The position numbers were made by a program, and so were the translations under genes. From NCBI GenBank assembly GCA_024281055.1, contig JAMXLF010000079.1, forward strand, positions 1 through 35,726: DNA of 35,726 nucleotides. Reading direction: 5' to 3'. The stretch's first letter is position 1. Every line of letters starts with the position of its first letter. The stretch is from Geobacteraceae bacterium. Its GTDB lineage: Bacteria; Desulfobacterota; Desulfuromonadia; Geobacterales; Geobacteraceae. Shown here in pieces: positions 1 through 35,726 of this stretch. The notes beneath the pieces are model-generated. The model had not been told where the DNA came from and did no database searches. It was given only the letters and a program-made list of their open reading frames with translations.

Positions 1-1076
1 CGGTTGTCGATGGGGAGGGACTGCCGGTTGTTGAGGAGGCCGTCCCTGAAGGCGACCGCCATGTAGAAGGCGCCGTTGGTCCGGTTGACCATGAGCCCCG
101 GCACCTCCTTGAGGAAGTTGTAGGTGATGTTGCTCATCTTCTCGTAGCGGGCGATCCGCTCCGCCAGATAGACCGGGTACTCGGCGTGACGCATGATGGC
201 CGGGATGGTCTTCTGGGGCAGGGTGGTGGAGCAGACCTCATTCATCTTGGAGGTGAGGATGGCATTCACGTACTTGTCGAAGGCGCTGTCCCTGCCGTAG
301 TTGTAGACCTCTATCCAGCCGCAGCGTGAACCGGGCCACGGGAACTCCTTGGAGATCCCTTTCATGGCGATGGCCGGCACGTCACCGATCACGTCGGAGA
401 TCGGTACGGTCGTCTGGCCGTTGTAGACGATGTTGTTGTAGACCTCGTCGGCGATGATGAACAGGTCATATTTTTTTGCGATGGCGACGATCCGTTCGAG
501 GGTCTCCGCGGGATAGACCATGCCGGTTGGATTGTCCGGGTTGATGAGCATCACCCCGCCGATCTGGGGGTTGTACTTCACATGGTTTTCCAAGTCCTCC
601 ATGTCGGGGTACCAGTTGTCCTCGGGGTTGAGCCGGTAGTGGACCGGGGCCGTGTGGGCGTGCCCCGCCTCGCCGAGGCTGTGGGTGGTGTAGGTGGGGG
701 AAGGCATGAGTATCCGGGTTTCCGGGCGGAGACAGCCATAGACCTTGGCGATGGCATCACCGAGGCCGTTGAAGAAGATGATGTCGTCCGGGGTGATGCG
801 CGCCCCGCCGCGGCGGTTGGTTGTCTCGCAGATGAACTCGCGGGTTTCGAGCACCCCGCGGGTGTGGCAGTATCCCCAGGTGTCGTTTTCGAGCGTTTCC
901 CTGACGACGATCTCCTTCATCCAGGTTGGGATCACCTCCCCCTTGACGATCGGGTCGCCGATATTCTCCCAGTTGATGGTGACGCCGTGTTTCTGCAGCT
1001 TTTCCGCAACGTTGACGATGTTGCGGATTTCGTAGGTCAGTTCTCCCGCGCCGGGACTTACCAGGTCGTTTCTCAT
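1..1076 (-). CDS. PLP-dependent aminotransferase, AlaA-like (partial, C-terminus beyond left edge)
   Basis: A fold-type I aminotransferase (class I/II). The 358 codons present start at ATG 1076, behind a GGGGGAG ribosome site, and run off the left edge in frame. Visible motifs are LINPDNPTG at about residues 183-191, the ADEVYNNIVY block, and GISKEFPWPG with the Schiff-base lysine near residue 243, followed by the phosphate-binding SRCGW arginine. The order and spacing (NWYPDMEDL, then NPDNPTG) resemble E. coli AlaA, the glutamate-pyruvate transaminase, so alanine synthesis is the best guess. The alanine-rich leader peptide and terminator just upstream fit that role. Other aminotransferases of the same class are possible, because substrate specificity cannot be read from motifs. 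Confidence 0.85.
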   Translation of the reverse strand, partial: MRNDLVSPGAGELTYEIRNIVNVAEKLQKHGVTINWENIGDPIVKGEVIPTWMKEIVVRETLENDTWGYCHTRGVLETREFICETTNRRGGARITPDDIIFFNGLGDAIAKVYGCLRPETRILMPSPTYTTHSLGEAGHAHTAPVHYRLNPEDNWYPDMEDLENHVKYNPQIGGVMLINPDNPTGMVYPAETLERIVAIAKKYDLFIIADEVYNNIVYNGQTTVPISDVIGDVPAIAMKGISKEFPWPGSRCGWIEVYNYGRDSAFDKYVNAILTSKMNEVCSTTLPQKTIPAIMRHAEYPVYLAERIARYEKMSNITYNFLKEVPGLMVNRTNGAFYMAVAFRDGLLNNRQSLPIDN

Positions 1077-1128
1077 TGTCTCCCCCACGTATGATTGATC
1101 GATGTACTCAAAATTGTTGCCGATGCCG

Positions 1129-1163
1129 GAAAAACGAAAGGCCGCGGGGGTACCCACGGCCTT
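1129..1163 (-). terminator. Intrinsic terminator / attenuator before the aminotransferase
   Basis: Read on the minus strand, an arm AAGGCCG-GGG at 1163-1153 pairs with the CCC-CGGCCTT arm ending at 1138. A TTCGTTTTT tract follows at 1137-1129. It sits 25 nt after the stop codon of the alanine-rich leader ORF and about 50 nt before the aminotransferase start, the classical position for an amino-acid attenuator. It could also simply end the upstream cupin transcript. Confidence 0.7.
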
Positions 1164-1187
1164 CCTCGATTCTTTGTGGAACTGGAA

Positions 1188-1283
1188 CTAGTCCAAGGCA
1201 GCGGGTAATCCTGCGGCGTAAAACGCCGCGGCGCTGATAGCTCGTGCTGCCTGTGCGATTGCTGCGATCCCGTTTGTTTCCAT
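1188..1283 (-). CDS. Alanine-rich leader peptide (31 aa), putative attenuator peptide
   Basis: A 31-codon ORF, ATG 1283 to TAG 1188, in which 13 of 31 residues are alanine, including runs AAA and several AA pairs over residues 7-29. The DNA of the Ala-Ala-Ala-Phe-Tyr-Ala-Ala stretch forms a hairpin (GCGGCG at 1213-1218 with CGCCGC at 1224-1229). An intrinsic terminator follows, then an AlaA-like aminotransferase. Such leaders let ribosome stalling at scarce charged tRNA decide whether the terminator forms. No strong Shine-Dalgarno is seen. A candidate promoter places the transcript start at or next to the ATG, so it may be leaderless. Function is inferred from composition and position. Confidence 0.65.
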   Translation of the reverse strand: METNGIAAIAQAARAISAAAFYAAGLPAALD

Positions 1284-1290
1284 AAACTTT

Positions 1291-1319
1291 CGAATAACAC
1301 AGACAATCGCGCAAGTCAA
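1291..1319 (-). promoter_or_regulatory. Candidate sigma-70 promoter for the alanine leader and aminotransferase
   Basis: On the minus strand, TTGACT (1319-1314) is followed after 17 bp by TATTCG (1296-1291). The -35 is good and the -10 weak. The expected start point, about 1284, coincides with the leader-peptide ATG. Confidence 0.45.
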
Positions 1320-1336
1320 TAATTTTGTGGGGAGAT

Positions 1337-1942
1337 TTACTCGACGACGGTGATCAGGAGGCGGCCGTCGCCGTCCCGCCAGCGCAGCCACCCCGTCGTG
1401 GCCGGGAGAAGGGTCACCCGGAGCCAGTCTCCCTGGACCCGCGTGACCAGCACCGCAACACGGGATGGGAGGGGCGCTGGTTGCGATGCCGTATCAGCAG
1501 GCTCGCCACAGAGCCGGTAGAATCCCGCCTTCAGTCCCGGCAGGAGGCTGACCGTCCGTCCCGGGAGATACTCCTCCCAGGGGAGGAAATTCCACCAGCG
1601 CTCCCGTTCCAGCCAGCCGGCGCGACCGGAGTCGTCGTAGGCGATGAGGAGCCGGTTCCCGCGCTTCTCCATGACCGCCACGGCATGCGTGCCGGCAGGC
1701 ACGGCGAGGAACGGGGTGAGCTGGGGGAGCCGCCCGACGTCGAATTCGGCGATTCTTCCCACCCCCGGATCCCGGTAGAGGGGGATGGCGACGAGCTCGG
1801 TTCCCCGCTCCGGGGTGAAGGGGCGGAGGAAGAGAATGCCCGTGCCGGTAAACGGGCGCGGCGGGTGCGCGGCGAAAGCAGGGAGAGTGACAACTGAAGC
1901 AAGGAGGAGAAGGAAGAGAAGACTGAGGAGGGGCGGCCTCAT
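1337..1942 (-). CDS. Secreted SH3-like domain protein (hypothetical)
   Basis: A 201-residue protein with a clear Sec signal peptide: MRPP, a Leu/Val-rich core at about residues 4-20, and a likely cleavage after AFAA. The rest is beta-rich with short repeats of the GWLERERWWNFLPWEEYLPG and WLRWRDGDGRLL kind. These resemble SH3-like folds in which a turn and a Trp follow each strand. The two GWL(R/E) segments (near residues 110 and 185) suggest two small barrels. The start overlaps the stop of the cupin gene by 4 nt (ATGA), so the two are translated together. I do not recognise a named family, and a cell-envelope role is only inferred from the signal peptide. Confidence 0.7.
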   Translation of the reverse strand: MRPPLLSLLFLLLLASVVTLPAFAAHPPRPFTGTGILFLRPFTPERGTELVAIPLYRDPGVGRIAEFDVGRLPQLTPFLAVPAGTHAVAVMEKRGNRLLIAYDDSGRAGWLERERWWNFLPWEEYLPGRTVSLLPGLKAGFYRLCGEPADTASQPAPLPSRVAVLVTRVQGDWLRVTLLPATTGWLRWRDGDGRLLITVVE

Positions 1943-2403
1943 GGCTCTGCGATCAGGGCGGCCAGGTAGCCCGCGACCTCCGGGCTTCCGTCGACGGGTG
2001 ACCAGTGAGCCTTCTCCGCCTCGGCGATGGGGACGTAGGGACCCGCCTTCGCCTCGAAGAAGATGGTGCCGGACTCCAGGCTCACCGCAGTGTGGAAGAC
2101 CCCATGGGGGATGTCGATGACGATGGTTTCCCCGCCGGCGGCGATGAGCGTCCGGGAGACGACCCGGCCCCCGTCGTCGAAGGTGAAGACCGCGAGCTTT
2201 CCCCGCAGGATCACGAAGGTCTCGTCCTTCACCGGGTCCAGGTGGCGGTGGGGGCGGATGTAGGAGCCGGGCTCGATGGCGTTCAGGAGCCGGTGGCAGC
2301 AGAAGTCGTCGCTGGGGTGGATGTTGTAGTTCTTCCGCAGCCGCGGATTTGCCCGGGCTTCGGCGGAGAGATTGTCGAGGAGGGTTCGGTCGATGATGTG
2401 CAC
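1939..2403 (-). CDS. WbuC-family cupin metalloprotein
   Basis: A 154-residue small cupin. Conserved blocks are RKNYNIHPSDDFCCHRLLNAIEPGSYIRPHRHLDPVKDETFVILRG (about residues 24-69), with the PHRH...K.E metal-ligand pattern, and IDIPHGVFHT (about 96-105), with the last histidine ligand. This full pattern, with the NIH..DD..HR start, is that of the WbuC family found in polysaccharide loci. Its biochemical role is not established; a sugar-modifying or metal-binding role is family-level inference. The start is GTG 2403, with AAGGAG seven bases upstream. Its stop overlaps the start of the SH3-like gene, forming a two-gene unit. Confidence 0.8.
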   Translation of the reverse strand: MHIIDRTLLDNLSAEARANPRLRKNYNIHPSDDFCCHRLLNAIEPGSYIRPHRHLDPVKDETFVILRGKLAVFTFDDGGRVVSRTLIAAGGETIVIDIPHGVFHTAVSLESGTIFFEAKAGPYVPIAEAEKAHWSPVDGSPEVAGYLAALIAEP

Positions 2404-2449
2404 TGCTGACTCCTTTTGATGCAGTACCGAAAAAACTTGGGAACTGGGA

Positions 2450-2567
2450 TGATAGGATAAACGCAGATAAAGGCGAATAACATCAGCTCGATTACAAAAT
2501 CTGTTTTCGAGAATTATGCAGTAATTTTATCCGCAGTTATCCTATGTATCTGTGGTTAATAGACTGT
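2450..2567. repeat. Dispersed inverted repeat of the GATAA / ATCTGTGGTTAA type
   Basis: An imperfect inverted repeat with GATAGGATAAACGCAGATAA on the left and TTATCC...ATCTGTGGTTAAT on the right. It fills the gap between the VOC and cupin genes. A related element lies at 10162-10262. Confidence 0.55.
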
Positions 2568-2577
2568 TTAGGTTTAT

Positions 2578-2931
2578 TTATCCTTCAACCAATGCGAACT
2601 GATTTCCCTCCGGGTCCTGCACCACCGCCATCTTCCCCCACGGGGTCCGCTCCAGCGGCTCGGCGAAGGTGACCCCCGCGGCGGTGAGCTCGTCGCAGAG
2701 GGCGACGATGTCCTTCACCGTGAGGGTGATCCCGGTGTGCCGGCCTACCAGAGGATAGGCCGCCTCGTGCATGGCGAGGGACACCCCGAGGGTGGTGCTG
2801 CTGCCGGGGAAGAACTCCATGATAGCCTGCGACTCCTGCACGAGGGGGAGTTTCAGCTGCTCCTTGTAGAACTGCTTCGCCTTGTCGAAATCGCGGACAA
2901 AGACCACGATGTTCCTCATTCCTGTTACCAT
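2578..2931 (-). CDS. VOC-superfamily (glyoxalase/bleomycin-resistance fold) protein
   Basis: 117 residues, a single VOC module pair. The N-terminal half has the NIVVFVRDFDKAKQFYKEQLKLPL signature (residues 8-31). The C-terminal half has GITLTVKDIVALCDEL and ends with the usual PWGKMAVVQDPEGNQFALVE strand (about 96-115). Possible metal ligands are His and Glu near the strand ends; the substrate cannot be predicted. The start is ATG 2931, with GGGAGG seven bases upstream. It looks monocistronic and is flanked by a dispersed repeat downstream. Confidence 0.85.
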   Translation of the reverse strand: MVTGMRNIVVFVRDFDKAKQFYKEQLKLPLVQESQAIMEFFPGSSTTLGVSLAMHEAAYPLVGRHTGITLTVKDIVALCDELTAAGVTFAEPLERTPWGKMAVVQDPEGNQFALVEG

Positions 2932-3144
2932 CGCTCAACCTCCCGGATTCGTGATGCGAGATTTTTAATAGCAGACCGGCGGCCGGCTGACAAGGGGTAT
3001 TTTGGTACGAACTGCCAATTGAGATAGGCCGGAAATTGCCTATAATTCTAGAAGAGGTTATCAAACCGCAGATACATGGGATAGAGCTCGCTCGCCAGAT
3101 CCCCGCCGACTGCACCCTCTGCCCGTGGCAATGGGCACTTCCCA

Positions 3145-3180
3145 ATAATATCCCTTGACGATATTATCTTTACGAGATAA
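3145..3180. promoter_or_regulatory. Putative HigA operator: two overlapping inverted repeats
   Basis: ATAATATC (3145-3152) pairs with GATATTAT (3160-3167), an exact 8-bp inverted repeat with a 7-bp spacer. TTATCT (3164-3169) pairs with AGATAA (3175-3180), an exact 6-bp repeat with a 5-bp spacer. The two share bases and cover the -35 and spacer of the higBA promoter, which fits autorepression by the antitoxin or toxin-antitoxin complex. Confidence 0.65.
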
Positions 3181-3183
3181 CAT
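3155..3183 (+). promoter_or_regulatory. Promoter of the higBA operon
   Basis: TTGACG (3155-3160), a 17-bp spacer, then TAACAT (3178-3183). The predicted start point, about 3190, is the A of the higB ATG, and no Shine-Dalgarno precedes that ATG. The toxin message may therefore be leaderless. Confidence 0.6.
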
Positions 3184-3189
3184 AACTCC

Positions 3190-3471
3190 ATGATCAAATC
3201 CTTCAGATGCAAGGAAACTGAAAAGCTATTTCATGGGAGGTTTTCTGCTAAGTTGCCGCAGGCCATTCAACGAACTGCGGCAATAAAGCTCAAGATGCTG
3301 AACGCTGCAACAGTCCTGGAAACATTGCGCATTCCCCCTTCCAATTTTCTCGAGGCGCTGCACGGCGAGAGAGCGGGACAGCATAGCATCCGAATTAACA
3401 AGCAGTGGCGCATCTGCTTTGTATGGCAGGGTAATGATGCCTACGACGTCGAGATCGTTGATTACCACTGA
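3190..3471 (+). CDS. higB: HigB-like type II toxin (RelE/ParE fold mRNA interferase)
   Basis: 93 residues. The family signatures are visible: MIKSFRCKETEKLF at the start, KLKMLNAATVLETLRIPPSNFLEALHGERAGQHSIRINKQWRICFVW in the middle, and VEIVDYH at the end. The C-terminal RINKQWRICF and DYH segments carry the basic and aromatic residues used for ribosome-dependent mRNA cleavage in HigB proteins. The antitoxin gene starts 11 nt after the stop, in the toxin-first order typical of higBA. Codon use is more AT-rich than the neighbours, suggesting horizontal transfer. The ATG at 3190 fits the family N-terminus although no ribosome site is visible. Confidence 0.9.
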   Translation: MIKSFRCKETEKLFHGRFSAKLPQAIQRTAAIKLKMLNAATVLETLRIPPSNFLEALHGERAGQHSIRINKQWRICFVWQGNDAYDVEIVDYH

Positions 3472-3482
3472 GAGGTGACATT

Positions 3483-3788
3483 ATGACTAAACGTGATTTT
3501 CCCCCAATTCATCCTGGCGAAATCCTTTTGGCGGAATTTTTGGAGCCGATGGGGATCAGCCAGTACCGGCTGGCCAAAGATATCGGAGTAACCCCGCGGC
3601 GCATAAACGAAATCGTGCATGGCAGGCGCGCAATAACGGCTGACACCGCGCTCCGGCTTGGCCGCTTTTTCAACATGGAGGCGCAATTCTGGCTTAATCT
3701 TCAGACGCATTACGATATGGAAGTGGCAATGGAAGCTCTGGAAGGCAGGCTTGACAAGGAAGTTCATCCTTTTTCACGCGCAGCTTAG
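3483..3788 (+). CDS. higA: HigA-like antitoxin (XRE-family HTH)
   Basis: 101 residues. Residues 10-65 form the HigA helix-turn-helix, with HPGEILLAEFLEP, MGISQYRLAKDIGVTPRRINEIVHGRRAITADTALRLGRFF and then FWLNLQ. The IHPGEIL opening and FWLNLQ..YD ending are characteristic of the HigA/VapI addiction-module family. It neutralises HigB and normally represses its own operon; the inverted repeats at 3145-3180 are its likely binding site. The start ATG 3483 is preceded by GAGAGGTG. Confidence 0.92.
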   Translation: MTKRDFPPIHPGEILLAEFLEPMGISQYRLAKDIGVTPRRINEIVHGRRAITADTALRLGRFFNMEAQFWLNLQTHYDMEVAMEALEGRLDKEVHPFSRAA

Positions 3789-3803
3789 GAGAATCCGGAA
3801 ACC

Positions 3804-4265
3804 ATGGCCTACTGGCTCTTCAAAACCGAACCGTCCGCCTTCTCCCTCGACGACCTGAAAAACCGTCCCGACATGACGGAGCACTGGGACGGGGTTCGCA
3901 ACTACCAGGCTCGCAATTTCCTGCGGGATGCCGTCAAGACGGGCGACCTGGTGCTGATCTACCACAGCAACATCCCGGAGCCGGCCGTGGTGGGGATCGC
4001 CCAGGTGGTCCGCGCGGGGTATCCCGACTTCACCGCCCTCGACCCGGGAAGCGACCACTTCGACCCGAAGTCCTCCTCGGAGAACCCCATCTGGTACATG
4101 GTGGACGTGCGCTACGTCGAGACCCTCAAGCGCCCGGTCACGCTGGAGCAAATCAAGGGGAACCCGCTTCTGGCCGACATGCCCCTGGTCAGGCGCAGCC
4201 GCCTCTCGATCCAGCCGGTGACGCCGGAAGAGTGGCGGATCATTCTCGCCATGGCGGGGAAGTAG
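3804..4265 (+). CDS. EVE-domain protein (THYN1-like)
   Basis: 153 residues, a single EVE domain of the PUA-like fold over the whole length. The opening MAYWLFKTEPSAFSLDDL and the DGVRNYQARNFLRD.VKTGDLVLIYHSN block (about residues 30-54) are diagnostic. The end, VRRSRLSIQPVTPEEWRIIL, is also conserved. EVE domains read modified bases in DNA or RNA in the cases studied; the bacterial single-domain proteins lack a settled function. The gene follows higA by 15 nt and could be read from the same transcript, but codon use is more like the genomic background. Confidence 0.88.
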   Translation: MAYWLFKTEPSAFSLDDLKNRPDMTEHWDGVRNYQARNFLRDAVKTGDLVLIYHSNIPEPAVVGIAQVVRAGYPDFTALDPGSDHFDPKSSSENPIWYMVDVRYVETLKRPVTLEQIKGNPLLADMPLVRRSRLSIQPVTPEEWRIILAMAGK

Positions 4266-4342
4266 TAGCCTGGTTGACTTCCCGACCTATTTCGCGATAA
4301 CCTCCGACCTGATCATCACGGTTTCGAAAGGCGAACTCATTG

Positions 4343-4864
4343 ATGCTGCTTTCAAGATACTCCAACAATTCCCGTCGCAAGTCGGTTGTAGCTCTCGCGC
4401 TCCTTGCGAGCATTTTCTTCTCTGCGGGGTGCGACATGAAGCCGCACGGGACCAAGGCCGGCGAAAAAGCGCCGGAAATCTCGGGAACCGACGTTCACGG
4501 CGCGATCGTACATCTGAGCCAGTTGCAGGGGAGAGTCGTCGTCATCTACTTCTGGACGAATTCCTGCTGTGCCGGCAACCTGAAACAGCTGGAACCATAC
4601 TACAGTCGGAACAGGGACAAGGGCTTGACCATCCTGGCCATAAACGAGGGGAATTCCAGGGCGGACGTGGAAGCGTACGCGCGAAACAATGGCCTTTCCT
4701 TTACGCTGCAGACCGATGAAGATGCCATGACCTCGAAGGAATACGGCGTTTTCGGATTCCCGACGGTCTTCGTCGTCGACAGGAAGGGGATAATCCGCGA
4801 GAAGGTTCTCGGCCAGACCGATACCGCCCGCCTTGAAAAGATCGTGGCGCGTTATCTGGACTAG
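4343..4864 (+). CDS. TlpA/redoxin-family lipoprotein with altered CXXC site
   Basis: 173 residues from ATG 4343; AAAGGCGA lies eight bases upstream, and a TTG directly before is less likely. The N-terminus is a lipoprotein signal with lipobox FSAGC, lipidated Cys at residue 30 and Asp at +2, so inner-membrane anchoring facing the periplasm is likely. The thioredoxin-like domain spans about 42-170, with VVVIYFWTNSCC, LTILAINEGNS, and FGFPTVFVVDRKGIIREKVLG carrying the cis-proline. The active-site loop reads S-C-C-A-G (residues 74-78). The first Cys of CXXC is kept, but the fourth position is Gly, and the second Cys stands directly after the first. Normal thiol-disulfide exchange is therefore doubtful. 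Confidence 0.82.
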   Translation: MLLSRYSNNSRRKSVVALALLASIFFSAGCDMKPHGTKAGEKAPEISGTDVHGAIVHLSQLQGRVVVIYFWTNSCCAGNLKQLEPYYSRNRDKGLTILAINEGNSRADVEAYARNNGLSFTLQTDEDAMTSKEYGVFGFPTVFVVDRKGIIREKVLGQTDTARLEKIVARYLD

Positions 4865-4899
4865 GTGTACGACAACGGAAACGGTAAGGAGACATCGGA

Positions 4900-5481
4900 A
4901 TGGATAAAGAGGCCGCGCCGGTCCGCTGCGCCTGGGCCGGCAACGACCCGCTCTACCTGGCCTACCACGACCGGGAGTGGGGCGTACCGGTCCATGACGA
5001 CCGGCTTCTGTTCGAATTCCTGATCCTTGAGGGAGCACAGGCCGGGCTTTCCTGGATCACCATCCTGCGTAAGCGCGAGGCCTACCGGTCCGCCTTTGCC
5101 GGGTTCGACCCCGAAGCGGTGGCGCGTTTCGACGGGGCAAAGGTGGCGGAACTGCTGGCCGACCCGGGCATCGTGCGCAACCGCCTCAAGGTGGAATCGG
5201 CGATAACCAACGCCCGTGCCTTCCTGAAGGTCAAGGAAGAGTTCGGCACCTTCGATGCCTACCTGTGGCGCTTCGTGGAGGGGAGGCCGCTCCGGAACGC
5301 GTGGAAAAATATCACCGAGATTCCCGCCAGCACGCCGCTGTCGGACGCCCTCAGTCGTGACCTCAAGCGACGCGGTTTCCGTTTCGTTGGCAGCACCATC
5401 TGCTATGCCCATATGCAGGCGGTCGGCATGGTCAACGACCATACCGTGGATTGCTTTCGCTGGCGGGAGTTGGCTGGATAA
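4900..5481 (+). CDS. tag: DNA-3-methyladenine glycosylase I
   Basis: 193 residues, close to the usual Tag length. It removes 3-methyladenine from alkylated DNA to start base-excision repair in the cytoplasm. The zinc-binding set is present: Cys10 (RCAW), His23 (YHDREWG), and the C-terminal DHTVDC with His181 and Cys185. The AGLSWITILRKREAYR helix-hairpin-helix region and the FRFVGSTICYAHMQAVGMVNDH block match the family. AAGGAG lies upstream of ATG 4900. It follows the lipoprotein gene by 35 nt, but no functional link is evident. Confidence 0.95.
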   Translation: MDKEAAPVRCAWAGNDPLYLAYHDREWGVPVHDDRLLFEFLILEGAQAGLSWITILRKREAYRSAFAGFDPEAVARFDGAKVAELLADPGIVRNRLKVESAITNARAFLKVKEEFGTFDAYLWRFVEGRPLRNAWKNITEIPASTPLSDALSRDLKRRGFRFVGSTICYAHMQAVGMVNDHTVDCFRWRELAG

Positions 5482-5917
5482 TCCGGTGCCGCATACTTAT
5501 CAACCCCTGAAATTGTGATACCGAGTGCGCCGACTACAGCTCTGTCGGACGGCCGCCACCCACCCTGCCACTCACGGCCATGGAGCCGTCCCCGGCCGTT
5601 TATTCCTCAATTTTCTCTCCCCATGTCGAATCTGTAGGTTATCTGTAGGCGTGATGCCACTATACCTCTTCACAGTCGATGCTCTTGCCTTTATTTTGTC
5701 TTTATTCTTGCAAATAGAACAATGTATCATTAAAATATTGTAGCTAAGATGGGGATGACAAGGGGATACCAGTATCTCACTGGTTTATCGACCAGAAGCA
5801 ACGCCGCACAAGAAAAGACGGTTTTTTATAAATGATCTTTTGAACGGGATCCGTTCCTGTTGTCGCGTATCGACTGCAGCAAAAGGAAGCGGGGCTTTTT
5901 ACTAAAAGGAGGGTCAT
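5482..5917. other. 436-bp intergenic region upstream of the kelch gene
   Basis: No convincing gene. A 72-codon ORF at 5525-5743 lacks a ribosome site and family features. The region becomes AT-rich after 5680 and holds a promoter candidate at 5708-5736, which would give a 5' UTR of about 175 nt. The UTR contains an exact palindrome, GAACGG-GAT-CCGTTC, at 5842-5856, but I see no known riboswitch motif. Confidence 0.6.
5708..5736 (+). promoter_or_regulatory. Candidate promoter for the kelch protein gene
   Basis: TTGCAA (5708-5713), 17-bp spacer, TAAAAT (5731-5736), in an AT-rich stretch. The predicted start is near 5743. Confidence 0.5.
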
Positions 5918-8314
5918 ATGTGCGAGAGAGGTTGGTTTGGTGCGAACGGGGCGCGGTTGCCGGTGACGTGCCGTACGATGCTGTTCGTATTACTGGCGCT
6001 TTTCTGTTTCAGTGCTGTCCGGGCTGAGGCGACCGTCGGGGGGCTTACCCCGACCGGCAGCCTCGCCACGCCGCGGCTATCCGTATGGTTGGTTGTTCTT
6101 GACAACGGCAAGGTGCTGGTTCCCGGCGGTGAAACTGGCCAGGATTCGAACGGGAATCCGACTATGACCGGTACCGCCGAGCTGTTCGACCCGGCCGCCA
6201 AAACCTGGTCATCCGCCGGAACGATGACGACGCTCAGAATGCCCTATTTTGCCTTCCTCCTTTCCAGCGGCAAGGTGCTGGCCGGCGGCGGGTTCACCGG
6301 GTATGATGCCAGCAATAACGCCATCCTGACCAGCGCTGCTGAGCTCTACGACCCCACCAGCAACAGCTGGACGACCGCAAATTCCATGTCGCACCCCCAT
6401 TATGAGACCACACCCTGCCTGCTCGGGAACGGCAAGGTGCTGGTGGCCGGAGGGGTTGCGTCTACCGCCCAGTATGTTGCCCCCACAAATAAAGCTGACA
6501 TCTACGATCCACAAAACAATAGCTGGACATCGACCACCATGGCGACGGCGCGAAAAGGGTATGCCTCGATCATCCTCCAGAGCGGGAAACTCCTCATCAT
6601 AGGCGGCATAACGGGGTATGACGCCAACACCCCCCCCAATGCGATCTACACCACGGCATGCGAGCTCTTCGATCCGACGACCGGTACCTGGTCGGCGGCG
6701 GGTAGCATGTCCCACCCCCACGGGTCGTTCTCCGATCCCCAGATGTTCAGCGACGGCAAGGTTCTGGTCTATGGCGGGCTCGAGGCTGACGGGTTGTCGG
6801 CCACCACCGCCGAGATCTACAACCCGGCCACGAACAGCTGGTCGTCGGCAGGGACCATGACGAGCGCTCACATGATGGTCGTTCCGAGAAAGCTTTCCGG
6901 GGACCGGGTCTTCCTCGCCGGAGGAGCAGACGTTATTGATTACTCCCCCTTTCCAGGTTTTTCAATGAAAACGACTGCGCCGACGACACATGCCGAAATC
7001 TATACCGAAGCCGCGAATTCCTGGACCTCGGCGGGGGATATGGTGTCCCCCCACTTTGGGACGTTTCCCGTCATGCTCGGCAACGGCAAGATCATCATCG
7101 CCGGGGGATCAGATGGCGCCGCGCCGCCCATGCAGCCCTCATACACGCAGACGGCTGAGCTCTACGACCCTGCTACCAACTCCTGGTCCGCCGCGGGGAG
7201 CATGATAACCGCACGGTTTAGTGCGGCCACTCCAATTCCTCTATCGGACGGAAACTTCATGGTCGTGGGTGGGGTCACCGACCAACAGAATTTTACAGCG
7301 ACCGCGGCCGTTGACCTTTACGACGTCACAACGAACAGTTGGTCCCTCACGCAGCTGAGTGAGCCGAAAATGATGGTACCCTGGACGCTCCTTCCCGACA
7401 AGAGCCTTCTTTTCGTGGGGGGGATGAGAATGAGTACGGGTGGTTCCATAACCACCCTGGCTTCTACCGATATTTATGGGGCAGGGGCGGGGCCGGTTGC
7501 ACCGACCGTCACTTCCACCTCGCCAGCAGCCGGCGTCACCGGGGTATCCGTTTCGACCACCGTAAAGGCCGTCTTCAGCGAAGCGATGAATGGGTCCACC
7601 ATCACCACCGCGACTTTCTATCTTGACCACGGCGTTACCGGCTCGGTCAGCTACGACCAGGCAAACTACACGGCCACCTTCACGCCGTCAGCGCTGCTGG
7701 CCTATAACACGACGTATACCGCCACCATCGACATCGGCATTACGGATCTCACGGGGGCTCACCTGACGCAGAAAAAAACCTGGAGCTTCACCACCTCGTC
7801 GCAGACGAAGACGTTGACGGTTTACATCAGCGGAACCGGCGCCGGTTCGGTACAAAGCACTCCGTCGGGGATCAATAACTGCACGGCCGGAAGCTGCGTA
7901 ACCCAATTCTCCGGCGGGACGGTTACCCTCACCCCCACCCCTGTCAGCACCTCCTCGCTGTTCGGCGGATGGAGCGGGGCCTGCACCAATACGAGCGGGA
8001 ACTGCGTGCTCACCATGGATGCCGACAAGACGGTTGCCGCCACCTTCAATCTGTTCCCCCCTGTCCATATTTACGGCGGCAATTACTACAGCTCGCTGCA
8101 GTCAGCCTACAATGCCGGTGCGACCACGTGCACCATCGAGGCAGAGGCGGTAAACCTGACCGGGGACTTTACGGCCAACCTGGGCAAGGCCATCATTCTC
8201 GAGGGTGGGTACGACAGCAGCTACGGGACCAACAACGGCTTTACCCGGCTTCACGGCATACTGACCATCGGGACCGGCTCTGTCACCGTGGAGAACATCG
8301 GCATCATGCCATAA
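5918..8314 (+). CDS. Secreted multidomain kelch-repeat protein
   Basis: 798 residues, starting at ATG 5918 behind AGGAGGG. A long n-region is followed by a hydrophobic core (MLFVLLALFCFSAVRA, about residues 21-36), giving Sec export with cleavage after AVRA. Residues 45-520 contain about nine kelch blades with the repeating pattern AELYDPATNSWS.AGSM and G(N/D)GKVLV.GG, predicting a beta-propeller. A bacterial Ig-like (Big_5/SbsA-type) domain follows, with SPAAGVTGVSVSTTVKAVFSEAM and TYTATIDIGITDLTG (about 530-625). Next comes a GTGAGSV...FGGWSGAC...VAATF repeat domain with two likely disulfides. The C-terminus has GGYDSSYG..NGFTRLHGILTI, the start of a beta-helix-like unit. An extracellular binding role is likely; no catalytic site is evident. 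Confidence 0.85.
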   Translation: MCERGWFGANGARLPVTCRTMLFVLLALFCFSAVRAEATVGGLTPTGSLATPRLSVWLVVLDNGKVLVPGGETGQDSNGNPTMTGTAELFDPAAKTWSSAGTMTTLRMPYFAFLLSSGKVLAGGGFTGYDASNNAILTSAAELYDPTSNSWTTANSMSHPHYETTPCLLGNGKVLVAGGVASTAQYVAPTNKADIYDPQNNSWTSTTMATARKGYASIILQSGKLLIIGGITGYDANTPPNAIYTTACELFDPTTGTWSAAGSMSHPHGSFSDPQMFSDGKVLVYGGLEADGLSATTAEIYNPATNSWSSAGTMTSAHMMVVPRKLSGDRVFLAGGADVIDYSPFPGFSMKTTAPTTHAEIYTEAANSWTSAGDMVSPHFGTFPVMLGNGKIIIAGGSDGAAPPMQPSYTQTAELYDPATNSWSAAGSMITARFSAATPIPLSDGNFMVVGGVTDQQNFTATAAVDLYDVTTNSWSLTQLSEPKMMVPWTLLPDKSLLFVGGMRMSTGGSITTLASTDIYGAGAGPVAPTVTSTSPAAGVTGVSVSTTVKAVFSEAMNGSTITTATFYLDHGVTGSVSYDQANYTATFTPSALLAYNTTYTATIDIGITDLTGAHLTQKKTWSFTTSSQTKTLTVYISGTGAGSVQSTPSGINNCTAGSCVTQFSGGTVTLTPTPVSTSSLFGGWSGACTNTSGNCVLTMDADKTVAATFNLFPPVHIYGGNYYSSLQSAYNAGATTCTIEAEAVNLTGDFTANLGKAIILEGGYDSSYGTNNGFTRLHGILTIGTGSVTVENIGIMP

Positions 8315-8323
8315 AGAGGACAA

Positions 8324-8362
8324 AACCGGCAGGAGCAGGCACTCTCGCTGCTCCTGCCGGTT
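8324..8362 (+). terminator. Strong hairpin terminator after the kelch gene
   Basis: An exact 15-bp stem: AACCGGCAGGAGCAG (8324-8338) with its complement at 8348-8362, loop of 9 nt. It starts 10 nt after the stop codon. The T-tract is poor, so termination may need Rho or be partial. Confidence 0.65.
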
Positions 8363-8497
8363 AATGTTTGGAACTGAACGGGATTCAGGGAACATAGGTT
8401 CTGAGTGCCTCATTCACTGGGCACTGCCGCGAGTTTGCTGCTGCTCGATTTCCTGTCCGCCGTCTTCCGAATTATCCCCGCCAACCCCTTTCACGCC

Positions 8498-8526
8498 TTG
8501 TTCCCCATCCATTTTTCGGCTACAAT
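8498..8526 (+). promoter_or_regulatory. Promoter of the thiolase-like gene
   Basis: TTGTTC (8498-8503), 17-bp spacer, TACAAT (8521-8526). The start point is expected near 8533, giving a short leader that carries AAGGAGGT before ATG 8547. Confidence 0.6.
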
Positions 8527-8546
8527 TAGACGACAAGGAGGTGCCC

Positions 8547-10139
8547 ATGGATTTCCACCCCCGCAGGGTCTACGTCGCCGCCTCATGGATGGCGCCGGTC
8601 GGCAGGTACAACGGCAAGGAGCGGGAGGCTCTCTCGTTCCTGGAACTGGCGGAACGGGCCGGCGCGGTCTTCGAGGGGAGTCCGGTGCGGCGGCGCGACA
8701 TCGAGGCCGTCGTGGTCGGAAGCCAGAACCCGGTGGCCTTCTCCGGCGTGGACAACACCGCCGCCAAGGTGGCCGGGGTGCTCGGCATCTCGGGGGCGAA
8801 GTCGGTCCTCATCGATACCGCCTCCTCATCCGGGGCGTCGGCCCTGGAGAACGCCTACCTGCAGATCGCCTCCGGCCGCTGCGACCACGTGCTCGCCATT
8901 GCCCTCCAGAAGATGAGCGACGTCTCCACCACGGAGGCGACCCGGATCGTCGCCGGGGTGATCGACCGGGACGAGGCGGAGTTCGGCCTGACCATGCCCG
9001 CCTGCGGCGCCTTGGTGGCCCGGGCGCTCATGGAGCGGGTGGGGCTCACGGAGGAGGAGTGGACCGCCTACTCCGCCCTCCTCACCGAGCGGGCTCACCG
9101 CTTTGCCGCCCGCAACCCCGAGGCCCACCTCAACTTCGAGATTCCGGTCGCCGACTACTTCCGCCAGGTCGTCACCGGCAAGAACTACCGCTACTGGTGG
9201 CCGCTCCGCTACCACGACTTCTGCCCCATGTCCGACGGGGTGGCGGCCATGGTCCTCACCGCCAGACCCCAGGATGTGCTGGTGGCCGGGGTGGGGAGCG
9301 CCACCGACATCCCGACCATCGCCGACCGCAACTATTTCCACTCCTTCCCGGCCTCAGTGCTGGCCGCCGCAGAGGCTTACGGCATGGCCGGGATCAGGGA
9401 CATCAGGAGCTTTGCCGGCCGCCTTCACGTGAACATGCACGACCCGTTCAACGGCTTCGGACCCATCAACATGGTGGACCTGGGGCTTCTCCCCCGGCAC
9501 CGGCTCCTGGACGGGCTTCTCGACGACGCACTGACCGGCCCCGGCGGCCAGTTCCCCACCAACCTCACCGGCGGGCTCAAGGGGCGCGGCCACCCGCTGG
9601 GCGCTACCGGCTTGATCCAGGTGGTGGAGAACCATCACCTCATCCGGGAGGAGGGGTTTGCCGCCGGGCTCTCCCACTCCATCGGTGGCCCGATCAACAA
9701 CAACGTGGTGATCCTGCTGGAGCGGGCCGGCCACTACGAGCGGCGCTCCTTTGAGCCGTACCGGCCCTGGGGGCTTCCTTCGCTCGGCACGCCGAAGCCG
9801 AAGGAGGTCACCGTCGAGTCCCTCCTCGCCGGCGGAGCACCGGTGGAGGGGAGCTTCGTCACGGCGACGACCCGCTTCGATTACCGGGACGGCACCCCGC
9901 TCCACACGGTGCTTGTGGTTTCCTGCCTCACCGGGGAAGGGCGCTACCGCTTCCTCTTCGGCATCGCCGGGGAACACTATGAAACCATCACCGGCCTTTC
10001 TCCCGGCGACCGGCTGCGGCTGGAGCGCTCCGGCGCGGATGTCCTCATCAACCGTATGCCGGTGAAGCGCTTCTATCGGCGCACCTTCGACGGTCTGGTG
10101 GAGCTGGCCGGGGCCGGGTGGCGAAGGCTCAGGGGATAA
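8547..10139 (+). CDS. Thiolase-superfamily protein with Ser at the nucleophile position
   Basis: 530 residues from ATG 8547, chosen because AAGGAGGT lies just before it; the reading frame stays open to 8364 but has no ribosome site there. The first 440 residues are a thiolase of the SCP2/archaeal kind, with DIEAVVVGSQNP, SGRCDHVLAIALQKMSDV, FGPINMVDLG and GRGHPLGATG containing catalytic His349. In active thiolases the segment A-C-A-S-G carries the acylated Cys; here it reads A-S-S-S-G (Ser93). A C-terminal stretch of about 100 residues (GSFVTATTRFDYRDGTPLHTV..) looks like an OB-fold extension. An acyl-CoA-binding role is likely, but ordinary thiolysis or condensation is uncertain. Confidence 0.85.
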   Translation: MDFHPRRVYVAASWMAPVGRYNGKEREALSFLELAERAGAVFEGSPVRRRDIEAVVVGSQNPVAFSGVDNTAAKVAGVLGISGAKSVLIDTASSSGASALENAYLQIASGRCDHVLAIALQKMSDVSTTEATRIVAGVIDRDEAEFGLTMPACGALVARALMERVGLTEEEWTAYSALLTERAHRFAARNPEAHLNFEIPVADYFRQVVTGKNYRYWWPLRYHDFCPMSDGVAAMVLTARPQDVLVAGVGSATDIPTIADRNYFHSFPASVLAAAEAYGMAGIRDIRSFAGRLHVNMHDPFNGFGPINMVDLGLLPRHRLLDGLLDDALTGPGGQFPTNLTGGLKGRGHPLGATGLIQVVENHHLIREEGFAAGLSHSIGGPINNNVVILLERAGHYERRSFEPYRPWGLPSLGTPKPKEVTVESLLAGGAPVEGSFVTATTRFDYRDGTPLHTVLVVSCLTGEGRYRFLFGIAGEHYETITGLSPGDRLRLERSGADVLINRMPVKRFYRRTFDGLVELAGAGWRRLRG

Positions 10140-10161
10140 GGACGGAAAGCAGAAACGGCTG

Positions 10162-10262
10162 TTAACCACAGATAAAATGCGGATAACGGCGGATAACACC
10201 GTGAAAGCAAGTATCCTGACGGTTGCGTGTATTTGAATTTATCCGTGTGCATCTGTGGTTAA
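10162..10262. repeat. Dispersed inverted repeat with TTAACCACAGAT ends
   Basis: The left arm begins TTAACCACAGATAAAATG and the right arm ends GTGCATCTGTGGTTAA, an imperfect 24-bp inverted repeat about 100 bp long. It lies between the thiolase and dehydrogenase genes and is related to 2450-2567. Confidence 0.65.
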
Positions 10263-10333
10263 TTGCCTTTTAAGATTGATTACCGCATATGGCCGGTAGC
10301 CGGCATCGTGTGCAAAGATGGAGGGGGATGAGA

Positions 10334-11317
10334 ATGAAAATTGTGGTACTCGACGGTCACACCCTCAACCCGGGGGACAACCCGTGGGACGATGTGGCGG
10401 CCCTGGGGGAGCTGACCGTCTATGACCGGACGCCGGCAGAACAGGTCGTGGAGCGGGCCGCAGGGGCAGAGATCGTCCTCACCAACAAGACCCCGCTCAG
10501 TGACGTGACCCTTGGGCAGCTGACCCGACTCCGCTTCATCGCCGAGCTTGCCACCGGTTACGACAATATCGACGTGGCCGCTGCCGGCCGGCGCGGCATC
10601 CCGGTCACCAATGTGCCGGAGTACTCGACCCCGTCCGTGGCACAGCACACCATGGCGCTGCTCCTCGAGCTCTGCAACAGGGTGGGAGAGCATGCAGCGG
10701 CGGTAAGGAAGGGGGAGTGGTGCCGCTCGCCCGATTTCTCCTTCTGGAACGCCGGCCTGGTGGAGCTGGCCGGGCTAAAGCTGGGGATCGTCGGCCTCGG
10801 CCGGATCGGCGGACAGGTCGGGACTATCGCCCGTGTCCTGGGGATGGAAATATTGGCGCACAACCGCAGGCACCGCGAGGCCCCCGAGGGGCTTCCGGTC
10901 ACCTGGCTGGAGCTTTCCGAGCTTTTTGCCGCGGCGGACGTGGTGACGCTCCACTGCCCCCTTACTCCCGAAAACAGGGGGTTCGTCGATCGCCATCTCC
11001 TGGGCACCATGAAGCGGAGCGCTTTTCTGATCAACACCGCTCGCGGCGCCCTGGTGAACGAGGCGGACCTGGCCGCGGCCCTGAACGAGGGGATGATTGC
11101 CGGGGCGGCCCTCGACGTGGTTTCCCGGGAGCCGATCGCGCCGGACAACCCGCTCCTCACCGCCCGCAACTGCCTGATCACCCCCCATCTCGCCTGGGCC
11201 TCCCTGGCTGCCCGCCGGCGTCTCATGGCGACCGTCGCCGGGAACATCCGGGCGTTCCTCGCCGGGAGTCCGGTGAACGTGGTCAACGGAATGTATCTGG
11301 CGAAGGAAAGGGGGTAG
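10334..11317 (+). CDS. D-2-hydroxyacid dehydrogenase (glycerate dehydrogenase/hydroxypyruvate reductase type)
   Basis: 327 residues from ATG 10334, with GGAGGGGG six bases upstream; an in-frame ATG at 10328 overlaps that site. NAD(P)-dependent reduction of a 2-keto acid to a D-2-hydroxy acid is expected in the cytoplasm. The Rossmann motif GLGRIGGQVG lies at about residue 153. The catalytic triad is visible as Arg in INTARGALVNE, Glu in DVVSREPI and His in ITPHLAWAS. The HLAWAS ending is typical of the glycerate dehydrogenase branch. The neighbouring ybaK-type gene begins 1 nt after the stop, so they are cotranscribed. The exact substrate is open. Confidence 0.9.
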   Translation: MKIVVLDGHTLNPGDNPWDDVAALGELTVYDRTPAEQVVERAAGAEIVLTNKTPLSDVTLGQLTRLRFIAELATGYDNIDVAAAGRRGIPVTNVPEYSTPSVAQHTMALLLELCNRVGEHAAAVRKGEWCRSPDFSFWNAGLVELAGLKLGIVGLGRIGGQVGTIARVLGMEILAHNRRHREAPEGLPVTWLELSELFAAADVVTLHCPLTPENRGFVDRHLLGTMKRSAFLINTARGALVNEADLAAALNEGMIAGAALDVVSREPIAPDNPLLTARNCLITPHLAWASLAARRRLMATVAGNIRAFLAGSPVNVVNGMYLAKERG

Positions 11318-11318
11318 C

Positions 11319-11801
11319 ATGGCCAAGGAAAAGGCTCCCGTTACCCCCGCGGTCCGCGCGCTCCGCTCCGCCAAGATTCCCTTCACCGACCATCTCTATG
11401 CATACGAGGAGAAGGGGGGGACCGCAGTCTCCGCCCGGGAACTGGGGGTGGACAAGCACTGCGTCATCAAGACGCTCATCATGGAGGATGACGGGAAGCA
11501 GCCCCTCATCGTCCTCATGCACGGCGACCGGCAAGTTTCCACCAAGGAGCTGGCGCGGCTCATGGGTATGAAGGCCGTCACCCCCTGCACCCCGGACACC
11601 GCCAACCGGCACTCGGGTTACCTGGTGGGAGGGACCTCCCCCTTCGGTACCCGCAAGGCGATGCCGGTCTACATGGAGGAGACCATCCTGGAGCTGCCCA
11701 GGATCTACATCAACGGCGGCAAGCGGGGGTACCTGGTGGGACTCGACCCGCGGGACGTGGTGCGGCTCCTCAAGCCGGTTCTGGTGCGAGTGGGAATCTG
11801 A
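11319..11801 (+). CDS. ybaK: YbaK-type Cys-tRNA(Pro)/Cys-tRNA(Cys) deacylase
   Basis: 160 residues, full length for YbaK/EbsC. The protein hydrolyses mischarged Cys-tRNA(Pro) in trans. Conserved features are TPAVRALRSAKIPF at the start, ELGVDKHCVIKTLIM (about residues 44-58) with the functional lysine, GMKAVTPCTPDTANRHSGYLVGGTSPFGTRK (about 84-114) and INGGKRGYLVGLDP. Its start lies one base after the dehydrogenase stop, so translation is likely coupled. A dispersed CT-rich hairpin repeat follows. Confidence 0.92.
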   Translation: MAKEKAPVTPAVRALRSAKIPFTDHLYAYEEKGGTAVSARELGVDKHCVIKTLIMEDDGKQPLIVLMHGDRQVSTKELARLMGMKAVTPCTPDTANRHSGYLVGGTSPFGTRKAMPVYMEETILELPRIYINGGKRGYLVGLDPRDVVRLLKPVLVRVGI

Positions 11802-11802
11802 T

Positions 11803-11888
11803 ACCCCCCTCTCCCTAGCCCTCTCCCACCAAGGGAGAGGGGACTTTAAGCCCCCCTCCCTTTGATGGGAGGGGCTGGGGGAGGGTGC
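11803..11888. repeat. CT-rich double-hairpin repeat
   Basis: Two hairpins: CCCTCTCCC-ACCAA-GGGAGAGGG, then CCCCTCCC-TTTGAT-GGGAGGGG. Related elements lie at 17960-18045 and 34734-34806. It may act as a terminator for ybaK, but no T-tract is present. Confidence 0.6.
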
Positions 11889-11923
11889 CAGTGAGGTTTT
11901 TATTCTGTCTTGGAGGTTTGTCA

Positions 11924-12754
11924 ATGGAGATTGGGGACAGATTTCGCATGGCAGCTGAAGCGGTGAAAAACGCCAAGGCGCTCGTCATCACCGCCGGAGC
12001 GGGGATGGGGGTCGATTCGGGACTCCCCGATTTTCGCGGCGACCAGGGATTCTGGAAGGCCTACCCGATGTACGAGCGGCTCGGGATCAACTTCGTGGCG
12101 GCCGCCAACCCCGACCACTTCCAGCGCGACTCCGCCTTCGGCTGGGGGTTTTACGGCCACCGCACCAATCTCTATCGGGAAACCGTTCCCCATGCAGGCT
12201 TCAGGTTACTCCTGGAATGGATCGAGCGTTTCAGTCTCGACTATTTCGTGGTCACCTCCAACGTGGACGGCCAGTTTCAGAAGGCCGGCTTTCCCATGGA
12301 TCGGATGCTGGAGGTGCACGGGTCGATCCATCACCTCCAGTGTCTGACCCCGTGCAGCGACGCCATCTGGGAGAACGCCGAAACCATCCCGGTCGACTCC
12401 GCCACCATGCGGGCTGGCCATATCCCCCGTTGCATCAACTGCGCCGGGGTGGCGCGTCCCAACATCCTCATGTTCGGCGACTGGTCGTGGCTTTCCGACC
12501 GGACCCGGGGGCAGGAGCACAACTTCGACGCGTTTCTCACCGACACCCAGGGACTCCCGCTCGTGGTGATCGAGATGGGGGCCGGCACTGCCATCCCTAC
12601 CATCCGTGCCATCGGCGAGCGGCTCGGGCGACAGACGGGCGTGACGGTAGTGCGCATCAACCCCCGGGAGCCGCAGATCGCCTCACCCCATGTCTCACTC
12701 CCGTGCGGCGCCGTCGAGGGGTTGCGGGGTATCGACGGGGCTCTGGCGGGTTGA
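11924..12754 (+). CDS. Sir2-family NAD-dependent protein deacetylase/deacylase
   Basis: 276 residues from ATG 11924, preceded by TTGGAGG; the open frame back to 11885 lacks a ribosome site. The NAD-binding signature is GAGMGVDSGLPDFRG (about residues 25-39). The catalytic region is TSNVDGQFQKAGFP followed by EVHGSIHHLQC, with His of HG as the general base. The zinc pairs are QCLTPC and RCINC. The C-terminal Rossmann part includes EMGAGTAIPTIRAI and VVRINPREPQI. It lacks the Ala-Tyr-Arg pattern I would expect of desuccinylases, but that is not decisive. A bidirectional terminator follows at 12776. Confidence 0.9.
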   Translation: MEIGDRFRMAAEAVKNAKALVITAGAGMGVDSGLPDFRGDQGFWKAYPMYERLGINFVAAANPDHFQRDSAFGWGFYGHRTNLYRETVPHAGFRLLLEWIERFSLDYFVVTSNVDGQFQKAGFPMDRMLEVHGSIHHLQCLTPCSDAIWENAETIPVDSATMRAGHIPRCINCAGVARPNILMFGDWSWLSDRTRGQEHNFDAFLTDTQGLPLVVIEMGAGTAIPTIRAIGERLGRQTGVTVVRINPREPQIASPHVSLPCGAVEGLRGIDGALAG

Positions 12755-12775
12755 AGGCATACGGACATCGCGCAC

Positions 12776-12811
12776 AAAAAAGCCGCACAGCTTTGACTGC
12801 GCGGTTTTTTT
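12776..12811. terminator. Bidirectional intrinsic terminator
   Basis: The stem CCGC-A-CAG (12783-12790) pairs with CTG-C-GCGG (12797-12804), flanked by six A on the left and seven T on the right. It can end the sir2 transcript on the plus strand and the transcript of the small basic ORF (12845-12979) on the minus strand. Confidence 0.85.
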
Positions 12812-12844
12812 GTCCGGCGTCCGGCGGATGCCTGCGAGGACGGA

Positions 12845-12979
12845 CTATTTAGCGCCTTTTCTGGCTGTCGATTTGGCGACACTGCCTGTGCCTTTCTGGC
12901 TGGCTATCCGGCCTGTTTCCTTCAGCGGTTTGCCGGTTGTCACCCGTGACGCGGTCCGGCTCTTGCTTACCTCTTTCAT
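12845..12979 (-). CDS. Very basic 44-aa protein, unknown function
   Basis: ATG 12979 to TAG 12845, 44 codons. The protein has 8 Lys and 4 Arg but only 2 acidic residues; most of the rest are Ser, Thr, Ala and Gly. Repeated short units of the K(S/G).(T/S)A.R or KG(T/A) kind recall nucleoid- or nucleic-acid-binding tails. Support beyond length: a TGCTATAAT extended -10 about 90 bp upstream, a shared bidirectional terminator 34 bp downstream, and a sir2-to-rlmL gap otherwise unexplained. The ribosome site is weak (GGAAG adjoins the ATG; GAGGGG is further up). I do not recognise a family. Confidence 0.55.
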   Translation of the reverse strand: MKEVSKSRTASRVTTGKPLKETGRIASQKGTGSVAKSTARKGAK

Positions 12980-13066
12980 GCTTCCGACTGTGCCTTTTGT
13001 CCCCTCTCATCTCTGGCGCCCCCTTTCTCCAGGTGCCCCGTATGATCCTGTTTTTTCTATGCTTTA

Positions 13067-13075
13067 ATTATAGCA
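13067..13075 (-). promoter_or_regulatory. Extended -10 promoter for the small basic ORF
   Basis: The minus strand reads TG-C-TATAAT (13075-13067), a perfect -10 with the TGN extension. The start point is near 13060, giving an 80-nt leader. The -35 region is poor, as is usual for extended -10 promoters. Confidence 0.6.
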
Positions 13076-13241
13076 CACCTTATGAAAATGAATATCATAA
13101 ATATCGCAACAAGGGGATTTGCCGTTATATTTTGAAGCAGCTGTTCTGCATGTTCACCCGGGGGGAAGCGATTGGCCTTGCGACGGAGAGGGGGAGCGTG
13201 TATTCTTGACAGGCTATGAAAAATGGCATGAGGAGGCAAGG

Positions 13242-14408
13242 ATGCAGGGCGTGATCAGGCGGAAGAGAGAGACGGACACAGGCGATCGGCACTATTTTGC
13301 CACCGCCGCCAAGGGGGTGGAAGAGGTCCTGGCCGGAGAACTGCGCGATCTGGGGATCGAAGACGTCCGCGTGGAGACCGGTGGGGTCCGTTTCACCGGA
13401 GACCGTTCCGCATGCTACCTGGCCAACCTTCGGCTGCGGACCGCCACTCGGGTCCTCGTCCCCGTTGCCGAATTCCCCTGCGATACGCCCCAGAGCCTGT
13501 ACGACGGGGTGCGTGCCATACCCTGGCATGACCGCCTGACCCCGGACATGACCCTGGCTGTCGAGTGCACCCTGCGCGATTCGGCCATGACCCACTCGGG
13601 TTTTGTGGCCCTGAAGACCAAGGATGCCATCGTGGATACCATCCGCGACCGCTGCGGCCGACGCCCCAACGTGGATGTGCGGGACCCGGACCTCAGGGTC
13701 AACGTGCACCTGGCGAAGAACCACTGCACGGTCAGCCTCGATGCCTCGGGAACTCCGCTCGACCGGCGCGGCTACCGCCTGGACAGGACCGAGGCGCCGC
13801 TGCGGGAAACCCTGGCTGCGGCCCTCGTGGCAATGACCGGCTGGGACGGGAGCGTTCCCTTTGTCGACCCGATGTGCGGCTCCGGCACCATTCCCATCGA
13901 GGCAGCCCTCAAGGCCTCACGCCGGGCGCCCGGCCTCATGGGGAGGCGTTTCGGGTTCCAGCGCTGGCCCGACTACGACCCGGCGCTCTGGCAGCGGCTG
14001 TCGGACGCAGCGCGCCAGGAGGCTCTTGCCGCACTCCCGGCGCCGGTCACCGGCTGCGACCGCTCGGCGACCGCACTGGAGACCGCCCGCCGGAACGCCG
14101 ACCGGGCCGGCGTATCCGAGATTATCACGTTCGTCCGGAGCACCTTCAGAGAGTTCTCTCCCCCAGCAGCGCCGGGGGTACTCCTCTTCAACCCCCCCTA
14201 CGGCCTGCGCCTCGGGGAGGAGGAGGAACTGAAGTCCCTCTACCGGGAGATCGGTGATACGATGAAGCAGCGCTACGCCGGCTACACAGCCTTTCTCCTC
14301 ACCGGCAGCCGGGAGCTTGCCAAACACGTGGGCCTCAAGGCGTCGCGGCGGATCGTCCTCTTCAACGGGCCCATCGAGTGCCGATTGCTGAGGTATGAGC
14401 TGTATTAA
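13242..14408 (+). CDS. THUMP-domain class I RNA methyltransferase (RlmL-like, guanine-N2)
   Basis: 388 residues from ATG 13242, with AGGAGGCAAGG just upstream; the open frame back to 13119 has no such site. A ferredoxin-like/THUMP N-terminus (HYFATAAKGVEEVLAGELRDLG, about residues 17-160) binds RNA. The UPF0020 methyltransferase domain follows, with FVDPMCGSGTIPIEAAL (SAM site, about 207-223), TGCDRSATALETARRNADRAG, and the catalytic LLFNPPYG (Asn317), a signature of N2-guanine methylation. This matches the N-terminal half of E. coli RlmL and the stand-alone YpsC proteins; the target is probably 23S rRNA. It converges on the cobalamin operon, with 64 bp between the stops. Confidence 0.88.
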   Translation: MQGVIRRKRETDTGDRHYFATAAKGVEEVLAGELRDLGIEDVRVETGGVRFTGDRSACYLANLRLRTATRVLVPVAEFPCDTPQSLYDGVRAIPWHDRLTPDMTLAVECTLRDSAMTHSGFVALKTKDAIVDTIRDRCGRRPNVDVRDPDLRVNVHLAKNHCTVSLDASGTPLDRRGYRLDRTEAPLRETLAAALVAMTGWDGSVPFVDPMCGSGTIPIEAALKASRRAPGLMGRRFGFQRWPDYDPALWQRLSDAARQEALAALPAPVTGCDRSATALETARRNADRAGVSEIITFVRSTFREFSPPAAPGVLLFNPPYGLRLGEEEELKSLYREIGDTMKQRYAGYTAFLLTGSRELAKHVGLKASRRIVLFNGPIECRLLRYELY

Positions 14409-14472
14409 CGCTGACCGGACTGGACAGGTGTTGGAAACTCTCGACAGTTACTTCTATACGTGACGTATTACT

Positions 14473-16848
14473 TCAGCATGTATCCCCAAGCCCACAGATC
14501 GTCAGCAGCCTCTCCATATCCAGGTGCCTTTCCAGATGGTCGGCGAGGAGCTCGAAGGGGTCGCCGGCGGGAGCTTCGTCGGCAGGCTGCGGCAGCCCCT
14601 TCTCCCGCCTGAGCCTGTTCAGGAAAGCGTTCCGGAAGCCGTGATTGTCGAAGATGCCGTGGAGGTAAGTGCCGAAGACCCGGCCGTCCAGGGAAACCGC
14701 GCCGTCCTGGATCGTCGTCTCCCTGCCGGAGCGGCTGACTATGGTGGCAAACGGCCGGGCCTCCCGCCCGAGGAGCGTCTCCCCCATGTGGATCTCATAT
14801 CCCGCGAGGAGCCCGTCGCAGCCGGGCGCGGCGAGGCAGCCGGCCGGGAGGAGCCGGGCCTCGGCCTGGTGCGTCTCCTTGTGCAGCAGCAGGGCGGTCT
14901 CCGCATCGAGGAGCGCCAGCCCCTGGGCCTCCCGGATAGCGGACTCCACGTTGAACGGGTCGAGCACTTTCCTGCCGAGCATCTGGTAGCCGCCGCAGAT
15001 GCCGAACACCACCCCCTCGAACGCCTTGAGCGCCGCGAACAACCCCCGTTCCATGAGGAAGAAAAGGTCAGTGGTGGTGGACTTGCTCCCCGGCAGGATC
15101 ACCACGTCGAGGCCGGCCAGTTCATGGGGCCCGTCGATGTAGCTGAGCTCCACATCGGGCTCCGCCTCCAGCGCATCGAAGTCGGTGAAGTTGGATATCC
15201 GCGGCAGCCGGACCACGCCGATCCGGATCTTGCCTTCCCCGGTTCCCGGTTCCCGGTTCCCGGTCCCTTTGCGCGTCAGCGCAACGCTGTCCTCGTCGGG
15301 AATCCGGAAGCCGCTGAACCAGGGGACCACGCCTATGACAGGCACCCCGGTCCGCTCTTCCACGAACCTGATCCCCGGTTCGAGGAGCGACGGCTCGCCA
15401 CGGAACTTGTTGATGATGATCCCCCTGACCCGTGCCCGTTCCGTGGAGTCGAGAAGCTCCAGGGTGCCGACGATCTGGGCGAACACCCCGCCCCGATCGA
15501 TATCGGCCACGAGGATGACCGGACAGTCGGCCATCTCCGCCACCTTCAGGTTGGCGATATCGTGAGCCTTGAGGTTGATCTCGGCAATGCTTCCGGCCCC
15601 CTCGATAACGACGAACTCACAGCGTTCGCGCAGGCGGGCAAAGCTCTCCCGGACCTTCACGAAGGCGTGCGGCTTGTAGGCGTTGTACTCTCCCACCGCC
15701 ATGTTCCCCACGACCTTCCCCTGGACGATGACCTGGCTCCCGGTGTCCGAATTGGGCTTGAGGAGGACGGGGTTCATGTCCGTGTGGGGCGGGATGCCGC
15801 AGGCCATCGCCTGCACCGCCTGGGCCCGACCGATCTCTCCCCCCTCGGGGGTGACGAAGGAGTTGAGAGCCATGTTCTGGGACTTGAACGGCGCCACGCT
15901 CATCCCCCGCCGCTTGAGGATCCTGCAGAAGCCGGCGGTCAGCACCGATTTCCCCACATCCGACGCGGTGCCACACACCATGAGGGCTTTGCCCTCATGG
16001 TGTTCAATGTTCGATGTTCTATGTTCAAGGTTATTGTCTTTGGACTTTAAACCTTGAACCTTGAACCTTGAACTCGCGGCGTAGCCGCGCGGCGTCACCA
16101 TCCTTCCTTCCCCGTCCACGAAGGTGGCGGCGTTGCCGATGATGACGATGGAGAACATGTCGACCTCGTGGCCGAGCATATCCGCTAGGGTGGTGACCAC
16201 CCGCTTCTCTCCCGCCCGGCAGGCGTTGCGCACGATTCCCACCGGGGTCGCGGCTGGCCGCACGGCAAGAAGGATCTCCCGGGCGATTTCCAGGTGCCGC
16301 ACCCGTCCCTTGCTCCGCGGGTTGTAGAGAGCCACCACGAAGTCGGCCGCGGCCGCAGCCGCAAGCCGCCGTTCAATGGCTTCCCATGGCGTGAGGAGAT
16401 CGGAGAGGGAGATCACTGCGAAGTCGTGCATGAGGGGGGCACCGAGCACCGCCGCCGCCGCCTGCACCGCCGAAACCCCGGGGACGATGACGATCTCCAC
16501 GTCCCGTAGGGGCACCCCCCCGTGGGTGCCCGGATCAGGGCAGGCACAGGGGCCAGCCCCTACGAGTTCGAAAACCAGCCCCGCCATGCCGTAAATCCCC
16601 GCATCGCCGCCGGAGACGAGAGCCACGGTTTTACCGGAGGCGGCCAGAGCCAGGGCCTGCTCGCACCGTTCCACCTCCCGCATCATCCCGGAGGAGACCA
16701 CCTCCTTACCGGCCAGAAGAGGCGTCACAAGGTCGAGGTAGGTTTGGTAGCCCACGACGGCGTCGGCCGCTGCAATGGCCTCCCGCGCCTCGAACGTCAT
16801 ATGGTTCGGGTCGCCGGGACCGATCCCGACGACATACAGCTTGGACAT
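14473..16848 (-). CDS. CbiH/CobJ precorrin-3B C17-methyltransferase fused to CobQ cobyric acid synthase
   Basis: 791 residues in one frame. Residues 1-257 are CbiH (CobJ), the SAM-dependent ring-contracting C17-methyltransferase: VGIGPGDPNHMT, LVSGGDAGIYGM, VIVPGVSAVQAAAAVLGAPL and SLSDLLTPWE. Residues 284-791 are CobQ/CbiP, the ATP- and glutamine-dependent amidase making cobyric acid: ALMVCGTASDVGKS, ADIDRGGVFAQ, RLPRISNFTDFDALE, FGICGGYQML with Cys618, and TYLHGIFDN. The joint (258-283) is translated from heptanucleotide repeats, and no stop lies between. A GTAGGGGC element is translated as residues 96-114, and a GGTTCCC heptamer array near 528-536. An internal ATG before VCGTASD could let CobQ be made alone. 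The start is ATG 16848 with GAGG upstream. It is the last gene of the operon. Confidence 0.88.
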   Translation of the reverse strand: MSKLYVVGIGPGDPNHMTFEAREAIAAADAVVGYQTYLDLVTPLLAGKEVVSSGMMREVERCEQALALAASGKTVALVSGGDAGIYGMAGLVFELVGAGPCACPDPGTHGGVPLRDVEIVIVPGVSAVQAAAAVLGAPLMHDFAVISLSDLLTPWEAIERRLAAAAAADFVVALYNPRSKGRVRHLEIAREILLAVRPAATPVGIVRNACRAGEKRVVTTLADMLGHEVDMFSIVIIGNAATFVDGEGRMVTPRGYAASSRFKVQGLKSKDNNLEHRTSNIEHHEGKALMVCGTASDVGKSVLTAGFCRILKRRGMSVAPFKSQNMALNSFVTPEGGEIGRAQAVQAMACGIPPHTDMNPVLLKPNSDTGSQVIVQGKVVGNMAVGEYNAYKPHAFVKVRESFARLRERCEFVVIEGAGSIAEINLKAHDIANLKVAEMADCPVILVADIDRGGVFAQIVGTLELLDSTERARVRGIIINKFRGEPSLLEPGIRFVEERTGVPVIGVVPWFSGFRIPDEDSVALTRKGTGNREPGTGEGKIRIGVVRLPRISNFTDFDALEAEPDVELSYIDGPHELAGLDVVILPGSKSTTTDLFFLMERGLFAALKAFEGVVFGICGGYQMLGRKVLDPFNVESAIREAQGLALLDAETALLLHKETHQAEARLLPAGCLAAPGCDGLLAGYEIHMGETLLGREARPFATIVSRSGRETTIQDGAVSLDGRVFGTYLHGIFDNHGFRNAFLNRLRREKGLPQPADEAPAGDPFELLADHLERHLDMERLLTICGLGDTC
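15241..15267. repeat. GGTTCCC heptamer array inside cobQ
   Basis: Nearly four tandem units of GGTTCCC (the last shortened to GGTCCC), translated on the minus strand as GTGNREPGTG. It lies in the hinge between the synthetase and glutaminase domains. Confidence 0.85.
16001..16072. repeat. Heptamer arrays forming the cbiH-cobQ linker
   Basis: Four units of TGTTCNA (16001-16028) and three of CCTTGAA (16052-16072), separated by 23 bp. The two units are near reverse complements (CCTTGAA / TTCAAGG), so the array can also fold back. All of it is translated. Confidence 0.85.
16506..16563. repeat. GTAGGGGC...GCCCCTAC element inside cbiH
   Basis: A 58-bp element with GTAGGGGC and GCCCCTAC ends and two internal hairpins. 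It is nearly identical to 31962-32018 and related to 33100-33154. Here it is read through as residues 96-114 of CbiH, at a point where family members have only a short loop. Confidence 0.85.
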
Positions 16849-16874
16849 AAAAACCTCAAATCGTATTGATACTA

Positions 16875-17945
16875 TTATGTTGTTTCCGCGATCGCCAGGG
16901 TCACGTTGCCGCTCTTCACTTTCTTGAGAAGGAGAGTCCCACCGCCGGAGGCGAGCAGGGCAGCGGGCTCCGCCACGCCGATCGCGCCGATGGCCGCGAG
17001 GGCATGGCCGGAAGGGGGTGAAGGAACAGCAACTGCATTGAGCTGGTCACTCTCGAAGAAGGTGAGGGGTATGCCCCATTTCTCGGCAAAGGCGAGGAGC
17101 CCCGCCTCCGCCCGCTTGGCAACGGCGGTAGCGACGCAGCGCACGCTCTTCAGCGAGAGGAAGAGGCGCTTCAGGTGGGCGCAGACCACATCTTCGATCT
17201 CGTCGGCCGCGGTCCCGCTGTTGCAGCCGACCCCGAGTACGAGGTTCTGCGGCCGAAGGACGAGGAGGCGCTCCGGCTGGACCTGGGGGGGAAGACGTCG
17301 GTTGGTGACAAAGAGATACCCGCGGGCCGGGCTTTCCAGCGCCTCCACGAAGTTGCCGTGGAAGGAAAGCTTCCCCATGCCGTGGAAATAAGGACGAACC
17401 CGCTCGGTCGGATCGACCACCGCGATCTCCTCGCCGTCGAGGAGGAGGGCGTTAAGGGTCTTGACCCGTGCCAGATCGTCGATTACCCACCCTTGTTCTT
17501 TGGCGAGCATGTCGAATGAGGGGAGGCAGTTCGCGTCGGTTGCGGTGGTGATCACCTCCCGCGCCCCGGTTAGAAAGGCGCAGCGGCAGGCGAGCTCGTT
17601 GGCGCCACCCAGGTGCCCGGCAAGGAGCGAGATGGCGAACTTCCCCGCGTCATCCATCACCACCACCGCCGGATCGCACTCCTTTCCCTCCAGATGAGGC
17701 GCGACCAGTCGCACGACGATGCCGGTCGCCATGATGAAGACGAACCCGTCGTAGCTCTTCGTTTCGGCGGAAGACCAGAGCCGCCCCACCAGATCGTGGA
17801 GCTCGCCGGTGAACGGCAGCGCCCCCTTCCCCGCTTGCCCCGCGTATTTCTGGAGAACGAACAGCTCCGCGCTGCCGAAGCCGTTCCGCAGCCGCGTGCC
17901 GAGTTGGGCTCCGTTGCGGGTTATGGCGATGATGGCGATCTTCAC
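16875..17945 (-). CDS. cbiG: Cobalt-precorrin-5A hydrolase CbiG
   Basis: 356 residues. CbiG opens the delta-lactone of cobalt-precorrin-5A, releasing acetaldehyde, in the anaerobic pathway. The N-terminal part has FIMATGIVVRLVAPHLEGKECDPAVVVMDDAGKFAISLLAGHLGGANELA (about residues 69-118). The C-terminal CobE-like domain has LVLGVGCNSGTAADEIEDVV and FFESDQLNAVAVPSPP, ending in LLASGGGTLLLKKVKSGNVTLAIAE. The start is GTG 17945, with GAGGT six bases upstream. It lies 26 bp before cbiH and after a CT-rich repeat that separates it from cbiF. Its presence marks the early-cobalt route. Confidence 0.93.
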   Translation of the reverse strand: MKIAIIAITRNGAQLGTRLRNGFGSAELFVLQKYAGQAGKGALPFTGELHDLVGRLWSSAETKSYDGFVFIMATGIVVRLVAPHLEGKECDPAVVVMDDAGKFAISLLAGHLGGANELACRCAFLTGAREVITTATDANCLPSFDMLAKEQGWVIDDLARVKTLNALLLDGEEIAVVDPTERVRPYFHGMGKLSFHGNFVEALESPARGYLFVTNRRLPPQVQPERLLVLRPQNLVLGVGCNSGTAADEIEDVVCAHLKRLFLSLKSVRCVATAVAKRAEAGLLAFAEKWGIPLTFFESDQLNAVAVPSPPSGHALAAIGAIGVAEPAALLASGGGTLLLKKVKSGNVTLAIAETT

Positions 17946-17959
17946 AGCATACCTCTACG

Positions 17960-18045
17960 CCCTCACCCCTGCCCCTCTCCCAGAGGGCGAGGGGTGCAAC
18001 TATACCCTCTCCTTGGGGAGAGGGTGGCTGAAGGCCGGGTGAGGG
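17960..18045. repeat. CT-rich double-hairpin repeat between cbiF and cbiG
   Basis: It contains CCCTCTCC-TT-GGGGAGAGGG and CCCTC-ACCCC...GGGTGAGGG arms. It belongs to the same loose family as 11803-11888 and 34734-34806, and probably forms an RNA hairpin within the operon message. Confidence 0.6.
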
Positions 18046-18050
18046 GGATT

Positions 18051-18845
18051 TTACGTAATTACCCCCTTCCGGAATCCGTGGGCAAACTCTTTGTCGTACA
18101 GTTTCGACACGGCCGCCACTCCCTCACGACGGGCCTTGAGCACGTCCCCGACGATGATCAGCGCCTGCCGGTCGATCCCCGCCTCGCCGACCTTTGCGGC
18201 GATATCGGCAAGGGTCCCTTCCACCACCTGCTCGTCCGGCCACGAAGCCCTGGCCACGACCGCCACCGGCGTTGCCGGGGTGTAGGCCCCCTGGAGCAGT
18301 TCCGCCACCACCCGGTCGATCATGGCAACGGAGAGGTAGACGACAAGGGTCGCGCCGATCCGCGCGATCTCGGTGAGCCGCTCCCGCTCCGGCACAGGGG
18401 TCCTCCCCTCAAGACGGGTGAAGACCACCGTCTGGGAGACCTCCGGCAGGGTCAGCTCCTGCTTCAGGGTGGCTGCGGCGGCAAAGGCGCTCGTCACCCC
18501 GGGAACCACCTCATAGGCGATTCCCAAGGCATCGAGCGCCGCCATCTGTTCCTGGATAGCGCCATAGACGGCCGGGTCGCCGGTATGGAGACGCACAACA
18601 CGCTTCCCGTCAGCCACCGCCCGGGCGAGCAGCTGCGTCGTCTCCTCCAGGGTCATACCGGCGGAGTCGTACACCTCGGCATCGGGAGCGTAGGTACGCA
18701 CGAGTTCCCGGTCCACGAGGCTTCCGGCATAGACCACCACATCCGCCTCGCCCAGCAGCCGGGCGCCTTTAACCGTGATCAACTCGGCGTCGCCGGGACC
18801 GGCGCCGACAAAAAAGAGTTTTGCCACAGAGGACACAGAGTTCAC
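18051..18845 (-). CDS. cbiF: Cobalt-precorrin-4 C11-methyltransferase CbiF/CobM
   Basis: 264 residues. SAM-dependent methylation at C11 of cobalt-precorrin-4. The tetrapyrrole-methylase motifs are FFVGAGPGDAELITVKGARLL (about residues 11-31), RLHTGDPAVYGAIQEQMAALD, YEVVPGVTSAFAAAATLKQELTLPEVSQTVVFTRLEGRTPVPERE, and LVVYLSV. The TGDPAVYGA and LTLPE..QTV blocks separate CbiF from CbiL and CbiH. The longest frame starts at GTG 18845 with GAGG nine bases upstream. Its first codons (NSVSSVA) are translated from a CACAGAGG-type repeat, and a GTG at 18821 would give the canonical short N-terminus. The true start is uncertain. Confidence 0.92.
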   Translation of the reverse strand: MNSVSSVAKLFFVGAGPGDAELITVKGARLLGEADVVVYAGSLVDRELVRTYAPDAEVYDSAGMTLEETTQLLARAVADGKRVVRLHTGDPAVYGAIQEQMAALDALGIAYEVVPGVTSAFAAAATLKQELTLPEVSQTVVFTRLEGRTPVPERERLTEIARIGATLVVYLSVAMIDRVVAELLQGAYTPATPVAVVARASWPDEQVVEGTLADIAAKVGEAGIDRQALIIVGDVLKARREGVAAVSKLYDKEFAHGFRKGVIT

Positions 18846-18860
18846 AGAGAAAAACCTCGA
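18826..18860. repeat. CACAGAGGACACAGAG repeat at the cbiF start
   Basis: It reads CACAGAGGACACAGAG then TTCACAGAGAAAAACC, a dispersed-repeat sequence I recognise from many genomes. It overlaps the first codons of cbiF and contributes candidate GTG starts. Confidence 0.6.
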
Positions 18861-18936
18861 AAAACGGGATGAACGGGGATGTGCAGGATGTCAGGAATCA
18901 GAGAATAGCTGCCCGGCATGCCCAAAACGGCACAGC

Positions 18937-19039
18937 AAAAAGCTCCAGATGCAAGGCGCGCGAGGACCGGGACGCGAGGCGTACTGGAGGTACGTTGAGT
19001 GTCACGGCCCGGAGCTGCAACGCCGCAGATGGACTTTTT
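18937..19039. repeat. Long imperfect hairpin element between cbiL and cbiF
   Basis: About 103 bp. The outer arms are AAAAAGCTCCAGATGCAAGG and a right arm ending GCAGATGGACTTTTT; the centre is CGTAC-TGGAG-GTACG. Its centre (GGCGTA...TACGT(C/T)GAG) and layout match the element at 19820-19942. A separate small hairpin, ATAATGC-GAA-GCATTAT, follows at 19055-19071. Confidence 0.7.
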
Positions 19040-19082
19040 AGTGACACGTCACCGATAATGCGAAGCATTATATGCGAGCCGT

Positions 19083-19784
19083 TCACTTTTTGACGATCAA
19101 GAGCGACAGATAATCCAGCTTCTGCCCCAGCAGCCGCTCCAGATCGAACACCACCTCTTCCTCCGGCGCTCCGACCCGGCTGACGAATGCCGCGTTATGC
19201 TCCAGCCCGAGTTCCAAGAGGAGTTCATAGACCCCGTCAAACACCCGGCTCACCTTCATGAGCACCACGGTGTCGAAATCGAGGAGAACCCGGCGCAGGT
19301 CCTTTTCATCGAAGGCGGCCGGAATGATGGCGATCCGCTCCGAGGCCATGCCCAGCGGCAGGCCGGCGGCGATGGCCGCCGCATTGATGCTGGAGACGCC
19401 CGGCACCACCTCCACGGGGATATCGGGATACCTTTCCCGGAAGATGCGGTAGATGTACAGAAACGTGGAGTAGAGGAACGGGTCGCCGATGGTGACAAAA
19501 GCGACGTCCTGGCCGCCCCGGACTTTTTCCGCCACCTCCGCGGCGGCGGATTCCCAGAACTCGTCGAGCCCGGCCTGGTCCTTGCGCATGGGAAAGACCT
19601 GGATGATCACCTCCTGGCGCTGCCGGTCGAGAAGCGGCTCGACGATGGAGAGGGCATAGCTGGAGTCGGCGGGATTGGCGGTCGGCGCACAAATCACCTT
19701 CACCTCACGCAGCACCCGCTCCGCCTTGCGCGTCAGAAGCTCCGGGTCACCGGGCCCCACCCCCACCGCATAGATCTTGGCCAT
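19083..19784 (-). CDS. cbiL: Cobalt-factor II / precorrin-2 C20-methyltransferase CbiL/CobI
   Basis: 233 residues. SAM-dependent C20 methylation at the start of the branch. Motifs are YAVGVGPGDPELLTRKAERVL (residues 4-24), then PMRKDQAGLDEFWESAAAEVAEKVRGGQDVAFVTIGDPFLYSTFLYI (about 64-110), VEVVPGVSSINAAAIAAGLPLGMASERIAIIPA and TVVLMKVSR. The GDPFLYSTF and VPGVSS sequences are typical of this branch of the methylase family. The start is ATG 19784 behind GGAAG. It is flanked on both sides by long hairpin elements, which probably segment the operon mRNA. Confidence 0.94.
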   Translation of the reverse strand: MAKIYAVGVGPGDPELLTRKAERVLREVKVICAPTANPADSSYALSIVEPLLDRQRQEVIIQVFPMRKDQAGLDEFWESAAAEVAEKVRGGQDVAFVTIGDPFLYSTFLYIYRIFRERYPDIPVEVVPGVSSINAAAIAAGLPLGMASERIAIIPAAFDEKDLRRVLLDFDTVVLMKVSRVFDGVYELLLELGLEHNAAFVSRVGAPEEEVVFDLERLLGQKLDYLSLLIVKK

Positions 19785-19819
19785 GCTTCCAATCCTTTCG
19801 CGTGCTTCAATTCACACCA

Positions 19820-19942
19820 GGCGAATCCGATTTCGCGCGAAGAGCAAGGCGGCAAGGAGGGGCCGACGCAGGCGTAGCAGCGCTACGTCGAGGAGAGCCC
19901 CGACGCGGCCAACGCAGCTATTCGCGTGAAGGCGGATTCGCC
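19820..19942. repeat. Long hairpin element between cbiET and cbiL
   Basis: About 123 bp. The outer arms GGCGAATCCG (19820-19829) and CGGATTCGCC (19933-19942) are exact complements. Inner arms TTCGCGCGAA and TTCGCGTGAA are present, and the centre is CGTAG-CAG-CGCTACG. The element ends one base before the cbiET stop codon. It belongs to the same family as 18937-19039. Confidence 0.75.
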
Positions 19943-19943
19943 G

Positions 19944-21161
19944 CTACTCTTCGCGCTTTGCGGCGGAGATCACATATATCGGATGCAGCGCCTCGAACAT
20001 CTTGTACTCGGTGAGCCCGCGGGTCTTGGCAACGTTGACGCACGCCACCTCCACGGTGTAGCCGTGGTCCTCGAGGAACTCCACCGCCTTGGTCAGGGTG
20101 TCGAGGGTGACGGCGTTGAGGACGATCACCCCCTCGGGCTTGAGCCGCTTGTCCACCGCCTCGATGATCTCCTCGAGCATTCCGCCTGAGCCGCCGATGA
20201 AGACCCGGTCCGGGTCGGGAAGGTCGTCGAGACCCTCAGGCGCGAACGCCTCGATCAGCATGACGTTGCGGGAACCGAACTTCTTCAGGTTGTCGCGCAG
20301 AAAGCCGAGGTACTGGGGGTTTCGCTCCAGGGCGAACACCTTGCCGTTCGGCATCAGGTTTCCCGCCTCGATGGATACCGACCCGCTCCCCGCGCCGATG
20401 TCCCACATGACCAGGTCATTCTGGAGCTGGAGCTTGGCAAGCGTCACCGCCCGCACCTCCTGCTTGGTGATGAGTTTCTTGGCGGTGGCGAACGCCTCAT
20501 CGCTGATCCCCATGACCGGGTAGCTCTCAAGGAAAGGCTCCCATACCTTGACGAGGATGAGTATGTTGAGGGCCGACGCGGAAAGTTCCGCAAGCCCCCG
20601 GACATCGGTCTTGGTGAACTTCTCGGTGGGAAGCCCCATGTCCTCGCAGAGCCAGGCATCGTACCCCTCGGCGCCGCGGGTGATGAGCTCCCTGGCGATG
20701 GCCGCCGGGGTGTTCGTGGCATCGGTGAGGACCGCTACTTTCTCCGCAGCGATGATCCGGTCGATGGCATTCTTCATCCCCCGGCCATGGACCGACACGA
20801 AGATGGCGTCGTCCCACGGCTCCTTGATCCGGGCGAAGGCGTACTGGACGCTCGTCACGTTGGGGAAGATCTCGATCCGCTCCTTGGGGAGGTTGCGCAG
20901 GAGAAAACGGGCCACGCCGAAGAAGTTGGGGTCACCCGAGCCGAGGACCACCACCGGCTTCTCCGTGGTCTTCAGGTAGTCGAGCATGAGAGAGAGGTCG
21001 CCCAGCACCTGTTTTTCCCCTCTGAAATCGGGGAAGATATCCAGGTGTCGCTGGTGGCCGATGAGGACCTCGGCCTGGTTGATCACCTCGAGAGCCCTGG
21101 CGCCGAACCCTTCCCATCCCTCGATGCCGGCACCGATCAAGTAGATTTTCTGTTGAGACAT
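19944..21161 (-). CDS. cbiET: Bifunctional cobalt-precorrin-7 C5-methyltransferase / C15-methyltransferase-decarboxylase (CbiE-CbiT, CobL-like)
   Basis: 405 residues from ATG 21161, where GGAGGGG precedes; the open frame back to 21221 lacks a site. Residues 1-205 are CbiE: IYLIGAGIEGWEGF, VVVLGSGDPNFFGVARFLL, FPNVTSVQYAFARIKEPWDDA and FVSVHGRG. Residues about 215-405 are CbiT: GISDEAFATAKKLITKQEVRA, WDIGAGSGSVSIEAG (about 253-267), FALERNPQYLGFL and VFIGGSGGMLEEI. Together they methylate C5 and C15 and decarboxylate the C12 acetate chain. The fusion is common in this pathway (CobL-type). Its stop lies at the edge of a long hairpin element. Confidence 0.95.
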   Translation of the reverse strand: MSQQKIYLIGAGIEGWEGFGARALEVINQAEVLIGHQRHLDIFPDFRGEKQVLGDLSLMLDYLKTTEKPVVVLGSGDPNFFGVARFLLRNLPKERIEIFPNVTSVQYAFARIKEPWDDAIFVSVHGRGMKNAIDRIIAAEKVAVLTDATNTPAAIARELITRGAEGYDAWLCEDMGLPTEKFTKTDVRGLAELSASALNILILVKVWEPFLESYPVMGISDEAFATAKKLITKQEVRAVTLAKLQLQNDLVMWDIGAGSGSVSIEAGNLMPNGKVFALERNPQYLGFLRDNLKKFGSRNVMLIEAFAPEGLDDLPDPDRVFIGGSGGMLEEIIEAVDKRLKPEGVIVLNAVTLDTLTKAVEFLEDHGYTVEVACVNVAKTRGLTEYKMFEALHPIYVISAAKREE

Positions 21162-21242
21162 GCGTCCCCTCCGGTGAAACGAACATGGGTTTTTCGTTTC
21201 AGGCCATAAAGCAAGCGTCACAATTCCAAAAAAAGCGTTAAT

Positions 21243-22358
21243 CTATCCGCAATATAGCACTTCTCCCCCATACCCCGCCAGGAAAACCTCGATGCCCGCC
21301 TGGGGAGCGAGTGCTTCCGCGAACTCCTTCACCTTGTCGCAGACCAGTCTCACCAGGAGCGGATCGTTGCCGGAGTCCGCCAGGACCTGGCGGGCGGTAC
21401 CGGCCGCTTTGACGAGCGGTTCGAGGTTCGACGTTCGAGGTTCGACGTTCAGCCACCCTGCAAGCTGCTGCAAATCCAGTTCGGAGGACGCGACATGGGT
21501 CTGTTCGTGGCCGCCGGCGATCTTGAGGAGCTTGGCGAACTGGCCGGCGATCACGACCCGCCTCACCCCCTTGCGGTCGCAGGCACGGAGGGCGTACCCC
21601 ACGTGGTCCCCCATCATCACGAACGCCTCTTCCGGGAATTCTTCCTCGCGCCTCGCGCCTCGCGCCTCGCGCCTGAAGTAATTCTGCGCCACAAGCTCGC
21701 TCGTCCGGCCAGTGGAGAGGACAACGGTCCCGCAGCCGCTCGCCAGGGCGACATCGAGGGCCGTGTCGATGGTGGCGGTCCAGGCCTCGGCGGAGACGGG
21801 CCTGACGATGCCGGTGGTGCCCAGGATGGAGAGCCCGCCGACGATGCCGAGTCGCTCGTTGAGGGTCTTTTTCGCCCGTGCCTCGCCGTCCGGAATGCTC
21901 ACGGTGACGGTGAAGGTGACCGGCATGCAGCGCATGGCAAACACCTCTTTCACCGCCTCGGTAATCATCCGGCGCGGCACCGGGTTGATCGCCCACTCTC
22001 CTACTGCTACGGCAAGCCCCGGCTTGGTGACCCGGCCGATCCCAGCCCCTCCTTGGACAACGACCCTGTTGGCGGTGAAGAAATCGGCCTGCAGGGAGAC
22101 GTGGATTTCCGCGCCGTCGGTCACGTCGGGGTCATCCCCCGCGTCCTTGATCACGTAACAGGAAGCTCCGTCGTCCAGTAGCTGCTGGCCGTGAAGGCGA
22201 AACCGTGCCGTCCCCCCCGCCGGGAGGTTGAGCGCGACCTCGTCCACCAGTCGCTGCTCTCGCAGCATCAGTGCGGCCCCTCTGGTTGCAGCGGCGGCAC
22301 AGGCGCCGGTGGTATAGCCGTGACGTAGCACGCGCGTGGACATTTCGTTCCCGTTCAT
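21243..22358 (-). CDS. cbiD: Cobalt-precorrin-5B C1-methyltransferase CbiD
   Basis: 371 residues (ATG 22358; a second ATG at 22343 gives the common N-terminus STRVLRHGYTTGACAAAA). It methylates C1 in the anaerobic route. Conserved parts are GYTTGACAAAATRGAALML, IKDAGDDPDVTDGAEIHV, GAGIGRVTKPGLAVAVGEWAINPVPRRMI, GGLSILGTTGIVRPVSAEAW and CGTVVLSTGRTSE. Two segments are not conserved and are translated from heptamer repeats: residues about 230-240 (REARGARREEE) from CCTCGCG units, and about 303-313 (NVEPRTSNLEP) from GGTTCGA-type units. The start abuts the stop of the PNPOx-like gene (TGAATG), implying coupled translation. Confidence 0.94.
   Translation of the reverse strand: MNGNEMSTRVLRHGYTTGACAAAATRGAALMLREQRLVDEVALNLPAGGTARFRLHGQQLLDDGASCYVIKDAGDDPDVTDGAEIHVSLQADFFTANRVVVQGGAGIGRVTKPGLAVAVGEWAINPVPRRMITEAVKEVFAMRCMPVTFTVTVSIPDGEARAKKTLNERLGIVGGLSILGTTGIVRPVSAEAWTATIDTALDVALASGCGTVVLSTGRTSELVAQNYFRREARGARREEEFPEEAFVMMGDHVGYALRACDRKGVRRVVIAGQFAKLLKIAGGHEQTHVASSELDLQQLAGWLNVEPRTSNLEPLVKAAGTARQVLADSGNDPLLVRLVCDKVKEFAEALAPQAGIEVFLAGYGGEVLYCG
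21418..21452. repeat. (G/C)GTTCGA heptamer array inside cbiD
   Basis: Units GGTTCGA, GGTTCGA, CGTTCGA, GGTTCGA, then CGTTCAG: five heptamers in tandem, all translated (NVEPRTSNLEP). Confidence 0.85.
21644..21671. repeat. CCTCGCG heptamer array inside cbiD
   Basis: Four exact tandem units of CCTCGCG, followed by CCTG. Translated on the minus strand as REARGARRE. Confidence 0.9.
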
Positions 22359-22901
22359 TCAGTCGATGATAACCGGCAGCGGTACCTTCCCGGCAAGGAG
22401 CGCCACGACTTTCTCCCGCAGCTCCCCCTTCCCCAGATCCTCCTTGCCGGAGAGCTGCTCGATGTCGATCCGGACGATGCAGGTGAGCTCCAGTTTCTCC
22501 TCCGGGTAGGGGCCGTACCCCCCCTCGGGCTGGTACTTGGCCATGAGGGCGTCAAGGGCCTGGAGCCGTTCCCGCGGGTCCTCGACCACCGACGCCCGCC
22601 CCCGGACGATGACGCTCCGGTAGAGGTATTCCGCCCGGCAGGGATTCTCGCGGCTCCCCTTTACGTAGGCGATGGGTAGGTCCGCCTCGAAGCAGACCCG
22701 CGGATCGCGCCGGATGTCGTCGAGTTTCTCCCCCTCGCGGGCACAGTGGAAGTAGATCCGTCCCCCGTCACAGGCGAAGTTGAGGGGTTTCACCATGGGC
22801 CAGCCGTCCTGCCCCACCGTCCCCAGACGCCCAACATGGCAGGTGGCAAGGAGCTCGGCGATGACCGCCGGGTCGGTGATTTTCTTGTTCAACCTGCGCA
22901 T
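22359..22901 (-). CDS. Pyridoxamine 5'-phosphate oxidase-like flavin-binding protein in the cob operon
   Basis: 180 residues from ATG 22901, with AGGAAGG upstream. A split-barrel FMN-binding protein: CHVGRLGTVGQDGWPMVKPLNFACDGGRIYFHCAREGEKLDDIRRDPRVCFEAD spans about residues 20-74, followed by YLYRSVIVRGRASVVEDPRERLQALDALMAKYQPEGGYGPYPEE and LTCIVRIDIEQLSGKED. The RGXA and R-GEKL patterns resemble the Nim/PNPOx-like group. It sits directly between cbiC and cbiD and touches the cbiD start, so it is part of the pathway operon. No CbiJ (cobalt-precorrin-6A reductase) is seen in the window. A reductase role in corrin synthesis is an attractive but unproven inference. Confidence 0.85.
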   Translation of the reverse strand: MRRLNKKITDPAVIAELLATCHVGRLGTVGQDGWPMVKPLNFACDGGRIYFHCAREGEKLDDIRRDPRVCFEADLPIAYVKGSRENPCRAEYLYRSVIVRGRASVVEDPRERLQALDALMAKYQPEGGYGPYPEEKLELTCIVRIDIEQLSGKEDLGKGELREKVVALLAGKVPLPVIID

Positions 22902-22980
22902 GGGGAGACCTTCCTGGCAGCAGATGACACGGATACACAACACTATAGCAAACAATCGCTACTTATTCAGAATTTCTTGT

Positions 22981-23017
22981 TGTCCGCTCCGGCCGAAAAA
23001 TCCTCTGGCAGCGGACA
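22981..23017. other. Hairpin between cbiC and the PNPOx-like gene
   Basis: TGTCCGCT (22981-22988) pairs exactly with AGCGGACA (23010-23017), and an inner GGCC/GGC can extend the stem. There is no T-tract. It may stabilise or process the operon message. Confidence 0.5.
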
Positions 23018-23024
23018 GGCTTGC

Positions 23025-23666
23025 TTACCGGCTTTCAGCCAGGATCAGCAGGGCATTGACCACTGCCGCCGCCACATTCGACCCCCCCTTGCGTCCCCGG
23101 TTGGTTATGACGGGGATGCCGGGGAATTCTTCTGCCAGGGCGAGGAGCGCCTCCTTGCTCTCCGCCGCGCCGACGAAGCCGACCGGGAGGCCGACGATGA
23201 GTTCCGGCCGCACCCCCTCCTCCCGGATGAGCCGGATGAGCTCGAAAAGCGCCGTCGGTGCGTTGCCGATGACGAAGACGCCGTTGCCCGGGTCTGCAGC
23301 ACCCTTGCGCATGGCGATGATGGAACGGGTCACCCCTTGTTCTTTCGCGGTGCGAGCCACCCGGGGGTCGGCGACGAAGCAGGATGCGGCAATACCAAAC
23401 CTCTCCAGCCGCGGCTTGGCTAGGCCGGCCAGGGCCATGGTGGTATCGGTAACGATCCCCCGCCCCTTCCGTAGCGTCTCTATCCCCCTAATTACGGCTT
23501 CAGCGGAAAAAACCATCGTGCGGGCATAGTCGAAATCGGCGCTCGTGTGGATAACCCGCCGCACCACCGGCCACTGGAGAGGCGACCAGGAATGCACCCC
23601 CACCTCGGCGTCGATGATCCGGAACGACTCGGCCTCGATCTCTTCCGGCCGCAGATGGACGGACAT
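23025..23666 (-). CDS. cbiC: Cobalt-precorrin-8 methylmutase CbiC
   Basis: 213 residues from ATG 23666, which shares its A with the cbiX stop (TGATG). CbiC moves the C11 methyl to C12, giving cobyrinate. The catalytic histidine lies in VVRRVIHTSADFD (near residue 40). Other family blocks are GRGIVTDTTMALAGL, FVADPRVARTAKEQGVTRSIIAMRKGA, NGVFVIGNAPTALFELI and GLPVGFVGAAESKEAL..FPGIPVITNRGRKGGSNVAAAVVNAL. The frame stays open far upstream, but that part is out-of-frame cbiX sequence and not coding. Confidence 0.96.
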   Translation of the reverse strand: MSVHLRPEEIEAESFRIIDAEVGVHSWSPLQWPVVRRVIHTSADFDYARTMVFSAEAVIRGIETLRKGRGIVTDTTMALAGLAKPRLERFGIAASCFVADPRVARTAKEQGVTRSIIAMRKGAADPGNGVFVIGNAPTALFELIRLIREEGVRPELIVGLPVGFVGAAESKEALLALAEEFPGIPVITNRGRKGGSNVAAAVVNALLILAESR

Positions 23667-24049
23667 CAGTGCCACCCCGTGGCGGTCAGGGCCTCGGCGA
23701 TCCGCTCCACCACCACTTCCGCCAGTTTTCGGTGCACCCCGAGATGGGTCCCCATGGCGAACGCCACGTGCGGGTAGCGCTCCTGCGCCGCCGCCATCTC
23801 CTCCGGCAGGTCCTCCTGCACGTGGGCCCCCATGTACAGGAAATAGGGGACCAGGAGAACCCGCTCCGCCCCTCTGGCAACGCAGGCATCGATCCCCTGC
23901 TGGATGTTGGGGAGGTGCTGCTCCCGGAACGATACCTCCACGATGTCGTAGCCGGTCATCTTCTGCACCATCCCGGCGATCTCCCGCACGGCGTCGTTCG
24001 CCTCGGGGATGCGGCTGCCGTGGGCCATGAGAAGTATTGCAGTCATCAT
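23666..24049 (-). CDS. cbiX: Sirohydrochlorin cobaltochelatase, short form CbiX
   Basis: 127 residues, the single-domain CbiX(S)/SirB-like length. It inserts Co2+ into sirohydrochlorin, the entry step of the anaerobic pathway. Conserved features are AILLMAHGSRIPEAND with the metal-binding His (residue 10), VEVSFREQHLPNIQQGI, VLLVPYFLYMGAHVQEDLPEEM with the second His, and FAMGTHLGVHRKLAEVVVERI. There is no His-rich tail. GGAGTTCTTGA precedes ATG 24049. It is translationally coupled to cbiC and separated from cbiO by a small hairpin repeat. Confidence 0.94.
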   Translation of the reverse strand: MMTAILLMAHGSRIPEANDAVREIAGMVQKMTGYDIVEVSFREQHLPNIQQGIDACVARGAERVLLVPYFLYMGAHVQEDLPEEMAAAQERYPHVAFAMGTHLGVHRKLAEVVVERIAEALTATGWH

Positions 24050-24066
24050 TCAAGAACTCCTTTTAT

Positions 24067-24101
24067 GGGACCTATGAGACGCATTGGTCATATAGGTCTT
24101 A
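24067..24101. repeat. GACCTAT...ATAGGTC hairpin repeat at the cbiO 3' end
   Basis: GACCTAT (24069-24075) pairs with ATAGGTC (24092-24098). The last codons of cbiO (IRPI and the TGA) are translated from the right arm. Confidence 0.6.
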
Positions 24102-24945
24102 TTTTTTCCTTTTGCATAATTTCCACGATCTCCCGGCGCGCTTCGCCGATGGTGAGGGGAATCCGGCCGAACGGCATGCCGTCTTCGTGGGTGAGGCGGT
24201 GGATCAGCTCGGCGATGTGCGGCAGGCGCAGCTTCACGTTCTCCATTTCCGCAGGCGCGGTGAAGACTTCCTCCGGGGCGCCGCCCCGCACGATTCTCCC
24301 CCTGCTCAGGATATGGAGCCGGTGGAGGAAGAGCGGCACCAGGTCAACGCTGTGGGTGGCCATGACGATGGTGACGCCCCCCTCCCGGTTGAGCCGGGTG
24401 AGGAGCTCCATCATCCGGTACTCCCCCATGGGATCAAGCCCGGCGGTCGGCTCGTCGAGGAGGAGGACCTCGTGTCCCATGGCCAGGAGCCCGGCGATGC
24501 AGACCCGTTTTTTCTGGCCGTAGCTGAGGTTGTGGATACCTTTCCCGGCGTACTCGACCATCTCCGTGCTCGCCAGGGCCTCTGCCACACGCCGGCGCAC
24601 CTCCTCTTCGGCAAACCCCATGTTGCGCGGGCCGAATGCCACATCCTCGAACACGGTGGAAGCGAAGAGCTGGTCGTCCGGGTTCTGGAACACGAGCCCG
24701 ACCGTACGGTAGATGTCGCGGGCATGGAGCTTCAGCACGTCCCGGCCATCCAGGAGGACGCTCCCCCGGTAATCCCGGATGAGGCCGTCCATGATCCTGA
24801 GGAGGGTCGTCTTCCCCGAGCCGTTCGCGCCGAGGATGCCGCAGAACTCCCCCGTGGCAACCTCCAGGCGGATGTCGGCCAGGGCGACCGTGCCGTCGGG
24901 ATATTTGAAGCTGTCAAGGTTTACGGAAAGTCTGGCTGTTGGCAT
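24088..24945 (-). CDS. cbiO: Cobalt ECF transporter ATPase CbiO
   Basis: 285 residues from ATG 24945, with GAGG just upstream. ATP-hydrolysing subunit of the CbiMNQO cobalt importer, on the cytoplasmic face of the membrane. Walker A is GANGSGKTT (residues 39-47), the Q-loop is VFQNPDDQLFASTVFEDVAFGP, the signature is LSYGQKKRVCIAG, Walker B is LLLDEPTAGLD, and the switch is ATHSVD. The Q-loop wording and the ATTVFEDVAFGPRNMG-like segment are typical of ECF A-components. The last residues (IRPI) are supplied by a repeat. It lies directly after cbiQ, separated by a 15-bp palindrome. Confidence 0.96.
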   Translation of the reverse strand: MPTARLSVNLDSFKYPDGTVALADIRLEVATGEFCGILGANGSGKTTLLRIMDGLIRDYRGSVLLDGRDVLKLHARDIYRTVGLVFQNPDDQLFASTVFEDVAFGPRNMGFAEEEVRRRVAEALASTEMVEYAGKGIHNLSYGQKKRVCIAGLLAMGHEVLLLDEPTAGLDPMGEYRMMELLTRLNREGGVTIVMATHSVDLVPLFLHRLHILSRGRIVRGGAPEEVFTAPAEMENVKLRLPHIAELIHRLTHEDGMPFGRIPLTIGEARREIVEIMQKEKIRPI

Positions 24946-24966
24946 GTATCCTCGTTGAATCAGCTC

Positions 24967-24999
24967 AGACCTCCGAGGTTTCAAAAACCTCGGAGGTCT
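24967..24999. repeat. Perfect 15-bp palindrome supplying the cbiQ stop codon
   Basis: AGACCTCCGAGGTTT (24967-24981), CAA loop, then its exact complement at 24985-24999. This is a dispersed palindrome type common in many bacteria. The cbiQ stop, TAG (25000-24998), begins at its edge. Confidence 0.85.
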
Positions 25000-25756
25000 A
25001 CATTTGCCAGAATAACCCCATGCCCGCCACGAACAGGATGGCCACCGCCACCTCCGCAAACCGGAACGGTCGGTGCCGCATGAGCGGGAGGTTGCCGTCG
25101 TAGCCCCGCTGCACCATGGCAGTGGTAACGGTCTGGCTGTTGTCGAAGGCCTTGATGACCAGGGCTCCTGCGAGGGTCCCGAAAGAGCGCAGTCCCCGCC
25201 GGTAACCGGCATAGCCCAGGCGGTTCTTCTGGGCGCAGTACACCACCTGGGCATCGTCGAACAGGAGAAAGAGGTAACGCCAGGCGAAGAGAGCCACCTC
25301 GATGAGTCCCCACGGCACCCGCAGCCAGGCGAGCGCCGCCATCAGGTCGGTGAACGGGGTGGAAAAGCCGAGGAGCGCCACCAACGACACCGCCCCGCCG
25401 ATCCGGCTGGCGATAAGGAGCCCCTCCTTAAGGCCATCGAGGTGGCCGACGACATGAATGCCGAAGATTTGCCAGGAAAAGAGCGGCACCGTCCCGGCGA
25501 AGAAGAGCTTGAGGAGAAGCACCGTCACCGCGATGAAGAGGGGTTCGACGAAGCGCATCGCCAGCGCCTTCAGCCGCATCCCCGTCGTGACGCAGACAAT
25601 CATGCAGAGCCCCGCCACGAGGAGCGGAAAGAGGGTGCCCCTGCAACTGATCACCATCACCAGGAGCGTGAGGGCGCTGAGGAGCTTCACCCGCGCGTCG
25701 AGACGGACGAGGAGGCGGGAGGGGTCGTGGGTATGTGGGTGAAAGTGGTGGTGCAT
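24998..25756 (-). CDS. cbiQ: Cobalt ECF transporter transmembrane subunit CbiQ
   Basis: 252 residues. The T-component of the cobalt importer couples CbiO to CbiM. The N-terminus is histidine-rich (MHHHFHPHTHD). Hydrophobic segments lie at about residues 27-65, 70-95, 110-130 and 232-250. The cytoplasmic coupling motifs AQKNRLGYAGYRRG and AMVQRGYDGNLPL carry the Arg-Gly pairs that contact the ATPase. The protein ends FWQM directly at the palindrome that supplies its stop. The start, ATG 25756, follows the left repeat of the GxxExxY unit, which separates it from cbiN. Confidence 0.95.
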   Translation of the reverse strand: MHHHFHPHTHDPSRLLVRLDARVKLLSALTLLVMVISCRGTLFPLLVAGLCMIVCVTTGMRLKALAMRFVEPLFIAVTVLLLKLFFAGTVPLFSWQIFGIHVVGHLDGLKEGLLIASRIGGAVSLVALLGFSTPFTDLMAALAWLRVPWGLIEVALFAWRYLFLLFDDAQVVYCAQKNRLGYAGYRRGLRSFGTLAGALVIKAFDNSQTVTTAMVQRGYDGNLPLMRHRPFRFAEVAVAILFVAGMGLFWQM

Positions 25757-25766
25757 GATTACCGTT

Positions 25767-25857
25767 GTCTGAATCAGGATTTACAGGATTTAAAGATGGG
25801 CAGGATTACCGGCTTAAATCCCGTAAATCCTTAAATCCTGTAAATCCTGATTCAGAT
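25767..25857. repeat. GTCTGAATCAGGATTTA repeat, left copy
   Basis: A palindromic unit: GTCTGAATCAGGATTTACAG on the left and the reverse complement of CTGAATCAGGATTTACAGG on the right. It supplies the last 16 codons and stop of the GxxExxY gene. Its outer 41 bases match the outer end of the right copy in inverted orientation at 38 positions. Confidence 0.85.
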
Positions 25858-26225
25858 TTTTTGGGATTGAATACTTTCTTGTATTGCAGACTTGAAGCGC
25901 CAAAATTTATCAGAAGCCCGACAGGAAAATCATAAGCCAGTACATAGTTTTTTGCTTGTGCCAAATGAACATCTTCAAGATTTATCAACGCCTTTAGTTC
26001 GACAATTACCTTTCCTTCCACAACAAAATCTGCCCTTCTCGTGCCAACTTCGATCCCATCGTAATAAATTACTTGCTCAACTTCCCTTCCAAAGTTCAGT
26101 CCCGCTCGTTCCATCTCAATCGCAAGACACCGCTGATAAATGACTTCCTGAAAACCGTTGCCGAGCGCATTGTGCACTTTCATTGCACAGCCGATTATCT
26201 TATAGGTAACGTCTTCCAAACTCAT
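25806..26225 (-). CDS. GxxExxY protein (PD-(D/E)xK nuclease-like)
   Basis: 139 residues. The name-giving motif is G24-F-Q-E27-V-I-Y30. A PD-(D/E)xK-like core follows: RRADFVVEGKVIVELKAL, with Asp66 and E76-L-K78, then AQAKNYVLAYDFPVGLLINFG. The family is broadly spread and its function is unknown; nuclease activity is suggested only by the core motif. The start is ATG 26225, with AAAGGA seven bases upstream, 3 nt after the cbiN stop. The last 16 residues (SESGFTGFKDLRDLSR) are translated from the flanking repeat. The gene is clearly more AT-rich than the cob genes and has no role in cobalt uptake that I know of. Confidence 0.88.
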   Translation of the reverse strand: MSLEDVTYKIIGCAMKVHNALGNGFQEVIYQRCLAIEMERAGLNFGREVEQVIYYDGIEVGTRRADFVVEGKVIVELKALINLEDVHLAQAKNYVLAYDFPVGLLINFGASSLQYKKVFNPKKSESGFTGFKDLRDLSR

Positions 26226-26228
26226 AGT

Positions 26229-26699
26229 TTATCCTTTGTCTGAATCAGGATTTACATGATTTGAGGATTTCCTGGATAAACTAAAATCCGGCTCATCCTT
26301 CAATCCTGAAGATCCTGCATTTACTGGATTTGTAGATTCACTGGAGGAAGAATAATCCTGCCCATCCTTTAATCCTGCAAATCCTGATTCAGACACCAGC
26401 ATCCGCCAGGAGTACCCGGCCAGAAACCCGCCCACTGTGCCGGCAAGGAGAAAGACAAACAGGAGGAGGTCACCCTGGTCGGTATTGATGAACGGCTCCC
26501 GCTTCTCCCGGCCGTGTTCCTTTGCGTACTTTTCCACGACCGACTCATCGACCCCGGACCACTTTTCCGCACTGTAAGCGCGGGGAGAAGGGGTGAATGC
26601 AAAGGGCAAAAGGAAGAAAACCAGCATGAGCATCCAGAAGCGGCACTCTCGCCACACTCTCACCGATCCACGACACCTGATTCCAATCCTCTGATTCAT
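26229..26699 (-). CDS. CbiN-like small membrane subunit of the cobalt importer, C-terminus extended by a repeat
   Basis: 156 residues as read. ATG 26699 overlaps the cbiM stop (ATGA). An N-terminal membrane segment (FWMLMLVFFLLPFAF, about residues 21-35) is followed by an external loop, SAEKWSGVDESVVEKYAKEHGREKREPFINTDQGD, and a second membrane segment, LLLFVFLLAGTVGGFLAGY (about 79-97). This two-helix layout and its place after cbiM are those of CbiN, the small extracellular-loop partner of CbiM, though the sequence is not classical CbiN. Everything after WRML (about residue 101) is translated from a GTCTGAATC repeat and is unlikely to be functional. Confidence 0.72.
   Translation of the reverse strand: MNQRIGIRCRGSVRVWRECRFWMLMLVFFLLPFAFTPSPRAYSAEKWSGVDESVVEKYAKEHGREKREPFINTDQGDLLLFVFLLAGTVGGFLAGYSWRMLVSESGFAGLKDGQDYSSSSESTNPVNAGSSGLKDEPDFSLSRKSSNHVNPDSDKG
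26238..26394. repeat. GTCTGAATCAGGATTT repeat, right copy
   Basis: 157 bp, bounded by GTCTGAATC and GATTCAGAC, with further internal AATCC/GGATT arms. It is translated as the C-terminal 50 residues of the CbiN-like protein and forms the right end of the GxxExxY unit. Confidence 0.85.
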
Positions 26700-27451
26700 G
26701 CAGCCACCTCCCCAGCCCTCAATACTTTCATTTTCACGAGCAAATCGGGCCTCTTCTTGTAAAGCAGAACCACCATACCGGCGGTCATGGCCCCTTCCAG
26801 GATACCAAGCGGAAGTTGAGTCGGAATGAAGGCGAGAAGAATCTTCCAGAATAAGGGAGAAAACGGCTCGCTCCCCCGGATGCCCGAAGCGAGCTCCACT
26901 GATGTGGTTATATAGGTGGCCCAGTCGGTCAGGAGCCCGGCCATGAACCCCGCAACGGCGAGACTCGCACCAATTTTCCGCATCCCTCGGAACACGAGCC
27001 AACCGGCGAAGGAACCGGCGACCCCCATAGAGATGATGTTCGCGCCGAGGGTGGATAAGCCACCGTGGGCAAGGAATAGGGCCTGGATGAGGAGCGCCAC
27101 CGCCGCGACCAGAACGCTGACGAACGGGCCAACCAGGATCGCGGCGATCCCGGTTCCGCACGGGTGCGAGCAGGTGCCGGCGGTCGGCACCGGAATCGGC
27201 ATGCAGGAGACGACAAAGACCACCGCCGCAATCAAGCCGACTAGCGGCTTCATGGACAGGTCTTCCTTCGCAAGCAAGTTTAAGTGCCTCAGCCCCAGCG
27301 CCACAAACGGCGCCGTCACCGCAAACCAGAGCGCAGCCCAGTTGAAAGGGAGTATCCCCTCAGAGATGTGCATGGCGTGGGCAGAACTGGAGAAAAATAG
27401 AGTTGTAATAAAACTTGTTAAACTGACGACAAGAATTTTATTGCGATTCAT
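26696..27451 (-). CDS. cbiM: Cobalt ECF transporter substrate-binding membrane subunit CbiM
   Basis: 251 residues from ATG 27451, with AAAGGAGC nine bases upstream; the open frame back to 27640 crosses the riboswitch. A signal peptide (to AHA, residues 24-26) exposes Met27-His28. In CbiM/NikM the N-terminal Met-His is a metal ligand, so cleavage here creates the binding site. Further family features are HISEGILPFNWAALWF, MPIPVPTAGTCSHPCGTGIAAILVGP, ALFLAHGGLSTLGANIISMGVAG and LPLGILEGAMTAGMVVLLYKKRPDLL. It is the first gene after a cobalamin riboswitch, so cobalt uptake should fall when B12 is plentiful. Confidence 0.95.
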   Translation of the reverse strand: MNRNKILVVSLTSFITTLFFSSSAHAMHISEGILPFNWAALWFAVTAPFVALGLRHLNLLAKEDLSMKPLVGLIAAVVFVVSCMPIPVPTAGTCSHPCGTGIAAILVGPFVSVLVAAVALLIQALFLAHGGLSTLGANIISMGVAGSFAGWLVFRGMRKIGASLAVAGFMAGLLTDWATYITTSVELASGIRGSEPFSPLFWKILLAFIPTQLPLGILEGAMTAGMVVLLYKKRPDLLVKMKVLRAGEVAA

Positions 27452-27510
27452 TTGTGTGCTCCTTTGAGTTGGTTTCCTGACACCGCGTTCCTCAGCATAA
27501 GGAAATAGCC

Positions 27511-27543
27511 TCATAGTCGCAGCGGACATGCTCTGCTTTCCAT
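27511..27543 (-). CDS. 10-codon mini-ORF between riboswitch and cbiM
   Basis: ATG 27543, then Glu-Ser-Arg-Ala-Cys-Pro-Leu-Arg-Leu, TGA at 27511. It is preceded by AAGGAGG at ideal spacing, the strongest ribosome site in the leader, and ends 59 nt before cbiM. It may be a translated leader used by the riboswitch; no other evidence. Confidence 0.35.
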   Translation of the reverse strand: MESRACPLRL

Positions 27544-27582
27544 AAAAACCTCCTTTTTCCCCTCGGTCGGAGTGTTCTTTCA

Positions 27583-27732
27583 CCTTCCAGCCAGGTCTCC
27601 TGGCTTGGGGATCTTCCCGTCTGCCGCGCCTTCCCGCCATAAGACAGTGGCATCATTGCGGCATCAGTCCCCCTTTACAGTTGCGGGGCAGCACCGGTCT
27701 CGCACCGGTTTCCCTTGACTGAAAGGTCGCTT
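27583..27732 (-). promoter_or_regulatory. Cobalamin riboswitch upstream of cbiM
   Basis: The minus strand shows the aptamer in order: AAGGGAAACCGGTGCGAGACCG, CTGCCCCGCAACTGTAA, the conserved GCCACTG, GGGAAGGCGCGGC, and the closing AAGCCAGGAGACCTGGC. No strong terminator follows; a translational expression platform is possible. Confidence 0.96.
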
Positions 27733-27782
27733 TTCAATTTTAAATTTCGGTTATTTCATCTCTCTGCAGTAAGGGGGCTTGC

Positions 27783-29090
27783 TTAAATTTTATCCCCCCT
27801 CAGATCCCCGGAAAACAGCTTCCCCGCCCCGCGCGAGGCGCAGAAGTCACCGCACATGGTGCAGGTCGCCTCGTCCTCGGGGGTACGACTGGCGCGAATC
27901 GCCCGGGCGTCCTCGGGGTAGAGGGCGAGCTGGAACTGCTTTTCCCAGTCGAGGTCGCGCCGCGCCTTGCTCATCTCCTTGTCCCGCTCCCGCGCCTTCT
28001 CCGGGTACTTGTTCATGTCGCCGATGTATGCTGCTATTTTAGCGGCCTTCACCCCCTGGCGCACGTCCTCCTCGTTGGGAAGCGCCAGGTGCTCGGCCGG
28101 GGTGATGTAGCAGATGAGGTCGGCGCCGTAGCGGGAGGATTGGGCCGCCCCGATAGCGGCGGTGATGTGGTCGAAACCGGGGGCGACGTCGGTGGAGATC
28201 GGTCCGAGCATGTAGTAGGGGGCGCCGCCGCTCATCCGCTTCTGGAGCTGGATGTTTCCCTCGACCTCGTCCAGCGGCACGTGTCCCGGCCCCTCCACGA
28301 GCATCTGGCACCCCATCTCCCGGCCGATCTCCGCCAGCTCGCAGTTGATGAGGAGCTCCTGGATCTGGGCCCGGTCGGAGGAGTCGTGGATGGCACCGGC
28401 ACGCAGGCCGTTCCCCAGTGACAAAACGGTATCATATTTTTTCAGGATCGCCACCACCCGGTCGAACCGCTCGTAAAGGGGGTTCTCGCGGCCGTTGGCA
28501 AGCATCCAGGCGACCATGGATACCCCCCCCTTGGAGACGAGGCCGCCGTAACGGTACCCCTGTTTGCGCAGCCGCTCGATGGTGTAAAGGTTGATGCCGC
28601 AGTGAACCGCCATGAAGGCCATGCCGTCCGCGCACTGCCGCTCGATCAGGTCGAAGAGAAGCTCCTCGTCAAGCCTGTTCGGGTCGCCGTATTTGCGCGC
28701 CGCCTCGCAGAACGCCTGGTAGAGGGGGACGTTCCCCACCGGGAGGTCGACGGCGGCGATCACCTCGCGCCGCACCCGGTCGAGATCGCCCCCGACCGAT
28801 AGCTCCATGAGGGTGTCCGCCCCGGCAGCCTCGGCTGCCCTGGCCTTTCGCACCTCGGCCTCATAGTCGATGATGTCGGAGGAGGTGCCGATGGAGGCAT
28901 TCACCTTGGTCCGCAGCCCCTTGCCGATGCCGACCGCCCGCGGCTTGCGGTTGTGGTTTCCCGGGATGACGACCTTCCCCTCAGCCACCATCTGGCGGAC
29001 ATACTCCGGAGAGACGTTTTCCTCCCGGGCAACGGCGGCCATCTGGGTTGAGATGATGCCCTCGCGGGCCAGTTCGATCTGGGTTTTCAT
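27783..29090 (-). CDS. bzaF: ThiC-like radical SAM enzyme, probably 5-hydroxybenzimidazole synthase BzaF
   Basis: 435 residues. ThiC family: MKTQIELAREGIISTQM, NASIGTSSDIIDYEAEV, DTLMELSVGGDLDRVRREVI, MAVHCGINLYTIERL, GGVSMVAWMLANGRENPLYE, EGPGHVPLDEVEGNI and APYYMLGPISTDVAPGFDHI. The C-terminal cluster site is C410-x2-C413-x3-C417. ThiC makes the thiamin pyrimidine from aminoimidazole ribotide. A paralog in Geobacter-like bacteria, BzaF, makes 5-hydroxybenzimidazole, the precursor of the B12 lower ligand. The position between cobB and cbiM, with cobT in the same operon, favours BzaF. True ThiC cannot be excluded without alignment. AGAGGT precedes ATG 29090. Confidence 0.8.
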   Translation of the reverse strand: MKTQIELAREGIISTQMAAVAREENVSPEYVRQMVAEGKVVIPGNHNRKPRAVGIGKGLRTKVNASIGTSSDIIDYEAEVRKARAAEAAGADTLMELSVGGDLDRVRREVIAAVDLPVGNVPLYQAFCEAARKYGDPNRLDEELLFDLIERQCADGMAFMAVHCGINLYTIERLRKQGYRYGGLVSKGGVSMVAWMLANGRENPLYERFDRVVAILKKYDTVLSLGNGLRAGAIHDSSDRAQIQELLINCELAEIGREMGCQMLVEGPGHVPLDEVEGNIQLQKRMSGGAPYYMLGPISTDVAPGFDHITAAIGAAQSSRYGADLICYITPAEHLALPNEEDVRQGVKAAKIAAYIGDMNKYPEKARERDKEMSKARRDLDWEKQFQLALYPEDARAIRASRTPEDEATCTMCGDFCASRGAGKLFSGDLRGDKI

Positions 29091-29110
29091 GTAACCTCTT
29101 TTCTTCCCCT

Positions 29111-29210
29111 GTCTGAATCAGGATTTACAGAATTTGATGATTTATTGGATTCAGCCCTTCTCACTACAGTAATCCTGCCCATCCTTCAATCCTGCTAATC
29201 CTGATTCGAA
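29111..29210. repeat. ORF-less GTCTGAATCAGGATTT repeat between cobB and bzaF
   Basis: 100 bp. The left end is GTCTGAATCAGGATTTACAG. The right end, reversed, reads GAATCAGGATTAGCAGGATT and reaches GATGGGCAGGATTA, as in the GxxExxY unit. It looks like a MITE-type derivative. Confidence 0.8.
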
Positions 29211-29213
29211 CGG

Positions 29214-30584
29214 CTAATGATTTTTGAATTTCCGGCAACTCGCCACGAACGCCGCCGCCAGTTCCGGACAACTCCCGAAGTGTAGGTGAATGTAGGAGGC
29301 GAGACAGTTCCCGACGCGGTACCCCTCGGTACCCAGGTCGACGCCCCCCTTCCGCACACGGTAGAGCCGCTCCACCTCCGGCGGCATCTCGTCCATCTCC
29401 GAATAATGGAACTCATGGCCGCGGGCAACGGTCCCCTGCCGACCGAGGATCGAGTCGGCGGCAAGCTCCGCCTCCCGGTAGCCGAGGGCCTTGCGGCGCG
29501 GCAGCAGCCGGGTCGTGACCGGATAGATGCCGACAAAGGGAGGAGCGTCCGCCATCCCTGTCGTCAGGTAGATGAAGCCGCCGCATTCGGCGTATACCGG
29601 CATTCCCGCCGCCACCGCTTGCCGGAGCTCTTCCTTCATGGCATGGTTGTCCGCCAGGGTATCGGCGAAGAGTTCCGGATAACCGCCGGGGAGGTAGACG
29701 CCGCCGATCCCTCCTGGCAAAGAGCCGTCCCGGAGCGGGGAAAATTCGGCGATCTCCGCTCCTGCCTCCCGCAAAAGGCGCAGATTGTCCTCGTAAACGA
29801 AGCAGAAGGCCGCATCGCGCGCCACGCCGATGCGCACCGGCTCTGCGCCGGTTGGTCGCTGAGCCGGCGGTGAAAACAGAAGGCTCTGGTCGCTCCCGTG
29901 GGACGTCGCCGCGGCCCAGACGAGGCCGAGGTCCACATGCTCCCTCACGGCCTCGGCAAGGTGGTCGAGGTAGTCGCCGGGAAGGGGATTCTCCTCCACG
30001 GTCAGAAGGCCCAGGTGGCGCGACGGGATGTGGAGGAGCTCGTCCCGCGGGATGCACCCCACGACCCTCACCCCGGCACCGAGGGATTCCACCGCCTCCC
30101 GCAGGATCCGGGCGTGGTTCTCGCTCCCCACGTTGTTGAAGATCACCCCGGCGATGCGCACGGCGGGATCGAACTCCGCGAATCCCTTCACGAGGGGGGC
30201 AACGCTCCGTGCCTGGCTCCTGGCGTCGACGACGAGAAGCACCGGAGCCCCGATGATCTTCGCCACCTGGGCGGTGCTCCCCGCCTCATGGTTGCCGCCG
30301 ATCCCGTCGAAGAGCCCCATGACCCCCTCGATGACGGCGATGTCGGCATCCCGGGAATGGACGGCGTAGGTCTCACGCACGAAGTCGGCCCCGCACATCC
30401 AGCCGTCCAGGTTCACGGACGGGTGCCCGGTCGCGAGCCGGTGGTAGCCCGGGTCGATGAAGTCGGGCCCCACCTTGAACGGGGCGACCCTGAGGCCGCG
30501 CCGTTTCAGGCATTCCATGAGGCCGAGGGTGATGGTGGTCTTGCCGGAGCCGCTCTGCGGCGCCGCGATGATGATCGATTTCAT
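29214..30584 (-). CDS. cbiA: Cobyrinate a,c-diamide synthase
   Basis: 456 residues. Glutamine- and ATP-dependent amidation of the a and c side chains (CobB/CbiA). The N-terminal synthetase begins [27 protein letters not shown] and [17 protein letters not shown] (about residues 4-55), then [14 protein letters not shown]. The glutaminase half has [32 protein letters not shown] with nucleophile Cys334, GYREAEL and GHEFHYSEM with the catalytic His. The gene begins 9 nt after the cobC stop. It is separated from bzaF by a dispersed repeat. Confidence 0.95.
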
Positions 30585-30593
30585 GGTTGGCCG

Positions 30594-31196
30594 TTATCCG
30601 TTCATCAACGTGACGACTGTCTTTCCGTCCTCGTAGTAGTCGATGATGTTGATCGCGCAGTATTTTTGCTCGATGTTGAAGAGCGCCGCCAGGGGAGCGC
30701 CAATCGCCTCGAGGAGAATGACCCGGTTTACCCCGCCGTGACCCACCACGAGGACCTCTTCCCCCCGGTGCCGCTCGACGATGCCCTCGACGACCGGCAT
30801 CACCCGGGCGCGGAGGTCGAGAAGATTCTCTCCGCGGGGAACCCGGTAATTGACGATATCACCGAGCCGGGCCTGCCACTCTGCAGGATAGTGCTCTATG
30901 ATCTCGGCCCAGGTCATCCTCTCCCAGATGCCGATGTGGAGTTCCCGGAGGTTGGGTTCGCGGACCGGCGTCACACCGAGGTAGGGGCCCAGGATCTCCG
31001 CACCGGTCACGCAGCGGGTAAGATCGCTCGTGTAACAGGCGGCGATCCGGGCATCGCCGAAGCGCTCCTTGAGCCCGTGGTACTGGGCCACCCCCCGCTC
31101 GCTCAGGGGCACGTCGGCGTGACCGTTGTAACGTGGCGTACCCGCCCCTTCCACCTCGCCGTGGCGGATAAGGTATATTCTCGTCTTTTCTGTCAT
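30594..31196 (-). CDS. cobC: Alpha-ribazole phosphatase (histidine phosphatase family)
   Basis: 200 residues. The phosphatase removes phosphate from alpha-ribazole-5'-phosphate or the cobalamin 5'-phosphate product. The phosphohistidine motif is IRHGEVEG (residues 10-17). The PLSERGVAQ, YTSDLTRCVTGAEIL and LRELHIGIWERMTWAEI segments and the second histidine in VVGHGGVNRVIL complete the active site. Its placement between cobS and cobB supports CobC rather than a general phosphoglycerate mutase. The start ATG 31196 lies 16 nt after the cobS stop. Confidence 0.92.
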   Translation of the reverse strand: MTEKTRIYLIRHGEVEGAGTPRYNGHADVPLSERGVAQYHGLKERFGDARIAACYTSDLTRCVTGAEILGPYLGVTPVREPNLRELHIGIWERMTWAEIIEHYPAEWQARLGDIVNYRVPRGENLLDLRARVMPVVEGIVERHRGEEVLVVGHGGVNRVILLEAIGAPLAALFNIEQKYCAINIIDYYEDGKTVVTLMNG

Positions 31197-31212
31197 GACA
31201 TTCCGTCCCTCG

Positions 31213-31953
31213 TCAAACCCTGCTCGACATCACCAAAACCAGCAGGCATGTTATCTCGTTCAGTTCGCTGATGCAGCCGATGACATCGCCGGTCACCCCG
31301 CCGAGCCGCCGATGGAACCACCACCTCAGAAAACAGGTGAGGAGGAAGACGGCCAGGAAGGGCCAGAGGCCCTGAACGCCGAGGATGAGCCAGGAAAGGG
31401 GCAGGGCCGCGACCATCGCCACCAGAAGCTGAAACGATCCGGCCGAGGCGACAAAGGCGGCGCCGAGCCCGTCCTGCCGTGCGCTCCGTGCACCTACAGT
31501 GGACTGGACCTGGCCGTAGCGCGCCAGCATCGGAAAGAGAAGCAGAGCCCCCCACTTCTTGTCGCCGGGAACCTGCAGGAGCACCTCGTACTTGAGCATC
31601 AACCCCAGCACCAGCCCCACTACCCCGACGGCACCGGTTCGGGAGTCCTTCATCACCGCCAGGAAACGCTCCCTTCCACCCCGGGCCGCCAGTCCGTCAC
31701 AGACATCGGCCAGCCCGTCCAGGTGGAGGGCACCGGTGACCGCCGCCAGCGTGGCGAGGAGAAGAAGATCGGTCACCGGCCGGGGGAAGAGGCGGCAGGC
31801 GACAAAATCCACCCCCACGAGGAGGAGCCCGATGGTCAGCCCCGCCAGGGGGAAAAAGGCCATGGCGCGTCCCAAGTCCTTCTCGTAGCAGCGCACCCTG
31901 AAGGGGAGCGGGATGATGGTGAGAAACTGCAGGGCGATGAAATATAACCGCAT
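31213..31953 (-). CDS. cobS: Adenosylcobinamide-GDP ribazoletransferase (cobalamin synthase)
   Basis: 246 residues, an integral membrane enzyme that joins GDP-cobinamide to alpha-ribazole phosphate. The family signature is GALHLDGLADVCDGLAARGGRERFLAVMKDSRTGAVGVVGLVL (about residues 75-117), with the acidic metal-binding DGLAD..DG pattern. At least five hydrophobic segments are visible, including LYFIALQFLTIIPLPF at the start and LLVAMVAALPLSWLIL near 172-188. The C-terminal GGVTGDVIGCISELNEI is also conserved. A GTAGGGGC repeat separates it from cobT. Start ATG 31953 with a modest GGTGA site. Confidence 0.95.
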   Translation of the reverse strand: MRLYFIALQFLTIIPLPFRVRCYEKDLGRAMAFFPLAGLTIGLLLVGVDFVACRLFPRPVTDLLLLATLAAVTGALHLDGLADVCDGLAARGGRERFLAVMKDSRTGAVGVVGLVLGLMLKYEVLLQVPGDKKWGALLLFPMLARYGQVQSTVGARSARQDGLGAAFVASAGSFQLLVAMVAALPLSWLILGVQGLWPFLAVFLLTCFLRWWFHRRLGGVTGDVIGCISELNEITCLLVLVMSSRV

Positions 31954-31961
31954 GATTCACC

Positions 31962-32018
31962 GTAGGGGCACCCCCACGTGGGTGCCCTATCAGGGCGGCC
32001 ACAGGGGGCCGCCCCTAC
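31962..32018. repeat. GTAGGGGC...GCCCCTAC element between cobT and cobS
   Basis: 57 bp, nearly identical to the copy inside cbiH (16506-16563). The cobT stop codon, TAG (32017-32015), lies in its right end. Confidence 0.88.
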
Positions 32019-33073
32019 ATGTTCTGTTCCGCCACTCCTGCCTCGTCGAAGGTGGCCATTTCCTTGAGGACCTTTACACCCGCCTCGATGAGCGACATGG
32101 CCAGGGCCGCGCCGGTTCCCTCGCCGAGGCGCATCCGGAGGTCGAGTATCGGTTCGGCACCGATATGCTCCAGCATGAAGCGGTGGCCGATCTCCACTGA
32201 CTCGTGCGCGGCGAAGATATACTCCCTGACGTGCGGGTGAAGTTCCGTCGCAATCAGCGCTCCGGCCGTTGAGATGAAGCCGTCGATCACCACCGGTATC
32301 CGGTTGGCGGCGCATCCAAGGACCAGTCCGGCGATGCCGGCGATCTCCAGCCCCCCCACGGTGGCAAGAACGTCGAGCGGGTCGTGCCGGTCCGGCTCGT
32401 TCAGCATTACCCCTTCCTCGATGACCCGGATCTTGTTCGCCAGGGCCGCATCGTTGATCCCGGTCCCACGGTGGGTCACCTCCGCAGCCGGCTTCCCGGA
32501 GAAAACCGAGATGATGGCTGATGAGGGGGTGGTGTTGCCGATCCCCATCTCGCCGGTACCAACCATGGCCACACCTTCTTCCCTGGCTTCGCGGGCCAGT
32601 TCGATCCCCACCCGTACGGCCGCGACTGCTTCTTCGCGGGTCATGGCGGGTCCTTTGGTAAAGTTGCGCGTTCCCCGGGCCACCTTGCGGATGATGAGCC
32701 CCGGTTCCGGAGCGAACTCGAAATCGACCCCCACATCGACCACCCGCACCTCCGCCCCCACATGGCGCGCCAGGACGTTGACCCCGGCACCGCCGCGCAG
32801 GAAATTGAGGACCATCTGCGGGGTCACCTCCTTCGGAAAGGCCGACACCCCCTCCTCGACCACGCCGTGGTCGCCCGCAAAGGTGTAAATAACCTTCCGG
32901 GAGGTGTCGGGGGCAAGGTCACCCCGGATGGCAGCGAAGCGCCGGGCAAATTCCTCCAGCCTCCCGAGGGAGCCCAAGGGCTTTGTCTTGTTGTCGAGTC
33001 TGGCCTGGGCCTTATCCAGCAGGGCGGCATCGACCGGTTGGATCGCGGCAAGGGTTTCAGTCAGCAGGTTCAT
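32015..33073 (-). CDS. cobT: Nicotinate-nucleotide--dimethylbenzimidazole phosphoribosyltransferase
   Basis: 352 residues from ATG 33073, with GAGGT upstream. CobT activates the lower-ligand base to alpha-ribazole phosphate. Motifs: [26 protein letters not shown] (about residues 25-50), [77 protein letters not shown], and [14 protein letters not shown] with the catalytic glutamate. The final residues (QNM) and TAG come from the GTAGGGGC repeat; the natural end was probably near DEAGVAE. A lower-ligand role next to bzaF is consistent. Confidence 0.96.
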
Positions 33074-33099
33074 AGTGATACCTCGATAAACGGATTTTT

Positions 33100-33154
33100 G
33101 GCACCCCCTGTGGGTGCCCTCTTGGCGGGCAGACACAGGGGCCTGCCCCTATAG
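33100..33154. repeat. GGCACCCC...GCCCCTA element between cobU and cobT
   Basis: A diverged third copy of the GTAGGGGC family, with GGCACCCC-CTGT-GGGTGCC and GGGGC-CT-GCCCC hairpins. It sits just after the cobU stop. Confidence 0.8.
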
Positions 33155-33156
33155 GT

Positions 33157-33675
33157 TCATTTCAAACGGAGCGGCAAGCCGGCGAATACGACGTACGCCT
33201 CGTCAGCCACGGCCGCCAGGATCTCGTTCGCCTCGCCGGCCAGGTCGCGGAAGGTCCTGGCCAGGGCATTCTCCGGAACGATCCCCATGCCGACCTCGCT
33301 GGCAACGAAGATGACCGGCGTTGTCAGGGTCGGAAGCACTTCCGCGAGGGCCTGCACTTCTCCCCGGACCCGGGCCGGATCGTCGCAGTGGAGAAGGAGG
33401 TTGGTGAGCCAGAGGGTTACGCAGTCCACAAGCATGGCGCGGAAATAGCCGTCATGCCCCGTGAGCACGCCGGCCACGTCATAGGGCTCCTCCAGCGTCT
33501 GCCACTTCTCCCCCCGGCGCAACCGGTGGCGCCGGATCCGCTCCGCCATCTCGGTGTCCCCGGCCATGCCGGTCGCAACGTAGCCGAGGGGCGCGCCGAA
33601 ACCTTCGGCAAGCTTCTCTGCAAAGCCGCTCTTGCCGCTGCGCGCCCCGCCGGTGATGAAGATGACCCTGGCCAT
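33157..33675 (-). CDS. cobU: Adenosylcobinamide kinase / adenosylcobinamide-phosphate guanylyltransferase
   Basis: 172 residues from ATG 33675; the open frame continues to 33750, but that part is the riboswitch terminator. CobU phosphorylates adenosylcobinamide and transfers GMP. The P-loop is FITGGARSGKSGFAE (about residues 6-20). GYVATGMAGDTEMAERIRRHRLRRGEKW (about 30-57) carries the guanylyl-accepting His. VDCVTLWLTNLL and VIFVASEVGMGIVPENALARTFRDLAGEANEILA complete the family pattern. First gene of the operon, directly behind a cobalamin riboswitch with terminator. Confidence 0.95.
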   Translation of the reverse strand: MARVIFITGGARSGKSGFAEKLAEGFGAPLGYVATGMAGDTEMAERIRRHRLRRGEKWQTLEEPYDVAGVLTGHDGYFRAMLVDCVTLWLTNLLLHCDDPARVRGEVQALAEVLPTLTTPVIFVASEVGMGIVPENALARTFRDLAGEANEILAAVADEAYVVFAGLPLRLK

Positions 33676-33714
33676 GAAATCCCCGCCAATCCTTCTGTAA
33701 CAGTCACTTCCAAC

Positions 33715-33746
33715 AAAAAACCCCGCCTCTCGGAGAAGAAGCGGGG
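33715..33746 (-). terminator. Riboswitch-controlled terminator before cobU
   Basis: On the minus strand CCCCGC (inner TCT/AGA pairs) closes with GCGGGG over 33746-33721, followed by TTTTTT (33720-33715). It lies about 55 nt after the aptamer and 40 nt before the cobU start, as expected for a B12-induced terminator. Confidence 0.9.
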
Positions 33747-33802
33747 TCATGCTGCACCTAACCTGCCGGTCCCTCTCCTGCGGAGGTTCCTGTCACGGTC
33801 GA

Positions 33803-33970
33803 TCAGGCAGGTTTCCTGGCTTACGGTTCATTTTACTCGCCGCGCCTTCCCGGATGAAAACGGGTCCCCGTTTTCGTATACTCAGTGGCGTTGTGCGGCT
33901 TTCATCGCCGTTTACAGTTGCGGGACAGCGAAGGATTCCCACCTTCTTCCCTATTATCTCCGTACGGAGC
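33803..33970 (-). promoter_or_regulatory. Cobalamin riboswitch upstream of cobU
   Basis: Aptamer elements in order on the minus strand: AATAGGGAAGAAGGTGGGAA, CTGTCCCGCAACTGTAA, GCCACTG, GGGAAGGCGCGGCGAG, and AAGCCAGGAAACCTGCC. An extra stem, AAAACGGGGACCCGTTTT, is inserted in a peripheral arm. Confidence 0.97.
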
Positions 33971-34004
33971 ACCTGAACGAATAAACTGTTCGATTGTCAA
34001 TAAA

Positions 34005-34033
34005 TCTGTAACAGAGTCGGAACGGGAAGTCAA
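34005..34033 (-). promoter_or_regulatory. Candidate promoter of the cobalamin operon
   Basis: TTGACT (34033-34028), 17 bp, TACAGA (34010-34005) on the minus strand. The start would fall near 33998, just ahead of the aptamer. The -10 is weak. Confidence 0.4.
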
Positions 34034-34659
34034 CGAATAATCGGGTCGGCGTGCGGATCGGTATCCTCGCGATCGTTATCGGCGAGGAGCTCTCCGATCC
34101 GCACCCACAGCTCGTCTTTCCCCTCCCGGGATAGGGCCGAGAAGAAAGTGAACTCCTCCCGGGTCACCCCGAGTGCCCGGGCAATTGCAGCCGCCTGCCG
34201 CGTCCGCTCGTTCTTCGACACCTTGTCGCACTTGGTCACCACGAGGAGTGGCGGGATGCCATAGGCACGCAGCCAGTCCAGCATCTGCCGGTCCTCGGTT
34301 CCCGGCACTCGGCGGATATCGAGGATCAGCACCACCCCCCGCAGGTTTTCCCGGGTGGCGAGATAGGTCTCGATCATCGGCCCCCACTGTTTCTTGACGG
34401 CCAGCGGCACCTTGGCGAAACCGTAGCCGGGGAGGTCCACCAGGGTGAACTCCCCGTTCACCGTGAAGAAATTGATCAACTGCGTGCGCCCCGGCGTGGA
34501 GCTCGTGCGGACGAGGCTCCTGCGGTTCACGAGCACGTTGATCAGAGACGACTTGCCGACGTTGGAGCGCCCGGCAAAGGCTATCTCCGGGAGGTCGGGG
34601 GGAGGATAGTGCGCGGGTTTGGTCGCGCTCTTGATGAATTCGGCATTCTTGACGAGCAA
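34030..34659 (-). CDS. engB: Ribosome biogenesis GTPase EngB (YsxC/YihA)
   Basis: 209 residues. A small essential-type GTPase needed for large ribosomal subunit assembly. G1 is GRSNVGKSS (residues 30-38), the switch region is [16 protein letters not shown]3 is [12 protein letters not shown]4 is TKCDK, and G5 is FSAL. The opening [36 protein letters not shown] is standard for EngB. The charged C-terminal tail ([16 protein letters not shown]) is variable in the family. It is upstream of, and in the same direction as, the cob operon, but the B12 riboswitch terminator separates them. Confidence 0.96.
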
Positions 34660-34733
34660 TGGTCACCACCGGGTCGGTTTGGTCCGGGCATTATAGACGG
34701 TGCCGAACTTCCGTGCAACCCGAATCGCCTCTT

Positions 34734-34806
34734 ACCCCCCCCAGCCCCTCCTAAATTAGGAGGGGAGGAATCTTCCCCCTCCTTGGTTAGGAGAGGGTCG
34801 GGGGGG
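34734..34806. repeat. CT-rich double-hairpin repeat between the methyltransferase and engB
   Basis: CCCCTCCT-AAAT-TAGGAGGGG, then CCTCCTTGGTTAGGAGAGGG. Same loose family as 11803-11888 and 17960-18045. Confidence 0.65.
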
Positions 34807-34823
34807 TGGTCGATGAAGTTGAG

Positions 34824-35591
34824 TTACTCAGAGTCTGTTGTTGCCACCAGGATGAGCTTGTCCGACGTCTCTGGATCGAAGGGGGCGAGGTCGTACCCGC
34901 TGTAGGCTGTCCACCCCGCGAACCCCGCTTCCCGCAGGAACCCGTTGAGCTGGGCAAAGCCGACCGGCCGCTGCCGGGCGGTGAGCACCTGGGTATCCAC
35001 GCTGCTGCCGGTACCGGTCATCACCACGATGTGGAGGTCGATGACAGTGCCCCGGTGGTGGAACACCCGGAGGAAGGTAACTTCCTGGCCGTCCCGGCTT
35101 GCGCGGGCGGCGGGCATGATGCGGAGCCCTTCGCGCGCCAGCCTGTCCCAGTTGAAGATGTTCAGGACGCAGATGCCGCCCGGGTTGAGCATGGCCCGCA
35201 TCTCCCGGACGGCCAGGGCCACGTCGGCATCGGTGGGGGCCAGGGTGAGGGAATTCCCCACGCAGATGACCGCGTCGAAGCGCTCGTCGATGTCGAACCG
35301 CGAGGTGAGCTCAAGAAAGGAAGCCATCCGCACATTGGCAAGAACCCCGGCGCGCATGGCATTGGCCATGGCCGTCTCCACCATGCCGGGGGAGAGGTCT
35401 GAGCCGTAAACGGCCAGCCCCATTTCCGCGAACCGGACGAGGTGCATGCCGGTTCCGCAGGCACAGTCGAGGACAGACCTCACCCCATGACGGGCAAAGA
35501 GCTCGGGCCAGAAGTCCCCCTCCTCCCGGAGCCTGGCCGGCCAGGGAAACATCAGGTCATACGCCTCGGTGAAATCGTTGAAGATGGTCAT
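34824..35591 (-). CDS. Class I SAM-dependent methyltransferase, substrate unknown
   Basis: 255 residues, starting at ATG 35591 behind AGGAGGCAGCC. The methyltransferase core has FTEAYDLMFPW at the start, the SAM-binding VLDCACGTGMHLVRFAEMG (about residues 40-58), YGSDLSPGMVETA, and FDAVICVGNSLTLAP (about 104-118), followed by LNPGGICVLNIFNWDRL. The C-terminal half is beta-rich and variable. Small-molecule methylation is likely; no substrate can be assigned. An IS630-like element ends at the edge of its ribosome site, so its original promoter has probably been displaced. Confidence 0.85.
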   Translation of the reverse strand: MTIFNDFTEAYDLMFPWPARLREEGDFWPELFARHGVRSVLDCACGTGMHLVRFAEMGLAVYGSDLSPGMVETAMANAMRAGVLANVRMASFLELTSRFDIDERFDAVICVGNSLTLAPTDADVALAVREMRAMLNPGGICVLNIFNWDRLAREGLRIMPAARASRDGQEVTFLRVFHHRGTVIDLHIVVMTGTGSSVDTQVLTARQRPVGFAQLNGFLREAGFAGWTAYSGYDLAPFDPETSDKLILVATTDSE

Positions 35592-35603
35592 GGCTGCCTC
35601 CTA

Positions 35604-35726
35604 GTGTCCCGTTTGGTTAGTTCTTTCTAGTAATATTTGCACTTTGTTTTGCTCTTTGAACTGATTCAATAATTGCTGATGCGCTCTTGGTCCACTTGAA
35701 CGGCTTGGCGCTTGTTGCGTTATGAA
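35604..35726 (-). mobile_element. End of an IS630-like insertion sequence (continues beyond right edge)
   Basis: The element end, probably GTGTCCCGTTTGGTTAGTT read from 35604, abuts a TA dinucleotide (35602-35603), the target duplicated by IS630/Tc1-type elements. It contains the 3' end of a transposase gene. Confidence 0.6.
35617..35726 (-). CDS. IS630-family transposase, C-terminal fragment (partial)
   Basis: The last 35 codons and TAA of an ORF entering from the right edge. The sequence N-A-T-S-A-K-P-F-K-W-T-K-S-A-S-A-I-I followed by a basic tail is typical of the C-terminus of IS630-type DDE transposases (HN...PFKWT). Whether the rest is intact cannot be seen. Confidence 0.65.
   Translation of the reverse strand, partial: HNATSAKPFKWTKSASAIIESVQRAKQSANITRKN

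Follow-up and report, generated by a model that had tools for sequence, protein, structure and literature searches.

GxxExxY nuclease genes between inverted arrays of short repeats look like a little-described kind of mobile DNA

A small gene between long inverted repeats, lying inside a cobalt-transport operon, raises the question of whether gene and repeats belong together as one element and, if they do, of how such an element would spread. The locus lies in a stretch of 35,726 nucleotides from a Geobacteraceae bacterium (GCA_024281055.1, contig JAMXLF010000079.1), which we call the window. The original prediction, made from the letters of the window, proposed terminal inverted repeats of 41 bp, matching at about 38 positions, around a single AT-rich gene for a PD-(D/E)xK-like GxxExxY protein. 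The repeats are real, with outer arms of 43 nt (Table 1), and the only gene inside scores 133.3 bits against TIGR04256 (GxxExxY; cut-off 35) and 127.7 bits against Pfam PF13366 (PDDEXK_3; cut-off 22), with a GC fraction of 0.41 against 0.62 for the whole window. No known recombinase or transposase is present in the element, whose sole gene matches PDDEXK_3/GxxExxY alone. Both ends are hairpins themselves, a second arm lying just inside each outer arm. The repeat is also translated on both sides: it supplies the C-terminus of the GxxExxY protein (SESGFTGFKDLRDLSR), and the ORF at the cbiN position likewise ends in translated repeat (SESGFAGLKDG...).

Table 1. Positions of the element, its repeats and its neighbours in the window
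Feature	Position	Strand	Description
Left outer terminal inverted repeat	25766..25808	+	AGGATT-type units about 9 nt apart; terminus TGTCTGAATCAGGATTT; 40/43 match to right arm
Left inner arm	25817..25856	-	Hairpin 1 with 25766-25808 (88%, 9 nt between arms); also codes the GxxExxY C-terminus
GxxExxY gene	25806..26225	-	139 aa, PD-(D/E)xK nuclease-like; D66, E76, K78, Q90, Y94
Right inner arm of hairpin 2	26237..26277	+	90% with left inner arm; 80% with right outer arm
Right outer terminal inverted repeat	26353..26395	-	40/43 inverted match to left outer arm
Gene-less hairpin copy of the window repeat	29110..29207		Between ThiC-type gene and cobB; 90% with left outer arm
ORF at cbiN position	26229..26699	-	156 aa; C-terminal tail is translated repeat
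cbiQ, next gene after the element	24998..25756	-	Pfam/NCBIfam profile match
Cobalamin riboswitch upstream of the element-bearing genes	27573..27737	-	RF00174, 101.5 bits

The cobalt-transport setting was also read correctly: cbiM lies upstream of the element, cbiQ downstream, and a cobalamin riboswitch heads the stretch. The ORF between cbiM and the GxxExxY gene has no Pfam or NCBIfam match, and 'cbiN position' names its place only. The long ORF taken as cbiM (26696-27640, minus strand) overlaps this riboswitch with its 5′ part, and its family match begins only at residue 90, so that the true cbiM start probably lies further downstream. A second cobalamin riboswitch is found at 33789-33991 on the minus strand. 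Inside the cobalamin gene cluster, a ThiC-type radical SAM gene (27783-29090, minus strand) scores 602 bits against the thiC model and 549 against a BzaB-like model, under the cut-off of 700 for the latter, and could be a lower-ligand biosynthesis paralog. The repeat-only copy predicted 2.7 kb from the element was recovered at that distance. The window's genome contains two further GxxExxY genes, each framed by inverted arms that differ in sequence from those in the window (L082, score 17; L116, score 21). Contig C55 carries another hairpin without a gene, and C35 a single arm.

Enrichment of the repeat beside GxxExxY genes, which the original prediction proposed as a check, holds in a general form: inverted arrays of short units, with units of the lineage's own, flank most genes examined. 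As a general GxxExxY mark the window's exact sequence is rejected, since it has matches in 14 of 48 genomes of the same family and within one protein subclade; those outside the window's own genome mostly carry three mismatches. The 48 genomes contain 114 GxxExxY hits in 44 of them, and the first 100 by E-value rank were analysed with up to 6 kb on each side, several being cut by contig ends. To score the arms, the 400 nt to the left of the HMM hit were compared with the 400 nt to its right, the best ungapped inverted match (+1/-2) giving the score; control windows were shifted by 2.5-4.5 kb from GxxExxY loci. The window's arms score 34; of 551 controls, 4 reach at least 13 and 1 at least 30. 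Scores of at least 13, 16 and 20 are reached by 84, 72 and 49 of the 100 family loci, against 4, 2 and 1 of the controls. When flanks are trimmed at ORF ends, 79 loci instead of 84 reach 13, because some arms run into the ORF. Orthologs are frequent among the 100 loci. Sorting the loci by protein type and common neighbourhood yields 53 groups, 42 of which have a majority at 13 or above; of the 38 singletons, 29 reach 13.

The same script, applied to gene types of the family genomes, finds arms of at least 13 at 25 of 28 GxxExxY genes, 22 of 27 S23 genes and 1 of 22 ParE toxin genes (2 of 22 with 800-nt flanks), after contig-end loci were dropped (3 of 31, 3 of 30 and 8 of 30, respectively). 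S23 genes, which encode a four-helix bundle, have matches in 43 of the 48 genomes. A phylum-level draw gives arms of at least 13 in 23 of 29 loci, with two of the misses (L260 and L262) short and off-centre. For named genomes the best 80 of 565 confirmed loci were scanned and 3 of these were skipped at contig ends; the remaining 77 reach 13 in 59 cases and 16 in 42, compared with 4 and 0 of 257 controls. Five of them are identical to family loci, without which the counts become 54 and 38 of 72, and one named-genome locus (L287) is the same DNA as a phylum-level locus. The named records include some labelled Bacteroidetes, Chloroflexi, Planctomycetes, Verrucomicrobia, Acidobacteria, Nitrospirae, Spirochaetota, Gammaproteobacteria, Nostoc and Methanosarcinales, many being metagenome bins in which single taxon labels may be wrong. 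Three of four GxxExxY loci on viral contigs have arms as well. At a score of 13, arms are absent from 16 of the 100 family loci and from 18 of the 77 named loci.

Arms are built from short tandem units, which include CGCAAAGA, CACGGAGA, ACAGGGATAA, CAGGATTTA, CGCAGATTTA and CACGAATGA across family and named loci, while the types AGGGAT, CGCAAAG and AATCAGGATTT are found among Geomonas/Geobacter relatives. The spacing of unit cores is mostly 8 nt in one class and 9-10 nt in the other. Under a stricter definition, with a single lag required to fit 60% or more of positions, a period of 8-10 nt is seen in 45 of 84 family arms and none in the other 39. Read inward, the upstream arm is more than 50% purine in 115 of 138 cases. 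Hairpins of at least 13 within a single flank occur upstream at 18 and downstream at 27 of the 100 loci, compared with 4.2% of controls, and palindromic ends like those of the window belong to a minority of loci. In these hairpin counts the upstream and downstream labels are unreliable for 5 of the 100 loci, whose strand was misassigned. Direct matches between left and right flanks are present at 46 of 100 loci and in 3.1% of controls. A different end family (CTCTAGAGAGCGAAGCGAACGGGCG-like), which by look is not made of simple tandem units, flanks the GxxExxY genes of L100, L106 and L075. When the 100 regions were scanned for further long inverted pairs, the 41 listed were mostly ordinary genes or hairpins; S23 genes are among the contents, as is one HicB-like gene.

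The unit sequence is co-inherited with the protein lineage, and this holds across phyla. Pairs of loci with shared flanks were excluded from the comparison because the flank itself would match. For the other pairs, a repeat is shared at a score of at least 18 by 27 of 44 with protein identity of at least 70%, and sharing falls with identity to 15 of 128 (60-70%), 31 of 506 (50-60%), 24 of 1,851 (40-50%) and 0 of 2,128 (below 40%). Arm cores can be sorted by the letters GAT or RAG, which leaves 34 of 138 arms in neither class and makes the 100% columns of these letters true by construction. Proteins with GxGFLE have GAT arms in 64 cases and RAG arms in 1, and those with GxGLLE have RAG arms in 34 and GAT arms in none; removing duplicates (133 loci) gives 60 and 1, and 34 and 0. 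The sole exception, L140, pairs a GxGFLE protein with RAG units. We considered a residue-by-residue specificity code, with F or L before LE, which fits 98 of 99 classed loci (94 of 95 without duplicates), yet it was rejected. In the protein tree, which contains five duplicate loci, the unit class changes twice and the GxGFLE/GxGLLE split is single. This amounts to deep co-inheritance and one independent event rather than many tests, so only co-inheritance is claimed.

For the window's own subclade, the terminus GTCTGAA[TC]C lies within 400 nt of the gene for all five FQEVIYQ-type proteins. These are the window and its four closest relatives, from other genera, all with GxGFQEVIYQ, whose proteins are 76% (L403), 63% (L404), 58% (L405) and 57% (L157) identical to that of the window. 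In the window, L157 and L404 the terminus flanks the gene on both sides; L403 and L405 have it only in the upstream hairpin, their downstream repeats having drifted. Among the other 98 family loci, the left form is found in none and a single right form in 1 (L091). The wider relatives taken for this comparison number 29, of which 5 at contig ends were unscored and 3 were scored off-centre. A pattern that allows two mismatches recovers L403, L404 and, once, L430 (41% identity, off-centre) among the 24 scored; it missed the terminus of L405, which was found by eye.

The protein carries the residues of a nuclease. E27, E76, K78, Q90 and Y94 are kept in 100 of 100 family proteins, and G24, Y30 and D66 in 99. 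An order of D, ExK and QxxxY is that of RecB-type nucleases. No relative in the PDB is found by sequence (best E 0.056), and structural comparison used an AlphaFold model with a mean pLDDT of 91.5. The closest PDB chain to the model is 4ic1 (SSO0001), which we take to be a Cas4 (Z 9.9 over 99 residues, 3.1 Å; Foldseek E 6e-5). Lambda exonuclease is a further structural relative (Foldseek E 1e-3), and the remaining matches are mostly restriction-type and other PD-(D/E)xK proteins with Z of 8.0 or below. By modelled fold and motif order, the GxxExxY protein is thus predicted to be a RecB/Cas4-like PD-(D/E)xK nuclease. Cas4 proteins have four conserved cysteines that hold an iron-sulphur cluster. 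No cysteine is found among the columns conserved in at least 88 of the 100 GxxExxY proteins, so there is no sign of that cluster.

The genes mostly follow the transcription direction of their surroundings. In the family, 65 of 95 run with both neighbours and 4 against both; in named genomes the figures are 47 and 7 of 67, compared with 202 and 80 of 421 background ORFs, which may include spurious ones. Given this shared direction and a median distance of 68 nt from arm to start codon, the simplest reading, which we infer from these two features, is that host operons rather than an own promoter drive the gene, and that wrongly oriented copies lose it. S23 genes share this habit, with 19 of 26 running with both neighbours and none against.

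S23 ORFs (TIGR02436) also occur in 23S rRNA intervening sequences, which resemble the GxxExxY loci in placing a single short ORF between terminal inverted repeats. The S23 loci examined here (L171-L200) have inverted arrays of mostly 7-nt units, for example GGGGACC, GTAAAAA, AGGGACT and GAGTTTT, with a period of 7 in 17 of the 22 loci with arms. Tandem heptamers are likewise described for the 5′ region of one 23S intervening sequence, from Coxiella, in the available part of PMC4990558, where this sequence has a 28-bp terminal stem and is excised by RNase III, and where the function and origin of such sequences are called unclear. The parallel is strong, and for this reason we keep a rival explanation in which the ends of the GxxExxY element pair in the host transcript as a long stem that RNase III removes, the protein being dispensable. 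The identical layout of S23 loci in the same genomes and the shared gene direction speak for such an RNA element. Changes in the two arms could be read in its favour as well. Columns altered alike in both arms number 45 against at most 12.4 expected in 49 non-independent pairs, and 12 against 3.1 expected in nine ortholog groups; 146 columns are altered in one arm only. A concerted change of the two arms is suggestive only, and pairing could also explain it.

Even so, we regard this RNA explanation as unlikely. Mismatches between arms are G-U in 92 cases and A-C in 111 (p=0.21; 156 elements, including one duplicate, L292), which gives no hint that pairing in the sense RNA is selected for, and RNA-level pairing as the cause of arm identity was rejected on these counts. 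Because G-U is not in excess over A-C, recognition at the level of DNA is favoured. The catalytic residues are invariant or nearly so, which argues for the importance of the protein. No Rfam family, rRNA included, is found in the 20 loci scanned of the 80 named ones; unlike intervening sequences, these 20 and the window do not lie in rRNA. The GxxExxY gene also gives no S23 match, its product having a predicted nuclease fold rather than a four-helix bundle, and its units are mostly 8-10 nt apart instead of 7.

Traces of movement come from related elements at unrelated sites. Three loci from three genera (L104, L128 and L155), with no shared flanks and proteins 73-87% identical, become similar where the left arm has its outer edge, but on the right the resemblance extends beyond the arm. 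Terminal inverted repeats are present as element ends, with a sharp left edge and a right edge that is not. Three other aligned pairs of loci gave no clear element ends. In the window, the element starts right after a conserved WRMLV stretch of the ORF at the cbiN position, and the repeat now codes its tail. Empty sites in relatives, which had been proposed as a way to define the junction, exist in part: the junction is empty in two related genomes (L125 and L127), where the corresponding ORF has a different tail and stop and is followed by cbiQ. A clean empty/filled pair was not found, the window insertion having also replaced the tail of the upstream ORF. No target-site duplication was seen in the window, in the alignments of L104, L128 and L155 or at the hotspot described below, and the insertions examined look old. 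At the corresponding junction upstream of cbiQ in another genome (L129, 4330-4680, genome G037), a CACAGAG repeat is followed by a ParE-type toxin gene, and other small genes may ride with such repeats.

Genus g7 offers a view of copy number. The gene upstream of one intergenic site is found in 18 of its 19 genomes, and this hotspot holds a CGCAAAG element in five genomes and an AGGGAT element in seven, the two proteins being about 35% identical. Elsewhere the site has hairpins or remnants without a gene, with swapped and decayed repeats, and in G027 no repeat was seen by inspection. The 19 genomes contain 43 GxxExxY hits and 1,521 arm-pattern matches (773 AGGGAT and 748 CGCAAAG), counted with up to 1 mismatch and with some overlap in longer arrays; reversed arm patterns give 0 matches in the same genomes. 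For the 80 AGGGAT matches of G011 and G013, a plus arm is followed by a minus arm 26-260 bp downstream 27 times, and the opposite order occurs 0 times. Many arms pair as hairpins without a gene, and derivatives that keep the same ends but no gene are present. Matches are also more numerous where the cognate gene is found, at 60.7 against 29.0 for the first pattern (7 and 12 genomes, p=0.003) and 62.4 against 18.6 for the second (9 and 10 genomes, p=0.002). These statistics ignore relatedness, and of the two cross-type controls one reaches significance as well (p=0.018 for that one, 0.18 for the second).

We therefore consider it probable, though well short of certain, that these loci are mobile elements whose nuclease acts on their own ends, with MITE-like derivatives. 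Such an element would be about 0.6 kb long, with 2-4 short units arrayed in inverted orientation at its ends; the units would mostly stand 8-10 nt apart and usually be rich in purines when read inward. The nuclease would recognise the repeated unit, several copies of which stand at each end, and would cut or process the ends, after which host replication and recombination could insert or copy the element elsewhere. Gene-less hairpins that keep their ends could be moved in trans. That the protein binds, cuts and moves the repeat is what we infer from these patterns.

That most copies lack the gene speaks for another reading, in which a different transposase moves the hairpins and GxxExxY genes are caught between copies or land on them. 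The g7 site that receives differing GxxExxY types holds gene-less hairpins too, and the CACAGAG repeat of L129 adjoins a toxin gene. An S23 gene lies within 5 kb of 7 of the 100 GxxExxY genes, where the expectation is about 0.45 (calculated with the 87 best-scoring S23 hits and genomes taken as 4.0 Mb each), which suggests that GxxExxY and S23 genes share landing sites. Set against a passenger role are the tracking of unit type with protein lineage across phyla and the rarity of such arms at ParE genes of the same genomes, and we judge it quite unlikely. A further possibility is that the repeats are operators or protective sites of a selfish or defensive, addiction-like nuclease, gene-less copies being decoys or remnants. 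An intact nuclease whose gene has a repeat array nearby in each flank would suit such a system. An operator need not be mirrored downstream, hundreds of arms with fixed polarity are hard to explain by it, and related elements recur at unrelated sites, all of which make it very improbable in our view.

The mobile-element reading invites comparison with known systems. By analogy, the element may work like an insertion sequence with its MITEs or like REP/RAYT, and the IS/MITE-like relation suggested at the outset gains support from the gene-less hairpins, the greater number of arms in genomes with the cognate gene and the related elements at unrelated sites. Insertion sequences share the inverted-repeat ends, the gene-less copies with the same ends and the scattered multicopy distribution. 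Unlike them, the GxxExxY element has no transposase of a known class and no target-site duplication was found at the sites listed above, and its ends are repeated units that vary with lineage. RAYT proteins are HUH/Y1 transposases that go with palindromic repeats. REP/RAYT systems are similar in that small hairpin repeats greatly outnumber the copies of the single enzyme gene linked to them; here the enzyme is a predicted RecB/Cas4-type PD-(D/E)xK protein with no Y1/HUH transposase, and its gene lies inside the element. With Cas4, lambda exonuclease and RecB nucleases the GxxExxY protein shares fold and the order of its motifs, and it differs from them in its link to repeats. By the features tested, the gene is a GxxExxY family member and the element is not an insertion sequence of a known class, REP/RAYT, a 23S intervening sequence or Cas4.

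Repeats of this form have been seen before in the genus Geobacter. PMC2700814, in the part available, describes 'global regulator sites' of Geobacter metallireducens as hepta- and octanucleotide families of 49, 48 and 16 copies, with tandem 7-8 nt units of which some are drawn as strand-switching (inverted) pairs. It reads the tandem units as IHF/HU binding sites or regulatory RNA, and that part draws no link from the sites to GxxExxY or S23 genes. Within the literature searched, which leaves subscription papers and most preprints outside, GxxExxY genes tied to such repeats were not found, including in the available parts of PMC2700814, PMC3543383, PMC10969869 and PMC4990558, and the repeat letters and the name PDDEXK_3 gave no match.

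GxxExxY genes with such flanks look like mobile DNA of a kind that is widespread and little described. More tentatively, and with rather less than even confidence, we propose that these elements form a new class of mobile DNA, found across bacterial phyla and on one or more contigs binned as archaeal. Its stand-alone RecB/Cas4-type nuclease would read a short unit, specific to the lineage and repeated at both ends, and would spread the element together with very many gene-less hairpins. On the same proposal, a parallel branch built on 7-nt units and another protein would comprise the S23 elements and, by way of these, the intervening sequences of 23S rRNA; the arrays that flank S23 genes may bear on the origin of those sequences. 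Multicopy hairpins of short units would gain a likely owner, a nuclease matched to them by lineage, and a nuclease family of unknown function would gain a substrate hypothesis. The 23S rRNA intervening sequences would take their place alongside a wider class of elements. If the match between unit and protein is direct, nucleases of varied short-unit specificity would become available for study.
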